Assembly (NCBI RefSeq): GCF_947166265.1
Contig: NZ_CAMVDO010000002.1
Coordinates: 62,001 to 126,000, forward strand
Direction of reading: 5' to 3'
Length of the DNA stretch: 64,000 nt
From: an uncultured Fibrobacter sp.
GTDB taxonomy: Bacteria; Fibrobacterota; Fibrobacteria; Fibrobacterales; Fibrobacteraceae
Shown here: positions 1 to 64,000 of the stretch, piece after piece
Numbering within the stretch: the stretch's first letter is position 1
Layout: each line of letters starts with the position of its first letter
Notes under the pieces: generated by a model
Database searches by the model: none
Told to the model about the DNA's origin: nothing
Seen by the model: the letters and a program-made list of their open reading frames with translations, nothing else
Program-made: the position numbers and the translations under genes

Positions 1-19
1 AAGAATTCTTATTTGCTAC

Positions 20-49
20 TGTAACACCTAAAGGAGTCGGATGTGTCAC
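20..49 (-). promoter_or_regulatory. ECF-type promoter or dyad operator reading out of the left edge
   Basis: Read on the minus strand this is GTGACAC, 14 bases, then GGTGTTACA. The same two elements with the same 14-base spacing occur upstream of the ECF sigma gene (3834-3863). The spacing suits -35/-10 boxes. The elements are also near-inverted repeats 22 bp apart, so a dimeric regulator is the alternative. It faces leftward, so it should drive a gene outside this window. Confidence 0.6.
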
Positions 50-73
50 TTTAATTTTTTCTCATAAAAGGAG

Positions 74-93
74 ATGCCCGCCTTCGAGGGCAT
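74..93 (-). terminator. Hairpin after the caspase gene (repeat-type)
   Basis: A 6-bp stem (ATGCCC/GGGCAT) lies 30 bases downstream of the caspase stop. On the minus strand it is followed by a pyrimidine-rich CTCCTTTTAT stretch, so it may act as a weak terminator. The flanks resemble the hairpins at 34284-34305 and 56375-56390, suggesting an interspersed repeat. Confidence 0.4.
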
Positions 94-123
94 GACAGCT
101 CCGCGAACGTGACAAGTTTGCTG

Positions 124-2550
124 TTAGAACTTACCCACAGTGACGGCGGCGTAGAAACCTGGCCACCAACGAGCCTTGTGATCTTTACTGCCGAAGTCGT
201 CGTGGTATTCCGCCAGCGGCTTGAGCCACAGCTTATCCCCAGTGATTTCATGAGCAAAGTTGAGAGAACCGCCCACAGAAAGTCCGAAGAAGGGGAAAAC
301 TTGAGTGGTGTAGCCCAGACGCAGACGATGGTGGAAATTGACGTCATCGCCGTCGTTGTATTCAAAGCCCGAGAAATCCGAATAGAGCCCATGCTTGTTT
401 TGTGCCGTCAGGAACATGTACTCCATCTCAAAGTGGCTTCCATACTTGCCAAACTGCGTTCCAAGACCGATTCCGGTTTCATTGACATCGCTGAATTCCT
501 TGAACTGAGTTCCCTTTTCAATCAGGCGGGCACCTTCGAGGGCAGTAAACAGGTAGGCCGTACCCATGTGGAAAGAAAGCCCAAGCGCACCCATTTCGTT
601 CATGGAAGCCGTTACGCTCCACACGCCGTTACCGACAATATTGATGAGGCCCACCGGAGTCTTTTCGCAGCTACCGCAGATATTCACAAGACCAACCTGG
701 CGGCCATTCGCCTTCCCCGAGATGTTCACGACACCCGCCTGCACATCGTCAATCCTGCCCGCAATGTTCAGGACAGACGCCTGCACGTTGGACTCTCCGG
801 CGATATTCATCGCGGCAGTCGCCTGCACATCGGAGGTTCCCGCAATGTTCATCGCAGCAGACGCCTGTACATTAGACTTGCTTGCAATATTGATCGCAGC
901 AGTTGCCTGCACATCGGACTCACTTGCCACATTGATCGCCGCAGAAACCTGAGCCTTTGCCACCCGCGCACAGTTGGCCGCAGGCGCAATCTGCATTCCA
1001 GACAAGGTATCGCCCACATAGTTCAGCGCAGCCGAGACTTGAGCCCCCGAAGACTTGCTTTTAGCGATGTTTGCTACCGGAGAAATCTGGAGACCGTCAA
1101 AGGAACCCGCATAGTTGACAACGCTCGAAACCTGGGCGCCTTCAAAATGTTCTTTCGCTCCGTTAAACGTAGCCGTCAGCTGCAAGCCGTGCATTTCCTT
1201 ACGGGCAATATTTGCAAACAAGCTAATCTGTGAACCCAGCATGTAGTTGTCGGTACGCGTCACAAACAGGCCCATCTGCAAGCCCTTGCGGGGTTCACGA
1301 TCCTTGTCAACTAGGTTGAAGGTCACACGGTATTTTCCGTTATGATCAAGCGAGTCGAGAGAATATTCCACGGAATCGCTACGGCCTTCGCTCCTGATTT
1401 CGCCACGGAGCATCGTCTTCTCGGCTGCAATCGCATTGAACTGTTTCTGGGAAAGGCGGGCGCGGTAGTTGTCCTGCAAGGAAACGGTCGCTTCCTTGTA
1501 CTCGGCGGGACGTTCCAGGCGAACGCTGTACTTTCCGGCCGGAAAACCGAGGCTCATCGCGCGACCAGGCTTCTTGTAGAGTTCGGCAACAAGTTCACCC
1601 TTCTCGTCGCGGATAAACAGGTGACCGTCAATATCCTCGTCGAGTTCGAGGCCCGCACTCGTACTGCGCAAATCCGTCATCACCACGTCGCCAGTGCCCG
1701 CCAAGTTCATGTCGCGGCTAGGATGCTGCGCACCGCCCATCGTCGCTTCGGTTTTCTGCAGAGTTTCGTTGAAGGCAAACTGGTAGGCTTCGGAAAGCGT
1801 CACCTTGCCGTCACCGCTCACGTCGCCTGCGCCACGGAGGCCGCTCACCAGGGAATGCGTAAAGAAGGAACCCTTCAGCTTGTCGCTTTCCTGACTGGAT
1901 TCGTCTTGCGTGCTGCTCGTGATAAAGGCGTAGCCTTTCATGTCGCTGCTCTTGTCGACCATGAACGCGGGGACAGCGACACCGCCCTTCACTCGCGTGA
2001 TGGCGCCCGAGCCGCACGCATCGATTACTGCAATCTTCACATCGGCATTCAAGGCATCGATACGCTTGCGGAATTCCTTCCAGCTATAGACTTCTTCACC
2101 GAGGCGGAGCCCCTTTTCGTCGGCGTGACCGCTATAATAGACCAGCACTTCTTCGCGGAAATTTTCGGCACCGTTTGTCGCATTCGCCCCCTTGCCCGAA
2201 TGCGCCGTCTTTGTCGCCACAAGTTTCTTGTCGAGCGCGTCCAGCTGTTTTTGCAGGCTTGCGACACTCGGTTCGGTCACCATGTGGACATTCGCCTTCG
2301 GGACTCCGCCCATCTGCGAAAGCACATTCGCAAAGGCGCGGGCGTCACTTTCGGCATAACGCAGGCGCGGACGTTCCTTGCCGCCGTTATTCGCACTCAC
2401 CGCAAAAACGTAGCGTTCAATCGCAATCGATTCACCCGCCGCATGGGCAGAACCCGCTACCGCTAAAATCGCCACCAGGCATGCCGTACAAAGAGCGATG
2501 CTGCTCATCCCAAAATCGCAGCTCAAAATCTTCCCTAGAATCTTCTTCAT
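124..2550 (-). CDS. Secreted caspase-like (peptidase C14) protein with surface-repeat and barrel-like C-terminus
   Basis: The start at 2550 is chosen because GGGGGAG lies just before this ATG; the longer reading overlaps the upstream gene. An N-terminal export signal ends near an AHA/AG site at about residue 38. The caspase fold spans roughly 45-290, with catalytic His in YYSGHAD (about 142) and Cys in DACGSG (about 179), and an EF-hand-like DVSGDGKVT segment follows. From about 440 come many short AINIAS/VNISG repeats resembling LA_2272-type surface repeats, then a glycine/aromatic-rich tail ending in VGKF, typical of an outer-membrane barrel. Last gene of the ECF sigma operon. The protease substrate cannot be inferred; catalytic residues are seen, the barrel is an inference. 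Confidence 0.85.
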   Translation of the reverse strand: MKKILGKILSCDFGMSSIALCTACLVAILAVAGSAHAAGESIAIERYVFAVSANNGGKERPRLRYAESDARAFANVLSQMGGVPKANVHMVTEPSVASLQKQLDALDKKLVATKTAHSGKGANATNGAENFREEVLVYYSGHADEKGLRLGEEVYSWKEFRKRIDALNADVKIAVIDACGSGAITRVKGGVAVPAFMVDKSSDMKGYAFITSSTQDESSQESDKLKGSFFTHSLVSGLRGAGDVSGDGKVTLSEAYQFAFNETLQKTEATMGGAQHPSRDMNLAGTGDVVMTDLRSTSAGLELDEDIDGHLFIRDEKGELVAELYKKPGRAMSLGFPAGKYSVRLERPAEYKEATVSLQDNYRARLSQKQFNAIAAEKTMLRGEIRSEGRSDSVEYSLDSLDHNGKYRVTFNLVDKDREPRKGLQMGLFVTRTDNYMLGSQISLFANIARKEMHGLQLTATFNGAKEHFEGAQVSSVVNYAGSFDGLQISPVANIAKSKSSGAQVSAALNYVGDTLSGMQIAPAANCARVAKAQVSAAINVASESDVQATAAINIASKSNVQASAAMNIAGTSDVQATAAMNIAGESNVQASVLNIAGRIDDVQAGVVNISGKANGRQVGLVNICGSCEKTPVGLINIVGNGVWSVTASMNEMGALGLSFHMGTAYLFTALEGARLIEKGTQFKEFSDVNETGIGLGTQFGKYGSHFEMEYMFLTAQNKHGLYSDFSGFEYNDGDDVNFHHRLRLGYTTQVFPFFGLSVGGSLNFAHEITGDKLWLKPLAEYHDDFGSKDHKARWWPGFYAAVTVGKF

Positions 2551-2560
2551 TTTCTCCCCC

Positions 2561-3328
2561 TTACCTTTCCACCTTGCGAAGCGTAAACGAAACCGATTCA
2601 ACCCCCTTCTGCTTCAGGGTCTTGTCAATATCGTTGCCGTCGAATTCAAACGTTTCCCCGGACGTAAGCAAGAAAAACTTCTCGAATTTCGGAGCGTCGT
2701 CCAGCTTGTAGGCAAACGGAAGTGTCGTCATCTTGCCCGGTTCGAGTTCTATAGCGCGGTTTCCTTCGCCCATGTGCATCGTCACGGTTCCGTTACCGTC
2801 CATGCTGAAAAGCATACCGAAGCACTTTTGCGGAACGCGGTAACGCAGCTGGATTTCGTCGCCTTCGCGGGCATCGCCCAAATTCACCATCTGTACTGCG
2901 CTGTCACCCGTCTTTTTCCAGACTTCGAGCGAGGCGTTCATTCCCTTGATGCGGGTTCCGTTGTCGATATCGGCCATCGCGACATCCATGGTGGAACCTG
3001 CCGCGGAGCTACCCGTAATTTCCACGTTACGGTTCAGCACCACCGCCGAGAACACGCCAAACGCGATTACCAGCGCCGCAGCCACCTTCAGCCACAACGT
3101 GTTAAAGGATCGGTTCGGACGTTCCGCATTTTCTAGCTTATCTTCAACGGCGCCAAACGGATTTTCGGCCAAGAAGCGTTTCCCTTCTTCGCGCATCATC
3201 CGCACGCGGGCGGCAAAAATTTCGTCTTCGGCCTCGCGCTGCTGCAAAGCCTTCATTTCTTCTGCGGAGAGTTCCCCCAGAAGGTAACGCTCCAACTTAA
3301 AATCGGAAATTTTGTTGACGACAGTCAT
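2561..3328 (-). CDS. Single-pass anti-sigma factor
   Basis: The cytoplasmic part starts with a short helical segment (FKLERYLLGELSAEEM) typical of anti-sigma N-termini. One membrane helix follows near residues 83-103 (LWLKVAAALVIAFGVFSAVV), then a periplasmic domain of about 150 residues. No zinc-binding HxxxCxxC motif is present. Its start overlaps the ECF sigma stop by four bases and its stop lies 10 bases before the caspase start, so the three genes should be co-expressed. Inferred role: hold the sigma factor at the membrane until a periplasmic signal is sensed. The periplasmic domain resembles the DUF4384 style only loosely. Confidence 0.75.
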   Translation of the reverse strand: MTVVNKISDFKLERYLLGELSAEEMKALQQREAEDEIFAARVRMMREEGKRFLAENPFGAVEDKLENAERPNRSFNTLWLKVAAALVIAFGVFSAVVLNRNVEITGSSAAGSTMDVAMADIDNGTRIKGMNASLEVWKKTGDSAVQMVNLGDAREGDEIQLRYRVPQKCFGMLFSMDGNGTVTMHMGEGNRAIELEPGKMTTLPFAYKLDDAPKFEKFFLLTSGETFEFDGNDIDKTLKQKGVESVSFTLRKVER

Positions 3329-3828
3329 CTTTCAACCTCCAGATTCTTGATTCTCTGTTGCAGGGTACGCAAACGCTTGCGCACGCCGCTCACCGAAAGT
3401 CCAACGGTTTCCGCAGTTTCTTCCAGGGTCATTCCGTCTACATAATGCAGAGTCGCGATAGTCCTTGTCGATTCCTGCTCCTTGGAAAAAATCCTCGCGA
3501 GAATTCCGCCGGCTTCGCGGCCGTCGTCATCTTCGGCGCAGGCGATGCTAAGCAAGAGTTCGCTCGAATCACAGTCCAGTCCGCGGCGTTTCTTGTCGCG
3601 GATACGGTTCAGGCAAAGCCTGGTCGCCGTATTCCACAGCAAGCTCGACGGCTGCGACAAATCCAAAGATTCGCTACGTTCGAACAGGCGCACAAAAACG
3701 TTCTGCACCATGTCCTTCGCTTCGGCATCGTCCTTGAGCAAGAACATGCAACGTCGATAAACCATCGGGGCGTACGCCTCGTACAGTTTCGAAAAAACCA
3801 TGCAGTCAAGGAGATTTTTCCCGTTCAT
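3325..3828 (-). CDS. ECF-family RNA polymerase sigma factor
   Basis: Region 2 is visible at about residues 15-50 (YRRCMFLLKDDAEAKDMVQ). A variable acidic linker follows, then region 4 with a helix-turn-helix near 125-160 (GMTLEETAETVGLSVSGV). The length of 167 residues is normal for the family. No Shine-Dalgarno precedes the ATG at 3828; an internal ATG at 3798 is possible. The promoter-like motif at 3834-3863 ends almost at the start codon, so the transcript may be leaderless and autoregulated. It heads the operon with the anti-sigma and caspase genes. Confidence 0.88.
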   Translation of the reverse strand: MNGKNLLDCMVFSKLYEAYAPMVYRRCMFLLKDDAEAKDMVQNVFVRLFERSESLDLSQPSSLLWNTATRLCLNRIRDKKRRGLDCDSSELLLSIACAEDDDGREAGGILARIFSKEQESTRTIATLHYVDGMTLEETAETVGLSVSGVRKRLRTLQQRIKNLEVER

Positions 3829-3833
3829 ACCAT

Positions 3834-3863
3834 TGTAACACCGGAGGAAAATAAAAGTGTCAC
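3834..3863 (-). promoter_or_regulatory. Autoregulatory promoter or operator of the ECF sigma operon
   Basis: On the minus strand: GTGACAC, 14 bases, GGTGTTACA, ending about 6 bases before the sigma start codon. It matches the motif at 20-49 in both elements and in spacing while the 14-base spacers differ, which is the pattern expected of a shared binding site. Confidence 0.65.
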
Positions 3864-3873
3864 CTAAAATTTA

Positions 3874-3901
3874 GAAAAAAAAGAACCCCGCTTACGCGGG
3901 G
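3874..3901 (-). terminator. Rho-independent terminator of the FKBP gene
   Basis: A perfect 6-bp stem CCCCGC/GCGGGG with a TTAC loop, followed on the minus strand by TTCTTTTTTTT. It lies 24 bases after the FKBP stop codon. Confidence 0.85.
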
Positions 3902-3924
3902 GACTCATCGTGTTCACTCAAGTG

Positions 3925-4956
3925 CTATTTCTTGGCGGCGGGCTTAGCGGCTTCAGCAGGTTTTGCCTCGGCGGGCTTCGTTTCAGCCTTTTTAGCAGCG
4001 GGTTTCGCCTGCGCCTTCTTTTCTGCCGCGGGCTTTGCTTCTTCCTTCGCAGCGGGCTTTGCCTCGGGCTTTTTCTCGGCAGACTTCGTTTCGGCCTTTG
4101 CAGGTTCAGCGGGTTTCGCCGTCGCGTTCGTTGCAGGAGATGCCGCAGGTTCCACCGCCGGGGCAAGCGCAGTACTGTCAATCGCCGGAACCTCGGCAAA
4201 GACCTTCAGAAGTTCCACCTCGAACACGAGCATCGCATTAGAGGGAATCATCGGCGGAACACCCGCCTCGCCATAGGCCAGTGCGCTCGGAATCCAGGCT
4301 TTCACCTTGTCGCCTTCCTTGAGCACCATCAGCAAGTCCTGCCAGCCTTCAATCACCGCGTTCACCGGGAATTCGAGCGGTTCGCCGCGCTTTACGCTAT
4401 TGTCGAACTCGGTACCGTCCAGAAGCGCACCCACATAATGCACCTGTACCTTGTCAGCCATCTTGGGGCTAATGCCCGTACCGGCCTTGATGACCTTGTA
4501 CTGTACTCCCTTCGGGGTCACCTTGACCGTCGTATCCTTCACATTTTCGGCAAGGAACTTGGTCTGTTCGTCAAGAGCCTTCTGCGCGGCAGCCTTTTCG
4601 TCGGCCTCCTTCTGCTTCTGCATCTGCAGCAGCAAATCCTGCAACGCCGATTCCGCAACGGAATCCGCCATCTGTACGGGCCGCGTCGAATCCACCTCGT
4701 CGCGAATGGCACCCATCAGCACATCCATATCCAAGGGAACCTTGACATTTGCAATCGCCTTGCCCAAATCCATACCCAAGGCATAGCTATAGCGGTTCGT
4801 CGGATTATCCAGATCCAACTTTGCAGGCTGAGTAACAGTGCTGTCCGCAGCCGGAGTCTCGGCAACCGGTTCAACGGCGGGTTTCTGGGCACCGCCACAG
4901 GCAACGAGAGCGCCAAAGAGGGGCAAAATTGCACCCAAAACGTATTTGGAAGTCAT
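3925..4956 (-). CDS. FKBP-type peptidyl-prolyl isomerase, exported, with Ala/Lys/Pro-rich tail
   Basis: The start at 4956 (MTSKYVLG) is preceded by AAGGA; the upstream extension has no coding signs. A short signal ending LVACGG suggests a lipoprotein. The middle part resembles Mip-type dimerisation domains (NRYSYALGMDLGKAI, then a Gln/Lys-rich helix). The FKBP domain is at about 150-255 (VQVHYVGALLDGTEFDNS, EGWQDLLMVLKEGD, AYGEAG). A tail of about 100 residues made of Lys-Pro-Ala repeats follows. Such enzymes help fold exported proteins. Monocistronic, with its own terminator. Confidence 0.88.
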   Translation of the reverse strand: MTSKYVLGAILPLFGALVACGGAQKPAVEPVAETPAADSTVTQPAKLDLDNPTNRYSYALGMDLGKAIANVKVPLDMDVLMGAIRDEVDSTRPVQMADSVAESALQDLLLQMQKQKEADEKAAAQKALDEQTKFLAENVKDTTVKVTPKGVQYKVIKAGTGISPKMADKVQVHYVGALLDGTEFDNSVKRGEPLEFPVNAVIEGWQDLLMVLKEGDKVKAWIPSALAYGEAGVPPMIPSNAMLVFEVELLKVFAEVPAIDSTALAPAVEPAASPATNATAKPAEPAKAETKSAEKKPEAKPAAKEEAKPAAEKKAQAKPAAKKAETKPAEAKPAEAAKPAAKK

Positions 4957-5190
4957 TTCAAGTCCTTGGATATAGTGATTTTTGACACATTTAAAGATAG
5001 CAAACGCCCAAAAGGAACAGTAGGCGAACACTTTTTAGAACCGTTTTTAACACCAAAAAATACGAAAAATCACCCCTCAAAACCACTTTTTAAGGTAAAT
5101 ATTTCTTTTTTCGCTCAAAAAAGGCACTTTTATCCATAATTGCAAAATGTGATAAAAATTACAGTTGTAAAAACCGGTTTACAAAAGGGG

Positions 5191-5218
5191 TTGCGCGAAC
5201 AGCATTTTGTTTCTAAAT
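5191..5218 (+). promoter_or_regulatory. Candidate promoter of the 73-residue gene
   Basis: TTGCGC, 16 bases, TAAATT, about 34 bases before the start codon. It lies in the gene-free stretch 4957-5252 between the divergent FKBP gene and the small gene; nothing else is seen in that stretch apart from A/T-rich sequence. Confidence 0.4.
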
Positions 5219-5252
5219 TTACACATAAGAGTGAGAAATATAAGGAAAAAGT

Positions 5253-5474
5253 ATGAACTATCGTTTTGAAAATTACATAAATTCAGCCGCTTCCCACAAG
5301 CAGGCTTTCGATAGCTCCATCGAAGGCGTTCGTCAGAGCCTGCACGACTCGCTGAACACAACAAGCGACCCCATCGCCGCAAGTTCCTCCAAGACTGGCT
5401 GGCTGAAGGGTTCGCTCTCCTACCCGTGGGTATTTGTCTGTTCCTTGGTCCCAAGCCTCAAGGATCTCTTCTAA
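5253..5474 (+). CDS. Small protein of unknown function (73 residues)
   Basis: Not recognised as any family. The ATG follows AAGGAAAA at a good distance, a plausible promoter lies at 5191-5218 and a strong terminator begins 24 bases after the stop, so this is a complete single-gene unit. The protein is polar in its first 50 residues (MNYRFENYINSAASHKQ) and ends with a short hydrophobic stretch (SYPWVFVCSLVPSL), which could be a membrane-associating tail. No signal peptide is seen. Opposite-strand open frames here are shadows of it and of folD. Confidence 0.6.
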   Translation: MNYRFENYINSAASHKQAFDSSIEGVRQSLHDSLNTTSDPIAASSSKTGWLKGSLSYPWVFVCSLVPSLKDLF

Positions 5475-5497
5475 AAATTTCCAACTGAACACTTGGC

Positions 5498-5528
5498 ACC
5501 CTGCAAAAACGCAGGGTGTTTTTTTATT
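5498..5528 (+). terminator. Rho-independent terminator of the 73-residue gene
   Basis: CACCCTGC, an AAAAAC loop, GCAGGGTG, then a T-rich run (TTTTTTTATTTT). It separates the small gene from folD. Confidence 0.9.
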
Positions 5529-5552
5529 TTTGGCGAAAAACGGAGACCTTTT

Positions 5553-6392
5553 ATGGCAGCACTCATCCTCGACGGCAAGGCCCTTGCCAAGACCACTGAA
5601 GAAGAACTCAGCGCCCGCGTGGCCAAGCTCAAGGAAAAGACGGGCAAGACCCCCATCCTTGCAACAATCCTCGTCGGTGATGATCCGGCCAGCGCCACCT
5701 ACGTCAAGATGAAAGGCAACGCCTGTGGGCGCGTGGGGATGGAAAGCATCCGCGTGGTTCTCCCCAAGAACACCACCACCGAAGAACTCCTCAACAAGAT
5801 TCAGGAACTCAACGAGAACCGCGACGTGCACGGCATCTTGCTGCAGCACCCAGTTCCGCGCCACATCGACGAACGCGCCGCCTTCGAAGCCATTGACGCC
5901 CGCAAGGACGTTGACGGCGTAACCTGCCTCGGTTTTGGCCGCATGGCTATGGGTGAACCCGCCTACGGTTGCGCAACGCCGGCCGGCATCATGCGCCTGC
6001 TGAAGGCCTACAACATTCCGCTCAAGGGTAAGCACGCCGTGGTCGTTGGCCGCAGCGCTATCCTCGGAAAGCCGATGGCACTCATGCTCTTGAACGCAGA
6101 CTGCACCGTGACGATTTGCCACAGCAAGACCGAGAACCTGCCCGAATTCGTGAAGCAGGCCGACATCCTGGTGGGTGCAGTCGGCAAGCCGGAATTCATC
6201 AAGAAAGAATGGATCAAGCAAGGTGCCGTCGTGGTAGACGCCGGTTACCATCCGGGTGGCGTCGGCGACATCGAAAAGGGACTCGACGACGTAGCCTCCG
6301 CCTACACTCCGGTTCCGGGCGGAGTAGGCCCCATGACAATCAACACGCTCATTTACCAGAGCGTAGAAAGCGGCGAGAAGTATTTAGGATAA
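5553..6392 (+). CDS. folD: Bifunctional methylene-THF dehydrogenase / methenyl-THF cyclohydrolase
   Basis: Interconverts methylene-, methenyl- and 10-formyl-tetrahydrofolate in one-carbon metabolism in the cytoplasm. The start at 5553 ([11 protein letters not shown]) follows CGGAG; an upstream in-frame start would fall inside the terminator. Family marks: substrate-side [28 protein letters not shown], the NAD(P) loop [20 protein letters not shown], and PGGVGPMT near the end. The 279-residue length is normal. It is monocistronic. Confidence 0.95.
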
Positions 6393-6398
6393 AACCAA

Positions 6399-6487
6399 TC
6401 GGCCCTTCGGCAGGCTCAGGGACCTTAATAAGGTTAGCGAGCTTGCGAAGCGTGAGCTTGTCGAACCACCGGGACCTTATACAGGTT
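6399..6487. repeat. Interspersed repeat, CGGCCCTTCGGC family (copy 1)
   Basis: Begins TCGGCCCTTCGGCAGGCTCA and continues with GGGACCTTAATAAGGTTAGC. Related copies occur at 35874-35903, 42287-42341 and 53152-53219. A second partial copy of the GGGACCTTA..GGTTAGC part follows immediately, and its TTA supplies the stop codon of the neighbouring minus-strand gene. Confidence 0.75.
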
Positions 6488-6809
6488 AGCGTCTGGTCCG
6501 TTCCAGTTCTACGGCGTCCGTTTCAGGAGAGTTGGGCGAAAGCATCCCTTTCACCATATCGCCTACGAACTCGGCACCGACGCCGATTGCCGTTCCTACA
6601 GTAGAATCATTCGAAAACTTGCGGCTGTCCATCTCGGCAGTCGCATTCTTCATGGCGGCCTTTTCGTTTTCCTTAGGATCGGAATAGACAATCGGTCCCT
6701 TCTTGTGTCCGAGGTCAATCGAATCAACTGCCGTGGGCGCCTTTTTTTGCACGAGTTGCGCACTTGCAGCAGACAACATCAAAAGAAGAGCAAATCCCAG
6801 AGTTTTCAT
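6486..6809 (-). CDS. Small exported protein of unknown function
   Basis: The protein begins with a clear signal peptide (MKTLGFALLLMLSAASAQ); the ATG at 6815, two codons earlier, is equally possible. No Shine-Dalgarno is seen, and the start sits just after the T-run of a terminator for the upstream pseudogene. The mature part is about 90 residues and charged, with a hydrophobic Gly-rich stretch near the end (VGTAIGVGAEFVGDMVKG). The stop codon lies within an interspersed repeat. Not recognised as a known family. Confidence 0.55.
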   Translation of the reverse strand: MKTLGFALLLMLSAASAQLVQKKAPTAVDSIDLGHKKGPIVYSDPKENEKAAMKNATAEMDSRKFSNDSTVGTAIGVGAEFVGDMVKGMLSPNSPETDAVELERTRR

Positions 6810-6820
6810 ATCCATAAAAT

Positions 6821-6847
6821 AAAAAAAAGGGCGGCCATCAGCCACCC
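6821..6847 (-). terminator. Terminator of the FISUMP pseudogene
   Basis: On the minus strand: GGGTGGC, TGATG loop, GCCGCCC, then eight T. It lies 20 bases after the pseudogene's final stop. Confidence 0.8.
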
Positions 6848-6866
6848 TTGTCTTCGCAGAAAGCTT

Positions 6867-7256
6867 TTACAGAGAGTTGTCCTGAGGATCATCCGGTATG
6901 GGATCCTCACCAGAATCTTCCTGAGGACCGTCCGGTACAGCATCTTCCTCAGAGTCGTCCTCTTCGGAAACGTCCTCAGCAATGTCTATCCAGTTTCATT
7001 CTCCCGATTCACCATCCTCTCGACAAACATATTTACCCATTCTTCTCGCCGTATACAGTGTCTTACCGGCATTGCCCAGATTCGTTACTCACTTCACCAC
7101 TCACCCATTCGTCGCCACCGCGCAAATCGCCCGCATCGGCCAAAGTCATGAATTCGTCCGAAGACGGGACATGCCAATCCGGAGGGCAAAGATCATCACT
7201 CAAAGACCGAAAAGAACTGCAGCGGCAATTCCGCCCATTCTAAAACTCTTTGTCAT
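6867..7256 (-). pseudogene. Frameshifted remnant of a FISUMP (TIGR02145-like) surface protein
   Basis: No single frame is open, but minus-strand pieces in successive frames read as one eroded gene. It has an ideal AGGAGG ribosome site, the signal start MTKSFRMGGIAAAVLFGL, then (shifted) CPPDWHVPSSDEFMTLADA, which matches the CPxGWHvPs core of Fibrobacter major-domain proteins. Further shifted pieces are NAGKTLYTARRMGKYVC and an acidic tail ending VPDGPQEDSGEDP. At least two shifts separate the pieces. An intact terminator follows. The plus-strand open frames here are shadows. The family assignment is by eye. Confidence 0.65.
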
Positions 7257-7285
7257 AAAAGCCTCCTAGCTAAAAAATTTATCGA

Positions 7286-7320
7286 CGAAAAAGAGAAAAT
7301 CCCCGGCACTGCCAGGGATT
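7286..7320 (-). terminator. Terminator of metY
   Basis: AATCCC(C)GGCA paired with TGCC(A)GGGATT, followed on the minus strand by TTTCTCTTTTTC. It lies about 45 bases after the metY stop. Confidence 0.75.
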
Positions 7321-7363
7321 CTAAAAACGCCTAAAGCGCCCTATTCTGAACAAAGTTTTCTAA

Positions 7364-8641
7364 TTAGACTTTATCCAAAGCCTGCGTGAGGTCGGCGATA
7401 ATGTCTTCGACATTTTCGATACCGACGCTGAAACGGATCAGGTCCGGTGCAACGCCTGCTTCAATCAACTGTTCGTCGCTGAGCTGACGGTGAGTGTGGC
7501 TAGCCGGGTGCAGCACGCAGCTGCGGGCGTCGGCCACGTGGGTCACGATGCAAATCATCTTGAGGCTGTCCATGAACTGGATGCTCTTTTCGCGGCCACC
7601 CTTGATGCCGAACGTGAGCACGCCGCACGGGAGCCCGCCCTTGAACTGCTTCTTGGCAAGTTCGTGGTACTTGTTGCCCTCGAGGCCCGCGTAATCGACC
7701 CAGGCCACCTTCGGGTGGTTCTGCAGGAACTTCGCGCAGGCGAGAGCGTTCTCGCAGTGGCGCGGCATGCGCAGGTGAAGCGTTTCAAGGCCAACGTTCA
7801 GCAGGAACGCGTTCTGCGGAGCCTGGATGCTGCCGAGGTCGCGCATGAGCTGGGCCGTAGCCTTCGTGATGAAGGCGCCCTTGCCGAAAGCCTTCGTGTA
7901 GGCAAGACCGTGGTAGCTCGGGTCCGGTTCGGTTAAGCCCTTGAACTTGTCGTGATGGGCTTCCCAGTCAAAGTTACCGCTATCCACGATGCAGCCACCG
8001 ACTGCCATGGCGTGGCCGTCCATGTACTTGGTGGTGGAATGCGTCACGATGTCCACGCCGAATTCAATCGGGCGGCAGAGAATCGGAGTCGGGAACGTGT
8101 TATCGACAATCATCGGCACACCGTGCTTGTGGGCGATATCCGCAAAGCGCTTGAGGTCCAGAATCTTGCCAGCCGGGTTTGCCACCGTCTCGCCGAAGAA
8201 GCACTTGGTGTTCGGGCGGAAAGCCTTTTCGATTTCTTCATCGCTCGCGTCCTGGTCCACGAACGTGCATTCGATGCCGAGCTTCTTCATGGTAACGCTG
8301 AAGAGGTTGCTCGTACCGCCGTAGATGGCGCTGGTGCTGATGAAGTGGTCGCCCGCCTCGCAGATGTTGAACACGGCGAAGAAGTTCGCCGCCTGACCGG
8401 AACTCGTGAGCATCGCAGCGACACCGCCTTCCATGGCCGCGATCTTGGATGCCACGGCATCGTTGGTGGGGTTCTGCAGGCGCGTGTAGAAGTAGCCGCT
8501 GGCCTTCAGGTCGAACAGGTCGGCCATCGCGTTGCTGGACTCGTACTTGAAAGTGGTGCTCTGGTAGATGGGGAGGACGCGCGGTTCGCCGTTTTTCGGC
8601 TGCCAGCCGCCCTGTACGCACAAAGTTTCGATCTTGGACAT
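7364..8641 (-). CDS. metY: O-acetylhomoserine sulfhydrylase (aminocarboxypropyltransferase)
   Basis: A PLP enzyme that makes homocysteine from O-acetylhomoserine and sulfide in methionine synthesis. It is 425 residues long, normal for MetY rather than MetB. Marks: PIYQSTTF near the N-terminus, YTRLQNPT, SSGQAANFFA, and VDNTFPTP. The PLP lysine lies in HSTTKYMDGHA. GIENVEDIIADL closes the protein. The ATG follows AAGAGG, and a TATATT box lies about 28 bases upstream. It is divergent from an EamA transporter; the shared region holds a 17-bp palindrome (8813-8829). Confidence 0.93.
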   Translation of the reverse strand: MSKIETLCVQGGWQPKNGEPRVLPIYQSTTFKYESSNAMADLFDLKASGYFYTRLQNPTNDAVASKIAAMEGGVAAMLTSSGQAANFFAVFNICEAGDHFISTSAIYGGTSNLFSVTMKKLGIECTFVDQDASDEEIEKAFRPNTKCFFGETVANPAGKILDLKRFADIAHKHGVPMIVDNTFPTPILCRPIEFGVDIVTHSTTKYMDGHAMAVGGCIVDSGNFDWEAHHDKFKGLTEPDPSYHGLAYTKAFGKGAFITKATAQLMRDLGSIQAPQNAFLLNVGLETLHLRMPRHCENALACAKFLQNHPKVAWVDYAGLEGNKYHELAKKQFKGGLPCGVLTFGIKGGREKSIQFMDSLKMICIVTHVADARSCVLHPASHTHRQLSDEQLIEAGVAPDLIRFSVGIENVEDIIADLTQALDKV

Positions 8642-8812
8642 TTTTGCCTCTTGTTAAAAACTCGTTTAAATATAGATAGCAGCCCATTTTCCGGCGACTA
8701 ACATATTTTTTGTATAGGCAAATATAGAAAAATGCTATTGCGCGTCAATGCGTTTATGCAAATACCCGCATACATTATTCCGATACCTACCTATAGTTTT
8801 TTACTATAACTA

Positions 8813-8829
8813 GAATTTCACTGAAATTC
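8813..8829. promoter_or_regulatory. Perfect 17-bp palindrome (candidate operator)
   Basis: GAATTTCA, one base, TGAAATTC. It lies 27 bases before the EamA start and directly after a TATAAC box (8805-8810), where a bound repressor would cover the transcription start. The only other gene served by this region is metY. Confidence 0.5.
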
Positions 8830-8855
8830 GCAACAAAAAACTATTTTTGTTTTCG

Positions 8856-9767
8856 ATGATACCCAGTCGCAACAGTCTCGCCTTTTGGCATTTGCTCGCC
8901 ATTATCACCATCACCTTTTGGGGCACGAGTTTCGTGAGCACGAAGGTGCTCCTGAATCATGGCTTTTCGGCGGTGCAGATTTTTTCGTTGCGTTTTGCGA
9001 TTACCTACTTAATCCTTTTAGCGGCAAGCCATAAGCAATTCCGCAGCAAGAACTGGAAACATGAACTGATTCTGTTCATCAGCGGCATCACAGGCTGTAC
9101 ACTTTATTTTTGGACCGAAAATACGGCACTTTCATTTTCGCCGTCGAGCAATGTGGCACTCATTATTTGCGCAAACCCGTTGCTCATTCTGATTTTCGGA
9201 GGAATCTTCTATAAGAGCGAACGCCTTGGAAAGCGACAGATTCTAGGATGCCTCGTCACATTTGTCGGCATGGTGCTGGTGGTGTTGAACGGCAAGTTCG
9301 TCTTGAAGCTTTCGCCCGTAGGCGACTTGCTTGCCTGCAGCGCCGGAGTCATGTGGGCGATCTATTCGCTAGTCGTGAAGCAGTTGAACGGCAAGTACAA
9401 TTCGCTGTTCATTACGCGAAAGATGTTTTTCTACGGAACACTGATGTCTATCCCCGCCTTGTTCATCGAGGCGCACGGAGACATTTCGAAGGTACTTGAC
9501 ATTCCGTGGCAGAACTTTATGGAGCCGGTTGTCGCTTTTAACTTTTTGTGCCTTACGGTATGTTGTTCGTTATTTGGATATCTTATCTGGAATAACGTAC
9601 TGAAACAACTCGGTACGGTTCTAGCAAGCAACTACGGCTATGTAGCGCCCCTGATTACCATGATTACGGCAGCGATCGCCCTTGGAGAGCGCATTACGCC
9701 CATCGCGATTGCAGGAGCCGGTGCCATTATCATAGGAATGCTTCTGGCGGAATTCAAGCGGAAGTAG
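8856..9767 (+). CDS. EamA/DMT-family inner-membrane transporter
   Basis: About ten hydrophobic helices arranged as two similar halves, each with the EamA pattern: WGTSFVSTKVLL in the first half and WAIYSLVVKQL in the second. The end (ALGERITPIAIAGAGAIIIG) is typical of the family. The ATG at 8856 is preferred to the TTG at 8847. Family members export amino acids or other small metabolites, but the substrate cannot be read from sequence. The position opposite metY hints at a sulfur or amino-acid link only by inference. Confidence 0.85.
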   Translation: MIPSRNSLAFWHLLAIITITFWGTSFVSTKVLLNHGFSAVQIFSLRFAITYLILLAASHKQFRSKNWKHELILFISGITGCTLYFWTENTALSFSPSSNVALIICANPLLILIFGGIFYKSERLGKRQILGCLVTFVGMVLVVLNGKFVLKLSPVGDLLACSAGVMWAIYSLVVKQLNGKYNSLFITRKMFFYGTLMSIPALFIEAHGDISKVLDIPWQNFMEPVVAFNFLCLTVCCSLFGYLIWNNVLKQLGTVLASNYGYVAPLITMITAAIALGERITPIAIAGAGAIIIGMLLAEFKRK

Positions 9768-9769
9768 AA

Positions 9770-10012
9770 TTACTCGATTTCGGTAAAGCGATCGACCAGG
9801 GTACCGTCGGCAAGCGTCACTTGACTTTCAAAGTCTTCGCGGGCGCGCACCCACAAGGTGCCCTTCGGGTGGTCGGGCGTTTCGTACTCGCTGCGGTAAA
9901 CCACCAAAGGCTTGACCGTTTCACAATCGAGCGCGTTCGACTCGATGACCGTATAGGTCATCGTTTCTTTTTTATAGTGGCGGTACCTGTGGCCGGCAAT
10001 TGCTTTTGACAT
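9770..10012 (-). CDS. DUF1653 small protein
   Basis: An 80-residue protein matching the DUF1653 pattern: YRHYKKETMTYTVIE, LVVYRSEY, GTLWVRAREDF, and a final DRFTEIE. The biochemical role of the family is unknown. It starts one base after the patatin stop and ends the six-gene operon that begins at 17685. Confidence 0.8.
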   Translation of the reverse strand: MSKAIAGHRYRHYKKETMTYTVIESNALDCETVKPLVVYRSEYETPDHPKGTLWVRAREDFESQVTLADGTLVDRFTEIE

Positions 10013-10013
10013 A

Positions 10014-10883
10014 TTACTTTTCCAGAAATTCCATCAGGCTTGGCATAAGGGCTTTCATGTCGCGCACACCCATATCGTAGAGTTTCACGAGTTTCGACTT
10101 GTCCTTTTCGAGGCGTGAAATATCGAACGTTTCGGTCGGGCGGATTCTGAAAGTCGTTCCGCGCCTGCACCATTCATCAAGCGTTTCAAGGCACTGGTTA
10201 TAGCGAATGTGGCGCGTACGTGCCGCCTCGATAAATTTCGGGTACTTGCGGTAAAGAATCTTGAACAGGGGAATCATCGAGTTCGGTTTCTTGATAAAGC
10301 CCTCGGGCTGCGTCACGATAACGACCTGCTTTTCAAAGCCCTTCTGCGCCATGATTTCGAACGGGATACTATCGGCAATACCACCGTCTAGAAGCTTCAT
10401 TCCGTTCAGTTCCACAATGTGGCTCATCAGCGGAAGGGAGGCCGACGCACGGATGTTGTCCATGTCTTCGGTCTTGTCGAGGTCTCGCGTCAAGAGGTAC
10501 TCACCCTCGCCCGTTTCAAGGTTCGTTGCCACCGCGTAAAAATCCGAGACGGCGGCATTCTCACGGAATTTTTCGAAATCAAACGGATCGACCACGCGCG
10601 GAATCTGGTTGTAGCAGAAATCGTAATCGAAGAATTCACCCGTACGGATCATGTTGCGCCAACTCATGTACCGCTTGTCCGCCGAATGGATCACGTCAAG
10701 GCGCTTGTTCCTTTCGCGCTGTTCCGACAAGAAACTGCAGAGATGCGTGGCCCCGGCCGATGTCCCAGAATAGCCCCCGAACTGGAGTCCGTTATCGAGC
10801 ATGACATCCAGGACTCCCGCAAGATACGCCCCGCGCATACCACCCCCTTCGAGAGCGAGCGCCACATTCCTATACATCGCCAT
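10014..10883 (-). CDS. Patatin-like phospholipase
   Basis: A lipid acyl hydrolase with a Ser-Asp dyad. The oxyanion loop EGGGMRGAY is near residue 10, the nucleophile is in YSGTSAGA, and the aspartate is in DGGIADS. The ATG at 10883 shares one base with the Nudix stop (TGATG), which decides this start over a longer reading. It resembles bacterial YjjU-type patatins of about 290 residues. No signal peptide is seen, so it is probably cytoplasmic and acts at the membrane face. It belongs to the kinase/BMP operon, so the neighbours may control it. Confidence 0.88.
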   Translation of the reverse strand: MAMYRNVALALEGGGMRGAYLAGVLDVMLDNGLQFGGYSGTSAGATHLCSFLSEQRERNKRLDVIHSADKRYMSWRNMIRTGEFFDYDFCYNQIPRVVDPFDFEKFRENAAVSDFYAVATNLETGEGEYLLTRDLDKTEDMDNIRASASLPLMSHIVELNGMKLLDGGIADSIPFEIMAQKGFEKQVVIVTQPEGFIKKPNSMIPLFKILYRKYPKFIEAARTRHIRYNQCLETLDEWCRRGTTFRIRPTETFDISRLEKDKSKLVKLYDMGVRDMKALMPSLMEFLEK

Positions 10884-11419
10884 CAGGCATTCTCCATCAG
10901 CCACAAGAAATCTTTCGGGTGTTCCACGAACTTTTCCGGATGCAGCTTGTGCTTTGCGAAAAATTCTTCGCGCGTCATCCATACAAATCCGTCGACTTCA
11001 CCCGGCTGCGGCACGAGAGATTCCACCTCAACGTCCGAGAGCGTTATCTTGTAGACATCGTAATATTCATTGTCGAGGTAGGAGCCGCCGTTAAGCACGC
11101 TTTCGTGCTTAGCCTCGAATACATATTCGAGGTCGCGCGAACTTTTCTGCACGCCCAGTTCTTCTCTGAGTTCGCGCACGGCGGCGTTCACGCTGCTGTC
11201 ACCCGCCGAAATATGCCCCGCACAGCTCGTATCGAAAAGCCCCGGATTATTCTCCTTGACGCGGCTACGCAGCTGAAACAGAATCCGTCCCTTACCGTCA
11301 AACGCCCAGATATGCACCGTGCGATGCCAAAGACCTTCGGAATGCACTCGAGTACGTCCGCAAGAAAATCCGGCAGGCGATCCATCCGCATTCAACACGT
11401 CAATCTGTTCTTCTGTCAT
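10883..11419 (-). CDS. Nudix hydrolase (isopentenyl isomerase-like subgroup)
   Basis: The Nudix box is visible as G-HISAGDSSVNAAVRELREELG, with the REL and EELG metal ligands intact. The N-terminal DVLNADGSPAGFSCGRTRVH and LWHRTVHIWAFDGKG are typical of the YfcD/IDI-like subgroup that handles diphosphate-linked substrates. It is 178 residues long. Its start overlaps the kinase stop by four bases and its stop overlaps the patatin start by one. The substrate is not readable. Confidence 0.87.
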   Translation of the reverse strand: MTEEQIDVLNADGSPAGFSCGRTRVHSEGLWHRTVHIWAFDGKGRILFQLRSRVKENNPGLFDTSCAGHISAGDSSVNAAVRELREELGVQKSSRDLEYVFEAKHESVLNGGSYLDNEYYDVYKITLSDVEVESLVPQPGEVDGFVWMTREEFFAKHKLHPEKFVEHPKDFLWLMENA

Positions 11420-13974
11420 ATACGTTCCTTCAAAGACCGCAGCAGGTCGGTGTATTTCAAGATCATTTCGTCATGGTAAGCATGCACATAACTATAGTCG
11501 CCCCCGTTACAGGCGAATTCCAGCGACTTCGCGCGGCTCGCAATGTCAATCGCCCCTATGAAAAGAGCTCTCGACTTGAGAATTCGCACCATCAGGCGAT
11601 AATTTTCAAAATCTTCCGCCTTCAGGAACCTCTCCAATTCATCGATGCAGGATCGTTCCACAAAGGCCTTTATCTTTTGGCGATAAAGCGTCACGTTCCT
11701 TTCGCAACACTCCATTCCCACCTGGACATTCAGCAGGCCTTCTACCCTCATGGCCTCCAGATCATCCGGCAAGGACGGCATTTCCAAAGGTTGCGCCGCC
11801 ATGGTCCCCGCATCGCGCAATTCCTGATCCACACCATCGATCAATCCGTTCAAGGACTTTTCACGTTCCAACGTATTTTCCTTTACGGTCAAATCCTCGT
11901 CCGTATCCGAGTCGTACCAACGAATTAAGTTTTCCGGCAGGTACTTGAGCAACATGGTAAACAAGGCGTCTTCACGTATCGGCTTCGTCAAGAAATCGGC
12001 ATAACCCGCCTGCTTGCAAATCTCACGAGCCTTCGTATCGGCAAGGCCGGTAAGCATCACGATCGGGGAACTCGCATTCGGATGGTTCGGCAAGCTTTTC
12101 ATAATAGACAGAAGATTCATTCCGTCAATGACCGGCATCGTATGGTCCAGGAATACGATATTGTAATAGGAGCGTTTGAACTTTTCGATAGCCTCCATTC
12201 CATTACTCACCGCATCGAGACAAATGTGGGTTTCCTTCAAGATTCCCTCGATAACGCGCAGGTTCATGGGAACTTCGTCAATCACAAGGATAGATGCCGT
12301 CGGAGCATAGAAATGCTTTCCCCCATTTCCCGTGGTCGCCACCATTTCCTCGTAACGGCGCATAAAGTCACCCATCGGTTCATACTTCACCACCTTCTGC
12401 GGCAGCGCAATCACATACGCAGGCGAACCATCCAGAGTTCCATCTTCACGGAATTCCCCCTGCATCAAGTGGACAAGCCGCTTTACAAGAATCAGGCCGA
12501 TTCCCGTCCAGCCATGTCCAGAATCAGGCACCGTAATCGTCAAGGTGACCGAGCTGTCCGAAATCTCGTCGGCAGAGCCGATAACGTCACGTTCAAACCC
12601 CACGACAATCTTTGCTGTTTCTGCCGGCAAAAGCATTTCCGCATTCCAGAAAATATTTCCAAAAATCTGGCGCAGGCGCATTTCGTCGCCCAACAACCTT
12701 GTCGGAAGCGAAGGCTCCACTTGCAAGGTAAAGTTGAACTTCTTGTTCCTATTGCGCGCAATCGTAAAGCAACTGCTCAAAATCGCGAACAGGTCGTATT
12801 CCGCCGGAACAATTTCGAGTTCATGGGTTGCCGCCTTGGAATAGTCGATCAAGTTGTCCGCAAGGGCAAGCAGGCTCTGTCCTGCATCCTGCATTTCATG
12901 GGCATATTCCTTTACAGACGCATCCGAACTTTCGCGGCGAATAACGGATCCCATTCCCATAATTCCCGAAACGGGCGAACGAATTTCCTGCCCCACCTGC
13001 TCCAACAGCGCCAAGTGTTCCTGGCGCAGGCGTTCCATGGGAACAGCATTTTCAACCGTCCGGCGACGCTCCCGGTGTTTACGGTCGATCATGAACCAGA
13101 CGACAAGCACCATCAAGAATAGCAGCACCAGCAAGCCCACGACCCAGAAAACCAGGAAGGCAATGCTTTTCATGCCCTTCGCGATATGCGCCCTGGACAC
13201 CATCCCCGCAAGCGAGAATTCCGGACGCATCAAGTCTGCACGGTAGAAATAGTAGCGTTCGCCATCGACTTCGCCACCCGATACCGCCACCGAAGTCTTC
13301 TTGAGCATCACCTTCAGGTCGCCGTAAATCTTGTTGTAATCCTGGGCCTGCCAGGCCGAATCATTCCACCATTTTCCCTTTAGCGCCTCCAGGACCACAT
13401 CTTCATCGTCATTCAAAACAGCGGCAAAGCATTTTTCACGGACGCAGTCCGTATGGAAAAAGCCATCCATCGAATGTCCGTAGTGTAACTTGAACAAGAC
13501 ATAGCGTACGTTACGGCCATGATAAACGGGAACACTGAGCAAAAGTCCCTTTCCGTGCCGGAAACAGACGGATGGCTTACCGTGGAACGATTCCACGACG
13601 CACCTAAAATCACTCACCGAAATCTGGTCCTCTGGATTATCTACAAAAAGTTCCCCCTCTAACGACATGATTCCATAGCGAATATCTTCTTCGTCATTCT
13701 GGCTGTTCCTAACGACATAATCCATGTGTTCGAAGTCGTCTTCGATATGCTTCGCCATTACCGAAAGAGCATCCAAGCGAACACGGACTTTTTCGTTGAC
13801 AAGTTCCGCCATCAAAGACGCCTGACGCGACAGCTGACGCATCGCGTAGGCATCCATCAGGGTATCCAGCTTTACACGGAGCAAAATGCACATCAGGCAA
13901 AGAATAAAGGTGACTATGGCAATCCATACCACCAGCCTGTAATTGAACCGAGTCGATCTAGGGTTTAAGTCCAT
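11416..13974 (-). CDS. Hybrid sensor kinase-response regulator lacking the catalytic histidine (first pseudokinase)
   Basis: The start at 13974 follows AAGGGAG and overlaps the BMP gene by 17 bases. Two membrane helices (about 15-35 and 270-295) flank a periplasmic sensor. The dimerisation helix reads VGQEIRSPVSGIMGM, where families have the H-E-I-R-T-P box, so His is replaced by Gln at about residue 329. The ATP-binding part is eroded: the N-box is IFGNIFWNAE, only a DSGHG remnant of G1 remains and the F-box is missing. The receiver domain looks functional (Asp in FLDHTMPVIDG, Lys in LTKPI). A C-terminal HPt-like helix has Arg where His is expected (MVRILKSRA). Confidence 0.85.
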   Translation of the reverse strand: MDLNPRSTRFNYRLVVWIAIVTFILCLMCILLRVKLDTLMDAYAMRQLSRQASLMAELVNEKVRVRLDALSVMAKHIEDDFEHMDYVVRNSQNDEEDIRYGIMSLEGELFVDNPEDQISVSDFRCVVESFHGKPSVCFRHGKGLLLSVPVYHGRNVRYVLFKLHYGHSMDGFFHTDCVREKCFAAVLNDDEDVVLEALKGKWWNDSAWQAQDYNKIYGDLKVMLKKTSVAVSGGEVDGERYYFYRADLMRPEFSLAGMVSRAHIAKGMKSIAFLVFWVVGLLVLLFLMVLVVWFMIDRKHRERRRTVENAVPMERLRQEHLALLEQVGQEIRSPVSGIMGMGSVIRRESSDASVKEYAHEMQDAGQSLLALADNLIDYSKAATHELEIVPAEYDLFAILSSCFTIARNRNKKFNFTLQVEPSLPTRLLGDEMRLRQIFGNIFWNAEMLLPAETAKIVVGFERDVIGSADEISDSSVTLTITVPDSGHGWTGIGLILVKRLVHLMQGEFREDGTLDGSPAYVIALPQKVVKYEPMGDFMRRYEEMVATTGNGGKHFYAPTASILVIDEVPMNLRVIEGILKETHICLDAVSNGMEAIEKFKRSYYNIVFLDHTMPVIDGMNLLSIMKSLPNHPNASSPIVMLTGLADTKAREICKQAGYADFLTKPIREDALFTMLLKYLPENLIRWYDSDTDEDLTVKENTLEREKSLNGLIDGVDQELRDAGTMAAQPLEMPSLPDDLEAMRVEGLLNVQVGMECCERNVTLYRQKIKAFVERSCIDELERFLKAEDFENYRLMVRILKSRALFIGAIDIASRAKSLEFACNGGDYSYVHAYHDEMILKYTDLLRSLKERI

Positions 13975-15058
13975 CGACAACTCCCTTGACATACCAGTCG
14001 AAATGGTTGAGCAAATCATCGTCTGTCATACTTTCACCCTTTTCGACACGCAAAACACCATGATTGTCCACCAAAGGCCCCTGGAACACATCAAACGTTC
14101 CATACTTTAGACGTTCCCATTCGCGGTTCACCATTTGACGCACACTGTCGGGAACATGCTCCGACATCGGCGCAAGATCGATGAGCCCGCTTTCTAGCCC
14201 GAGCCAATAATTTTTCCCCATGGGCTTTCCCTGCAGGGCATCGTTGATGCAAGGTTCGTATATAACCTCCCAATGCCAAATTGGAGCGGTCAAGAAATGT
14301 TTCGGGAAACGCGCCGAATTATCCTTGTTGTAGCCCACGATCCATATATTTTTTTCGTCCGCAATTTCGTAGGGAGAAAGAGCGTTCACGTGAGCCGTCA
14401 ATACGTCAATCTTATGCTTATCGATCAAGTCGCGCGTCGCATCGGCCGCCATAGACTCGTCGCCCCAGGAATTACTCCAACTTACATAGACCTTTGCCTC
14501 CGGGTTCACCCTCTGCACTCCAAGAGCAAAGGCGTTGATTCCTCTATTCACCTCAGAATAGTTGAAGGCCGCGATATAGCCAATCTTATTCGTCTTCGTC
14601 TTTGCGCCGGCCACCATCCCCGATAAATAGCGCATCTGGTAAATACGGCCGAAGAAGGTCGACAAATTAGAAGCCGTACGTACCCCAGTCGCATGGAGGA
14701 AACTCACCTCGGGGTGCTTACGCGCCACGTTCAGCGCCATACTTCCGTACCCGTTCGAATTCGCTATTATAATTTTTGCACCATTACGAATTGCCTTTTC
14801 CATAATGGAACTCGCCGTCGAATCCGTCGGGACATTTTCGCAGTAGTCCATTTCAAGATTCAACCGTTCCGCGACACGTTCCAGGGCCTCATAATGCGAT
14901 TCATTCCAGCTGTGGTCACCGCTAAAGCCCGTCATCACGACAGCGACTCCTCTTTTCTGCCTGGAATCGGACCTTTCAAAATCCTGATCGCGCACGGCAA
15001 GGATTCCCGCCATAATCAGAAGTACGATCACCGAAGAAATTCCAATCCAACGAATCAC
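13958..15058 (-). CDS. BMP-family (PnrA-like) periplasmic binding protein, membrane-anchored
   Basis: Matches the BMP/Med family of nucleoside-type binding proteins: VVMTGFSGDHSWNESHYEAL, a run of NSNGYGSMALNVARKHP, GRIYQMRYLSGMVAGAKT, and NKIGYIAAFNYSEVNRGINAFALG. The N-terminal hydrophobic segment (WIGISSVIVLLIMAGILAV) has no lipobox cysteine, so it is probably a signal anchor. No ABC permease or ATPase gene is adjacent. It overlaps hybrid kinases on both sides, so it is more likely a ligand-sensing partner than a transport component. Confidence 0.85.
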   Translation of the reverse strand: MIRWIGISSVIVLLIMAGILAVRDQDFERSDSRQKRGVAVVMTGFSGDHSWNESHYEALERVAERLNLEMDYCENVPTDSTASSIMEKAIRNGAKIIIANSNGYGSMALNVARKHPEVSFLHATGVRTASNLSTFFGRIYQMRYLSGMVAGAKTKTNKIGYIAAFNYSEVNRGINAFALGVQRVNPEAKVYVSWSNSWGDESMAADATRDLIDKHKIDVLTAHVNALSPYEIADEKNIWIVGYNKDNSARFPKHFLTAPIWHWEVIYEPCINDALQGKPMGKNYWLGLESGLIDLAPMSEHVPDSVRQMVNREWERLKYGTFDVFQGPLVDNHGVLRVEKGESMTDDDLLNHFDWYVKGVVDGLKP

Positions 15059-17685
15059 GGTTCTATCCCCCTCTGAATCTTATGGATCAATTCCGCATGC
15101 ATCGCCATGGCAAGTTCATGGTGCGCTCGCACAAAGTTCATCCTGGACTCGCGGCAAGCATTTTCCAGTTCACGGAAAGCCTCCGCCACGGCACTAGCCC
15201 CGATTGCAGCAGACGCATCACAAAGGACGTGTGCATAAAAACGGTAGTTGTCCCATTCGCCATTCTTGAAGCAAGTATCGACGTTACGGTAAATCGGGGA
15301 TCCGACGTATTCCTGGAGCATTTCCATATAAATTTCAGCGTCTTCGGCGCAGTAATCAAGTCCCGCCTTGACATCGAGAATTTCCTGTAGCGAATCAAAT
15401 TTTGCCACGGGGTTCGCACTTGTCACCGGCACCAGTTCCACGTCGTCATTAGACACCTTCAGGTCCTGATCCACCCTACTATGCTGAATCGCCTCACGCA
15501 AGGCGTCTTCGTCAGCAGGGGAATTCAGTAGGTCTTCTGCAGAAAGCACCTTCTGCTTAGGCAGGTACCACTTGAGCGCCCTCAGCAAATCGCGTTCCTT
15601 GATGGGCTTAGGCAGGTAGTCCGTAAAGCCTTTCGCCAAAAGAGATTCCTTCGAATCGTCGTAACCTTCGGACGTGAGCGCAATGACCGGAGTATCCCGA
15701 TTCGCAGACACCTCCAAAGCAACCATCTTCCTGTACGTATCCAGCCCATCCATCACGGGCATCAGATGATCCAGGAAAATCAAGTCGTAATGTCTGGACT
15801 GCACAAGCAACAGACACTGTTCCCCACTCACGGCGGTATCCACCTGAACCTGAGTAGCCTTCATAAAGCCGATTAGCACCTTCAAGTTCATTTCGACGTC
15901 GTCGACCACCAACACCCGTGCCTCGGGAGCAATGAAAAGGTCCGCACCATCAGCCTTCTTACGAGACGCGTTCCTGTAGCGGATAAAGAAATCGCCCATC
16001 GGTTCTACGCTCAGCACAAGCTGCGGAATCTTGACCGTAAACGAAGAACCTTCGCCAAAGTGACTATTGACGGTAATCTGCCCTCCACACTTGGCAACCA
16101 GTTCCTTGGTAAGGCTCAGGCCAAGCCCCATGCCTTCCAGCATTTCCGGAGATTCCTTATCGGAAAGATACTTGTCAAAAATACCGTCTAAGTCTTCCTT
16201 GCGAATGCCAACGCCGGTATCCTTGACCACAAACTTGAGCATCACGTATTCATCGGATTTTATGCTTCCGATCGGGGGCAAGCGTTCAAAGTTCACCGAC
16301 AAGGTCACTTCGCCCACCTCGGTAAACTTGATGGCGTTCGAAAGGAGGTTGTTCAGAATCTGCCGGATGCGAGTTTCGTCGCCCCAAAGGCTAGACGGAA
16401 TATCGGGATTGCAGTCCAGGACAAAGCGTAAATTCTTGGCCTTTGCCTTGGGGAAATTTTCGTCATAGCAATCCACCAGCACCGAGAACACGTCATACTC
16501 CATCGAGACGATGCTCATTTTCCCGGATTCAATTTTGAACACATCCAGCACGTCGTTCACTAGTGAAAGCAAGCCCTGCGCCGCACTCTGGACGTTTTTC
16601 ACGCACTCCTTCAAGGCCTTATCGCGAAGCTCCTTCAAGACAACGGCGTTCAACCCAATCATCCCCGTCACCGTCGTGCGGATTTCGCGGCTCAAGTTAT
16701 TCAGGAAACCCGACTTGGAACGGTTAGCCCGCAAAATTCGGATACGGCCCACAAAGCAAAGTCCCATTACAAAGGCAAACAGCAAATAAAGGGCTACCGC
16801 CAAGATTACAATCTTCATAGAGGCGACCTTCAGGTCGTGCCAAAGGGCTTCGCTATCGACAAAGCGAACCATAAACCACCTGTCCTTGAGCAGCGACGAT
16901 ATGACAAGGTAGTCCTTGCCACCGTAATTGAACACGAACGGTTCACCCTTTTTCATCAGAATCACACGGGCAAGTTTGTGTTCTTCGGTTTTCCAATAAT
17001 CCGACGACAGATAGTTGCGTCCCTGTTGCGTCGCATTGGAATGCGTCACCACGAGCCCGTTCTTGTCCAGAAGCATCCACATGTCCGAATACTGCCATTC
17101 CCCGACACAGGCCTGCAAGTCCTTCAGGTAAAGGTCTACCGCGAGAACGCTTTTCTTGTCGTACAGGCGCTTGCTCAGCGAAATCACCTGGACATTTTCG
17201 GGCGGAGTGATATGCGGGGCCACAAGGCCCACCTTTCCGCGGGCCATAAAAGCTTCCTGATACCAGGGACGCCGCGAAGGAACGTAGCCTACGGAAGGAG
17301 TCCACTTACTTCCACTGTAGAATTCATCCTGAAATACGCCGAACAGGTTCCAAATGATATTGTTTTCCTGTCCAAGGTGATATTCAAATTCCGCAACCAA
17401 CAGGGATTCAATCTGCGCATGCGCCGCATTCTGCTGCAAAAAATTTTCGACGGATCGGCTCGTCGAATTCAGCACCATTTCGCCACGGTTCAAAAAGCCC
17501 TCGATTGCAGCGGCATCCTTTTCGTTCGAGGCAATAAAGGTCTGCTCCGTCTTTTCGCGAATCGCTTCCTGATAGACAGACTTTATGTAGAACAGCAGTG
17601 AAAACACTCCCACTGCAACGGCAAGCAGAACTAACCAGAATTGCACCCAAAGACGCTTTTCGTTTTCGATGGCTCTAAAGAACAT
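15055..17685 (-). CDS. dCache-type hybrid sensor kinase-response regulator with Arg in place of the catalytic histidine (second pseudokinase)
   Basis: Helices at about 15-35 and 290-312 flank a large periplasmic sensor with dCache features (VGYVPSRRPWYQEAF, VISLSKRLYDKKSVLAVDLYLKDL). The phosphorylation helix reads LSREIRTTVTGMIGL, so the usual His is Arg333. Unlike the partner kinase, the ATP-binding domain is intact: N-box NNLLSNAIKFTE, DTGVGI and GMGLGLS. The receiver domain is complete (VLVVDDVEMN, LIFLDHLMPVMDG, LPKPI). The C-terminal HPt domain keeps a histidine (YAHVLCDAS) but lacks the following Lys-Gly. First gene of the operon; a TATATT box ends 8 bases before the ATG. Confidence 0.87.
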   Translation of the reverse strand: MFFRAIENEKRLWVQFWLVLLAVAVGVFSLLFYIKSVYQEAIREKTEQTFIASNEKDAAAIEGFLNRGEMVLNSTSRSVENFLQQNAAHAQIESLLVAEFEYHLGQENNIIWNLFGVFQDEFYSGSKWTPSVGYVPSRRPWYQEAFMARGKVGLVAPHITPPENVQVISLSKRLYDKKSVLAVDLYLKDLQACVGEWQYSDMWMLLDKNGLVVTHSNATQQGRNYLSSDYWKTEEHKLARVILMKKGEPFVFNYGGKDYLVISSLLKDRWFMVRFVDSEALWHDLKVASMKIVILAVALYLLFAFVMGLCFVGRIRILRANRSKSGFLNNLSREIRTTVTGMIGLNAVVLKELRDKALKECVKNVQSAAQGLLSLVNDVLDVFKIESGKMSIVSMEYDVFSVLVDCYDENFPKAKAKNLRFVLDCNPDIPSSLWGDETRIRQILNNLLSNAIKFTEVGEVTLSVNFERLPPIGSIKSDEYVMLKFVVKDTGVGIRKEDLDGIFDKYLSDKESPEMLEGMGLGLSLTKELVAKCGGQITVNSHFGEGSSFTVKIPQLVLSVEPMGDFFIRYRNASRKKADGADLFIAPEARVLVVDDVEMNLKVLIGFMKATQVQVDTAVSGEQCLLLVQSRHYDLIFLDHLMPVMDGLDTYRKMVALEVSANRDTPVIALTSEGYDDSKESLLAKGFTDYLPKPIKERDLLRALKWYLPKQKVLSAEDLLNSPADEDALREAIQHSRVDQDLKVSNDDVELVPVTSANPVAKFDSLQEILDVKAGLDYCAEDAEIYMEMLQEYVGSPIYRNVDTCFKNGEWDNYRFYAHVLCDASAAIGASAVAEAFRELENACRESRMNFVRAHHELAMAMHAELIHKIQRGIEP

Positions 17686-17693
17686 ACGTCAAA

Positions 17694-17699
17694 AATATA
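17694..17699 (-). promoter_or_regulatory. -10 box of the kinase-BMP operon (leaderless type)
   Basis: TATATT on the minus strand, 8 bases before the start codon. No convincing -35 is seen at 16-18 bases upstream. The predicted transcription start falls at the ATG. Confidence 0.45.
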
Positions 17700-17796
17700 A
17701 GTTTTAAATCGGAACCGGCGACACCGACAACCGAATAAGACGGATTTAGTCCCCCAATACGCGCCATTTTAAGGGAATGTTTTGTATTTTAGGGGT

Positions 17797-18870
17797 ATGA
17801 AGTTCGACAGAGAAAAATTGACAGGTCTGCTCAAGACGGCAGAATCCGAAGGAATTTTCAACAAGGCGGTCGCCGGATTCATTCTGCCCGACGGTCATCG
17901 CGAAATCATTTCGCTCAATACACCCGAAAACACGGTGTTCGACGTCGCCTCGCTCACGAAGGTTTGCCCCACGTCCACGCTCGCCCTGAGTTACATTCTT
18001 GAAGGATCGCTATCGGTAGACACGAAGGTCATCGACTACATTCCCGAACTACAGACAAACTACCGCGAAAACATCCGCATTTTTCACCTGTTGACCCACA
18101 GCCTCGATTACCGCGTTCCCATGAAAACGTTGCGTACACTCCCTGCAGAAGGAATCCTGAATGCGCTTTACACGTACCAGTTTGAAAAGGCACCCGGCGC
18201 GGACTTCAACTACGGTAACCCCGCGAGCGTGTTGCTCGGAATCATCCTGCAGCGGCTCAAGGGCAAGGACCTGCAGCAACAGGGCCGCGAGCGTTTTTTC
18301 ATTCCGCTCGGCATGACGCGTTCCGGCTGGGATCCGCTCTCACGCGACTGGAATCCGATTCCCAAAAGCGAAATTTCGCCGACGGAAATCTGCAGTTTCA
18401 GGGGCCGCGAAATCTGCGGTGAAATCCACGACGAAAGCGCCTGGGTGCTGCGGAAACTTTTCCCTGTCGGTAGCGCAGGCATGTTCAGCTGCGTGCCCGA
18501 CCTGCTGAACTTTGTACAGATGATCTTAAACGACGGTATTTCTGCTGAAGACGCGCGGGTCGCCCCCGCAGGCATCTTGAAGATGGTCAGCGAAAACGCC
18601 TTTGCGCTCCCCTCCGCCAGCAAGTATTCCTCCGCAAAGGACGCCTGCACCGCCCTCGGCTGGGAACTGAACAGCGAGAAGTTCATGGGAACGCACGTGT
18701 CGCCACACACCTTCGGAAAGACAGGATTCACCGGCGCAAGCATCGTCGCCGACCCCGACCAGGGTGCCGCCGTGGTGTTGCTCAGCAACTTCACCTATCC
18801 GCACCGCGAAGCAAACGCCGACCGCATCCACGCCTTCCGCGCAAAGCTCTCCGACGCATTCTTTGAGTAG
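17797..18870 (+). CDS. Serine hydrolase of the class C beta-lactamase family
   Basis: The start at 17797 (MKFDREKL) follows AGGGG, and a TATTTT box lies 6 bases upstream. Motifs: SxxK in DVASLTKVC near residue 55, YxN as NYGNPAS near 137, and the third box as HTFGKTGFTG near 305. It has no signal peptide, so it is probably a cytoplasmic esterase or peptidase rather than an antibiotic beta-lactamase. About 358 residues. It stands alone, divergent from the kinase operon. Confidence 0.87.
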   Translation: MKFDREKLTGLLKTAESEGIFNKAVAGFILPDGHREIISLNTPENTVFDVASLTKVCPTSTLALSYILEGSLSVDTKVIDYIPELQTNYRENIRIFHLLTHSLDYRVPMKTLRTLPAEGILNALYTYQFEKAPGADFNYGNPASVLLGIILQRLKGKDLQQQGRERFFIPLGMTRSGWDPLSRDWNPIPKSEISPTEICSFRGREICGEIHDESAWVLRKLFPVGSAGMFSCVPDLLNFVQMILNDGISAEDARVAPAGILKMVSENAFALPSASKYSSAKDACTALGWELNSEKFMGTHVSPHTFGKTGFTGASIVADPDQGAAVVLLSNFTYPHREANADRIHAFRAKLSDAFFE

Positions 18871-18895
18871 CTAATCGTAGATTGCGACACGATCA

Positions 18896-18924
18896 TGTCA
18901 TCCTGGAGCGTAGCGACGGGATCC
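18896..18924. repeat. Interspersed repeat, TGTCATCCTG family (copy 1)
   Basis: TGTCATCCTGGAGCGTAGCG then ACGGGATCC. Related copies are at 23820-23863 (inverted) and 41391-41430. It fills most of the gap between the hydrolase and the TSUP permease. Confidence 0.6.
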
Positions 18925-18947
18925 ATTTTTCTACATTTACGCCTGCA

Positions 18948-19721
18948 ATGGAACTTGATGCCGCACATATCGCCCTTTACGCCGCCTACTTCGTTCTAGG
19001 CGCGGTCGTAAGCCTTATCAACAGCATCGCGGGCGGTGGCTCCACGTTGAGCCTTCCTATCATGATATTCCTCGGTCTCCCCGCCACCGTCGCAAACGGC
19101 ACGAACCGCATCGGGCTTATCATCGGGAACTTCAGCAGCGCACTCAACCTCGCCCGTCACGGCTACCTGAATTTAAAGCTGTTCTTCCAGCTGCTGATTC
19201 CCACTTTCCTCGGGGCACTCCTCGGCGCCTGCTTTTTGGTGCGCATCGGAGACAAGCTTTTCCAGGCAATCCTCGCTGTTGTCATCTGCCTTGTGGTCGT
19301 GATGAGCAACCTGAACAAGAACATTCTCGGAAAGCCGCCTGAAAATCCTCCCGAAAAATTGACTTTCAAAGGGGCGCTTGGATTTTTCGTCATCGCCCTT
19401 TACGGTTGCATCGTGCAGGTCGGTGTGGGTTTCGTACAAATTTTCGGACTTACGCGATACACGGGACTCGCCCCCGTCCAGATAAACGCCCTCAAGAACG
19501 CGCTCACCAACGTCTTCCTGCTGGTTAGCACATTCGCCCTCGGCATGACGGGAAAAATCAACTGGCCCATCGCCATCATCATGGCAGGCGGGGCCTGGGT
19601 CGGCGGCTACTTCGGCAGCTTCCTGCAGCGCAAGAAAGGCAACAAGTTCATCCAGCGCTTTATCAGCATCTGCAGTATCGGCATGGCCATCGCACTCGTG
19701 GTGGACTTGATTGTGAAATAA
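18948..19721 (+). CDS. TSUP (TauE/SafE) family permease
   Basis: An inner-membrane protein with about eight helices in two repeats, each bearing the family pattern. Marks are the early GGGSTLSLPIMIFLGLP and NGTNRIGLIIGN, and the second-half GGAWVGGYFGSFLQRKKG. Family members export sulfite, sulfoacetate or other small organic anions; this substrate is unknown. The ATG at 18948 is chosen because a TACATT box lies 10 bases upstream and the longer frame would run through a repeat. Confidence 0.85.
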   Translation: MELDAAHIALYAAYFVLGAVVSLINSIAGGGSTLSLPIMIFLGLPATVANGTNRIGLIIGNFSSALNLARHGYLNLKLFFQLLIPTFLGALLGACFLVRIGDKLFQAILAVVICLVVVMSNLNKNILGKPPENPPEKLTFKGALGFFVIALYGCIVQVGVGFVQIFGLTRYTGLAPVQINALKNALTNVFLLVSTFALGMTGKINWPIAIIMAGGAWVGGYFGSFLQRKKGNKFIQRFISICSIGMAIALVVDLIVK

Positions 19722-19839
19722 CGCATTCACTTTGCTAAAAATTTTTTCTCGTTAATATCGGCCCCTTTGGGCCCCTAAATCTTCGAAATTCGACCAAAAT
19801 CGCCATTTTGGACGCATTTTCGATGTAAAGCGATTGGGC

Positions 19840-19869
19840 TTGACGGGGGAACTGTGCCGAAGATATATT
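19840..19869 (+). promoter_or_regulatory. Promoter of the AbiE operon
   Basis: TTGACG, 18 bases, TATATT. The expected start near 19876 gives a leader of about 80 bases, which contains an inverted TGGCAA/TTGCCA (19877-19890) and the 12-bp inverted repeat at 19904-19945. Confidence 0.65.
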
Positions 19870-19903
19870 AAAGGCATGGCAAAATTGCCAAACACAAAAA
19901 TTT

Positions 19904-19945
19904 ACATCTTATACACTTATTATTGATTTTAAATGTATAAGATGT
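19904..19945. promoter_or_regulatory. 12-bp inverted repeat upstream of abiEi (candidate AbiEi operator)
   Basis: Perfect arms ACATCTTATACA (19904-19915) and TGTATAAGATGT (19934-19945), 30 bp apart centre to centre. AbiEi antitoxins are known to repress their own operon by binding inverted repeats upstream, so this is the likely binding site. Confidence 0.65.
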
Positions 19946-19958
19946 TATATTTAGGAGT

Positions 19959-20543
19959 ATGGAAACGATGCAGAAAATGCGAAAATTTTCCAATAGGGGG
20001 TATTTCTCCCTTAAACAGTGCCTGGAGCACGGTGTTTCTAGGTACGACCTGAAGAATCTGGAGGATTCCGGAAAAATAAAGAAGGTCAACTACGGACTGT
20101 ACGCATTCGCTAACGTGGTTGAAGACGAATACTACATTCCGCAAGTGTTGAGCGACAAAGTGGTGTATTCCAACGAGACCGCACTTTATTTGACCGGATA
20201 CAGTGACCTTCTTCCTGAAATTTTTACGGTAACCGTCCCGAAGGGTTACCACTCAAAAAAACTGTGGCGGAACTTCTTGGTGCGTCAGACCCCTGCCGAA
20301 TTGTTAAACGAAGGCGTTCAAGAAATCCAATCGTTCTACAGCAACCCCCTGAAGGTTTATTGCATCGAACGGACCTTGTGCGAACTGCTCCACAGCCGAA
20401 AAGACTTCAACAAGGAAAGATATATTCCCGCCTTGCAAAGGTACATGGCATCAAAGGATCGAAAAATCTGGAAACTGACGGATTACGCTCGAATGTTCAA
20501 TGTTGAGAATAAAATTCGCCCGTATCTGGAGGTGCTGATTTGA
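19959..20543 (+). CDS. AbiEi-type antitoxin/transcription regulator of a type IV toxin-antitoxin pair
   Basis: The N-terminus has a winged helix typical of AbiEi (SNRGYFSLKQCLEHGVSRYDLKNLEDSGKI, positions about 11-40), followed by KVNYGLYAF. The middle YSNETALYLTGYSDLLP and the later VYCIERTLCELLH are characteristic. The ATG at 19959 sits after AGGAG. 194 residues. The antitoxin counteracts the toxin without direct binding and represses the operon. Its stop overlaps the toxin's TTG start. Confidence 0.85.
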   Translation: METMQKMRKFSNRGYFSLKQCLEHGVSRYDLKNLEDSGKIKKVNYGLYAFANVVEDEYYIPQVLSDKVVYSNETALYLTGYSDLLPEIFTVTVPKGYHSKKLWRNFLVRQTPAELLNEGVQEIQSFYSNPLKVYCIERTLCELLHSRKDFNKERYIPALQRYMASKDRKIWKLTDYARMFNVENKIRPYLEVLI

Positions 20544-21385
20544 AAACTCGCAACGCGATGCAACTCAAGTCCTTTATCAAGACCCGCGCCATTGAACTGA
20601 ATCTCCGTCCACAACAAATGTTACATACCTACTATATGGAATGCTTCGTCAACCGCTTAGCACATTCCGATTACGTAGACAATTTCATTCTCAAAGGCGG
20701 ATACCTGATTTCCAATTTAATCGGTTTTCAGGCAAGGACAACGATGGATGTGGATACGACCGTCAAGAACTTTCCTATCGACGAATCCGCGATGACTGCG
20801 GCACTCACGCATGTTTGTCAAGTTCCTGTCGAGGACGATTTCACTTTTGAATTAGACCATCTGGAACGTATTCGCGAAGAAGACGATTACCAAGGCCTCC
20901 GTGCATTTTTGAATGTAAGCTATGGTGAAATACGTGGTACACTGACAATGGATATTACTGCGGGAGACAGCATCTATCCCGGTATCCAGCAAATGTTTTT
21001 CAAAAGAAATTTCGACAATTCGCTCATCAAAGCCTGGTCGTACCCAGTCGAAAACATTCTCGCCGAAAAACTGGAGACAATCATCACAAGGGACGAATTC
21101 AACACGCGCCCCCGTGACTACTACGATGTATATATGCTCACGAAACTCGTTGAGTTTGATGTCCCGACCTTAAAGCACGCCCTGCTTGCGACCGCAGAAC
21201 ATCGCAAGTCCACAGATGTGGTGACAAAGGAATATGCCCAGCGATTGAATATTGTCGAACAGAGCAATAATGTTCGACGACTGTGGAATAGGTATAGTTC
21301 AAACTTTAACTATACCAAAGGAATTTCTTTTGAAGCCGTTTTTGAAGCCACCCGCAATTTGCTAGAAAAAGTGATGAAATCGTAG
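20540..21385 (+). CDS. AbiEii/AbiGii-type nucleotidyltransferase toxin
   Basis: TTG start overlapping the antitoxin stop (TTGA). Marks: the nucleotidyltransferase motif FILKGGYLISN, the metal-binding TTMDVDTTVKN near residue 70, and VENILAEKLETIITR with RPRDYYDVYML in the C-terminal half. Members transfer nucleotides to tRNA or other RNA and block growth during phage attack. 281 residues, normal length. Together with the upstream gene it forms a complete AbiE system. Confidence 0.88.
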   Translation: MKTRNAMQLKSFIKTRAIELNLRPQQMLHTYYMECFVNRLAHSDYVDNFILKGGYLISNLIGFQARTTMDVDTTVKNFPIDESAMTAALTHVCQVPVEDDFTFELDHLERIREEDDYQGLRAFLNVSYGEIRGTLTMDITAGDSIYPGIQQMFFKRNFDNSLIKAWSYPVENILAEKLETIITRDEFNTRPRDYYDVYMLTKLVEFDVPTLKHALLATAEHRKSTDVVTKEYAQRLNIVEQSNNVRRLWNRYSSNFNYTKGISFEAVFEATRNLLEKVMKS

Positions 21386-21410
21386 CCTAAAAAATTGAAA
21401 ATTTCAAAGT

Positions 21411-22160
21411 CTATTTTAGGACACATTTTTCTTCAACAAGATCTCTTATAATCGTTTCAATCCTTGTTCCATATAGGACATTATGTTTCTGTTCGTAATT
21501 TGTGACGATTCCAGCTAAATTCCCATTTTTATCAAAAATAGGACCTCCACTCATACCTTGAGGTTCCGGGAAAACAAATGGTTCTTGCGTTTTTGCATTC
21601 ACCACCCTTTGTTTGTGAAATCTTATTGCAATGCGCTCATATGGGTCTATTTTTAGCAATTTGTAATCATCTTCAGAAATTTCATCATCCGTATGACTAT
21701 AAGGACGACATTTAACTAAACTAGAAGTCGATTTATTTTTTGAAGACGGGAATCCGCAAAATGTATAAGGTGTAGATAACTTTCCAACGCAATTACAAAA
21801 TTGTTTGCCTAATTTTAAAATATCATCAGCATGAAAATCGACAAGCGAAAATAAAGCCCAATCGTGTTCTTCAGAAACTAATTTCGAGTATGCATTTAAG
21901 GAATTATATTCTGGATGCTCTTCTCGGGACAAGGAAGATTCAATAGCCAAATTTGAGGATTGCACTACATGAGCAGCTGTCAGTAAACATCGCCTAAAAC
22001 CATCTATTAAAAGATTAATAAAAGTTCCCGAAGCGACAGATTTTGCCCAGCAATTATCAATTTGGAATATTTGACAAGTATGTAGAGCTTTACTTCTGTC
22101 AAGTTCATTTTCTGTAGCGTATGACGGGAATACATTGATATTCTTGTAAGCATTTATCAT
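21411..22160 (-). CDS. Trypsin-like serine protease (cytoplasmic)
   Basis: Catalytic triad visible: His in LLTAAHVV, Asp in EHDWALF, Ser in GMSGGPIF. No signal peptide is seen at the N-terminus (MINAYKNINVFPSYATENE), so it probably acts inside the cell. 249 residues, A/T-rich codon use unlike the housekeeping genes. It sits between the AbiE pair and a secreted unknown on an accessory stretch. The substrate is unknown; a role in defence is only a guess from location. Confidence 0.8.
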   Translation of the reverse strand: MINAYKNINVFPSYATENELDRSKALHTCQIFQIDNCWAKSVASGTFINLLIDGFRRCLLTAAHVVQSSNLAIESSLSREEHPEYNSLNAYSKLVSEEHDWALFSLVDFHADDILKLGKQFCNCVGKLSTPYTFCGFPSSKNKSTSSLVKCRPYSHTDDEISEDDYKLLKIDPYERIAIRFHKQRVVNAKTQEPFVFPEPQGMSGGPIFDKNGNLAGIVTNYEQKHNVLYGTRIETIIRDLVEEKCVLK

Positions 22161-22190
22161 TGGGAAATTTTATTAAAAAAAATACACATT

Positions 22191-23282
22191 CTAAAAATGC
22201 AAGCACGACGACGGCAAAGCTCGCACCTTGTAATAAATTGATTCACACTTTGCGCGTCCTAAATGGAAACATTTCTTTTCTGTCAAATCGCAGTCACCAA
22301 GACGATCATAATCTTTTATCTCAATTGTATAAAGTTTTTTCTTTACTCTGCCTGATAAATTCTTGTCATTGTTTTCAGAACGTTCTTTTTTTTCAAATAT
22401 CTTAGGAGGAGTCTGATATTCAGCAAAAAATTGGAGCTTAGGTTGAAAAACGTAATCAAACAAAGCGTCTCCACGAGCTTTTGTCGTTTCAATAATTCCA
22501 GAAATTTCGTAATGAACAGAATCAATCTTTTTTAGGTTGCAATCATCACATAGTTCTAGAATGGGAATGTAGTCATTTTTCCATTGGTCAACAATCTTGG
22601 CTTTTTCTATTCCATAGGGTTTGCCTGTAGTATTTATGGAAAAATATGACAAGCCATTTCCGAAATATTGCAATTCAAAGGTTAATTTATCTTTTATTCG
22701 ACATAGGTCATTTATTTTATAGTTTACGTATCTGTCAAGTTCATCTTTTTGATACGATACAACAACGGTATCAAAATAAAATTCATTCAAACGATATACA
22801 GACTTGGCAATCACATTAGCTTCATCACCAACAAAAACGATTGAATCCTTTTCTAACCAGTTAGCAAAAATCTTTCTTTGAATACTTTCGGGAAAAAAAT
22901 CTTGAACATCTTTTATCCGCATAGAGACGACTGGTTTGGGATAAAGTGCTGAAGAATTTGAATCCGAGTACGTCAATTCAAAGTAGCTAGAGTTTTTTAA
23001 CACAAATTTAACGGAGCCAAAGAAAACAACAGATTCTTTTTGAGAACGCACTTCGTCTTTTATACTCCTTACGCATTCAGCAAACTCAGTGCTATCAAAT
23101 ATATCTTTTCTCAAATACAAGCTTCGCATATCAGACGGAGTATTAACGGGGTATTCCCCGAAGAAATCGTAAACAAATTGTTCTATTTCATTTTTTTCTT
23201 TTTCAGAAGAACTACAGTAAGCAAGTCCTAGTGAGCAAAAGAGTATTTCCACGGCTATGAAGACTAGCATAAATAATTTCAT
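22191..23282 (-). CDS. Exported protein of unknown function
   Basis: A signal peptide is clear (MKLFMLVFIAVEILFCSLG, cleavage near AYCSSS). The mature part is about 340 residues, rich in Lys, Asp, Tyr and Phe, with several cysteines (LCDDCNLKK, GDCDLTEKKC, AKCESIYY) that could form disulfides. No family is recognised. A TATATT box lies about 38 bases upstream, and GGAA precedes the ATG. The gene is A/T-rich like the adjacent protease. Confidence 0.65.
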   Translation of the reverse strand: MKLFMLVFIAVEILFCSLGLAYCSSSEKEKNEIEQFVYDFFGEYPVNTPSDMRSLYLRKDIFDSTEFAECVRSIKDEVRSQKESVVFFGSVKFVLKNSSYFELTYSDSNSSALYPKPVVSMRIKDVQDFFPESIQRKIFANWLEKDSIVFVGDEANVIAKSVYRLNEFYFDTVVVSYQKDELDRYVNYKINDLCRIKDKLTFELQYFGNGLSYFSINTTGKPYGIEKAKIVDQWKNDYIPILELCDDCNLKKIDSVHYEISGIIETTKARGDALFDYVFQPKLQFFAEYQTPPKIFEKKERSENNDKNLSGRVKKKLYTIEIKDYDRLGDCDLTEKKCFHLGRAKCESIYYKVRALPSSCLHF

Positions 23283-23319
23283 ATTAGAAATTCCATTTTT
23301 CCAACATTATTATGATAGA

Positions 23320-23348
23320 AATATAGTAAAGGCAATTGTCTTTTACAA
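23320..23348 (-). promoter_or_regulatory. Candidate promoter of the exported unknown
   Basis: Minus strand TTGTAA, 17 bases, TATATT, with a 37-base leader. The rest of the gap 23283-23449 is A/T-rich and shows nothing else. Confidence 0.45.
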
Positions 23349-23449
23349 AAAACAAAGCACTTATTTTCTCGGTACTCTTTTAAAAATTCAGCTACAGTTT
23401 ACTTTCTGCATGAAAATTTCGCAGTTTCGTGATAAAAGTAAACCAAGTA

Positions 23450-23806
23450 TCATTTGGAAGTAGCAGAGTTCTTCTTTTGCGCCCGGTTTTCGCGGCGCTT
23501 GCGGGCGCGGGATTCTTCAAGGGTTTCGCCAAGGCCTGCGAGCAGTTCCGCAGTCAGGGTTTCGTCGCCAGCGGCGAGCAGTTCCTTTTGCGGGCGGGGC
23601 AGTTTCTTAATGCGGGCTTCTAGGCGGAGCGCTTCTTCGTGGGAGACGAGTTCAAATTTTCGCAGGATGCACTCCGGCGGGAAAGCCTTGGTAAACTTCG
23701 CTCCCCTGCCAGATTTATGTTGTTCAAAACGTGCTTCGACATCGACCGCATACCCCGTATAGATACGGTTTCCCGCACAACGGAGCATGTAGACGAAATG
23801 AGGCAT
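23450..23806 (-). CDS. GIY-YIG nuclease-fold protein
   Basis: The GIY-YIG core is seen as VYMLRCAGNRIYTGYAVD, followed by RFEQHKSGRGAKFTK and the conserved acidic region with RLEARIKKLPRPQKE, which places it in the UPF0213/YhbQ-like group. The C-terminus is a charged tail. 118 residues. A single-domain relative of repair and homing nucleases; the substrate is unknown. Confidence 0.85.
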   Translation of the reverse strand: MPHFVYMLRCAGNRIYTGYAVDVEARFEQHKSGRGAKFTKAFPPECILRKFELVSHEEALRLEARIKKLPRPQKELLAAGDETLTAELLAGLGETLEESRARKRRENRAQKKNSATSK

Positions 23807-23819
23807 ACAGGGCTACTAG

Positions 23820-23863
23820 AGATCCTTCGCTCCGAGGTTTCGCCTCATCCACTCAGGATGACA
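23820..23863. repeat. Interspersed repeat, TGTCATCCTG family (inverted copy)
   Basis: Starts AGATCCTTCGCTCCGAGG and ends CACTCAGGATGACA. It fills the gap between nhaA and the GIY-YIG gene. Confidence 0.55.
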
Positions 23864-23881
23864 CGTTCGCGGCGCTTTCTA

Positions 23882-25240
23882 CTATTTTGCGTCTGTTTCT
23901 GACTCGTGATGCGCCTTCGACACGAGGCTCATATAGATCGTACCGAGGATTGCGGCACAGAAGCTCCCGAGCAGAATGCCGAGCTTTGCAGAATCCTGAC
24001 GGTCGCCAACGTCAAAGGCGAGGCTTGCCACAAAGAGCGCCATCGTGAAGCCGATACCGGCGAGCATGCCGCCGCCCCAAAGAACCTTCCAGCTGTAGCT
24101 CGGCTTCACCGACACGCCAATCTTCACGGCCAAGAGGCTAAACAGGAAAATACCTATCGGCTTACCGAAAATCAGGGCGAGCGCCACCGCACCCATCACA
24201 GGCACTTCCACGCCACCGAGCTTGATTTCGACACCGGCGTTGCTGAGCGCGAACAGCGGCATAATGAAGAAGTTCACCCACGGCACGAGCGGCTTGAACA
24301 GGCGCTCCTGCATCGAGATACTTTCGCGGGCACCCTGCTTCAACAACGTAAACACCTCGTACTGTTCGTTGCGGTCCTTCGTTTCGCCCGAAAGCTTTCC
24401 GCCAACGCTCCCCGCAAACTGTGCAAGCTTTCCCTTCGCAAGCACGGGCTTTGCCGGCACCGAGAGTCCGAGCAGCACGCCCGCAATGGTCGGATGCACG
24501 CCACTCTTCACGAAGAACGCCCACACGGCAATGCCGATCACTCCATGCAGCAGGAGGTTCCTCACGCCTATACGGAACAGCACATTGATCAACACGAGCA
24601 GAGCAAATCCAGCTCCCAGCGCAAGGAAGTTGATTCCATCTCCACTCGGGTAGCCAATCGCAATCACCAGAATCGCACCGATATCGTCGGCAATCGCCAA
24701 TGTCAAGATCATTACGCGGAGCGCATGCGGCACCTTCTTTCCGAGAATCGCCATGCAGCCCACCACAAACGCAATATCGGTCGCCGTCGGGATACCCCAG
24801 CCATGCGCGGCACTATCCGCTCCATGCGGACACAAGGTCAAGTAAATCAGCGCGGGGAAAAGCATACCGCCCGCCGCGGCAATAATCGGCAGACTCGCCG
24901 CCTTCGGGTTCCTGAGTTCGCCGTAGGTCATCTCGCCCTTGACTTCGAGCCCGATATTGAAGAAGAAAATCGTCATCATCGCGTCGTTGATGAACCAGTG
25001 CAGGTCCGCAGACCCCACCCAGCTCCCAATCGTCATCGCGAAGGGCAAATGCCAAAAATGATGGTAACTTTCAGGTGCAAGGTTCGCCCACAGGAGGGCC
25101 GCAATCGTCATGATGATCAGGACGATACCGCCAGTCGTCTCCACCTTCATCAAGCGTTCCACCGGCGTAATAATCTTACGGATGGACGTTTCCGGGAACA
25201 AATCTTCTATTTTGTCGCTACTCGTAACTTTTGCGGACAT
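23882..25240 (-). CDS. nhaA: Na+/H+ antiporter NhaA
   Basis: An inner-membrane antiporter that exports sodium in exchange for protons. The ATG at 25240 (MSAKVTSS) follows AAAGG and is preferred to a GTG two codons earlier. Family marks: FFFNIGLEVKGEMTYGEL, GWGIPTATDIAFVVG, the ion-binding Asp pair in LTLAIADDIGAI, and GVHPTIAGVLLGL. 453 residues, longer than the E. coli form, with a hydrophilic insert (SGETKDRNEQYEV). It stands alone. Confidence 0.94.
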   Translation of the reverse strand: MSAKVTSSDKIEDLFPETSIRKIITPVERLMKVETTGGIVLIIMTIAALLWANLAPESYHHFWHLPFAMTIGSWVGSADLHWFINDAMMTIFFFNIGLEVKGEMTYGELRNPKAASLPIIAAAGGMLFPALIYLTLCPHGADSAAHGWGIPTATDIAFVVGCMAILGKKVPHALRVMILTLAIADDIGAILVIAIGYPSGDGINFLALGAGFALLVLINVLFRIGVRNLLLHGVIGIAVWAFFVKSGVHPTIAGVLLGLSVPAKPVLAKGKLAQFAGSVGGKLSGETKDRNEQYEVFTLLKQGARESISMQERLFKPLVPWVNFFIMPLFALSNAGVEIKLGGVEVPVMGAVALALIFGKPIGIFLFSLLAVKIGVSVKPSYSWKVLWGGGMLAGIGFTMALFVASLAFDVGDRQDSAKLGILLGSFCAAILGTIYMSLVSKAHHESETDAK

Positions 25241-25453
25241 AGCCACCTTTCTTTGGGGTTGAGTGATTCAGCCTTGCACCTTACAAAATAATCATTTTTT
25301 GTAAAAGTGACTGCCCCAAAAAGAACAAAAATGCGATTTTGGCGATAAAAGGGAGCAAATTGAGTTTAAACAGGGGCGAGCTCCATACAATGTAGAGATA
25401 ATTGCACCCTTTTCGCAATCATCTTCTGTTCACCACACCCTGTTAAGCCCCTG

Positions 25454-25493
25454 TTACATACTAAATGACAAGAAAACGACTTTTAGTATGTAA
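25454..25493. repeat. TTACATACT inverted repeat 1
   Basis: Perfect 12-bp arms TTACATACTAAA and TTTAGTATGTAA around 16 bases. First and longest member of the three-copy array. Confidence 0.8.
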
Positions 25494-25516
25494 TTCAACG
25501 TAATTTGCCAAAGCGC

Positions 25517-25556
25517 TTACATACTGACCAATCTTTTTTTTGCGCCCAGTATGTAA
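25517..25556. repeat. TTACATACT inverted repeat 2
   Basis: Perfect 10-bp arms TTACATACTG and CAGTATGTAA around 20 bases. The spacer differs from copy 1, so only the arms are conserved. Confidence 0.8.
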
Positions 25557-25664
25557 TTTTCATACAAATTAATCGCATTTAGTCAACAAAAAGCACCTTT
25601 TTACGCTCCAAATCCTATTTTGCAGGCGTAAAAGTCTCACATTCACCCCGTTTTCGCCCCAATT

Positions 25665-25703
25665 TTACATACTAAACAAGCTTTTTTCCAATTCAGTATG
25701 TAA
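25665..25703. repeat. TTACATACT inverted repeat 3
   Basis: Perfect 9-bp arms TTACATACT and AGTATGTAA around 21 bases. It is about 148 bp from copy 2, and about 90 bp before the promoter of the PD-(D/E)XK-like gene. Confidence 0.8.
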
Positions 25704-25790
25704 GCCTCACCCGCAAAGCCCTATTTTTTCCAAAAAAATTTCCCTTCACTCCAATTTAGGATACATCACCCGAGCAGCACCGCCCGCAAT

Positions 25791-25819
25791 TTGACAGAAT
25801 TTGCATTTTTTTGTACATT
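25791..25819 (+). promoter_or_regulatory. Strong promoter of the PD-(D/E)XK-like gene
   Basis: TTGACA, 17 bases, TACATT: the best sigma-70 match on the plus strand of this window. The expected start is near 25826, giving a leader of about 64 bases. Confidence 0.7.
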
Positions 25820-25831
25820 AGCAGCATTCCC

Positions 25832-25871
25832 AAGCGTTTGGTATGTCATAACAACATATCAGCGCTTTTTT
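25832..25871 (+). promoter_or_regulatory. Terminator-like hairpin in the 5' leader (candidate attenuator)
   Basis: Stems AAGCG/CGCTT and TATGT/ACATA nest around a CATAACA loop and are followed by TTTTGTTT. The hairpin ends 18 bases before the ATG, upstream of an intact AAGGA, so read-through would be required for expression. Confidence 0.45.
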
Positions 25872-25889
25872 GTTTAACAAGGAAAAACA

Positions 25890-26711
25890 ATGGGAATACA
25901 AGATATAACTCAACAAAGCGATCCGCTGGTTCTTGCGGCAAACAAGCAACGCACAGAACTTCGCGAACTGCTCGCCAAAATTCCTCCAAAGCCAAGACAT
26001 GCTCCAATAGGAAACCTTCGCGTCATTACAAACCACAACCGACCGCAATACTACATTGTTGATTCAAGCGATGCTCCCAACGGCACCTACCTTCCGAAAA
26101 GGGATATACGCAAGGCGGCGGCGATTGCGCAACGCGACTACAACAAGGACGCGGCGGAAGCCCTGAAAAAACAGATTGCGGTCATCGACCGGTTCCTTGC
26201 CGATTACCGGCCTGGCGCACTTGACGCAGCCTACACCGAGCTGCATCCGGGGCGCCGCGCCCTGGTGACGCCCGTGCGGGAATGCGACGAGGAATTCGTC
26301 GCGGCATGGCAACATTTCCCCTATACGGGGAAACCCTTCGAAATCAACGCCCCCGAATTCTTCTCGAGCACGGGCGTACGCGTCCGCTCGAAATCCGAAG
26401 TCATCATCGCGGACGCGCTCAGTCGCGCAAAGATTCCCTTCCGCTACGAATACCCCACCAGCATCAAGGGCTGGGGCACGCTCTACCCCGACTTCACCTG
26501 TCTCGACAAGCGAACCCGCGAAAAAATCATCTGGGAACATTTCGGACTCATGGGCGATCCCGATTACGCCGAAAACGCCATCCAGAAAATCGCACGCTAT
26601 GCCGCCAGCGGATACATTTTGGGCAAGAACTTCATCGCCACATTTGAAACGGGTACCACGCCGCTCTCCGTGAAGCAAGTGCAAGCCTACATCAAGGCGT
26701 TGCCAATGTAA
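25890..26711 (+). CDS. PD-(D/E)XK-like nuclease-fold protein of unknown role
   Basis: The C-terminal half carries a nuclease-like pattern: an early acidic helix (VRSKSEVIIADAL), then LYPDFTCLD with the first acid, then KIIWEHFGLMGDPDY with an ExH pair in place of ExK. RYAASGYILGKNFIATFETG follows. This arrangement is found in uncharacterised proteins of anaerobes. The N-terminal 150 residues hold a helical, Lys-rich part (RDIRKAAAIAQRDYNKD). ATG after AAGGA. No partner gene is apparent. The assignment is by eye. Confidence 0.6.
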   Translation: MGIQDITQQSDPLVLAANKQRTELRELLAKIPPKPRHAPIGNLRVITNHNRPQYYIVDSSDAPNGTYLPKRDIRKAAAIAQRDYNKDAAEALKKQIAVIDRFLADYRPGALDAAYTELHPGRRALVTPVRECDEEFVAAWQHFPYTGKPFEINAPEFFSSTGVRVRSKSEVIIADALSRAKIPFRYEYPTSIKGWGTLYPDFTCLDKRTREKIIWEHFGLMGDPDYAENAIQKIARYAASGYILGKNFIATFETGTTPLSVKQVQAYIKALPM

Positions 26712-26750
26712 AGAATTGCTCAAAATTATATATTTAGGACGGAGTCCAAA

Positions 26751-27179
26751 ATGAAACCATACGCCTTCGCCAAATTACTTGTCTTGACAGCGCCATTGTC
26801 CCTCTGCCAATGCGAGCGTTTTCCTGATCAAGACTATGACGAAGTCCATGTCGGTTTACATATTGAATGCCCGCCAGTTGCAGACTCATTAAAAATAACC
26901 GTCCGCAGCGACGAAGATGTCGTACTTCAATATATAGGGACGGGCGAATTGAATCCAGTTTTTGCCGGCAATAGGCTCGAATCCGAATACGAACTTGAAA
27001 TAGAATTTTTTTGTGATGACCAGTGGCAACGTGGAACCCCCTACCGCATAGAGGTCAAAAGCGGCGTTACGTCCATCTACCTAACGACTCGACCCGACGG
27101 CATCAGCCTATTTGATAATTTGTCCACAGGCAAATGTAACGAATTGTCCAACTACAAAATAATAGAGAAAAATAGCTGA
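26751..27179 (+). CDS. Small lipoprotein-like exported protein
   Basis: The N-terminal signal (FAKLLVLTAPLSLCQC) has cysteines where a lipobox could be. The mature part is about 120 residues and beta-rich (SLKITVRSDEDVVLQYIG). It follows GGACGGAG. The next gene encodes a protein of similar size and layout, ADSLxVxV core included, so the two look like diverged duplicates. Function unknown. Confidence 0.6.
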   Translation: MKPYAFAKLLVLTAPLSLCQCERFPDQDYDEVHVGLHIECPPVADSLKITVRSDEDVVLQYIGTGELNPVFAGNRLESEYELEIEFFCDDQWQRGTPYRIEVKSGVTSIYLTTRPDGISLFDNLSTGKCNELSNYKIIEKNS

Positions 27180-27188
27180 CAAGTTCCT

Positions 27189-27587
27189 ATGCGTATATTG
27201 ATTGCCTTACTCCTCTTTTTGCTTAGCTCCTGCAGCGATATTTTTTCGTTCTTTTGGCCTGATTTAGAATGCACAACACATATCAATATATATAAACCTA
27301 AAGGCGCCGACTCCTTGTATGTTGAAGTGTTCGCGGGCGATTCACTAATCTATTCAAAAAGCGACACAAACAATGTCTACTGGCTCGAAGAGAACCGCGA
27401 CATTGACAATTTTAACTGGACCGTAAACATGAAATTTTACTGGTCATCAGACTCCACTGAAAACAGGACTATCAATTTCTTTGTCAAGCGTCACAGCAAC
27501 ACAAGTTTATATATACTCAGTCCAGAAAATTCCCTTGAACAATCGCAATTCTTCGAATTGCAATATGACAACTTCTGCGATGATTAA
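27189..27587 (+). CDS. Small lipoprotein, paralogue of the upstream gene
   Basis: A clear lipobox: FLLSSC with Cys at about residue 15. The mature domain (GADSLYVEVFAGDSLIYS) parallels the upstream gene product. Nine bases separate the two genes, so they are one unit. No family is recognised. Confidence 0.62.
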   Translation: MRILIALLLFLLSSCSDIFSFFWPDLECTTHINIYKPKGADSLYVEVFAGDSLIYSKSDTNNVYWLEENRDIDNFNWTVNMKFYWSSDSTENRTINFFVKRHSNTSLYILSPENSLEQSQFFELQYDNFCDD

Positions 27588-27614
27588 ACTATAATTTGAC
27601 TATGCAAAAACGGC

Positions 27615-28388
27615 TTGGACACCTTGAAACCAGAGCTAGTAGTAGCAGGAGAAGTAGTAATAAGGCGCATTTACAATTTGAGCGTGATGGTAGACGGCAA
27701 AAAGTGCACATTCATGATGACCGTGCCTGAGGCCTACAAGACGCAGACTGAGCCCGAAGGAGTATTTTCACTGTACCCCGATGGTACGTCCATGAAAGAA
27801 CCTAAATCTATACAGGTAATGAACATGCCCGGCAGGAATGTAGGTCCCTGTTGTTCAGACGACAATGATGTGGACTTTTCCCGCGAAATGATCGCCGCTG
27901 TCGAAGAAACGGCCTGCATCGACAAGAAGCGCGTGTATGCAACGGGTTTCTCGATGGGCGGCAGTATGGCCCACCAGGTAGCCTGTTCCATGTCGGATGT
28001 CTTTGCCGCCGTTGCTACAGCAGGCATGGACTTGAACAAGACGAATAGTGCCAAATGCGAACCGGAAAGTCCCGTTTCTGTCATCATGTTCCGTGGCACG
28101 GGCGACCCCGTCTGCCGTTATCAGGGCGGCGACAGCGGTTACAACGACGGTTTGAACTTCCTCGGCGCCGAAGGGAGCTTCAGATTCTGGGCAGAAAAAG
28201 ACGGCTGCACCGGCGAGCCGACAACAAATTCCGACGGTTGCGAAGAATACTCCAACTGCAAGGATGGCACGAAAGTGGTTCTCTGCATCAACAAGGGCAC
28301 TCCAAACAAAGAGGGCGAAACCAATGGCCACAGTCAGGGCGATGCCACCATCGGCTGGCCATTCCTGAAGCAGTTCACGCTGCCTTAA
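27615..28388 (+). CDS. Degenerate CE1/LpqC-type esterase (probably a truncated copy)
   Basis: The body matches polyhydroxybutyrate-depolymerase/feruloyl-esterase-like enzymes: RVYATGFSMGGSMAHQVAC with the nucleophile, the Asp in FRGTGDPVC and the His in TNGHSQGD. Two parts are missing. There is no signal peptide (only a TTG start without ribosome site), and the segment with the His-Gly oxyanion loop that should follow VPEAYK is absent, so it jumps to VFSLYPDG. Intact family members are longer and exported. It is most likely inactive, although the frame is open. Confidence 0.55.
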   Translation: MDTLKPELVVAGEVVIRRIYNLSVMVDGKKCTFMMTVPEAYKTQTEPEGVFSLYPDGTSMKEPKSIQVMNMPGRNVGPCCSDDNDVDFSREMIAAVEETACIDKKRVYATGFSMGGSMAHQVACSMSDVFAAVATAGMDLNKTNSAKCEPESPVSVIMFRGTGDPVCRYQGGDSGYNDGLNFLGAEGSFRFWAEKDGCTGEPTTNSDGCEEYSNCKDGTKVVLCINKGTPNKEGETNGHSQGDATIGWPFLKQFTLP

Positions 28389-28409
28389 ACCGCAGCCGCA
28401 CTCCACCCT

Positions 28410-28537
28410 GCGGGGCAATATACACGAAACGCCCCGATTACTCTTTAGCTAAAGACTTTTGTATATTCTTATTGAAAAATAGGAGATACCCGGTTTGATT
28501 TTACGCCTTATGGGCGTGAGTCGGCGGGGCAATATAC
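28410..28537. repeat. 14-bp direct repeat bracketing a 100-bp segment
   Basis: GCGGGGCAATATAC at 28410-28423 and again at 28524-28537, the second copy ending three bases before the DUF58 start. The segment between holds a TATATT box and AGGAGATACC but no gene. Confidence 0.55.
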
Positions 28538-28540
28538 CAG

Positions 28541-29431
28541 ATGCTAGATAAAGAAGTTTTAAAGACCGTGAGCCGCATCGAGCTCAGCGTCCGCGGCACG
28601 CTCGATACCGTGATGACAGGCGCTTACCATAGTTCCTTCAAGGGGAATGGTATGGAGTTCAGCGAGGTCCGCGAGTACATGCCGGGCGACGACGTTCGTA
28701 CCATCGACTGGAACGTGACCGCGCGTACGGGCACGCCGTATGTGAAGAAGTTTATCGAAGAACGCGAAATGACCATGCTCCTTATGGTTGACGCGTCGAG
28801 CAGCTCCGAATTCGGTTCCGGCAAGCAGATGAAGGGCGAAGTCATGGCGACCTTGACCGCCCTGCTCGCTTTTGCCGCCATCAAGAACAACGACAAGGTC
28901 GGCCTGCTGATTTACACTGACCAGGTGGAACTCTTCATTCCGCCGGAGAAGGGGCGCAAGCACGTGCTGCGGCTCATCCGCGAGATCCTTTACTTCAAGC
29001 CGCAGCACCACGGCACGAACACTCAAGTGGCCCTTGAGTATGCAGGCAAAATCCTGAACCGTCGTGCCGTCGTCGTGGTGATGAGCGACTTCCTCGACGA
29101 AGGTTTCGAAAACGCCTTCAAGATTCTCCGTAAGCGCCACGACGTGCTTGCGGTTTCCGTCGTCGACCCCCGCGAAATGGAACTCCCGCCCGCAGGCCTC
29201 GTAGAACTCGAGGATCCAGAAACTGGCGAAACGCTCCTGATCGACACCGGCGACGCCGCCTTCCGCGAAGCATTCGCCCGCGAGGCAAAGCGCCAAGGCA
29301 AGGCGACCAAGGAACTGTTCCAGCGAATGTCCATCGACTTCGTGCGCATTGAAACTCACGACGACTTCAAGGAAACGGTGGCACCGCTCATCGAGCACTT
29401 CCGCCGCCGCGCCAAGAAGAACCGTTCGTAA
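28541..29431 (+). CDS. DUF58 protein (MoxR/Bat-associated, vWA-like)
   Basis: The DUF58 core is clear: GMEFSEVREYMPGDDVRTIDWNVTARTG, FIEEREMTMLLMVDASSS and MSDFLDEGF. Such proteins normally accompany a MoxR AAA+ ATPase and BatA-E proteins. Here the MoxR gene is not adjacent, while Bat-like TPR genes lie at 34.4-35.9 kb. There is no obvious Shine-Dalgarno; an in-frame TGA closely upstream fixes the start. A terminator follows. Confidence 0.88.
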   Translation: MLDKEVLKTVSRIELSVRGTLDTVMTGAYHSSFKGNGMEFSEVREYMPGDDVRTIDWNVTARTGTPYVKKFIEEREMTMLLMVDASSSSEFGSGKQMKGEVMATLTALLAFAAIKNNDKVGLLIYTDQVELFIPPEKGRKHVLRLIREILYFKPQHHGTNTQVALEYAGKILNRRAVVVVMSDFLDEGFENAFKILRKRHDVLAVSVVDPREMELPPAGLVELEDPETGETLLIDTGDAAFREAFAREAKRQGKATKELFQRMSIDFVRIETHDDFKETVAPLIEHFRRRAKKNRS

Positions 29432-29461
29432 TCACGAGCCATAACAACGAAATTATAAAAG

Positions 29462-29491
29462 CCCTCAATTATTATTGAGGGTTTATTTTGT
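29462..29491 (+). terminator. Terminator of the DUF58 gene, possibly bidirectional
   Basis: A perfect 8-bp stem CCCTCAAT/ATTGAGGG with TATT loop and TTTATTTTGTT after it. The preceding A/T-rich run could serve the convergent AAA+ gene in the other direction. Confidence 0.85.
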
Positions 29492-29605
29492 TCGCCGTCA
29501 AATAGCAAGAAACCGTGCAGGCTTTCGCCCACACGGTCCCTTACCACAACACACCGGCAGGATGCACGGTATCTTTAGAGAGTAAACTCTTTCGACGCTC
29601 CGCTT

Positions 29606-32041
29606 TTAAAAGCCCATGGTACGGCCAGCATGGGCATCCTTGGCGCTCAGCTCCTTGCGGAGTTCCGCCTCGATGCGGCTTGCGGTGCGCACACTTTCGG
29701 GCAGGAAACGCAGGCGGCCATTCACCGCGTTGAAATCGCCCGGCGTAAGCATCGGGAGGTTCGCGACGGTATCCGGACAGGAGAGCGTCGGGAAGAACAC
29801 ATCCCACATGTGACGGACTCCTTCAGGTTTCAGGTAGCCGAACCCGAGCTTCAGCGCGAAACGACGGCGGCTCGCCGCATCCAGGGAACTGTCGAAGTTC
29901 GTCGCCGCGATAAAGATTCCCTTGAAGCTTTCCATGCGGGTGAGGATTTCGTTCACCTTCGAAACTTCGTGGCCCTGCATAGCACCGGAGCGGTCACGCA
30001 GGAAACTGTCGGCTTCGTCGAAGAACAGAATCGACTTGGTGCGTTCCGCCTCTTCAAATGCGGCGGCAATCTGCGCTTCCGTCTGGCCCACGAACATTCC
30101 CAGAAGATCGCTCGCCTTGCGCACCACAAGGTTGCGGCCCAAGGTGCGCGCGATGTGGCGCACGAATTCCGTCTTGCCGGTTCCCGGAGGACCGTAAAGC
30201 AGAATGTTCAGCGAGTTCGGGGCCGAATTCTCGTCAAGTCCCTTCCACACCTTATCGTAAGCCTGCACGACCTCCATGATTTCGTCGACAGAGCCCTCGA
30301 TATTGAGGCCGCCCAGCGAGTACGACGGAGCGTGACATTCCACATCGCGAAGCGTGCCGTTCTTGATTCCGAGAAGTTGCGTATGCGCTTTCAGGATACG
30401 CGCCATGGTCGGGTACGCCTGGGTCGTGGCACCGCAGGCAAGCAGGTCACGCGTACGCTGCGTCGCCAGCGTAAATCCGCCGGCCATCGCAGGGTATTCC
30501 ACCACGAGCTTCAGCTTTTCTTCGGGCGTAAGCATCGTTTCGGCAGACTGCGCCTTAAGTACGGAGTCGAGCATACTCAGACGTTCATCCTTGGAAAGCC
30601 CCTTGAACGCAATCGAGAAATCGAAGCGGCGGCGGGTGCTCCCTTCCGTAAAGTGCAGGGAGTTGGTAATCCAGATGACGGGCGTACGCAGCGTTTCGAA
30701 GAAATGGTTCAGGCTCCCCTTCTCGAAGCCGTTCAGCACCAGGTCCGCCTCGTCGATCATGATGATGCCAGGCTGCTGTTCGCACTGCCAGTTGGCAAGC
30801 ATCGCCGCACGAACGCGGTAATACATCAGGCTCTGCGAGCGCGATTCCATGCGGCGTCCCTGTTCCGCATTGTCGGCATCGATACTCACTTCCCACAGCG
30901 GAAGCCCGGCTTCCTTCGCAATCGCCTTCGCAAGTTCGGTCTTGCCGGAACCCTCGACCCCGTAAAACAGGATGTTCAGCGGATGCTTGTAATCGTGATT
31001 CCGGATCATGTCGAGAGCAAGCGCCGCATCGAGATTTCCGCCCTGCAGCTGCGCAAACGGAACCGTTCCCGGTTCGGCAAGACGGAACGCCTTGAGCCCC
31101 GTACTGTCGCCATAGCCGTTTAGGTAGGACTGTACTTCCGGGGGAATGTCGAGTTCGTCGTCACACAGGTTCAGCATACGGAGCGTACCGTTCTTGCCCA
31201 ACAGACTCGAAACGTAGTCCTGGTCGAGGCCAGTCGCACGGGCAAGTTCGCGGAGCATGCTCTGCGTAATATTCGGCGGGCCGAAATGGCGACGGCGGCG
31301 GCCAAAGAACTCCCCATCCGAATCAATCTGCATATCCTCGCGATTGTGCAGCCACATATACACGAGCATTTCGGTCTCGTCATCATTCAGGCGATAGGTT
31401 TCCTTGACCTTCTGCACACGCTTGTAGACTCGGTCGTTTTCCGAGATCCCTCGAGAGAGCATCTTCAGCGCATACTTTTCGAAGTTCTCGCAGATAACAT
31501 TCTGTACGCGCTTGTATAGGAACGGCGCCATCGAAGACGGCTCGACATCGGCTATCGTCTTGAGCAGATTTCCGGTCACCTGGTCGCGAGCGCCTAGCTT
31601 GATTTCCTTACGGTAGCGGCAAATCTGCCTTAGAAAGCGGCTATCGCAATATTCCGTGTCCATCACGACTTCGTCCGGGTCTTCAAACGAGCCATCTTCA
31701 TCGAAGATTTCGTCGAAAACATCTTCATCGATTGCATCGCAACCCCGGTCATTGTTGAACTCGACCGGTTGCTTTTTCTTTTTCGCCGCCGGGCGTTTCG
31801 GCTTGATATAACCGCCAAGGGTCTCGATAAACCCTTCCACGATGGCACTACGGTAAGGCTCGTTCACCAAGCGGATAGCGATTTCCTTGTTCAGGCTTTC
31901 AGGGCTGTCGCGGACAATGCGCACCCAGTACTCCAGGATCTTGAGGTCCGCAAAATCCAGCTTGTTCGATCTTGTACCAGAGCGCCTGTCCGACTTTTTC
32001 AGGCTCTGATAAACTTTTTTGAAATAGGGGGTAGTCTGCAT
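29606..32041 (-). CDS. Double AAA+ ATPase with acidic N-terminal region
   Basis: Two AAA+ modules are visible. The first has Walker A GVEGSGKTE (about 361) and Walker B IIMIDEAD (about 426). The second has Walker A GPPGTGKTE (about 617) and Walker B ILFFDEAD, with sensor ATNFDSS and RRRF. The first 330 residues contain a Lys patch, then a strongly acidic stretch (DEDVFDEIFDEDGSFED). It is 50 bases downstream of a sigma-like regulator. The overall layout fits remodelling ATPases, but the target is unknown. Confidence 0.8.
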   Translation of the reverse strand: MQTTPYFKKVYQSLKKSDRRSGTRSNKLDFADLKILEYWVRIVRDSPESLNKEIAIRLVNEPYRSAIVEGFIETLGGYIKPKRPAAKKKKQPVEFNNDRGCDAIDEDVFDEIFDEDGSFEDPDEVVMDTEYCDSRFLRQICRYRKEIKLGARDQVTGNLLKTIADVEPSSMAPFLYKRVQNVICENFEKYALKMLSRGISENDRVYKRVQKVKETYRLNDDETEMLVYMWLHNREDMQIDSDGEFFGRRRRHFGPPNITQSMLRELARATGLDQDYVSSLLGKNGTLRMLNLCDDELDIPPEVQSYLNGYGDSTGLKAFRLAEPGTVPFAQLQGGNLDAALALDMIRNHDYKHPLNILFYGVEGSGKTELAKAIAKEAGLPLWEVSIDADNAEQGRRMESRSQSLMYYRVRAAMLANWQCEQQPGIIMIDEADLVLNGFEKGSLNHFFETLRTPVIWITNSLHFTEGSTRRRFDFSIAFKGLSKDERLSMLDSVLKAQSAETMLTPEEKLKLVVEYPAMAGGFTLATQRTRDLLACGATTQAYPTMARILKAHTQLLGIKNGTLRDVECHAPSYSLGGLNIEGSVDEIMEVVQAYDKVWKGLDENSAPNSLNILLYGPPGTGKTEFVRHIARTLGRNLVVRKASDLLGMFVGQTEAQIAAAFEEAERTKSILFFDEADSFLRDRSGAMQGHEVSKVNEILTRMESFKGIFIAATNFDSSLDAASRRRFALKLGFGYLKPEGVRHMWDVFFPTLSCPDTVANLPMLTPGDFNAVNGRLRFLPESVRTASRIEAELRKELSAKDAHAGRTMGF

Positions 32042-32091
32042 GGGAACCTTCTTTTTAAAGTTGCTTGGCGAAATTTGCGAGTAATAGGTAC

Positions 32092-32796
32092 TTAGGCGGC
32101 AAGACGGTAGAATTCCTTGTCCAGACCGTTTTGAATCAGGATTTGCCTGATCTGCTTAAAACGATTGTACACCGTAGCACGAGTACACGAGAGACGTTCC
32201 GCCGTCTCCGCCTCTTCATAACGGTCACTACATTCAAGCGTCTTGAGGTGAGTCCTGATCAACTTCAGGAGCGAATCCTTGTCGGCAACCAGCGACTCCA
32301 CCTTAGACACAAATTCCTTCCAACTAATCATTTCATCATTATTATCGTCACATGCGATGTGATTTGTCAAATCATTTTCATCACCATAGTTATAATCCAT
32401 CGACGAAAGTGCTTCGTCCTGACTCATCAAATCTTCGGGCGACAGCTGACTGGCCAAGACCTCGTGTACGGAGCGTTCCGAGTTTTCGCACTTTTCGTCC
32501 ACGAACTTCCAATAGATCTTATTCGTCACGAAAGTCATAAACGACGCATTTTTCGTCTGATCGAACTGCATAATGGCATCGATAAACAGAGGATAGATAT
32601 CCCCCGCCAAATCAATGCGGAGTTCGCCCAACCTCATAGTCATCTTGGAGAAGTCGGGCTTGATGCGATAGAAGAGCGCAACGGCGTGGTCCACCATCTT
32701 CTCGCCAAGGATGTCCCACAGGCGGGATGCAACCTGTTCGCAAGCAGAAGGGTTGGACTGGGCCATTTCGACCAATGCGAGAATTTTTTTGTACAT
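32092..32796 (-). CDS. Sigma-70-like regulator (region 2-like plus HTH)
   Basis: A segment resembling sigma region 2 (YPLFIDAIMQFDQTKNASF, then MTFVTNKIYWKFVDEKC) lies at about 70-105. A C-terminal helix-turn-helix (AETAERLSCTRATVYNRF) lies at about 195-215. A long acidic linker separates them. 234 residues, larger than an ECF factor and missing regions 1 and 3. AAGGAG precedes the ATG, after a small CGCC-TTTC-GGCG hairpin. It heads the unit with the double AAA+ ATPase. Whether it binds core RNA polymerase is not shown by the sequence. Confidence 0.6.
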   Translation of the reverse strand: MYKKILALVEMAQSNPSACEQVASRLWDILGEKMVDHAVALFYRIKPDFSKMTMRLGELRIDLAGDIYPLFIDAIMQFDQTKNASFMTFVTNKIYWKFVDEKCENSERSVHEVLASQLSPEDLMSQDEALSSMDYNYGDENDLTNHIACDDNNDEMISWKEFVSKVESLVADKDSLLKLIRTHLKTLECSDRYEEAETAERLSCTRATVYNRFKQIRQILIQNGLDKEFYRLAA

Positions 32797-32987
32797 AGAA
32801 CTCCTTTCGCCGAAAGGCGACTTCTAGAAACCCCTTTGAAGCAGATCAAAGGAAAAGCTGTTATATAAACCCTGCATTAAACAGCAGGCACTACAATTAT
32901 CATTACATCAGGAAGGCTACGCCCTTAAATATAGTAAATTTTAGCGTCAATTTCTGACACAAAGAAATCAAGCAAATAATTTTCAAA

Positions 32988-33111
32988 GAAAGGGAGCCTA
33001 ATATAGTAAAAAAAAATGCTATTTGTCAAGTGGGATTCTTTCTTGACACAGACAGAACTAGGCTCCAAGGAATTCGATAAAATCATACACCTCTTTATCG
33101 ATTCCTTTTTT
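32988..33111 (+). ncRNA. Candidate structured small RNA with terminator
   Basis: On the plus strand an outer helix GGAGCCTA (32993) / TAGGCTCC (33059) encloses an inner helix TGTCAAG (33024) / CTTGACA (33042). An imperfect GGAATTCGATAAA/TTTATCGATTCC stem followed by six T (33069-33111) then ends it as a terminator would. A possible promoter CTGACA, 15 bases, AATAAT lies at 32954-32980. No plus-strand gene exists nearby that the terminator could serve. The inner helix overlaps a minus-strand promoter, so operator sites are the alternative. Confidence 0.4.
33000..33029 (-). promoter_or_regulatory. Promoter of the sigma-like/AAA+ unit
   Basis: Minus-strand TTGACA, 18 bases, TATATT, giving a leader of about 200 bases. 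A second ACTATATT lies downstream near 32932. Both boxes sit in the gene-free stretch 32797-33151, whose remaining content is the structured-RNA candidate, a CCTGC/GCAGG hairpin near 32880 and T-rich runs next to the expansin stop. Confidence 0.65.
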
Positions 33112-33151
33112 CAATTTGTCAAATAAAAAAAACAAAAAAAAATCAGCGGAT

Positions 33152-34261
33152 CTATTCCCGGTGCTTATACAGGTACAAATTCGCTTCGGGAACGGCAAGG
33201 TCCGAGCCCTTGATTTTCCATTCCTCGTCTTCACCGGTACGGTAATTTACAATAACGCGGTAACGGTTATCCGTCTGTAAGACCGCCTCGGGGACCACCC
33301 AGAAGTTTTCGGCACCAGAGAACATCTGTAGTTCATAGGAATCTTGTGTATCGACACCCTTGATGGAAATGGCCCTGACCATATCCCTGGGGTTTCGCAC
33401 CTGGATAACGCTCCAGAATGCATTGGCACCGTCCTTAACAAACAGCGATGTCGAATCGCCCCAAACGCCTTCCACCCCTTCGCAGCTCACGAATTCCCAT
33501 TCGCCGTAGTAGCGGCCCACCTGAATTCCCATGATGTCCGACGCAGGGGCACCACCCAGGTCCACGCCACAATCCGCATCGGGGCAGCGGTCGGTAATGC
33601 GCACGGTCACACGTTTCCAGCCATCGGGAGTTTTCGCCTTCACGCGGACGCAGCCGCCACACGCAAGGCCACCCTGCCACGGGCCCTTATTGTCGCCAGG
33701 AGAAACGTTCACATGAATTGCCGCATAATACTGAATGTTGGTCTGCCCATAGTTGCAGGCGCCACCGAGGCTCGTTTCTTTTGCAGTAATGCTCCCGTAG
33801 GTGGTCACGGAACCTTTGCCACCATTTTCGGTGAGTTCGGGGTCTGCGGCGGTAAAGCTATCGCAATTTGTACATATGCCGTCACCTTCGTCCTCACTGG
33901 AGCTGGATTCGGGCACAACGCTCGACGAAGAAGCCGTCGATACAACGGACGAGGACGATTTCGGCGCTGACTCGGAAGAAGCCGCCACGACCTCGGAGGA
34001 ACTTGACCCTTCGGCTGGTTCAGTGTCCTTGGATGATTCGGAAGAAATCTCCGCCACTGAGGAGCTAGTCCCTTCGGCAGGCTCACTTCGACCCTGCTCA
34101 GTGCTGGCTGGGACCTTGGTTGTTTCGGAGGAACTTGAAGCCAACGAGCTTTCGCTCGATGGAGCCTCGGCCGCCCTCGTTGACGACGAGTCATCACCGC
34201 AGGCGACAATGCCTGCACCCACCAGGGCGCTGAAACAAAAGACAAGGGCAATATTTCTCAT
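33152..34261 (-). CDS. Expansin-like lipoprotein with serine-rich linker
   Basis: A signal with lipobox GIVAC (Cys at about 21) begins at the ATG 34261. A linker of about 110 residues rich in Ser, Glu and Pro follows. The expansin module then spans about 130-370: GSVTTYGSITAKETSLGGAC, YYAAIHVN, CGGCVRVK, and VRITDRCPDADCGVDLG as the double-psi barrel with its aspartates. The C-terminal half is a beta-sandwich. Such proteins loosen cellulose/hemicellulose packing, in keeping with a fibre degrader. Two EPAEG-SS units in the linker are encoded by sequence resembling an interspersed repeat. Confidence 0.85.
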   Translation of the reverse strand: MRNIALVFCFSALVGAGIVACGDDSSSTRAAEAPSSESSLASSSSETTKVPASTEQGRSEPAEGTSSSVAEISSESSKDTEPAEGSSSSEVVAASSESAPKSSSSVVSTASSSSVVPESSSSEDEGDGICTNCDSFTAADPELTENGGKGSVTTYGSITAKETSLGGACNYGQTNIQYYAAIHVNVSPGDNKGPWQGGLACGGCVRVKAKTPDGWKRVTVRITDRCPDADCGVDLGGAPASDIMGIQVGRYYGEWEFVSCEGVEGVWGDSTSLFVKDGANAFWSVIQVRNPRDMVRAISIKGVDTQDSYELQMFSGAENFWVVPEAVLQTDNRYRVIVNYRTGEDEEWKIKGSDLAVPEANLYLYKHRE

Positions 34262-34268
34262 ATAATGC

Positions 34269-34274
34269 AATATA
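34269..34274 (-). promoter_or_regulatory. -10 box of the expansin gene (leaderless type)
   Basis: TATATT on the minus strand, 7 bases before the ATG at 34261. It supports that start codon over the one at 34270. Confidence 0.5.
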
Positions 34275-34305
34275 AAAAAGGAGACCCCGGCACAGTGGCC
34301 GGGGT
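34275..34305 (-). terminator. Terminator of the TPR/Gln-Asn operon (repeat-type hairpin)
   Basis: 8-bp stem ACCCCGGC/GCCGGGGT, then CTCCTTTTTT on the minus strand. The flanks (AAAGGAGA before, TGACA after on the plus strand) match the hairpin at 74-93. The gap 34306-34416 to the next gene shows nothing else. Confidence 0.65.
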
Positions 34306-34416
34306 GACAAATGAAAGGCTAGGCTTCGCGACACTCGGCTACCAATCGTAGCGCTTTTCAATCGCAAGACTTAGCGGCTCAGTCGAAGTCAAACAAGTTT
34401 GACTTTGGCATTCGCC

Positions 34417-35118
34417 TTACCAGTCTTTTGCAGGTCTTGCTTGGCCGCGGATGGGTTTCCAGGGTTTGCGTTCGCCGTTCTGTTCGTCGAAATCCTTCAG
34501 GAGCTGGGCCGCATCTTCGGGGCTCATCTCGCCCATCTGCGCCGGCTGTTCCTGGGGCTCGTCACCCTGGCTATCGCTTGAATTTTCTTGCGGTTGCTCG
34601 GGTTGTTCGCCAACACCGCCTTCGCTATCGGAGCTTCCCGCATCCGAGCTACTGGACTGACCGCCGCCATTCTGATCCTGATTCTGATCGTCGGAGCCGC
34701 TCGAAGAACTTTCAGAACCGCTGGAATTACCTTCACCATTCTGATTTTGGTCCTGATTCTGCTGGTCCTTATTCTGATCCTGGTTTTGATCTTGGTTCTG
34801 GTCCTGATTCTGGTTATTATCTTGATTCTTATCGTTCTTCTTGTTTTCGTTTTTCTGCTCGTCCTTAGCCTCATGAATACGATCCAGGAGCATCTGCAGT
34901 TTCTGGTCGTTCGGATAATATTGCAGGCCTTCGTTACAAGTAATTTCGGCACTGGGCAAACGGTTTTCGATGTACTGGAAGGCAGCATCGCTGTAATAGG
35001 CCGACGCCGACTTCGGGGCTGCAAACGCCGCCACTGCAAGGAAAAATACAACTGCACAAATCTGAATAGCTCGCACCTCGAAGCGACCGAAGGGAGCGTG
35101 CCCATAGCTCATAGCCAT
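34417..35118 (-). CDS. Exported Gln/Asn-rich protein with a TPR-like N-terminus
   Basis: An N-terminal hydrophobic segment (IQICAVVFFLAVAAFA) is followed by one TPR-like helical pair (FQYIENRLPSAEITCNEGLQYYPND). A long low-complexity tract of Asn-Gln-Asp units comes next (residues about 95-125, DQNQDQNQ), then Ser/Gly and Gln/Pro/Glu-rich parts. It starts inside the preceding gene's stop (TAATG). The pairing with a TPR protein recalls BatC-type components of MoxR/Bat clusters, although no MoxR is present. Confidence 0.7.
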   Translation of the reverse strand: MAMSYGHAPFGRFEVRAIQICAVVFFLAVAAFAAPKSASAYYSDAAFQYIENRLPSAEITCNEGLQYYPNDQKLQMLLDRIHEAKDEQKNENKKNDKNQDNNQNQDQNQDQNQDQNKDQQNQDQNQNGEGNSSGSESSSSGSDDQNQDQNGGGQSSSSDAGSSDSEGGVGEQPEQPQENSSDSQGDEPQEQPAQMGEMSPEDAAQLLKDFDEQNGERKPWKPIRGQARPAKDW

Positions 35119-35852
35119 TAGATTACCTCCAGGTCGTTGTCGGTGTTGCTTGCGTCAATCTTCGCCTTGGGCTTACGGCCCGCCTTGATTTCGATGACGT
35201 CGTCAATGCGCTGCACGTGACCGCTGAGCTGACCCGCAGTTTCGTCTTCGGCAATCAAGTTTTCAAGCATTTCCTTCGCTTCGGCGTACTTGCCGTCCTT
35301 GCTGAGTTGCATGGCACGTGCAAGGACTTCCTTCGCCTTCTCGCTCAGGGGCGGTTGCTTCTGGTCGTTGTTGTTTTGATTCTGGTCCTGGTTCTGCTTT
35401 TGCTTATCCAGTTCTTCCTTCAGCTTGCGCTGCACGATTTCTACGTTCTTTTTCGCATTTTCGAAATTATTGTCGAGGTCAATCGCCTTTTTCAGGTACG
35501 CCACCGATTCGCGCCACGCCGCAATGCGTTCGCTCCCTTCGGCAGCCTTTTCGCCCATACGGAAATGTGTATTCGCCAGGTTGTAGGCAGCCTTCGCCGC
35601 CATCTTTTTATCCGGCATGCGCACGGCGCTTTCAAGTTCCTTCTTGGCTTCTTCGTAATTACCGAGCCTGTACTGGCACGTTCCGATATTGTAGAACAGG
35701 AGCGGATTTCCGGGTTCGGCTTCACGGGCCTTCATGTACTTTTCGAGCGCTCCGGCATAATCGCCGTTCTTGAACAGCTTATTGCCGTCGTTGATAGGCC
35801 GCGCCCACAGGGCCGCCGACAGCAAACATACACAAATCAATAAAAAACGCAT
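35118..35852 (-). CDS. TPR protein (BatC-like), exported
   Basis: The start at 35852 (MRFLLICVCLLSAALWA) follows GGAAG. Three or more tetratricopeptide motifs are visible, e.g. GNKLFKNGDYAGALEKYMKA and PLLFYNIGTCQYRLGNYEEA. A short Gln-Asn-Asp tract (KQNQDQNQNNNDQ) repeats the theme of the downstream gene. The C-terminus contains KAKEVLARAMQLSKDGKYAEAK. It is probably a periplasmic scaffold with the overlapping partner. Confidence 0.78.
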   Translation of the reverse strand: MRFLLICVCLLSAALWARPINDGNKLFKNGDYAGALEKYMKAREAEPGNPLLFYNIGTCQYRLGNYEEAKKELESAVRMPDKKMAAKAAYNLANTHFRMGEKAAEGSERIAAWRESVAYLKKAIDLDNNFENAKKNVEIVQRKLKEELDKQKQNQDQNQNNNDQKQPPLSEKAKEVLARAMQLSKDGKYAEAKEMLENLIAEDETAGQLSGHVQRIDDVIEIKAGRKPKAKIDASNTDNDLEVI

Positions 35853-35873
35853 TTTCACACTTCCATAGATTGC

Positions 35874-35903
35874 TCGGCCCTTCGGCATGCTTAGGGACCT
35901 AGG
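35874..35903. repeat. Interspersed repeat, CGGCCCTTCGGC family (copy 2)
   Basis: TCGGCCCTTCGGCATGCTTA followed by GGGACCTAGG. It lies just upstream of the TPR gene. Confidence 0.65.
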
Positions 35904-35923
35904 GTCCGCAGAGACAAAACATC

Positions 35924-35965
35924 TTTCGTCTCTCGTCTGTAGGGCGAAGCCCGTTCTTTCGTCTA
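35924..35965 (+). repeat. TTTCGTCTCTCGTCTGTAG repeat (copy 1)
   Basis: TTTCGTCTCTCGTCTGTAG, a GGC-GAAGCCC hairpin, then GTTCTTTCGTCTA. Found again at 45078-45122 and, inverted, inside the M18 gene at 41340-41384. Here it lies 5 bases from the stop of the glycosyltransferase gene. Confidence 0.85.
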
Positions 35966-35969
35966 ATTC

Positions 35970-37724
35970 TTACATAGCAAGAATATACAAAATCACCGTA
36001 CTCAAGACAAATCCCGCAACAATGGCGTACCCGAGAACCCTCCACTTGGCCGAACTGTCTTTATCCAGGATACCCCAGGCAACAAACGGAACAAAGCACA
36101 GGATAATCGGGGCTATAAACCTAAAATCGTTGCTGCAGGAATAGGGGTGCTTTATGCGCAGGAACATCATGGCCGCCAAGAAAGCCGCCCCTTGCAAAAG
36201 AAGAATCCAGTGAATCGACTGCAGCTTCGTCTTCCAGAATCCGCGCGCCGCATAGCCCAGAAGCCCTAGCAGTGTCACGCTCATTATCGTGGCGCAAGTC
36301 CGCCCAGTTGCCGTACGCAATATCTCAAATTCGCCGAACATGGCGGACTTGAGAGTATAATTCCAAAAATACTGACGTCCCCAGTCATCATTCCAGGCAC
36401 TCGTGAAAGGCTGCGAAATGAAATTCTTCAGGTCAAAATAGATGTAGTTGTAGGCTTCGTTTCCTACCAAAAGGCCTGAATTCAATCCGCTCACGTTACC
36501 CACGAGGTCCGACTGGCCCAGAATTTTCTGGAGCAAGATTCCAACAATCAGGGCAACGAACATTCCCCAGGCAATCCATTCGGACTTGGTGGGGTGCAAC
36601 AGGCGGGCATTGCGAACATACCCGAAAAAGGCGAACAGGAATGTCGTTCCCACCGTCACCGCGGCAGTCGTCTTCGTCCACATGGCAAGCGCCGACGCGA
36701 CAATGGCAACCATCAGATACTTGCCGTTTCCCTTGTTCCAGTAGTTGATGCCACCCCACAGGCAAAGGATATGCAGCAGGTAGAACATCTGGTCGTTACC
36801 GACTCGCGGCGCGACAAGAATCATCAGTGGCCAAAACACCCACAAAAGCGAGGAAATCCCTAGAGCAGGCCCCTTCAGAAAACCCCTGAGGAATAGGATT
36901 CCAAGGAAGAGCGTCACCACGGACAGGAGCAGGCTAAACACCTGCAAGCCCGACGTTCCCGGAATTCCGGCCCATTCCCCAAGCACGAAAGCAGGAGCGG
37001 CGGACAAATAGTAGAACCCCGGATGGTAGCAGGACCAGCATGCATCAGCAGGCGGAATTTCATGCTTTTCAATAATATGCTGCACATAGGCGACATGCCC
37101 GTCTACGTCGTTAGAAAACATCGTATAGGGGATATTCGCAAAAAAGAAAGTCCTGAGAACAATTCCTACAAAGAAAATGAACAGGAGGCCGCCACGCAAA
37201 CGGAGCCTTCGGGCCACAAGCATGCAAAGCAGGGCGAAGAAAACGATCGCCCCCACATTGGCCGCAACCGCAACGGGGGATTCCTGGTAAATAAACAGGT
37301 TCAACCCCGCATCGCCACCGTTGTTCTTTAAGCCGAACGTAAAGTGAGTCTGCTTCCCCACCCGATGAGGGGCAAGCTCGCTATTTTTCAGGATAAATCC
37401 CTTCGAGAAATTACAACGGTCGCGCTTACCCGACAAGTCCAGGTTTTCACCGTTTACGACCATGCTTTCCGCGCAGTCATCCGGAACGACACGCAGGTCA
37501 TAGGAGATGTTAAACGGATTGCGGATATTCAACTCTACCTGGAAGAACTCTCCCCTGTTCAACTTTTTGGCGATCGGGAAAAGCACCTCCTCGGAACTAC
37601 CGTTCCGAGTCAGCACGACATCGTGTATCGTGACACGCATCGCAAGGCCTGCCACGATGCAGGCGGCAAGCAGGACAGCGCAGTAGAGTTCAGGAAGCTT
37701 GAAAATACTTAAAACACGCTTCAT
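35970..37724 (-). CDS. Polytopic membrane glycosyltransferase-like protein (GT-C type)
   Basis: About a dozen hydrophobic helices, with an N-terminal periplasmic domain between the first helix and residue 165 (RGEFFQVELNIRNPFNISYDL). The large loop after the next helices contains NDVDGHVAYVQHIIEKHEI, an acidic-His pattern typical of GT-C enzymes that use polyprenyl-phosphate sugars, and CYHPGFYYLSAAP. 584 residues. It is 3 bases from the flavoprotein gene, so both probably belong to cell-surface polysaccharide or glycolipid synthesis. The exact sugar is not readable. Confidence 0.65.
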   Translation of the reverse strand: MKRVLSIFKLPELYCAVLLAACIVAGLAMRVTIHDVVLTRNGSSEEVLFPIAKKLNRGEFFQVELNIRNPFNISYDLRVVPDDCAESMVVNGENLDLSGKRDRCNFSKGFILKNSELAPHRVGKQTHFTFGLKNNGGDAGLNLFIYQESPVAVAANVGAIVFFALLCMLVARRLRLRGGLLFIFFVGIVLRTFFFANIPYTMFSNDVDGHVAYVQHIIEKHEIPPADACWSCYHPGFYYLSAAPAFVLGEWAGIPGTSGLQVFSLLLSVVTLFLGILFLRGFLKGPALGISSLLWVFWPLMILVAPRVGNDQMFYLLHILCLWGGINYWNKGNGKYLMVAIVASALAMWTKTTAAVTVGTTFLFAFFGYVRNARLLHPTKSEWIAWGMFVALIVGILLQKILGQSDLVGNVSGLNSGLLVGNEAYNYIYFDLKNFISQPFTSAWNDDWGRQYFWNYTLKSAMFGEFEILRTATGRTCATIMSVTLLGLLGYAARGFWKTKLQSIHWILLLQGAAFLAAMMFLRIKHPYSCSNDFRFIAPIILCFVPFVAWGILDKDSSAKWRVLGYAIVAGFVLSTVILYILAM

Positions 37725-37727
37725 GAT

Positions 37728-39365
37728 TTACGCTTTCTTGCCTTCGTGGTAATCTTCTTCGCTGTTCACGTTCCAAAGGGCTGTCTTGTCGGTAGAATTT
37801 TCGCGGATGCATTTCACGACTTCCATGGCGGCAAGCATGCTGTGGTCCATGTTGTTGTACTTGTGCATACCGTTGCGGCCCATGAGGAACAGGTTTTCGA
37901 CCGGGTCCACGTATTCGCGGATCTTGCCGAATTCGCCGTAGGTGCCAAAGTAGGCCGGGTACGCCTTCTTGATATGGAACACCACGGAATCGCGCACGTC
38001 TTCGGGCCTAGCCACGTCAATCTTGTCGAGTTCCGCGATGGCGAACTTGATGAAGTCCTGGTCGGGCATGCGCCACATCTCGTCGCCTTCGGTCGCAAAG
38101 TATTCAAGACCGATCCACACCTTTTCGGGGTCGGCCACCAGGTAGGGGCTCCAGTTGTTGAAAATCTGGATGCGACCAAGCTTCACGTCGGATTCCTGCA
38201 CGTAAATCCAGTTGTCGGCCACGAACTTGAGCTTGCTTTCGGGCGTACCGGGCTTTGCGGGGTTCTTGATGAGCAGCTTGTCCAGCAAAAGCCCCACGGT
38301 GATAAAGTCGCGGTAAACGAGGCCTTCGGCGACGCGCTTGACTTCGGCGGGCACGGGAGTCTTTTCGCTGTCCATCGCAGAAACCAGTTCCTTCACCGGC
38401 ATCGTGCTGAGGAAATAATCACAGGCGACCGTCTCGGTTACCGAAGTACCATCGGCCAAGCGACGTTCCACGACAACGCTTTCCACACGCTTGCCGTTTT
38501 CGGAGCGGTTTACGCCAACGACCTTAGAATTCATGTGAATTTCGCCGCCCATTTCCTGCACCTTCTCGGCGACCGTTTCCCAGAGCTGTCCGGGGCCGAA
38601 TTTCGGGTAGAGGAACTGACCGATAAGGCTAGTCTCGGTATCCTTCTGGCGGATATCGTTCGCAGCACCAGCCTCGTCCTTCTTCTTGCTTGCAAAAATC
38701 TGCTTCACGGCATGGATTACAGTTTTTGTAATCGAAAGACCCTTGATGCGCTGTCCACCCCAGTCGGGGCTGATCTTGCTGCACGGTACGCCCCACACCT
38801 TCTCGGTGTAGTCGCGGAAGAACGTGCGGTAGAGTTCCACGCCAAAACGGTTGATCATGAAGTCTTCGAGGCTTTTTTCCTTACGGGCAGGCAGCAGCTG
38901 CACCTTGAGGTAGCTCATGCCTATCTTGAACATGCGCCAAAGTCCGAGGTTACGGATGGTGTCACCGTTCAAGGTCACCGGATAGTCGAAAAGCTTGCGG
39001 AGGAAAAGAATGCGGGAAAGGCGGCTACGGCAAAGCATCACGTAGTCCGTCTTTTCGGGATCAGGGCCACCTTCGACCAGCGGAACAGACCGCCCGATAG
39101 CCAAATCGTCCTTGCTCGCGGCCCCCTGCAGCGGAAGAATCCCCTGCCACCAGTCCATCACGGTGTCGCTCTTGCTAAAGAAGCGGTGACCGCCGATATC
39201 CATACGGTTGCCGTTGTAGCGCGCCGTACGCGAAATACCCCCGATGACATCTTCGGCTTCGAAAATAACCGGTTTTACACCGGTCGTACGTAAAAGTTCA
39301 AGTGCAGCGGTGAGGCCAGCAGGGCCGGCTCCCGCGATTACTGCTATATTCTTAGTCTCGTCCAT
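37728..39365 (-). CDS. FAD-dependent oxidoreductase, UDP-galactopyranose mutase-like
   Basis: The N-terminal Rossmann motif [18 protein letters not shown] is followed by [29 protein letters not shown], typical of the NAD(P)/FAD-dependent protoporphyrinogen-oxidase/UGM-like group. Further marks are [14 protein letters not shown] and, at the end, [22 protein letters not shown]. 545 residues. It sits with a GT-C-type enzyme and GtrA, so it probably modifies a nucleotide or lipid-linked sugar. A TATATT box ends 7 bases before the ATG, so the mRNA may be leaderless. Confidence 0.83.
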
Positions 39366-39372
39366 GGGACCG

Positions 39373-39378
39373 AATATA
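39373..39378 (-). promoter_or_regulatory. -10 box of the flavoprotein gene (leaderless type)
   Basis: TATATT on the minus strand, 7 bases from the ATG at 39365. Confidence 0.45.
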
Positions 39379-39404
39379 GAAAGTTTTAGGAAGAATCGCC
39401 GGAT

Positions 39405-39866
39405 TTAAGTCGCTTTCTTGCCGGACTTGAACAATATAAACTTTCTTGCGATGAAATTGTACAAAAGCACGATAATCGCCGCCGCCACCTTGGAAACCAT
39501 TTCCTGAATGGCAAGTAACCCGACAAACACGTACATCAGGAGTTCGTTGAGCCCCATTCCGAAAAGGCTTATCAGCACGAACACCACGATTTCCAGGAAG
39601 ACGTGCTTTTCCATCTTGCGTTTTTCGGTACTGAAAACCCAGCCCACGGTCAAGAGGTAATTGACCACGTTGCCCGCCATAAGCCCAATCAAGTTCGAAA
39701 TCAGATAGTGAATTTCAAAATAGTAGAGAGCAAGTGCAAAGGCACCAAAGTCAACAACAAACGCAAGGCCGCCAGTCACGAAATACCGCAGGAACTGGCC
39801 AAGGACATTCTGCCTGCCGGGAATCAGCTTTTTTATCTTGCAAATAATGGAATTTTCAGATACCAT
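39405..39866 (-). CDS. GtrA-family membrane protein
   Basis: Four helices with the GtrA signature early on: FLRYFVTGGLAFVVDFGAFAL, then SNLIGLMAGNVVNYLLTVGWVF, and a closing LLYNFIARKFILF. Members help move polyprenyl-linked sugars across the membrane. The start is uncertain: ATGs at 39866, 39890 and 39908 all lack a ribosome site; 39866 gives the usual length. Confidence 0.85.
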   Translation of the reverse strand: MVSENSIICKIKKLIPGRQNVLGQFLRYFVTGGLAFVVDFGAFALALYYFEIHYLISNLIGLMAGNVVNYLLTVGWVFSTEKRKMEKHVFLEIVVFVLISLFGMGLNELLMYVFVGLLAIQEMVSKVAAAIIVLLYNFIARKFILFKSGKKAT

Positions 39867-39920
39867 GGCGGGAAAGTTAGTAAATTTCATACCAAAATAA
39901 TTTATCATAGGATTGTAGCA

Positions 39921-40958
39921 ATGTCTTGTTTTTTAATTACCGGCGGCGCCGGATTCTTCGGATCCATCCTCAAGAAAGAACTCCTTGAAAAAGGCCACAA
40001 GTGTGTCAGTATCGACCTCTGCCCAGATCCCGATAAGCACGAAAATCTCGTAAGCATCCTCGGTGACATCCGCGACAAGGAACAAGTCGAAAAACTTTTC
40101 AGCGAAAACCAGTTCGACGCAGTATTCCACCTGGCCGCCATGCTCGCCCACGACCGCAAGCGCATCAATAATCTGTGGACATCGAACGTGGACGGTACCG
40201 AAATCATCGCTGACGCCTGCATCCGCCACGGTGTGAACAAGCTCGTTTTCACCTCCTCGAACTGCCTATGGGCAAAGAACTTCGACGACCCCGTCACCGA
40301 AGACGAAGTCCCGAACCCCATCGAAATCTACGGCAAGTCGAAACTGGAAGGCGAAAAGATCCTCTTTGCCCGCAAGGACAAGCTGAATTCCGTCATTTTC
40401 CGTTGCCCCACCATCATGGACGAAGGACGACTCGGCCTCCTTTCCATCCTCTTCGAATTTATCGACGAAAACCGCAAGCTTTGGATGGTCGGCGACGGCA
40501 ATAACCGCTACCAGTTCATTTACGCGAAAGACTTGGCGAACGCCTGCGAACTTGCGCTGAACTACCAGGGAACAACCGTCTTCAACATCGGTTCAGACAA
40601 CGTAAAGACTTTCAACGAAGTCTACAGCTACGTCATTGAACGCGGAGAGTCTAAGTCCAAGCTCGCCCATTTTCCCAAGTGGTTCATTATCCCTTGCATG
40701 AAACTCGCAAGCAAGCTCGGCATCTCGCCGCTCGGCCCTTACCAGTACAAGATGATCGCAAGCACCTTCGTATTCGACACGTCGAAAATCAAGAAGGAAC
40801 TCGGATTCAAGCCGACAAAGACGAACGAGGAAATGCTTCTCCGCGCCTACGAATTCTACCACCAGAATCGCAAGGCCATCGAGCACCGCACCAACGTCTC
40901 GGCACACAACGAATGTGCCAAGATGGGCGTCATCCGCCTGCTCAAGTGGCTCTCGTAA
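39921..40958 (+). CDS. NAD-dependent nucleotide-sugar epimerase/dehydratase (extended SDR)
   Basis: The Rossmann motif GGAGFFG is near residue 8, LGDIRD and HLAAMLAH follow, and the catalytic YGKSKLEGEK (Tyr-x3-Lys) is near 140. The ATG at 39921 follows AGGA; the longer upstream frame runs through the divergent gtrA region and is not supported. 345 residues. It probably interconverts a nucleotide sugar for the neighbouring polysaccharide genes. Confidence 0.88.
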   Translation: MSCFLITGGAGFFGSILKKELLEKGHKCVSIDLCPDPDKHENLVSILGDIRDKEQVEKLFSENQFDAVFHLAAMLAHDRKRINNLWTSNVDGTEIIADACIRHGVNKLVFTSSNCLWAKNFDDPVTEDEVPNPIEIYGKSKLEGEKILFARKDKLNSVIFRCPTIMDEGRLGLLSILFEFIDENRKLWMVGDGNNRYQFIYAKDLANACELALNYQGTTVFNIGSDNVKTFNEVYSYVIERGESKSKLAHFPKWFIIPCMKLASKLGISPLGPYQYKMIASTFVFDTSKIKKELGFKPTKTNEEMLLRAYEFYHQNRKAIEHRTNVSAHNECAKMGVIRLLKWLS

Positions 40959-40965
40959 GCAGGGC

Positions 40966-42231
40966 TTACAGATAGAAAGCAGACACCAGGGCGATCATGC
41001 CTTGGTGATCTTTTTTTGCCGTCATTTCGCGAATGCTGTGCATGCTGAGCATCGGTTCGCCAATGTCTACCGTCGGAATTCCAAGACTCGCCGAAATCGC
41101 GGGCCCCACCGTAGAACCGCAGGGCATATCGTTTCGCATCACGAAAGTCTGGTACGGGATATTATTTTGTCCGCAAAGCAGCTTGAAGCGGGCATTCGAG
41201 AAAACATCGCTGGCATAGCGCTTCTGGGAATTCATCTTCAACACGACACCGCCCCCCAGCACCGGAGCATGGTTGCTTTCATGCTTCTGGACAAAATTCG
41301 GATGACAGGCATGGGCCATGTCGATGGAAAGCGCAAAACTAGACGAAAGAACGTTCGCAAGCTCGCTACAGACGAGAGACGAAAGTGACTTGTCATTCTG
41401 AGCGGAGCGTAGCGAAGTCGAAGAATCTAGAGCTGCAGACATAGCAACGTTTTCTAGTACGCTCTTCAAGAAATTGCCGGCGGCTCCTTCACGGGTCTCG
41501 GAGCCAACTTCCTCGTTATTGAAGAAGGCGGCCACCTGGAAATCATTTTCAAGGGCATCCGCAGCGGCAAAGGCCTCGACAACCGCATGACAGCTGCTCA
41601 GGTTATCGAGACGCCCCGAATAGATCCACTCCTCATCAAAGCCACCATACACGGCAGGCTGCGCATCAAAAAGCTGAACATCAAAATCAAGAAGTTTCGA
41701 GCCTGCGGGTAGCTCCGCCGAAAGGGCATCGACAAAACGTTCCTTACCGCCTACGGATGTCCAAAGGGCATTCAGGTCCGTCTGCGGATTCACCTTGAGA
41801 CCATCCTGATTTACGCCACGGTTCAGGTGAACCGCTAGTTGCGGAATGCGGAAAAGACGGTTTCCACGAATCAATTTCGTCTGCAGTTTTCCATCGAGTT
41901 CATAAGCGAGGAGTCCAGCATAACCCAGGTCGCGGTCCAGCCAGCTCGTAAAAAGCGGGCTTCCATAAATTTCAGGATGGAGCGTCCGAACACCGGCGGC
42001 CAAAGCATCCGGATTCGGGGTAATCTTCAGCGTCGGATAATCCGTATGCGCAAGCGCGATCCTGAACCGAGAGTCAGAACAAACTTTCCTAGGCAGTCGA
42101 ACGGCGATCAACGCCCCGCCACGTTCGAACAAGCGAACGGAATTATCTTTTTTCGCTCCCAAAACAGTCTTCAGGGATTCAACCGTATGGTACGGCGTCA
42201 CGGAACCATTCAAAAATTCAAGAATATCCAT
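40966..42231 (-). CDS. M18-family aminopeptidase with two in-frame interspersed repeats
   Basis: A zinc metallopeptidase that removes N-terminal residues from peptides. Ligands and catalytic marks: His/Asp in LAHTDYPTLKI, Glu pair in FNNEEVGS, SIDMAHACHPN, DMPCGSTVGP, and the late LSMHSIREM. Between VLENVA and SSFALS about 29 codons (about residues 268-297) are made of two interspersed repeats: DSSTSLRSAQNDK comes from the TGTCATTCTG family and LSSLVCSELANVLSS from the TTTCGTCTCTCG family. The gene stays open. A TATATT box ends 6 bases before the ATG. Confidence 0.9.
   Translation of the reverse strand: MDILEFLNGSVTPYHTVESLKTVLGAKKDNSVRLFERGGALIAVRLPRKVCSDSRFRIALAHTDYPTLKITPNPDALAAGVRTLHPEIYGSPLFTSWLDRDLGYAGLLAYELDGKLQTKLIRGNRLFRIPQLAVHLNRGVNQDGLKVNPQTDLNALWTSVGGKERFVDALSAELPAGSKLLDFDVQLFDAQPAVYGGFDEEWIYSGRLDNLSSCHAVVEAFAAADALENDFQVAAFFNNEEVGSETREGAAGNFLKSVLENVAMSAALDSSTSLRSAQNDKSLSSLVCSELANVLSSSFALSIDMAHACHPNFVQKHESNHAPVLGGGVVLKMNSQKRYASDVFSNARFKLLCGQNNIPYQTFVMRNDMPCGSTVGPAISASLGIPTVDIGEPMLSMHSIREMTAKKDHQGMIALVSAFYL
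41340..41384 (-). repeat. TTTCGTCTCTCGTCTGTAG repeat inside the M18 gene (copy 2)
   Basis: On the minus strand TTTCGTCTCTCGTCTGTAG, then a CGAGCTTGCGAAC spacer hairpin, then GTTCTTTCGTCTA: the same ends as the intergenic copies at 35924 and 45078. Confidence 0.9.
41391..41430 (-). repeat. TGTCATTCTGAGC repeat inside the M18 gene
   Basis: On the plus strand TGTCATTCTGAGCGGAGCGT then AGCGAAGTCGAAGAATCT. The 18896 copy has the same TGTCATYCTG...GCGTAGCGA layout. It sits 6 bases from the other repeat. Confidence 0.75.
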
Positions 42232-42237
42232 GAAATA

Positions 42238-42243
42238 AATATA
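42238..42243 (-). promoter_or_regulatory. -10 box of the M18 gene (leaderless type)
   Basis: TATATT on the minus strand, 6 bases before the ATG at 42231. Confidence 0.45.
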
Positions 42244-42286
42244 GGATTTAGAGACTAGATAGTATAGGGTAGGTGTCAGAGCTAAA

Positions 42287-42341
42287 TCGGCCCTTCGACA
42301 AGCTCAGGGACCTTAATGGGGTTGGTGAGCCTGTCGAACCA
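42287..42341. repeat. Interspersed repeat, CGGCCCTTCGGC family (copy 3)
   Basis: TCGGCCCTTCGACAAGCTCA, GGGACCTTAATGGGGTTGG, then TGAGCCTGTCGAACCA. The longest complete-looking copy; its ends are partly complementary (TTCGACAAGCTCA / TGAGCCTGTCGAA), so it can fold back. Confidence 0.75.
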
Positions 42342-42374
42342 ATATTCTAAGTTCCAAACTCTAATTTCTATTAC

Positions 42375-42380
42375 TATATT
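42375..42380 (+). promoter_or_regulatory. -10 box of the MCE gene (leaderless type)
   Basis: TATATT 6 bases before the ATG at 42387, with a weak TTCCAA 17 bases upstream. Confidence 0.5.
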
Positions 42381-42386
42381 CTAGGC

Positions 42387-43391
42387 ATGGCATTCAATTC
42401 ATTTAAACGAATCAACTGGATGGAAATTTCCGGTCTCCTGGTCGGCATCTTCTTTACCGTTGCCGTCATGGTGTTTGCCATCGTACTTTACGCAAAGCTG
42501 ATCGATTCGAAAATCATCGGTGTCGAAGAATACCGCCTGCACAGCACCTTCAAGAAAGCATTCGGCTTAAACTTGGATACCAAGGTCCAGATTAACGGTG
42601 TGGAAGTCGGCCGCATAGAGAGCATGGAACTCGTGGACGACAGCGTAAAGATGGATTTCGTCATCAAAAAGGACTACCAGCAGCTCATTACCGACAGGGC
42701 CGAAGTATTCGCCATGCGCGACCAGAACATGATTTCGGCGCGCGTGATTAACATCGACATTCACAAGGGTGGACGTGTCCTGCAAGACGGAGACACCATC
42801 CAGGCCGGAGAGGCTAAGGATATCGAAACCGTTCTCGAAACCGCAAACGAAATTCTAGGACGCGTCAACAAGCTGATCGATGCCGCCGACACCCTCGTTG
42901 GCATGGCACTCGATACAGGAACCACCATCGGTGCCCTTTTCGGCTCCCGTCTCCTTTACGACAACCTGAACCGTCAGCTCAACCGTCTCGACGACATCAC
43001 GTTCGTCGGCAAGAAGGTGCTTTTCCAGGCCTCAGGCCTGTTCGATACAATGCAAGTTCAGGTTCCGATCCTCCTGGGCAAGGTGGACAACATCGCCGAC
43101 AATGTAACGGACTTAATGATCGAAATGAAGCCCATGCCCCAAAAGGTCGACCACCTCCTTGGAAACGTCGACGTCATGATGGGCAAGGTGGACAACACCT
43201 TCGGTCGGGTCGACGGACTCTTGACCCAGGTTGGACAAATGACTTCCAATCTTTCGGACTTCATGGAGTCTACCGAACAGACGCTACAGAATGCGGATGA
43301 CCTGATGGCGGGAATTTCGAACATGTGGATTGTGCGCCGCTCGATGCCTAGCAAGGATTCCGTGCCCTTCATGGTGGAGACTCTATGGTAA
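42387..43391 (+). CDS. MCE-domain (MlaD-type) lipid-transport protein
   Basis: One N-terminal membrane helix (ISGLLVGIFFTVAVMVFAIVL) is followed by an MCE domain at about 45-125 (FGLNLDTKVQINGVEVGRIE). A long helical part with repeated GKVDNxxDxVxDL heptads comes next, typical of MlaD-like proteins that form oligomeric lipid channels. Neighbouring MlaE/MlaF genes are not in the window. It overlaps the next gene by 7 bases. Confidence 0.85.
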   Translation: MAFNSFKRINWMEISGLLVGIFFTVAVMVFAIVLYAKLIDSKIIGVEEYRLHSTFKKAFGLNLDTKVQINGVEVGRIESMELVDDSVKMDFVIKKDYQQLITDRAEVFAMRDQNMISARVINIDIHKGGRVLQDGDTIQAGEAKDIETVLETANEILGRVNKLIDAADTLVGMALDTGTTIGALFGSRLLYDNLNRQLNRLDDITFVGKKVLFQASGLFDTMQVQVPILLGKVDNIADNVTDLMIEMKPMPQKVDHLLGNVDVMMGKVDNTFGRVDGLLTQVGQMTSNLSDFMESTEQTLQNADDLMAGISNMWIVRRSMPSKDSVPFMVETLW

Positions 43392-44164
43392 CGCGCAGGC
43401 TTAAACAGATCCTTGTAGCAGCCCTTGCCGCAAGCGCCGTTGCAAGCGCCTCCGATTCGGGCGTACTTTCGTACCGAGCCCAGCGTTCCTTTGACAACGG
43501 GAAATACGCAAAAGGCTACGGGCAGCTGGAACGAGCGCTCCTCGCCAGCCGAAAGGAAGCCGATCTATTGTCCGAAGGCCGCGTGCTGATTGCCATGGCG
43601 CAGATACGCACCATGAGTCTCGACCTGAATTTAGCGGATTCGCTCCTGTCCGTTGTGCGTGACAGCGTTCTCGACGGCAGTACGCAGGTGCAGTACACCA
43701 AGACAAAGATCGCCCTGCTGAACGCCCGTGAAAAATTCAAGGAAGCGGCCAAGGCCTGCAATTCCATTAACGAAAAAAAGCTGAAAAAAGCCGATGACAA
43801 TACGCAGGCGGCTTTCTACGGAGAATGCGCTATCGCCTACGCGGCCACACGCGAAAACGTCCGTGCCCAGGAATCGCTCAAGATGGCCGGCAAGCGCTCC
43901 GACAAGGACGGCGGATTCTACGCATTCACCGCAGCCCGCATGGCAGACCTCACGGGAGCAAGCAGCGAAGCGGAATCACTTTACCGCACAGCTGAAGAAA
44001 AGGCCATCAAGGCAAACAAGCCCTACAACACGGCAAGCATCCTCTACTACCGTTCGCAGCTGAAAAGCACCCCCAAAAAAGAAGCAGCGGATTTAAAGCT
44101 CCGCTGCAAGAACGCATTTGAACTGATGGGACTCCCGAACAACGCCAAGCGTTGCGCGGAATAA
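43385..44164 (+). CDS. Exported helical-repeat protein of unknown function
   Basis: A signal peptide (QILVAALAASAVASASD) precedes about 230 residues of TPR-like helices (LSYRAQRSFDNGKYAKGYGQ; ESLKMAGKRSDKDGG; AESLYRTAEEKAIK). It starts inside the MCE gene's end, so the two should act together, perhaps as a periplasmic scaffold for the lipid channel (inference). No named family is recognised. Confidence 0.7.
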   Translation: MVTRRLKQILVAALAASAVASASDSGVLSYRAQRSFDNGKYAKGYGQLERALLASRKEADLLSEGRVLIAMAQIRTMSLDLNLADSLLSVVRDSVLDGSTQVQYTKTKIALLNAREKFKEAAKACNSINEKKLKKADDNTQAAFYGECAIAYAATRENVRAQESLKMAGKRSDKDGGFYAFTAARMADLTGASSEAESLYRTAEEKAIKANKPYNTASILYYRSQLKSTPKKEAADLKLRCKNAFELMGLPNNAKRCAE

Positions 44165-44171
44165 TTTCAAA

Positions 44172-45074
44172 TTAATTTGCTGAACTATCCGCCGGAGCGT
44201 TGGCTGCGGCAGTTGTATCGACTGTTGCAACCGTATCGACCACGGCCGCAGCGGAATCTGCAGCGGCTTCTTTTGCCTTAAGCTCTTCTTCCGCAAGCTT
44301 TTCATCTTGCGCCTTTTTCATCGCCAAGAGTTCATGGTAGACTATCGCCGGATGGATTTTTCCCTCGGCCATGCCATCGACAAGCATCTTGACCTTCTGG
44401 TAAGTTTCATCCTTGTCGAAATCCGAAATAAGCCCCTTGTGTCCCAGCAGCTTAAGAATCTTGGTGTAAAAACTCGCGCGGAATTTCTTGAAACGAGGCT
44501 GCATCACATCGTTCAGAGCCGTTTCAAGCGCGGTTTCCGTCTGCATCGAATCGAGTTCAAAGCTGCGGTAAATCGTGCGGATATGGTCGGGAATCGTGGT
44601 ATCGGGGCTATCGAAATACTTGCGCATTACGTTTGCAGCCTCGGTCTTGTTCGGGTAAGGCCCACGGGCAAGACGCAGGGCGAAGTACAGGGAAAGGCGC
44701 CAGTTCTCGGGATAGACTCGGCTTGCACGACGCAGCACAGAGAAGTCGGACGTGTCGGGAGCATCGACCGGAGTCACGCCACCGACAAAGTAATACGGCG
44801 TGTAGAACAGGGAATCGAGGCTTGTCGAAAGTTCCGCCACATGGCCAAGGTAAGCGTATTCCCTGCCAGTCAAGTAGCTTTCGCCGAGTTCCGTGAGTCC
44901 CTTGATCCAGAAAAGCCCCGCCACCGATGCGTCATGACCAGCAGCCACATAATGCACCGTAGAGGCCTTCGGCAAGAAAGACTCGTCGAAGTTTGTACCG
45001 GGAAGCGGCTTCGCGAAATGGAAGGCCACCGCAATCACCGCAATAGCAAATATGAGGCAAACTAAATAACGCAC
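44172..45074 (-). CDS. Membrane-anchored protein of unknown function with Ala-rich tail
   Basis: GTG start at 45074 and a single N-terminal helix (LVCLIFAIAVIAVAFHF). A mostly helical body follows (GLFWIKGLTELGESYLTG; LRRASRVYPENWRLSLYFALRLARG), which resembles TPR arrays. The C-terminal 50 residues are Ala/Asp/Thr-rich low complexity. Not recognised. A TTTCGTCTCTCG repeat separates it from pyrF upstream and may provide its ribosome-site-like GAGAGACG. Confidence 0.6.
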   Translation of the reverse strand: MRYLVCLIFAIAVIAVAFHFAKPLPGTNFDESFLPKASTVHYVAAGHDASVAGLFWIKGLTELGESYLTGREYAYLGHVAELSTSLDSLFYTPYYFVGGVTPVDAPDTSDFSVLRRASRVYPENWRLSLYFALRLARGPYPNKTEAANVMRKYFDSPDTTIPDHIRTIYRSFELDSMQTETALETALNDVMQPRFKKFRASFYTKILKLLGHKGLISDFDKDETYQKVKMLVDGMAEGKIHPAIVYHELLAMKKAQDEKLAEEELKAKEAAADSAAAVVDTVATVDTTAAANAPADSSAN

Positions 45075-45077
45075 GTT

Positions 45078-45122
45078 TTTCGTCTCTCGTCTGTAGCTCG
45101 CTTGCGAGCGTTCTTTCGTCTA
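45078..45122 (+). repeat. TTTCGTCTCTCGTCTGTAG repeat (copy 3)
   Basis: TTTCGTCTCTCGTCTGTAG, a GCTCGCTTGCGAGC hairpin, then GTTCTTTCGTCTA. Its final CTA, read on the minus strand as TAG, is the stop codon of pyrF. Confidence 0.88.
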
Positions 45123-46013
45123 TAATTGGCAGGCCTCCGCCAATTTCTCCAGAGCATCTACGCAGTCGTTCGCGAAGTTCTCGGGATGTCCGCTGCGCTG
45201 GTAGGCAAAATTCAAGCCACTGGAGCTGTTGAGGACGTGGAACTTGCGCTTGCCACCGCCGTTCGCGATAGCCGTAAGCACGGTCTTTGCATCACCGCCC
45301 TGACCGCCCGGGACACCAGGAATAGACACCCCCGGAATCAGGAACGGAATTTCATGCTTGTGGGCAACCGTGTAGGCGGTAATCTTCTCGAGTTCTTCAG
45401 GATGCGTCGCACCGACAACGGCACCGAGGTAGCCGAGGTTTGCGTCCCATTCCATAATCTTGTCAGCCACGGAATAGAAGGCTTCGGCGTTGTCGCGCGG
45501 ATCGTCGCTGCGGACCACCGGCAAGTCCTGGAAGTCATGGGCGCCCTTGTTGCTCGTGCGGAGCAAAACGTACGCACCGTTTTCGGAATTTTCGCGGATG
45601 AACGGGCCAACGGAATCGGCACCCATCCAAGGGGACACCGTCACGGCATCGGCCTTGTACACATCGTAAGCGGCAGTCGCATAGGCGGCGCTCGACTTAC
45701 CGATGTCACCGCGCTTTGCATCCAAAATAACGGGGATGCCTGCGCTGCGATAATCAGCAATCAGCTGCTGCAACACGAGCATCGCCTGCACGCTCACGCA
45801 TTCGTAGTAAGCGCTATTCGGCTTCACCACGGCGGGCGTCACGTTACGCTTGAGGCAACATTCCAGAATTTCGGAATAGAAACGCTTGATTTTGTCTTCG
45901 GCGGAACCTTCGGGGCAGCACGGGTCGATCAGCTTCATGACCGGATCCATGCCGAGGCAAATCGGGTTGCCGCACTTGGCGATACGTTCTTCTAAACGGG
46001 CCTGAAAGTTCAT
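45120..46013 (-). CDS. pyrF: Orotidine-5'-phosphate decarboxylase
   Basis: Makes UMP in pyrimidine synthesis. The catalytic DAKRGDIG and VKPNSAYYE, PWMGADSV and LLRTSNKGAHDFQ mark the type-2 (about 290-residue) subgroup. It starts within the trmH-like gene's stop (TAATG). Its stop codon comes from the interspersed repeat at 45078-45122, which suggests the repeat trimmed or altered the extreme C-terminus. Confidence 0.93.
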   Translation of the reverse strand: MNFQARLEERIAKCGNPICLGMDPVMKLIDPCCPEGSAEDKIKRFYSEILECCLKRNVTPAVVKPNSAYYECVSVQAMLVLQQLIADYRSAGIPVILDAKRGDIGKSSAAYATAAYDVYKADAVTVSPWMGADSVGPFIRENSENGAYVLLRTSNKGAHDFQDLPVVRSDDPRDNAEAFYSVADKIMEWDANLGYLGAVVGATHPEELEKITAYTVAHKHEIPFLIPGVSIPGVPGGQGGDAKTVLTAIANGGGKRKFHVLNSSSGLNFAYQRSGHPENFANDCVDALEKLAEACQL

Positions 46014-47275
46014 TACTTCAAATCCTCTTGAATCTGGGCAGCTTCGTAGCTAAGGATACCGTGAGCGACAGCGACGTTCAGGGATTCGAGTTCGCTGCTC
46101 ATCGGGATCTTCACCGTTTCGTCGGCGAGTTCGATGAAGTACGGGTTGGTGCCGGCACCTTCGTTACCCACGAGGAACGCCATCTTGCGGAGCTTGTTCT
46201 GCGGAATCTGGCGCAGGGACTGCTTGGCGTGCAAGTCAGTTGCGATAATGGTGTAACCCTTGCTGCGCAAGAAGTTGATCTGGTCAACGAGATCGACGTC
46301 GAATTCAAAAGGCACGCGGAGGAAAGTGCCCGAGGAACCGCGCACAACCTTCGGGTTGAACGGGCTCACAGTGCCGCGGCCAAGAATCATGCCGTCGGAA
46401 CCAAAGCCGAGGCTCGTGCGGAAAAGCGTACCGAGGTTACCCGGATCCTGCACGGCGTCCACGAGCGTAATCACGCTGCGGCTAGATTCATAAACCGGTT
46501 TTTTGCTTGCGATACGGGCGACAGCGACAATGCCCTGTGTCGTCACGGTCGAAGAGATTTTCTTCATCTGTTCGTCGGTGAGCACGTTCAGCTTGATTTC
46601 GGCTTCGTTAATTTGTTCAATCAGAGCTTCGTCGTTGAAAGCTTCGGTCACGTACACGCCGAGAACAAGCTCGCGGTGATGCGACACGAGTTCCTGCACC
46701 ACGTGTACGCCTTCGCCAAGGAAGCGGCCTTCGCGTTCGCGGCCCTTTTCGGTCGTGAGGGCGAGCATGCGCTTGAACCAAGGCGGGTTGAAGTTGGAAT
46801 CTTCGCTAGCCTCGACTTCGGCCACGCGAGCTTCGAGTGCGGCTTCGTCCAATACTTCTTCGACTTCTTCCTTCTGTTCTTCGGGGCGCTGGCGGTAAAT
46901 CGGAGCACCTGCAGAAGCAAATTCGCGGCGCGGGCGACGGTCGCCGCCAAAGGAGCGGCCCCTGTCACCGAACGGGCGGCGACCTTCGCGGCCTCCGAAG
47001 GAGCCACGGTCATCACCGTCGCGACGCGGGCGGCGTTCACGGTCGAAACGGCCTTCGCGGCGGTCACCACGATCACCACGATCGCCGAAGGGTTTACGGT
47101 CGCCAAACTTGCGGTCTCCACGGTCGCCCCTGCGATCGTCGAAAGAACGGCCTTCGCGGCCACCGCGTTCTTCACGGTCGTCGTCACGACGCGGACGACG
47201 TTCAGGCTTTTCGCTCACTCCGAACTTACGGTCCAGAGTCATCTTTACGGTGCGGTTTTTATTTTCTTCGCTCAT
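46013..47275 (-). CDS. SpoU/TrmH-type RNA methyltransferase with RGD-rich N-terminal tail
   Basis: The C-terminal 260 residues are a SpoU methyltransferase: an N-terminal substrate-binding part (FLGEGVHVVQELVSHH), then DPGNLGTLFRTS, VGNEGAGTNP and IPMSSELESLNVAVA, the SAM-binding knot. The first 120 residues are disordered, rich in Arg, Gly and Asp (GDRGDRREGRFDRERRP), unlike most SpoU enzymes. This charged tail probably binds RNA. It overlaps dxs by 4 bases (ATGA) and pyrF by 1. Confidence 0.87.
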   Translation of the reverse strand: MSEENKNRTVKMTLDRKFGVSEKPERRPRRDDDREERGGREGRSFDDRRGDRGDRKFGDRKPFGDRGDRGDRREGRFDRERRPRRDGDDRGSFGGREGRRPFGDRGRSFGGDRRPRREFASAGAPIYRQRPEEQKEEVEEVLDEAALEARVAEVEASEDSNFNPPWFKRMLALTTEKGREREGRFLGEGVHVVQELVSHHRELVLGVYVTEAFNDEALIEQINEAEIKLNVLTDEQMKKISSTVTTQGIVAVARIASKKPVYESSRSVITLVDAVQDPGNLGTLFRTSLGFGSDGMILGRGTVSPFNPKVVRGSSGTFLRVPFEFDVDLVDQINFLRSKGYTIIATDLHAKQSLRQIPQNKLRKMAFLVGNEGAGTNPYFIELADETVKIPMSSELESLNVAVAHGILSYEAAQIQEDLK

Positions 47276-49140
47276 ACTTTTTCCATGATTTGTTTGGCGA
47301 CGGATTCCCCGTCAATTTTCAAAAGCTTGAACAAGGCAGGAATTTCACCCTGTTCCACAAAATGATCCGGCAGGCCAAAACGCAACAGGCGTTTGCCTTC
47401 AAGTCCGAGATCAGCAATAAGTTCAGCCACGGCAGAACCGAAACCGCCCACCAGCGTGTTGTCTTCGAGCGTCACAATCGTCTTGTGCGCATCAAAGAGC
47501 TTGCGGTAAGATTCAGTATCCAGTGGCTTGATGATTCGTGCATCCACGACCGTTGCGCTCTTTCCGTTTTCGCGGAGAACGGCGGCCGTCTTCTTGAGTT
47601 CGTTCGTCATGAACCCTGCACCCAAAAGCAAGATGTCCTTGCCTTCTTCCAAGACCTTCGGGAGCTTCACGTCCACGGTCTCGGGAGCGGGCTTCAGGTG
47701 TTCTTCGAGGGCGGTGCCGCGCGGGTATCGGATCGCGACAGGGCCCTTCATGTCGATAGCCGCGCGAATCATATCGCGCAGCTCGTTTTCGTTGCTCGGC
47801 GCAAGGATGGTAATCCCCGGCACCGTGCGCAGGTAAGACAGGTCGAACGCGCCATGGTGAGTCGGGCCATCGGCCCCGACAAGCCCCGCACGGTCAAGCA
47901 CCATCACCACATGCAAGTTCTGCAAGGCAATGTCGTGCATAATCTGGTCGTAGGCGCGCTGCATAAAGCTCGAATAGATTGCGACCACCGGCACCACGCC
48001 ATCGCAGGCAAGGCCAGAGGCAAACGTGAGCGCATGTTCTTCGGCAATGCCCACGTCAATCACGCGTTCCGGGAGTTCACGGGCCACAATGTCCATACCA
48101 CAACCGGTAGGCATGGCAGCCGTAATGCCGATAATGCGTTCGTCCTTCTTCGCAAGTTCCAGGAGCGTCTGCCCGAACACATGAGTCAGCGACGGATTCG
48201 GGCTCCCCGGAGAAAGCGGCAAACCGCTTTCGGGGTCGAAAGGTCCAATGCCGTGCCATTTGGTCGGGTTCTTCACGGCCGCATCCAGGCCGCGTCCCTT
48301 CTCGGTCAGGATATGCACCAGGCACGGGCCCGGCTGTTCCTTGACGCGCTGCAACAGCATAATGAGTTCGTTAATGTCGTGACCATCGATCGGTCCAAAG
48401 TAACGGATACCGAGGTCTTCAAAGAAGCGGCCCGGCTTCACCACCGTCTTCGCCGCATTTTCCGCCTGCAAGAACAAGTCGCGGAAACGCGATCCCAGAA
48501 TGCCCGGCAGGCGCTTCATCAGGCGGTCGAGGTCCGAACGCATCTTGTTGTAGACCGGGTCCGAAATCACGCGGTTCAGGTACTTGCTGAAGTTACCCAC
48601 GTTCGGGGCAATGCTCATCTTGTTGTCGTTCAAGATGATGGTCATGTTCTGCTTCGAAAGACCCGCGTTGTTGATGGCCTCGTAAGCCATACCGCCCGTC
48701 ATGGAACCGTCACCGATGACGGCCACCACGCTGTTCTTGTGCTTGAAATGGTCTCGGGCCACCGCAAAACCAAGTGCTGCCGAAATAGAGGTCGTCGCGT
48801 GTCCTGCACCGTAGCAGTCGTACTCGCTTTCGTTCCTCTTCAAGAATCCCGAAATACCGCCCTGCTGGCGAAGCGTCTCGAAACGGTCGAAGCGCCCCGT
48901 CAAAAGCTTGTGAACGTAAGCCTGGTGTCCCACATCCCACACGATCTTGTCGTCGGGGGCGTTGAACACATAATGCAGAGCGAGCGTCAGTTCCACCACA
49001 CCCAGGCTAGACGCCAGGTGACCGCCATGCTTAGCCACTTGACCGATGATGGTCTCGCGGATCTGCGACGCCAGGTTGTAAAGCTCCTCTACCGAGCAAT
49101 GCTTTATGTCCTGGGGGGACTTGATATTCTTAAGGTCCAT
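47272..49140 (-). CDS. dxs: 1-deoxy-D-xylulose-5-phosphate synthase
   Basis: A TPP enzyme that starts the non-mevalonate isoprenoid pathway. Marks: GGHLASSLGVVELTLALH, the GDGSMTGGMAYEAINNAG diphosphate-binding segment, DRAGLVGADGPTHHGAFD and YPRGTALEE. 622 residues, normal. Its start overlaps ispA's stop, and ispA lies directly upstream, so early and prenyl-transfer steps are made together. Confidence 0.96.
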   Translation of the reverse strand: MDLKNIKSPQDIKHCSVEELYNLASQIRETIIGQVAKHGGHLASSLGVVELTLALHYVFNAPDDKIVWDVGHQAYVHKLLTGRFDRFETLRQQGGISGFLKRNESEYDCYGAGHATTSISAALGFAVARDHFKHKNSVVAVIGDGSMTGGMAYEAINNAGLSKQNMTIILNDNKMSIAPNVGNFSKYLNRVISDPVYNKMRSDLDRLMKRLPGILGSRFRDLFLQAENAAKTVVKPGRFFEDLGIRYFGPIDGHDINELIMLLQRVKEQPGPCLVHILTEKGRGLDAAVKNPTKWHGIGPFDPESGLPLSPGSPNPSLTHVFGQTLLELAKKDERIIGITAAMPTGCGMDIVARELPERVIDVGIAEEHALTFASGLACDGVVPVVAIYSSFMQRAYDQIMHDIALQNLHVVMVLDRAGLVGADGPTHHGAFDLSYLRTVPGITILAPSNENELRDMIRAAIDMKGPVAIRYPRGTALEEHLKPAPETVDVKLPKVLEEGKDILLLGAGFMTNELKKTAAVLRENGKSATVVDARIIKPLDTESYRKLFDAHKTIVTLEDNTLVGGFGSAVAELIADLGLEGKRLLRFGLPDHFVEQGEIPALFKLLKIDGESVAKQIMEKV

Positions 49141-50027
49141 TATTTAACCCTGGTAATGATGAATGCGGCAATGGAGCGCAGGATCGTGGTATCGCACTTG
49201 AGGCCGTCCAGAGCCTTGAGCGATTCCTCGTACAGTTCATGCGCACGCTCGCGGGACTTTTCGAGGCCCACCAGCGCCGGGTACGTCGCCTTACCCTTTT
49301 CGATGTCGGAACCGGCATCCTTGCCCAGTTCCTCGGTCGTAGAAACGATGTCCAGAATGTCGTCCACAATCTGGAACGCAAGGCCGATGGAGCGGCCGTA
49401 GTCGCGGATAGCCCCGATAGACTTGTCGTCGGCACCGGCAAGCATTGCCCCCACCTGGAGAGCCGCCTCGATCAGGGCCGCCGTCTTGTGGTAATGGATG
49501 TAATCGACCGTATCAAGGTCCACCTTCTTGCCTTCGCATTCGATGTCGATCATTTCGCCACCGATAAGGCCGTAGGTGCTGAGCAGGTGCGCAAGCACTT
49601 CAATTGCCTTCGCATTGCCGGTCTTGCCCATCAGTTCAAAAGCCAAAACGCAGAGGGCATCGCCAGCCATCACGGCGGTCGCTTCGCCGAACTGCTTGTG
49701 GCTCGTCGGCTTGCCGCGCCTAAAGTCATCGTTATCGATGCAGGGCAGGTCATCGTGAATCAAGCTGAAGGTGTGGAGCATTTCGAGGGCGCTCATGGCG
49801 TAGTCCACCGAATCGCCCTTTCCACCGAACATGTCAAATGCAGCACGCACAAGTGCCGGACGGAGTCTCTTTCCACCGGCGAACATCGAATAACGCATCG
49901 CCTCGTGGAGCCTTTCCGGACGGTCGGCTACGGGCGGCAAAAATTCTTCAAACTTCTTTTCCGCAACCTTAGAGATGCGGGACAGGTAATCGAGGGCAAC
50001 AGCCGCTTCTTTTTCAAGATTTTCCAT
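49140..50027 (-). CDS. ispA: Farnesyl/geranylgeranyl diphosphate synthase
   Basis: A polyprenyl synthase that condenses IPP with allylic diphosphates. First Asp-rich motif DDLPCIDNDDFRRGKP, second DDILDI; GGKRLRPALV near the N-terminus. The start at 50027 (MENLEKEA) is preferred because a TATCTT box (50035-50040) lies 7 bases upstream and the longer frame lacks signals. 295 residues. First gene of the ispA-dxs-trmH-pyrF operon. Confidence 0.93.
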   Translation of the reverse strand: MENLEKEAAVALDYLSRISKVAEKKFEEFLPPVADRPERLHEAMRYSMFAGGKRLRPALVRAAFDMFGGKGDSVDYAMSALEMLHTFSLIHDDLPCIDNDDFRRGKPTSHKQFGEATAVMAGDALCVLAFELMGKTGNAKAIEVLAHLLSTYGLIGGEMIDIECEGKKVDLDTVDYIHYHKTAALIEAALQVGAMLAGADDKSIGAIRDYGRSIGLAFQIVDDILDIVSTTEELGKDAGSDIEKGKATYPALVGLEKSRERAHELYEESLKALDGLKCDTTILRSIAAFIITRVK

Positions 50028-50034
50028 AATTACA

Positions 50035-50040
50035 AAGATA
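50035..50040 (-). promoter_or_regulatory. -10 box of the ispA operon (leaderless type)
   Basis: TATCTT on the minus strand, 7 bases before the ATG at 50027. Confidence 0.42.
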
Positions 50041-50094
50041 CTTAATTTCGGGTTCCTATACAAGCCTTGACAAGCCGGAAACAAGGCCAGAAAC

Positions 50095-50126
50095 ACTTAA
50101 AAAACCGCCTTTTCCGGGCGGTTTTC
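50095..50126 (-). terminator. Terminator of the lipoprotein gene ending at 50153
   Basis: 9-bp stem AAAACCGCC/GGCGGTTTT with T-rich tails on both sides, so it can work in either direction. It lies 28 bases after the stop. Confidence 0.85.
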
Positions 50127-50152
50127 TCATGTAATAAAATTGTATTTGTTGC

Positions 50153-51865
50153 CTAGAACAGAGCGCCGTAAAGCGTCACGTCGTCGATGTAGAAATCGGT
50201 GCCATCCTGAGCAAACAGGTGGAACTGCTTTACGCCGCCCATCATGCTGTTCCAGGAAGTGACGCAGCTTTCTTCGTTCGCACTTCCGACGCACAGGTCC
50301 GCCGGATTCACGACAATGCGCTGCCATTTAGACGAAAGCTTTAGCCAAGCGGTCGACGCCTTGATGTTTACGGTCGGGGTCACCCAGTTTTCGATTGCGA
50401 GCTTGAGAGATCCGTTACCCTTCGCATAAAACACAACCGAGTCAATTACCGCGAAGTTCATGTAGTGTTCAAACGAAGTTCCCACAAGAACCCATGCGTA
50501 GTCATCGTTAGCAAGCTTATAGTCGCCATGGAACACATTGGACTTGCGAGTGGAATCGTATTCGACACCATCCGTGGCAAACTGCGCCGGTTTAATGGTC
50601 GTTCCCTTGTTCAGCGAATCGGTATTGATATACCAGCCATCGGCACCGTTTTCAAAGTCCTGGAGAACCTTCACGGGGCTCAAGGTTTCAGTGCTGTTGG
50701 GTTCGGCAAAGGCACTCCATTCGGCATAAAGGGCACTGCTGCTATCGGCTGTCACAAAGTAGATATCAAGCGTATCGTTCGCCGGAACATTCGGAAGCAC
50801 GTAAGACCCGACATTGTTCGTCTTTACCAACATGTCAAGTCCGTAGACGCCCACCCACAGGTATTCCGCACTGGACTGTAGCGTTACCTTGCTCGAAATC
50901 GAGGCTTTCGCCACCAGGTGCAGCGTATCTAGCTTAGCGAGTTCCTTGGCGCTATAGACGCTAGAGAACGCATATCCGTCTTTTTCCACCGTCAAGCGGT
51001 AGTCACCGGACGTAGGCCACTTCATATCGAAGCGTCCGTTCTTGTCGGTCTGAAAATCAGGCTCCACCAGCATATTCTGAACGGCAAGCTCTTCGACCCT
51101 AGCATCAGCCTTGCGGAGCGCCACCGTCGCACCGGCAGCGGGCGAACCATCCTTGAACAGGGCCACAACCTGTGGCAGGCGAACCGTATCGGGCACCACC
51201 GTATCGATATCGGCGGTATCCTTCGCAGAAGTATCCACGGGGACCTTGACCTCGCTGCGGTAGTCCTTCATCAGCGATTCCCTCGGAGTCACGTAAATGC
51301 TCCGTTCGCCGAGATTCTTAGAATAGTCCTCGCTCATGAAATAGAGTTTCAGCGAATCATTCGCCGGGAGTGCCGAAAGCGCAAACCAGCCGACCGAATC
51401 GGTCTTCACCAGGACATCGGTCCCGACCACGCCGACCCACACCGCAGAACTTCCTTCGGGAATATCCACCACGCCGGCCACGACCGCAGTCGGAAGCAGG
51501 TCCACCGTATCGGGTGCCGTAGAAACACCCACCTCGGCAAAACCGTCGCGAGTCACGACCCTAGAGTACGCGACGCCATCGTGCAGCACCGTGAGGCGGT
51601 ATTTACCTTCAGCCGGGATATCCACCTTGAAGTTGCCCGATTCATCGGCATACGTATCCGCAACGACCAGCGCATTTTCCTCGACGGCCTCAGTCGACCT
51701 GAAATCGACCTTGCGGAGCGCCACCGTCGCATAAGACGCGGGCCTTCCATCGGCATAGGCCAATCCGTTCGTCGTAATGCTTCCCGGACCACCGGCTACA
51801 TCTTCCTTTTCGGAACAGGCGAACAAGGCAACCGCTAGAGGCAAAAGAAAGAGCAATTTTCTCAT
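50153..51865 (-). CDS. Surface lipoprotein with two carboxypeptidase-regulatory-like domains and C-terminal CBM-like domain
   Basis: Lipobox LFAC with Cys at about 17. Two similar units follow (YATVALRKVDFRSTEAV... and AGATVALRKADARVEEL...), each a beta-sandwich 'carboxypeptidase regulatory-like' domain followed by a second beta unit (VWVGVVGTDVLVKT / LWVGVYGLDMLVKT). The last 170 residues (FENGADGWYINTDS, WQRIVVNPADLCV, DFYIDDVTLYG) resemble a CBM11/CIA30-like jelly-roll. The start overlaps the TIGR02147 regulator, so the pair is co-transcribed. Probably binds glycan or fibre outside the cell; inference. Confidence 0.75.
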   Translation of the reverse strand: MRKLLFLLPLAVALFACSEKEDVAGGPGSITTNGLAYADGRPASYATVALRKVDFRSTEAVEENALVVADTYADESGNFKVDIPAEGKYRLTVLHDGVAYSRVVTRDGFAEVGVSTAPDTVDLLPTAVVAGVVDIPEGSSAVWVGVVGTDVLVKTDSVGWFALSALPANDSLKLYFMSEDYSKNLGERSIYVTPRESLMKDYRSEVKVPVDTSAKDTADIDTVVPDTVRLPQVVALFKDGSPAAGATVALRKADARVEELAVQNMLVEPDFQTDKNGRFDMKWPTSGDYRLTVEKDGYAFSSVYSAKELAKLDTLHLVAKASISSKVTLQSSAEYLWVGVYGLDMLVKTNNVGSYVLPNVPANDTLDIYFVTADSSSALYAEWSAFAEPNSTETLSPVKVLQDFENGADGWYINTDSLNKGTTIKPAQFATDGVEYDSTRKSNVFHGDYKLANDDYAWVLVGTSFEHYMNFAVIDSVVFYAKGNGSLKLAIENWVTPTVNIKASTAWLKLSSKWQRIVVNPADLCVGSANEESCVTSWNSMMGGVKQFHLFAQDGTDFYIDDVTLYGALF

Positions 51866-52698
51866 TTATCTTTCTCCTTTAGAGGTTTGGTGAACGCGAG
51901 CGGGAACATCTGGATGTTCAACTGGAATACAGTATCGTCATCTGTCCCTTCTTGGGATAAACGTAGTAAATCTTCACGGAATGCGTTAATCTTTTCGCGC
52001 AGGAGCTGGATATCGTCCATGCAAAAGGTCATCGTGACCGTGCTGATGTCGCGTAGGAACGGCTGGTGCCTATCCAGGGATTCATCGGCGAGGCGGATAG
52101 TTTCGTGCTGGAAGGCGCGCACGGCCTGCGAGCGCCAGTTTCCGCCAGTAGAAACGAACATGTCGTTCACCTTCCAGTAGCCATCGCGGTCCGTCGAAAT
52201 CATGTTGAGGTCCGAAAGCAGCTTGACCGCGTCGCGGGCTTCTTTTTCGGTAATGTTCGGAGTACAGCTTTCAGCAAGGCCCTGGTAGTCGTCCTTGAAC
52301 TTGCAGATTCCAATCACGGAGCGGATGGCGTTGTAGTACCAGTGGCGGTAAAATTCGAGTTCCTTCTTCTGTAACAGCTTGAGCGAGACACCCTTGAGCG
52401 CCTGCATGCGTTCGTAATGCTGGAGTGCGTCGGAATCGGTTTTTGCACGGCCGAAATACACCATTTCGGCCCAGTAGTCGGCTTCCTTGCCTTCGAGTTC
52501 GAAGAAATCCGCAGCGGGCTGTATCAGGCTGAGCGGCAAATGAATCTTGCCCTGGGACACGCGCAAAAGGTTACCCGGATCGGCCCCCATCTTCATGGCC
52601 ATGTAACGCCAAGAAATGACAGTTTTGCGCTGCTTAAAATCCTCAAAGGCATCCCTCAACCACTCGCGATAGTCCGTATATTCGAAAATCTTCTTCAT
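51862..52698 (-). CDS. TIGR02147-family regulator (Fibrobacter paralogous family)
   Basis: The N-terminal FEYTDYREWLRDAFEDFK and WRYMAMKMGADPGNLLRVSQGK form the HTH typical of the family, followed by AEMVYFGRAKTD and a helical C-terminal half (ITEKEARDAVKLLSDLNMIS). 278 residues, normal. These paralogues are usually linked to surface proteins. Here the stop overlaps the downstream lipoprotein start (ATGA). A TATCTT box 7 bases before the ATG suggests a leaderless mRNA. Confidence 0.88.
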   Translation of the reverse strand: MKKIFEYTDYREWLRDAFEDFKQRKTVISWRYMAMKMGADPGNLLRVSQGKIHLPLSLIQPAADFFELEGKEADYWAEMVYFGRAKTDSDALQHYERMQALKGVSLKLLQKKELEFYRHWYYNAIRSVIGICKFKDDYQGLAESCTPNITEKEARDAVKLLSDLNMISTDRDGYWKVNDMFVSTGGNWRSQAVRAFQHETIRLADESLDRHQPFLRDISTVTMTFCMDDIQLLREKINAFREDLLRLSQEGTDDDTVFQLNIQMFPLAFTKPLKEKDK

Positions 52699-52705
52699 AA
52701 CAATA

Positions 52706-52711
52706 AAGATA
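52706..52711 (-). promoter_or_regulatory. -10 box of the TIGR02147 gene (leaderless type)
   Basis: TATCTT on the minus strand, 7 bases before the ATG at 52698. Confidence 0.42.
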
Positions 52712-52744
52712 ATTCCTTGACTATCAAAAACCTATGATTTGGGA

Positions 52745-53134
52745 CTAAACTCCGTTGTCGAACTTTACAACAGTTTTCAGGTCCTTGTCGCAGGAAGCAC
52801 TCCAGCGGCATTCCGGCTTTTCAGCGATGGATTCATCGGCGCAGGTGCCCCTAAAATAAAGAATTTCGGGATTTTCGGGAGATCGTCCGTAGGCGACCAC
52901 GTAGCTCAGTTCGCCCTCCGTGGAGACGTTCACCAAGGGGTCCGCCATCAACTTCCCCGTGAGCAAAATCACACACTCGTCCTTGCGGGGCATCAGCGAA
53001 TCCGCCTCACCCGCTATCGGAACCCAGCGAAGCTGAAGCGGACGAAAATCGACCTCGGGCTCCTTTTGGCCGGCACAACCGGAAAAGAGGAGAATTGACA
53101 AAGCGACGAAACTAAAAACAATAAATAAACGCAA
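52745..53134 (-). CDS. Small lipoprotein of unknown function
   Basis: TTG start at 53134 with GAGGA about 9 bases upstream. Lipobox LLFSGC with Cys near 20. The mature domain of about 105 residues has four cysteines (KDECVI, RGTCADE, PECRW, SCDKD), probably two disulfides. Not recognised. It is alone in its unit; the ribosome site abuts an interspersed repeat. Confidence 0.65.
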   Translation of the reverse strand: MRLFIVFSFVALSILLFSGCAGQKEPEVDFRPLQLRWVPIAGEADSLMPRKDECVILLTGKLMADPLVNVSTEGELSYVVAYGRSPENPEILYFRGTCADESIAEKPECRWSASCDKDLKTVVKFDNGV

Positions 53135-53151
53135 GTTTAAATCATTCCTCT

Positions 53152-53219
53152 TCGGCCCTTCGGCAAGCTCAGGGACCTGAGTCAGTTAGCGAACTTGCAA
53201 ACCACACTCAGGATGACCC
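53152..53219. repeat. Interspersed repeat, CGGCCCTTCGGC family (copy 4)
   Basis: TCGGCCCTTCGGCAAGCTCA, GGGACCTGAGTCAGTTAGC, then ACACTCAGGATGACCC at its end, which is also the end of the TGTCATCCTG family: the two families are joined here. Confidence 0.7.
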
Positions 53220-53242
53220 GCTCCAGGGAGACATACTTCTGC

Positions 53243-54571
53243 CTACCTGGAGTGTCTGAACGTTGCGCTGGTGACGCGGTTGCGTCCATTTTCCTTGGAG
53301 GCGTACAGGGCCTTGTCGGCGCGTTCGAACAGGCGTTTCGGGTCTTCGCCGGCAATCATTTCGGCAATACCGAAGGAACAGGTGATCTGCTGCTGCTTAA
53401 TCAGCTGGGCGCTTTCGATAGCCATGCGGAGCTTTTCGGCAAGGAACTGGGCGTTCTGCATCGGCGTATCGCCACAGAGAATCACGAATTCTTCGCCACC
53501 CCAACGCACCAGGGCGTCGGTATTGCGGATCTTGCTCTGGATAAGCTTTGCAAGGTTCACCAGGACCTCGTCGCCCACCATGTGGCCGTAAGTATCGTTC
53601 ACATACTTGAAGTGGTCGATATCCAATATGACGAACGAAACCGGACTATCGTTCTTGCTCAGGTTTTCCTGTTCACGCATCAGCACGGAGCTGAAGCCGG
53701 CACGGTTGAGACATCCCGTAAGCGGGTCTTCCTTGCTGGACTTTTCGTATTCGCTCTTTTCGATTTCGAGGGCACGCAGGTTCTTTTCGAGTTCTTCGCG
53801 TTTTTTCTTGTTGGCCGCACGTTCGCGGCTGTAGTCGAAGAAGCGGATCACGAGGATAACAAAGAAGGTGATGAACCAGAGGGCGACAAGCGCAATCGCC
53901 AGCTCTTCCTTTTCGATCATCTTGCCCTTGAAGCAAAGCCCCTTGATTTCAAGCGTTCCGTAGCCAAGCGGCGCGTTCGTACCCGTCTGAATTTCGATCA
54001 GCGGAATATTAGACAGATCGACCCTTGCATTGTGGACGTTGATTTCGTTCTGGGCCACCCACCAGCCAGCCACACGGAATTCCTGCGGAACAAATACGGC
54101 CGGATAGGTTTCTTCGAGCGGGAAAAATTCAATTTCGTTGAACTTGAGCGACGTTTCGTCACCGGGGCGCGAGAACGTACTGTCGTAACCGCGCATGTAA
54201 AGACGGACCGTACCTTCGCCACGGGGTTTCACCCACACGAAGATGCTGTCGAACTTGGAGAGGTTTTCGCCACGGGCCTTACCGTCGCCCAGGAAAATCT
54301 TGACACCCGCATACGGATAGGCATAGCCTTCCTTAAGTTCATAGTCCACGATAATGGACGAATCCGTACGGATCAGCTGTACTGCCGAAGATCCACCATC
54401 AGCGGAATCGGTTTCAGCAATCAGGTACGGGTAGTCATTCAAATAGAGGGGTTTGATGACATCCATGCCGTTCTGATATGCGAACAATGCGATGACCGTG
54501 ACGGCCAACAGCACGAAAATCAGGATATTCATCCTGAACAGCACGTATATCTTTTCAAAAATCCTAGACAT
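53243..54571 (-). CDS. Membrane diguanylate cyclase (GGDEF)
   Basis: Makes the second messenger c-di-GMP. Two helices (about 15-35 and 225-245) enclose a periplasmic sensor domain. A coiled coil (EELEKNLRALEIEKSEYEKS) leads into the catalytic domain, with active site GGEEF preceded by the inhibitory RxxD site (RNTD) five residues upstream. LDIDHFKYVNDTYGH and SFGIAEM are typical. AGGA precedes the ATG and a TATATT box lies about 30 bases upstream. It stands alone. Confidence 0.93.
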   Translation of the reverse strand: MSRIFEKIYVLFRMNILIFVLLAVTVIALFAYQNGMDVIKPLYLNDYPYLIAETDSADGGSSAVQLIRTDSSIIVDYELKEGYAYPYAGVKIFLGDGKARGENLSKFDSIFVWVKPRGEGTVRLYMRGYDSTFSRPGDETSLKFNEIEFFPLEETYPAVFVPQEFRVAGWWVAQNEINVHNARVDLSNIPLIEIQTGTNAPLGYGTLEIKGLCFKGKMIEKEELAIALVALWFITFFVILVIRFFDYSRERAANKKKREELEKNLRALEIEKSEYEKSSKEDPLTGCLNRAGFSSVLMREQENLSKNDSPVSFVILDIDHFKYVNDTYGHMVGDEVLVNLAKLIQSKIRNTDALVRWGGEEFVILCGDTPMQNAQFLAEKLRMAIESAQLIKQQQITCSFGIAEMIAGEDPKRLFERADKALYASKENGRNRVTSATFRHSR

Positions 54572-54681
54572 GGGCGATTCCTACCATTAATCTCGTTTTA
54601 AATATATAAAAAAGAGCGACTATTATTCCAAAATGTCATTTTTGTATCGACAAAAGACGCTTTTTTACAGATTTTCGGAGT

Positions 54682-55776
54682 CTAACGGGAAAGCCAGCGG
54701 CCCAATTTGCCAACGACGGGGCGCAAGGTGCGTGCAAGTTCCGCCTGGGAATGTTCATCCGGATGGCCGTGGAGCGCTACGTTATCCGTACGAACCTCGA
54801 TAAATTCCAGATCCTTTTTCCCTGCGGCGAGCTGACTTTCGTAAATGGACTTAACTGTGGGCGTAAGGTCATCATTCGGCCAGACCTTGGTAGATACCAA
54901 CAGGAACCGGACTCCCGGATGAGCGCTACGAAGTTTTTCGAGCAGTTTTACATACGCCTTCTTGTAATCGTCCTTGTTCGCATAGGGAGGATTCCCCTGA
55001 AAATCGTTGATTCCTATAAAAAGGACTATGACCTGAGGATGGAAGGAGTCGAAATCGTAACGCAAATCGGTATCGGTAATACCGCCTGCCAGGTCGGATT
55101 CCGCAAGACCGGGAACCGTATATTCGTAAAGGCGGCTTATGGTCCATTCGGGGACGATATTGTCGTAGTTGCGTACAAGTCCGCGTCCGCTAAAGGCGTT
55201 CACCTGGAAATCAGCCTTGAAACCGTCGGCCAGCAGGAACGCATAACTCTTCGAGGCATTTGTCGCCTTGAACACAAAAGAATCAGGGTCGCCCAGTTTG
55301 CCGTCGACACCGTAACCGACGGTAAACGAGTCGCCGATAAATTCGATACGGCGATTCGTATGTTTCGGGGGAGGGGCAAAAGAGCCCGCCTTGTCGGTAG
55401 AAACCTTGTACAGGCTTATTCCACCGGGATTACTCTCGCTAATCTTGATAAGTCTATAACGGTGCGCACCGCCCGCAGTCTTTACTTTATACACATTCCT
55501 GGCACCGGTTTCAATGACGGCGATCTGCTTACCGTCTTCGTCTAGGCGAAAGCGCGCTTCGCCTTCCAGTTCAAATTCCAGGAGCTTCGCAGAGGCATTA
55601 AATTCGACCATGGCCGCAGGCGCACTCGTGCGGCTACATTCCTTGCCGTGTTCCCAACGGCCGCTAAACAACAGATTTTCGGAAAACTTTTCCACCGGGA
55701 CCTCCGCACCCAAAGAAACAACGGATAGCAGGGCGACACCTGCCAATGAAGATTTAATCCAATTCAAACAACGCAT
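54682..55776 (-). CDS. CE2-type acetylxylan esterase (SGNH hydrolase)
   Basis: Removes acetyl groups from xylan or other plant polysaccharides outside the cell. A signal peptide (SSLAGVALLSVVSLGAE) is followed by a beta-sandwich of about 100 residues, then an SGNH domain. The latter carries the nucleophile in FIGDSFTVGYG, Gly/Asn blocks SGRGLVRNYD and LFIGINDFQG, and the catalytic His in HPDEHSQAELA. The two-domain order is that of CE2 enzymes. 364 residues. Confidence 0.87.
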   Translation of the reverse strand: MRCLNWIKSSLAGVALLSVVSLGAEVPVEKFSENLLFSGRWEHGKECSRTSAPAAMVEFNASAKLLEFELEGEARFRLDEDGKQIAVIETGARNVYKVKTAGGAHRYRLIKISESNPGGISLYKVSTDKAGSFAPPPKHTNRRIEFIGDSFTVGYGVDGKLGDPDSFVFKATNASKSYAFLLADGFKADFQVNAFSGRGLVRNYDNIVPEWTISRLYEYTVPGLAESDLAGGITDTDLRYDFDSFHPQVIVLFIGINDFQGNPPYANKDDYKKAYVKLLEKLRSAHPGVRFLLVSTKVWPNDDLTPTVKSIYESQLAAGKKDLEFIEVRTDNVALHGHPDEHSQAELARTLRPVVGKLGRWLSR

Positions 55777-55782
55777 AGAGGA

Positions 55783-55788
55783 ATAGTA
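55783..55788 (-). promoter_or_regulatory. -10 box of the CE2 gene (leaderless type)
   Basis: TACTAT on the minus strand, 6 bases before the ATG at 55776. Confidence 0.4.
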
Positions 55789-55826
55789 GTAAAATTAAAA
55801 ATGAGCAATCGCGCAACTGGTTTTTC

Positions 55827-55832
55827 TACATT
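55827..55832 (+). promoter_or_regulatory. -10 box of the cytochrome gene (leaderless type)
   Basis: TACATT 7 bases before the ATG at 55840, after a run of T. Confidence 0.42.
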
Positions 55833-55839
55833 AGCTAAC

Positions 55840-56310
55840 ATGAGATTCGCCCGGTTGTCATCTGCAAGTATATTGGCCTTAGCGGCATACGGTTTGCTGC
55901 TGGGCGTTTCGGCATTTGCCGGAAACGATCGCCCCGACGAAAATTCCCCAACCCTTCCCGAACCGGGTTCCCCCGGAGACACGCTTACCCGCGAGGACGC
56001 CCGCATGGCACTCCTCGTCTACAAGCTGCTCGACAAAGACGGAAAAATCAAGGGCGCCAACATCAAGAACGGTGAAAAGCTCTTCTATCAGAACTGCAGG
56101 TCATGTCACGGTGGCGACGGCAAGCGATTCAACTTCGCCCGTTTCGACGAACCGCCCGCCTACATCGGGCAACGCGCCCGCGAAGAAATGCCCACCTTCT
56201 GGCACCAAATAAACTTCGGTGACGCCGAACGCGGCATGGAACCCTATATCGACGAATTCACGCTACAGGAACTCATCGATATCGCAGGCTACGCACAGAC
56301 GCTCCCCTAA
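55840..56310 (+). CDS. Periplasmic c-type cytochrome
   Basis: The ATG at 55840 gives a clean signal peptide (ASILALAAYGLLLGVSAFAG) and has a TACATT box 7 bases upstream; the ATG at 55801 is less likely. One haem-binding CRSCHGGDG is near residue 90, with a later Met (MEPYIDE) as likely sixth ligand. ELIDIAGYAQTLP is a typical end of class I cytochromes. No partner oxidase or ccm gene is in the window. Confidence 0.82.
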   Translation: MRFARLSSASILALAAYGLLLGVSAFAGNDRPDENSPTLPEPGSPGDTLTREDARMALLVYKLLDKDGKIKGANIKNGEKLFYQNCRSCHGGDGKRFNFARFDEPPAYIGQRAREEMPTFWHQINFGDAERGMEPYIDEFTLQELIDIAGYAQTLP

Positions 56311-56374
56311 CGAGTTACTAGTTGATAGGATGCCTTCAACACAATTGTCAGCGAATCCACCCAAAAACGAAGAA

Positions 56375-56390
56375 GCCCGCCTTCGCGGGC
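56375..56390. repeat. Short hairpin repeat between convergent genes
   Basis: A perfect GCCCGC/GCGGGC stem with CTTC loop, followed by ATGACATTATT. Similar to the hairpin at 74-93; it could end transcription weakly from either side. Nothing else is seen in the gap 56311-56436. Confidence 0.5.
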
Positions 56391-56436
56391 ATGACATTAT
56401 TAGGATGACAATACCGTCCAGTAACTTGGAACTCTT

Positions 56437-58320
56437 CTACGGTTGCTTACTGTTGTAGACCTTGACTTCCTGAATAAAGGACAGTTCAAGCATTTCAGGG
56501 GCTTCGCTACCGTACGGCTGGATTTCAATAAACTGCGGAGACTTCGCAAGTTTCAAGGCATGCACAAAGAAATTCTTCTCGATTTCCTTGTCGCCACGCT
56601 TTGCAGGGTTTTTCACCTTTGCGCCGATGAGCGCACCGACGGTCTTTGCGTAGCGCAATACCTGCACCAAGTCGAAATTGCTCAGGCGCTGGTAATTACT
56701 TCCGTACTTCGTCGAATTGAGCGCTGTCCGCAAGGTTTCGGAATCCACAGTATCCTTGAGTTCATAGTCCGGAGCCTTCGCCTCGGGCCATGCCGAAGCA
56801 AAATCCTTACGCCATTCTTCGGTAGGTGCCGCAGAACGGTTTTCGGCACTCCGTTCCACAAACGGGCAGTAACCGTAATTCGTGAGAATCTCAAAGGCGC
56901 GACCTTCAAGATCGGGTTTCAGGATAAAGCCGTAGCCGGGAATGAATTCCTCGGCACATTCCATGAACTGCGGGAAACGCGCAAGTTCCCCGAGGACGTC
57001 GGCATTTTCGATTTTAAGCAAACGAACGGTCTGCACCTTCGCACCGTAATACGAGGAGTTCCATTCCGCAAGGGTCGATTCCACGTTCACAGGCGGCTTG
57101 ATCCAGCTCTTGAAGCTTTCGATTTCGGATTCCGCCATTCCGCACTTAAGGCCGCGCATATAGCTTTCGCGGTTCAGCGAAAAGCGCAGGTACATCTCGT
57201 CGTTTTCCACCTTCGCAAGGCATGCCAGCATAAACAGCACACGCGGCGCCGTTCCGGTCGATGCAATCAATTCAAAGTTCGGAAGGCAGGAAATATTCTG
57301 GTCGGGAACAGACGCGATAGACGATTCCAGCCAATCCTTGCCGGACTGATCCAAAGCAACCGTTGCGATTTTTCCACCGGCAACCGTAAAGCGAATCAGT
57401 CCCAAAAGCCACAGTTCACGAAGGACGCGCGGCAGGTAATCCCATGCGAGTTCGCCACCCTTTTCCTGCAAGCGGAAAGTCGGATCCATGACCCAGAACA
57501 GGTAAGCGGCATCGGCGGCAGACTTCGGCTGTTCCAGCTTGCGCAACAGGCGCACACAATGGCTGCGGTCGCCACGGAAACGTTCCTTGAGCCACCAGGA
57601 AACAAGATCCTGATGCAGGCGGAACCCGTTCTTATAAAGGAATTCAATAGCCCTTTCCGAAGGTACCAGACAGGCATCCTGCTGTTCCAGCCAACCGTTC
57701 CCCGTAAGGAAACTAAAGATCAATGACAGTTCGTTCTCGGCGGCCTTTTCCGAAAGGCGCTTTGCCGTAATAAAGGAATCTGCACAAATCTGATAACTGC
57801 GGCGGTGCAGCGCACTGCTATTGTTTATCTTGAGTTCGCCCTGCATGGCGTAGGCAAGCACTTCGCAAACATGCCAGTCCACAAGATTCTGGTAGGCAAT
57901 TCCCGTTCCAGACGCATTCACCGATTCCGCTGCCGGCAGATCGAAGCTGTCCACAAAATTCGAGAAACCGTAGTAGACGGTCGTATTGGCCGAAGAGGTG
58001 CGCCAAAGCACAAATTCACGGCACATCGAAAGAAGGAACGCCTGCAGGTCGCGAGCCTTACTCACGGGAACGGTCAGACGCAGTTCGTTGTAGGTGAGTC
58101 CCCTGGAGGCACTATTATAGATGAGTTCCAGGCAACGGCGCTGCCAGGGCTCCATTTTTTCGCGCAGGGTTTCGATACGACCTTTGTCGCTATAAAAAGA
58201 AAGAGTTTCGTCTTGAATCAGCGCATTGTTCAACAAGCCCTTATGGCCAAAAGCCTTCGCATGGGCATTGCGAAGAAGCGGCTTAGACATCCCGTCAAAA
58301 AAAGCATTCAGATCAAACAT
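56437..58320 (-). CDS. Protein with helicase-associated (XPB-like Helicase_C_3) domain
   Basis: The middle part (residues about 330-450) matches the Helicase_C_3 family: SCLPNFELIASTGTAPR, YLRFSLNRESYMRGLKCG, and a closing WNSSYYGAKVQTVRLLK. No Walker motifs are seen, so it is not a helicase itself. The N-terminal 200 residues appear to be winged helices (LTYNELRLTVPVSKARDL). The ATG at 58320 follows AAGGG; a GTG three codons earlier is possible. Relatives often partner an XPB-type helicase, which is not in the window. Confidence 0.75.
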   Translation of the reverse strand: MFDLNAFFDGMSKPLLRNAHAKAFGHKGLLNNALIQDETLSFYSDKGRIETLREKMEPWQRRCLELIYNSASRGLTYNELRLTVPVSKARDLQAFLLSMCREFVLWRTSSANTTVYYGFSNFVDSFDLPAAESVNASGTGIAYQNLVDWHVCEVLAYAMQGELKINNSSALHRRSYQICADSFITAKRLSEKAAENELSLIFSFLTGNGWLEQQDACLVPSERAIEFLYKNGFRLHQDLVSWWLKERFRGDRSHCVRLLRKLEQPKSAADAAYLFWVMDPTFRLQEKGGELAWDYLPRVLRELWLLGLIRFTVAGGKIATVALDQSGKDWLESSIASVPDQNISCLPNFELIASTGTAPRVLFMLACLAKVENDEMYLRFSLNRESYMRGLKCGMAESEIESFKSWIKPPVNVESTLAEWNSSYYGAKVQTVRLLKIENADVLGELARFPQFMECAEEFIPGYGFILKPDLEGRAFEILTNYGYCPFVERSAENRSAAPTEEWRKDFASAWPEAKAPDYELKDTVDSETLRTALNSTKYGSNYQRLSNFDLVQVLRYAKTVGALIGAKVKNPAKRGDKEIEKNFFVHALKLAKSPQFIEIQPYGSEAPEMLELSFIQEVKVYNSKQP

Positions 58321-58384
58321 CAATTCCACCCTTAACTAGGGCGGACAAATATAGAAAAAATTTCAGCCGTTGCTAGGGTAGCGA

Positions 58385-61132
58385 CTAGCGCAGCGAGGCT
58401 TTCACTTCTTCGATAGAGCCGGCCACGGTCTGCTTGTTGTTCCAGATACGCATGAAACTCTTGCCGTAATGCTCGGTGACAACACGGTTATCGAGAATCA
58501 GCACCTTTCCGGAGTCCTCTTCGGAACGAATCAGACGACCAAGTCCCTGGCGCAATTCCATGTAGGCTTCGGGAACAAAGAATTCCTTGAACGCATTCTT
58601 GCCTTCGGCCTTCATCTTGTTGGCAACCCCTGCCACCAGCGGATCCACCGGATTCGGGAACGGGAGCTTCGGGATCACCAAAAGCTTCAGCGCATCACCC
58701 GGGAAGTCAACACCTTCCCACAGACTCTGGCAGCCAAGCAGACAGGCGCCACGGGACTTACGGAACATAGCCACAAGTCCATCGAGCGAGCCGTCCACAT
58801 GCTGGCACAAAAGCAACTTGTTCTTCTCGGCAAACACCGGAGCAAGGGCCGCCTGCGCCTTCATCATCGCAGAAATACTGGTAAACAGCACCATCGTATT
58901 TTCTTCGACCTCGGGGAGCACGGCACAAAGCGTCTCGTTTACGGCGTCGTTGTATTCCGGGACAGACGGCTTGGGCAGGAACTTTGCCACAATCATCGAG
59001 CGGCGTTCATCCTTGCCTGCCGATTCGGTATAGACACGCACAAACGGGTTCTTCTTGCCATCGAGGCTGTCCATTCCCATCTTCTGGACAAAGTAGCTCA
59101 AGTCACCCTGCACCGAAAGCGTTGCCGAGGTGAAAGTCGCCGACTTGATCCACGGATAGAACTTTTCTTTCCACGGGGCAGAGGCATCGAGCGGACTGGC
59201 GTGCAGCTTGATGGTATGCGGATTGAAGGGTTCTTCCATATAGAAAGCCCAATCGTCGCGCCCCGCCTTCACTACAAATTCGAAGTCCTGGATAAAGCGG
59301 GAAAGTTCCGTCATGCGACCGCTAATGTCACTCAACAAGCCCGAAAGTTCCTTCTTGGCAGAGGCGAGTGCGGCATTTGCAGCAATCGAAGTCGCCAGGC
59401 TTTCGGCAAGCTTTATCGCGTTCAGGCCCTGGTCAATGAACGTGGCAGGGTCGGCATCGTATTCGGCCTTGATACCGGATACATAGGTAAAGCCGTTCCT
59501 GGTATTTTTCTGTTTCGCAAGTTTCTTGCCAATCTTCATAAAGAAACGGTGCAGCGCCTTTTCGGTTTCGCTAAGCGATTCCGTAAGGTTTGCACAGCTT
59601 GCTAGCAGCTCCGTTTCTTCGGCGGGAATGCGCTTTTCGAGTTCGGCAACAAGCCCGTCGCGATTTTCGGTTTCGCGGCCCTTCGAAGGCACGAGCGTCT
59701 TGATAATGTTCCTGAGCGCAAAGAACGAAACCGTGCGTCCGAACGCATTGCGGCTCACCTGCGGGAGTCGATGCGCTTCGTCGAACACGATATGTTCGTA
59801 CAGCGGGAGTAGCGCAAAGTCGAGGCCCATGTCGGCAAGGAACAGGGAATGGTTCACTAGCACCAGATTGGAATTCATCGCGCGACGCTTGGCGGCAAGG
59901 GCCGGGCACTTATTGAAATGCGGGCACTTTTCACCGAGGCAGGACTTCGCGGAACTTGAAATCTTGGACCAGAGTACACGATTGCGGCCCTGGCTAAAGG
60001 AATTACATTCGTTCACGTCGCCCGTTTCTGTCGAGTAGACCCACGGCACTATCGCCATGAAGGAATCACGTTCGTCGCTTTGCAACAGGTTCTGCGGAGC
60101 CTTCAGAATTTCTTCGAACTTGCGGAGGCACAGGTAGTTTTCGCGACCCTTCAAAACGGCGGCCTTGAGCTTGCCGTCGAACAGGCCTGCCACCATCGGA
60201 ATGTCCTTACTCCAGAGCTGTTCCTGCAACGCACGGGTCGCGGTACTGATAACGACACGTTCACCCGACACCGCCTTGCACGCGGCAGAAACCAGGTAGG
60301 CAAGCGACTTGCCCGAACCCGTCGGGGCTTCCAACACGCAGAGGCCACCCTTGTGCATGTTACGCTCCACCACCGAGGCAAAGTCCTGCTGGTTGTGGCG
60401 CACCTGGAAATTTTCAATCGCCGCAGAAAGGAGCCCACCCTCCTTAAAGAACTCGCTCACACGCGGGGCGCGCTCCTTGACCGGAGCATTTTCGAGCGGA
60501 ACGTCCGGCAACTTGAACTGCGGAAGCTCCGAGGCATTTTCATTTTCGCCCCATACAAGCGACCAGTCCGAACCCCTGGCAATTTTTGCGAGAACCTCCA
60601 CAAGCCACGGGTCCGAATTTGCAATCTTGTCAAGCGCCATGACGAACAGGTGACCGCAGGCCTCTGCATCGGGGAGTGCGCGGTGCGCACGGCTACGCTC
60701 AATGCCCAGCTCCTGCACCAAGGTATCGAGTCGGTGATTCGGCACATTCTGGTAGGCAATGCGCGAAACCGTCAGAGAATCCCACACCGGGTGGTTTTCA
60801 AACGAAACACCCACCTTCGCGAAAGTCTGCTTCAAGAACTTGGAATCGAACATCGCGTTATGCGCGACAATCGGCAAATCACCGATAAACGAATAAATCT
60901 TCTGCGCCACGGCAGCAAACGTTTCCGCATTTTCGAGGTCTGCGTTGCTGATACCCGTAAGCGATTCGATAAAAGGACGAAGCGTCACCGAAGTCGGCTT
61001 AACCAGATAATCGACCGATTCCTTTTCGACGCCGTTTTCAAAACGCACCAGCGCCACTTCGATAATTTCGTCCTTTTCAAAATCGAGACCCGTCGTTTCA
61101 AGGTCCAGCGCAACAAAAGATTTAATTTCCAT
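58385..61132 (-). CDS. DnaQ-like exonuclease fused to DinG-family helicase
   Basis: A repair-type helicase. Residues 1-170: DEDDh exonuclease, with ALDLETTGL, AHNAMFDSKFLKQTF and AHRALPDAEACGH. From about 230: superfamily 2 helicase, with Walker A EAPTGSGKS, the Fe-S cluster region with Cys in SCLGEKCPHFNKC, DEAH box VFDEAHRLP, and late motifs QGLGRLIR. The ATG at 61132 follows GAGGA. 915 residues, the normal fusion layout for this family. It follows the Ig-like lipoprotein by 28 bases and may share its operon. Confidence 0.92.
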   Translation of the reverse strand: MEIKSFVALDLETTGLDFEKDEIIEVALVRFENGVEKESVDYLVKPTSVTLRPFIESLTGISNADLENAETFAAVAQKIYSFIGDLPIVAHNAMFDSKFLKQTFAKVGVSFENHPVWDSLTVSRIAYQNVPNHRLDTLVQELGIERSRAHRALPDAEACGHLFVMALDKIANSDPWLVEVLAKIARGSDWSLVWGENENASELPQFKLPDVPLENAPVKERAPRVSEFFKEGGLLSAAIENFQVRHNQQDFASVVERNMHKGGLCVLEAPTGSGKSLAYLVSAACKAVSGERVVISTATRALQEQLWSKDIPMVAGLFDGKLKAAVLKGRENYLCLRKFEEILKAPQNLLQSDERDSFMAIVPWVYSTETGDVNECNSFSQGRNRVLWSKISSSAKSCLGEKCPHFNKCPALAAKRRAMNSNLVLVNHSLFLADMGLDFALLPLYEHIVFDEAHRLPQVSRNAFGRTVSFFALRNIIKTLVPSKGRETENRDGLVAELEKRIPAEETELLASCANLTESLSETEKALHRFFMKIGKKLAKQKNTRNGFTYVSGIKAEYDADPATFIDQGLNAIKLAESLATSIAANAALASAKKELSGLLSDISGRMTELSRFIQDFEFVVKAGRDDWAFYMEEPFNPHTIKLHASPLDASAPWKEKFYPWIKSATFTSATLSVQGDLSYFVQKMGMDSLDGKKNPFVRVYTESAGKDERRSMIVAKFLPKPSVPEYNDAVNETLCAVLPEVEENTMVLFTSISAMMKAQAALAPVFAEKNKLLLCQHVDGSLDGLVAMFRKSRGACLLGCQSLWEGVDFPGDALKLLVIPKLPFPNPVDPLVAGVANKMKAEGKNAFKEFFVPEAYMELRQGLGRLIRSEEDSGKVLILDNRVVTEHYGKSFMRIWNNKQTVAGSIEEVKASLR

Positions 61133-61160
61133 TTGATTCCTCATAAAACTTTTTGCGGTA

Positions 61161-62948
61161 TTATAGCGAAGGCACCACCTTCGTCAGGCTATCGAGCAAA
61201 TTTTCACCGTTTTTCACCTTGAGCGTATCGCTGATAGCACGCCAGGCCGATCCGTAGCGAAGCGGTTCCACGGAGCCTGCGTCGGGCAGGTCACGACCTT
61301 CTTCGGGGAAATAGTAATCCATCAGGTAGTCCCCTTCCACCAAATCGTCAAAACTGAAACTGCCGTCGGCCTTGCAATGTTCCAAATAGTACTGGTTCGT
61401 CGCAGCAGAAAGCAGGCGCACAATCGCCTTGGTATCCGCTCCCGAAATTTTTCCACGCAGTTTCGCCAGCTTCAACTTGCTCACCGTCTCAAACTTCTGC
61501 AAACGTTCATACTTGAGTTCAATCACCGTATCGCGCTTTCCGTTGCTATCGGCAGCGGCAAGGGTCGTATCCATGTAACCCATCAAGAAAATGACCGAAA
61601 TGTCTGTCTGCCACGGAGCCGTCTTTTCGACCGCAAAACGCACCGGATCCATCTGCTTCACCTGCAACTGCGTCGTATCCTTGTTTATCGCGACATAGAA
61701 AGTCTGCGTAAGCGAATCGAGTTTCGGCTTGTTGAAATGCACAATCAGGGAATCGTCCGGGAAAAGCACCTTCGCCTTGGAATTCGTCTTTACCCCCGTA
61801 ACCTTGGGGGGAAGCGTATCCGACTCCATCTTCTTCCATTCCCATTCGACTTCATTCCTAAGGGTATCGAGCGGACGGAACATCGAATCTTTCGCGGTGT
61901 TACATGCAAACTTATAAAGAGTCTCCTTTTTCGGAGCCGGATCAAAATAGAACTGCGGCTTATTGGAAGACGCCCCCCTATAAACCAGCTTCGGATAAAG
62001 CACCTTGTTTTCGGGAGAGGTCAGGTGACAGTTCGACGTATCGGCAAATACGGAATCAAAATAGACGTTACGCGTAAAGCTTGCCTCAAGCACGTTAGCA
62101 AAGGGCTGCGATACCGATTCAAGTTCAAGCTTGGTCGTATCCATGTCGGCAATGGCAAGCCACAACGTGTCGGCCGTTTCGGCAGACAGGTTCAGGTCAC
62201 CCGTCCAGATACCCACCTGCTCGGTAGAAAGTTCAATCTTCTGGTTACCATTACCATCCATAAAGGCGACGACGCGGTAATGCCCCGCCTTAAGTCCCGT
62301 AAGCGTAAAGTGTCCGGCACTGTCGGCACGGGTCAGATACAGCGGAGGTTCCTTCAACAACAGCGGTTCCTTGCTGATTTCCTTGGTGGTCGTATCACGG
62401 TACTTTTCAAGATAATGCCTAGAGTTGCGCTCTTCACCCAACAGGAAAAGTCCGATACTCGGATATTCCTTCTTGCGCATCATCGCCTGGTCCACAAGCA
62501 CACGGCCCGAAACCGTCAACGAATCGATAATGGCACCCGTCGAGAACACCACCTGGAAAGGCTTTGCAAGGGCGTTCCCGTGCAAGTCCTTGATGCCGCC
62601 CGCAAAGGTAACCGTATAGGTCGTTCCCGTATCAAGCTCGGCACGCGAGGTAAGGGTCAACTTGTTGCCGCTCACCTCAAAGCGCAATTTCTTGTCGATA
62701 GGCGGCGAAATGGAAACGGCGCTTCGCGGAATGGACGCGTTAATCCACTCGTCGAATTCGAGCTTGACCATCAGTTCGTTCGGATGGTTCGTCGTATTCG
62801 GTGCAGGGTAAACAGCCGCCACACGCGGCGGGAGCTTATCTTCGGGGCCACCGCTAGGAGCCACCTGAGTCGCGCAGGACACAAGCGTCACGGCAGTCAG
62901 CGCCACGCAGCAAAAAAACGCACCTATTTTCAACAACGAATACTTCAT
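61161..62948 (-). CDS. Surface lipoprotein with SbsA-type Ig-like domain
   Basis: Lipobox LVSC with Cys near residue 25. The first module (PPRVAAVYPAPNTTNHPNE, ELMVKLEFDEWIN, then YTVTFAGGIKDLHGNAL) is a Big_5 Ig-like domain. Later segments are beta-rich, with a carboxypeptidase-regulatory-like part (GHFTLTGLKAGHYRVVAFMDGNGN). 595 residues. Its stop lies 28 bases before the dinG start and its start overlaps the lepB stop (TGATG). Confidence 0.8.
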   Translation of the reverse strand: MKYSLLKIGAFFCCVALTAVTLVSCATQVAPSGGPEDKLPPRVAAVYPAPNTTNHPNELMVKLEFDEWINASIPRSAVSISPPIDKKLRFEVSGNKLTLTSRAELDTGTTYTVTFAGGIKDLHGNALAKPFQVVFSTGAIIDSLTVSGRVLVDQAMMRKKEYPSIGLFLLGEERNSRHYLEKYRDTTTKEISKEPLLLKEPPLYLTRADSAGHFTLTGLKAGHYRVVAFMDGNGNQKIELSTEQVGIWTGDLNLSAETADTLWLAIADMDTTKLELESVSQPFANVLEASFTRNVYFDSVFADTSNCHLTSPENKVLYPKLVYRGASSNKPQFYFDPAPKKETLYKFACNTAKDSMFRPLDTLRNEVEWEWKKMESDTLPPKVTGVKTNSKAKVLFPDDSLIVHFNKPKLDSLTQTFYVAINKDTTQLQVKQMDPVRFAVEKTAPWQTDISVIFLMGYMDTTLAAADSNGKRDTVIELKYERLQKFETVSKLKLAKLRGKISGADTKAIVRLLSAATNQYYLEHCKADGSFSFDDLVEGDYLMDYYFPEEGRDLPDAGSVEPLRYGSAWRAISDTLKVKNGENLLDSLTKVVPSL

Positions 62949-64000
62949 CAGTCAATCAGCTGGATAATCTTGCCCAGGCGTCCCCAACGAATGCGGAACG
63001 GAAGCCTCCACCAGGTAAACGGATTTTTAAGGGAGAACGCCTCGTCGTCATTTTCGAACGAGAAATAGATTACGAACGCCTTCGCGCGGATATTCCTGAG
63101 CGAAACAAATCCCCAGTAGCGGCTGTCGGCGGAATTGTCGCGGTTGTCGCCCATCATAAAGAACTGCGGAGTCTTCACCACGTACGTTTCGAGCGGCTTT
63201 CCACCCAGGAGCAACCTGCGGCGAATTTCAAACTTCGTATTTGCCGGAGCGTCAAGCGTATCGCCCGCCATGCCTTCTACCGTGGATCCGCCATCCTGCG
63301 GAGCATCGACATCGACAAGTTCCACAGTTCCCGCATTGTCTTCTTCGGCCTGGTTCAACAGGGCGACATTCCCTTCAAGGTCACGCAGCAGCGAACCTTC
63401 GAACGCAATGTAACTCACCGGGCGCATCATGCCCCCCTGAAGGTTCGGGTCGATCATCGGCAGGTACGCAATACGCGAAAGTTCCTTAAAATACGCAAAC
63501 GACATCACGCCCGAAACCGAGTCCCCCTGCGTAAGCCGCTGCTGAATGAGTGTGCGGTTCCGGCGGAAAAGTTCATTCAAGGCAAGGCCACGGTCATTTT
63601 CCACGGGAATCCTGAAATTCTCGAAGTCGTAGTTGTTGACTTCGACACTGTCCTTCCAAAGAGATATTTCGAGTTCCACCGATTCATCCGGATTTTCCTG
63701 CGCCACCAGGGAACGCAGCCACCACAGCTTTTCGAGCGGCATCTTGTCGACCACAAACGAGTCCCCCACCGACGGCACTACGAATGCGTCGCGCTCGTCA
63801 CGCGGAGAATAAGTTCGTGCAGTCGCCGTGTACTTGCCGCGCCCGGGCAAGGTATCCTGCAGCACACCGTTAATGTAAAGGCGACCCTTATGCACCGCCA
63901 CCGTGTCGCCGCTCACCGCCACGCAACGCTTGATGTAGTCCTTCGGACCATCGGCATAGTGAATCAGGTGCGACTGCCCCGGCTTGGGTTCGTGATCCCA
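62948..64000 (-). CDS. lepB: Signal peptidase I, C-terminal part (cut by the window edge)
   Basis: The open frame runs to the right edge without a start, so only the last 350 codons are here. The catalytic Lys is in KDYIKRCVAVSGD near 63935, and box E reads MGDNRDNSADSRYWG. Between these lies an insert of about 190 residues (VNNYDFENFRIPVEND, acidic DVDAPQDGG), much longer than in most bacterial enzymes. The N-terminal membrane helices and the catalytic Ser are beyond the edge. It processes signal peptides of exported proteins. Confidence 0.9.
   Translation of the reverse strand, partial: WDHEPKPGQSHLIHYADGPKDYIKRCVAVSGDTVAVHKGRLYINGVLQDTLPGRGKYTATARTYSPRDERDAFVVPSVGDSFVVDKMPLEKLWWLRSLVAQENPDESVELEISLWKDSVEVNNYDFENFRIPVENDRGLALNELFRRNRTLIQQRLTQGDSVSGVMSFAYFKELSRIAYLPMIDPNLQGGMMRPVSYIAFEGSLLRDLEGNVALLNQAEEDNAGTVELVDVDAPQDGGSTVEGMAGDTLDAPANTKFEIRRRLLLGGKPLETYVVKTPQFFMMGDNRDNSADSRYWGFVSLRNIRAKAFVIYFSFENDDEAFSLKNPFTWWRLPFRIRWGRLGKIIQLID

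Follow-up and report, generated by a model that had tools for sequence, protein, structure and literature searches.

This locus raises the question of how interspersed repeats came to lie, in frame, within the gene for a conserved M18 aminopeptidase, and how the encoded enzyme accommodates them. The window considered here is the whole stretch of DNA that was analyzed, 64,000 nucleotides from an uncultured Fibrobacter sp.; the named records that match at 58-87% identity are likewise from Fibrobacter. Its features relevant to this question are the following.

40966-42231, minus strand: M18 (aspartyl) aminopeptidase gene, host of the repeats, 421 aa, single copy, identified by Pfam, PDB and alignment
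41340-41384, minus strand: repeat R1, TTTCGTCTCTCGTCTGTAG-CGAGCTTGCGAAC-GTTCTTTCGTCTA (reverse complement), read as SSLVCSELANVLSS, residues about 283-297
41391-41430, plus strand: repeat R2, TGTCATTCTGAGCGGAGCGTAGCGAAGTCGAAGAATCTAG, giving LDSSTSLRSAQND (residues about 267-280) when its minus strand is translated
41340-41430, minus strand: composite R2-spacer-R1 module, about 90 nt
45078-45122, plus strand: R1 copy with palindromic core CTCGCTTGCGAGC, overlapping the stop of ORF 45120-46013
35924-35965, plus strand: R1 copy with core GGGCGAAGCCC, outside coding sequence

Repeats within the M18 gene

The ORF product matches the Pfam profile PF02127 (E 4.8e-100), and the gene was found in all 80 of 80 Fibrobacter genomes, with one copy in the genome of the window. 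Residues H62, D209, E240, E241, D304 and H398 are invariant in the M18 alignment and are candidate metal or catalytic residues of this family; the family match and the conserved metal-site residues together place the protein in M18. M18 proteins of known structure align at query residues 4-262 and 294-420, flanking residues 263-293 without matching across them. Only 9 residues separate the two aligned blocks in the Pseudomonas M18 protein in the PDB, and R1 and R2 fill the corresponding gap of the query. It had been predicted that both repeats lie in frame between conserved parts of the protein, and the ORF, Pfam and PDB alignments bear this out. An AlphaFold model of the protein (mean pLDDT 76.9; best PDB match 4njr) keeps the M18 fold. 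R2 is modeled as the end of a helix (254-271) and a low-confidence loop (pLDDT near 52), and R1 as a predicted helix (281-296; pLDDT near 57) that runs into the strand preceding SIDMAH. In this model the loop looks like a position where variable sequence may be tolerated, and it probably lies at the surface. Because the gene is single-copy, open and conserved, M18 proteins with repeat-derived loops are presumably made and active.

The repeat identity of the segment is clear. The copies at 41340-41384 and 45078-45122 are reverse complements with 93% identity over 45 nt, and 35923-35942 is a 20-nt arm shared exactly with the copy in M18. The original prediction, that the M18 copy has the same ends as two intergenic repeats, thus holds as to the ends but not as to the setting of the second repeat: the terminal TAG of the 45078 copy (45120-45122, minus strand) serves ORF 45120-46013 (minus strand) as its stop codon. 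That ORF was likened by eye to orotidine-5'-phosphate decarboxylase. A 17-nt R1 core occurs three times in the window and never in shuffled windows; genome-wide there are 17 exact and about 95 loose matches, against one for the reversed-pattern control. The adjoining R2 (38-40 nt) is indeed a second family, as proposed, with eight copies at no more than 3 mismatches; a stricter R2 pattern is present in 55 of 80 congeners, with controls at zero. An Rfam search of the window returned no match. The repeats were also said to add some 29 residues. They do lie inside the loop, but the net gain is nearer 21 when measured against congeners that carry R1 only (45 versus 24 residues). Had all M18 relatives carried this segment, it might have been native sequence; it is missing from some of those in the genus and is not universal, and this objection therefore fails.

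The R1 family and its placement

R1 comprises about 50 copies in the genome of the window, 48 of which were read at the DNA level. Each is 42-48 nt long. The flanks do not vary; the stem, bounded by GTAG and CGTTC, is different in different copies yet still pairs. Among 81 copies with an 11-nt core (genomes G001-G017), there are 18 different 5' arms, and 97.5% of stem positions are paired, versus 55.7% after shuffling of the 3' arms (at most 65.4% in any of 5000 rounds). The commonest loops are GAA, GTA and GCA, and the variable hairpin is usually closed as a C-GNA-G triloop, a structure that is very stable in single-stranded DNA. R2 and R3 (a further family, described below) share this plan of constant ends around a variable, paired center. 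An inverted heptamer array lies close to some of the R1 copies. What purpose a hypervariable but paired stem serves is a separate and testable question.

Of the 80 Fibrobacter genomes, 63 contain R1; outside Fibrobacter it was present in two genomes of a single genus and absent from the remaining 31 genomes of the order that were searched. One genome of this second genus of the family (G110) holds 61 copies, while other genera of the family hold none or one; a transfer of the element family is possible. Two of 2.9 million viral contigs carry one R1-type element each. Neither a clean empty site nor a target duplication could be defined in the genomes compared, and no full-length REP-associated transposase (RAYT) was found in the genome of the window, the assembly of which is about 97% complete. 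The sole Y1_Tnp (PF01797) match in that genome is a short fragment in an 87-aa frame (C29:22489-22662), about 1.3 kb from an R1 copy; a link between R1 and a RAYT on this basis was rejected, as the fragment instead resembles an IS200-type remnant. A literature search for repeats in Fibrobacter found nothing.

Outside coding sequence, R1 has a marked relationship to gene ends. For 24 of the 38 non-coding copies, a gene that points towards the element has its stop codon no more than 8 nt from the element's right end, and in about nine of the 38 the TAG supplied by R1 apparently acts as the stop codon itself. Ten of the 48 copies lie in frame within coding sequence, as judged from a codon-usage scan and from protein families in which the repeat falls between conserved parts, an assessment confined to these 48 R1 copies. 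Their hosts are M18, FeoB, an RluA-family pseudouridine synthase, MnmE, HrpB, GluQRS, a CbiX/CysG fusion, an aminotransferase, RsmG and an arginase-like protein. A search for the repeat in other coding sequences, which the original prediction had called for, thus yields in-frame R1 in at least nine further genes of the genome. Codon scores are positive on both sides of R1 in nine of the ten; HrpB is marginal by codon usage but clear by family match. The coding copies occur in both orientations and in several frames (SSLVCSELASVLSS, DERTLASSLQTRDE, RRENARKLATDER), and for GluQRS and MnmE the PDB relatives align across R1, with the R1 part poorly matched. Most bacterial DNA is coding, and the 21% of R1 copies found in coding sequence therefore represents strong avoidance of genes.

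Coding copies also differ in the length of their cores. A 13-nt core with a flipped arm is found in seven of ten copies within genes, versus two of the 38 others (Fisher p 5e-5, in a post hoc test). We considered whether the coding copies have no hairpin and rejected this, since folding pairs the 13-nt core with the constant arm. Core length is 1 modulo 3 in eight of ten coding copies versus eight of 38 elsewhere, and preservation of the reading frame through core length offers a simpler explanation for the excess of 13-nt cores.

Turnover of the M18 loop and similar loops

The M18 loop was read in 79 of the 80 Fibrobacter genomes. It ranges from 16 to 54 residues and contains a recognizable repeat in 36 of 79, drawn from nine families that occur alone or combined. 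Besides R1 and R2, these are:

R3: GTCATCCTGGAG...CGATAGGATCCA
R4: AACTCCGAATTC heptamers
R5: TCATTGCGAG...GAAGCAATCTC
R6: TCGACCTCGCTCAGGATGAC
R7: GGTTGGTGAGCCTGTCG
R8: TCAAAGCGAGCTTGCGAGCGA
R9: CGTCTCT arrays

R1 to R4 are multicopy across the genus with reversed-pattern controls of zero, whereas R5 to R9 are called by motif only. On a tree of M18 built without the loop, 15 label states require 24 changes, a figure that depends on a single-gene tree with some weakly supported branches. Swaps between close relatives are directly visible: the sisters G015 and G056 are 96% identical outside the loop and carry different repeats (R1 and R4, respectively), and G055 (R7) and G023 (no repeat) are 96.2% identical outside it. 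The R4 loops of two distant clades hardly differ. The M18 loop is a hotspot of turnover, at which unrelated repeats replace one another between species. Loops with R1 only are 24-27 residues long, versus 16-36 for loops without a repeat, and R1 alone does not lengthen the loop; part of this history may therefore be replacement rather than insertion. Genomes with R4 in the loop have high R4 copy numbers (Mann-Whitney p 4e-7, in a test that ignores relatedness). The R4 family (an AATTCCG-type heptamer array) reaches 57-97 matches in G006, G007, G039, G040, G049, G050 and others, and is nearly absent elsewhere.

The filled loop itself appears to be shared between species. A tract of about 140 bp spanning the whole loop (41336-41475, minus strand) differs by 2 mismatches between the genome of the window (G000) and G040, whereas the surrounding M18 DNA is only about 75-82% identical (about 78%). 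The two genomes are not sisters on the M18 tree, where support is limited. This pattern is consistent with a recent exchange through homologous recombination. About 15 further sites, spread over 14 Fibrobacter genomes, contain the R2-R1 composite (query positions 51-141); one of them lies in the RluA-family gene in the genome of the window, where it is read in the opposite direction.

Two other proteins have hotspots similar to the M18 loop. In nearly every Fibrobacter species examined, differing interspersed repeats fill an RsmG loop that extends from HIADSLVPYIYI to WADMGAGAGCP: depending on the species, these are R1 (in two frames), R3, CTCAGGATGAC-type repeats or the REP-like GGGATGAC. The shortest form of this loop, from HIADS to GCP, is 31 residues. 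In the RluA-family pseudouridine synthase, the linker that joins the S4 domain to the catalytic domain is likewise variable and repeat-bearing. Indel-rich loops of Fibrobacter proteins can thus be repeat DNA, with the potential to mislead alignments, trees and annotation. The availability of 80 related genomes allows the process to be followed: which loops accept repeats, how frequently families replace one another, whether the reading frame is under selection, and how loops travel between species.

Origin of the loops and comparison with known repeats

We consider it highly probable that these are non-autonomous, REP- or MITE-like repeats that permissive protein loops can accommodate, and that their turnover comes about through insertion and the recombination of short tracts. 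By default, R1 lies directly after stop codons. Elements would occasionally land in, or recombine into, a surface loop tolerant of length changes; since most of their frames are free of stop codons, repeats entering the loop would be read as a helix-loop segment, and the enzyme would survive. The loop before SIDMAH is one such permissive site, which members of at least nine families have entered, replacing each other or being lost, in different species. Insertion probably proceeds via a single-stranded hairpin and a mobilizing enzyme, with ectopic recombination as another possible route of entry. Homologous recombination in the conserved flanks could then carry a filled loop, as a short tract, from one species to another. 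Under such a process, the loops are probably close to neutral, and M18 proteins that bear them would retain their activity.

A bolder proposal is that constant flanks and a hypervariable, always-paired hairpin define an active element class with an uncharacterized mobilizing enzyme, for which a few protein loops are standing docking sites where the elements are exchanged like cassettes, making repeat DNA a constant supply of new protein segments throughout Fibrobacter; we regard this as conceivable but rather unlikely. It is less likely again that the loop has been domesticated, with repeat-derived helices kept to tune the enzyme, for example through oligomer contacts or substrate access by the metal site. 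The loop is almost unchanged between G000 and G040, and the near identity of R4 loops in distant clades likewise favors this reading, but recent transfer also accounts for both, and a single required function is difficult to reconcile with unrelated sequences of 16-54 residues and with the absence of any recognizable repeat in 43 of 79 genomes. Slightly weaker still is the case for a role at the RNA level, in which a hairpin within the gene would act on mRNA decay or translation and the peptide would be a by-product. The almost invariable pairing of the stems agrees with such a role, as does the fixed orientation of most non-coding copies within 8 nt of a stop codon. However, R1 in M18 is oriented opposite to the copies at gene ends, R4 loops are not hairpins, and the frame is kept in every case.

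We give very little credence to the possibility that native M18 sequence was the source of the repeat family, or that the likeness is due to chance: although R1-only loops are of ordinary length, R1 is missing from most M18 loops of the genus and present in dozens of copies elsewhere, other repeat families occupy the same site, and shuffling yields no comparable matches. Assembly error or a decaying pseudogene is just as improbable, for although these are draft genomes of many contigs, the frame is open, the catalytic residues are invariant in all aligned genomes, the same loop appears in two separately assembled species, and M18 is a single-copy gene present in 80 of 80 genomes.

The preferred reading, of tolerated non-autonomous repeats, invites comparison with the palindromic elements of Rickettsia (RPEs), to which the original prediction likened the M18 repeats. 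RPEs (RPE-1 and others) are 105-146 bp long with long terminal inverted repeats, and besides intergenic copies there are in-frame fusions to many conserved protein genes; in one reported case, an RPE-bearing guanylate kinase is still active (PMC2229807). R1 likewise has intergenic copies as well as in-frame copies within several unrelated genes, and the comparison is apt as to the way of working. It breaks down on size, as R1 (42-48 nt) falls far below the RPE range, R2 (38-40 nt) and the composite (about 90 nt) are also shorter, and on architecture, given the constant flanks and short variable stem of R1 and the use of one Fibrobacter site by many families. ERIC, YPAL and other enterobacterial MITEs (PMC2229807) are similarly non-autonomous and form in-frame gene fusions, but they are longer, most have target duplications, and their sequences and hosts are different.

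Two classes of REP are closer in form. CGTC-tagged REPs include RPE-4 and RPE-6, and intragenic copies of them are known (PMC3733652). Compared by description only, R2 and R3 resemble this class in beginning with TGTC-AT and in their complementary arms starting with AT (ATCCT/AGGAT, ATTCT/AGAAT); R3 has the full plan of tag, arm and tail (TGTC-ATCCT...AGGAT-CCA), and the tail of R2 is CTA. The stems are unlike, however: the REP stem is a continuous 8-9 bp with a 4-5 nt loop, whereas R2 and R3 have 5-bp outer arms, an internal loop and an additional inner hairpin that varies in sequence and in length. GTAG-tagged REPs are intragenic in Opitutus, Thauera and others, and recB of two Xanthomonas species was struck at about the same site (PMC3733652). 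R1 is similar to these in having GTAG directly at a short stem-loop, in lying mostly directly after stop codons and in often supplying TAG. It differs in that nearly every copy continues for about 15 nt of constant sequence beyond GTAG, such that the tag is not the end of the element, in the lack of a neighboring full-length RAYT, and in its hypervariable stem.

The M18 repeats had been set apart from the Rickettsia elements by their occurrence in a different phylum, but intragenic short palindromic repeats are known in several phyla, well beyond Rickettsia (PMC3733652), and the phylum alone is therefore not what is new. What Fibrobacter adds is a genus that is not mentioned in the text of that survey (PMC3733652), hypervariable paired stems, and individual loops that many families have occupied again and again. 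In this rumen genus, selfish DNA repeatedly writes new protein sequence at one spot in M18. Previously, selfish repeats in proteins were known chiefly from isolated examples in Rickettsia, Wolbachia and a few genomes rich in REPs. The window also contains another interspersed repeat, of the CCTTCGACAAGCTCAGGGACC type, at 35874-35900 and 42287-42313 (89% identical over 27 nt); one of these two copies lies just upstream of the M18 gene.
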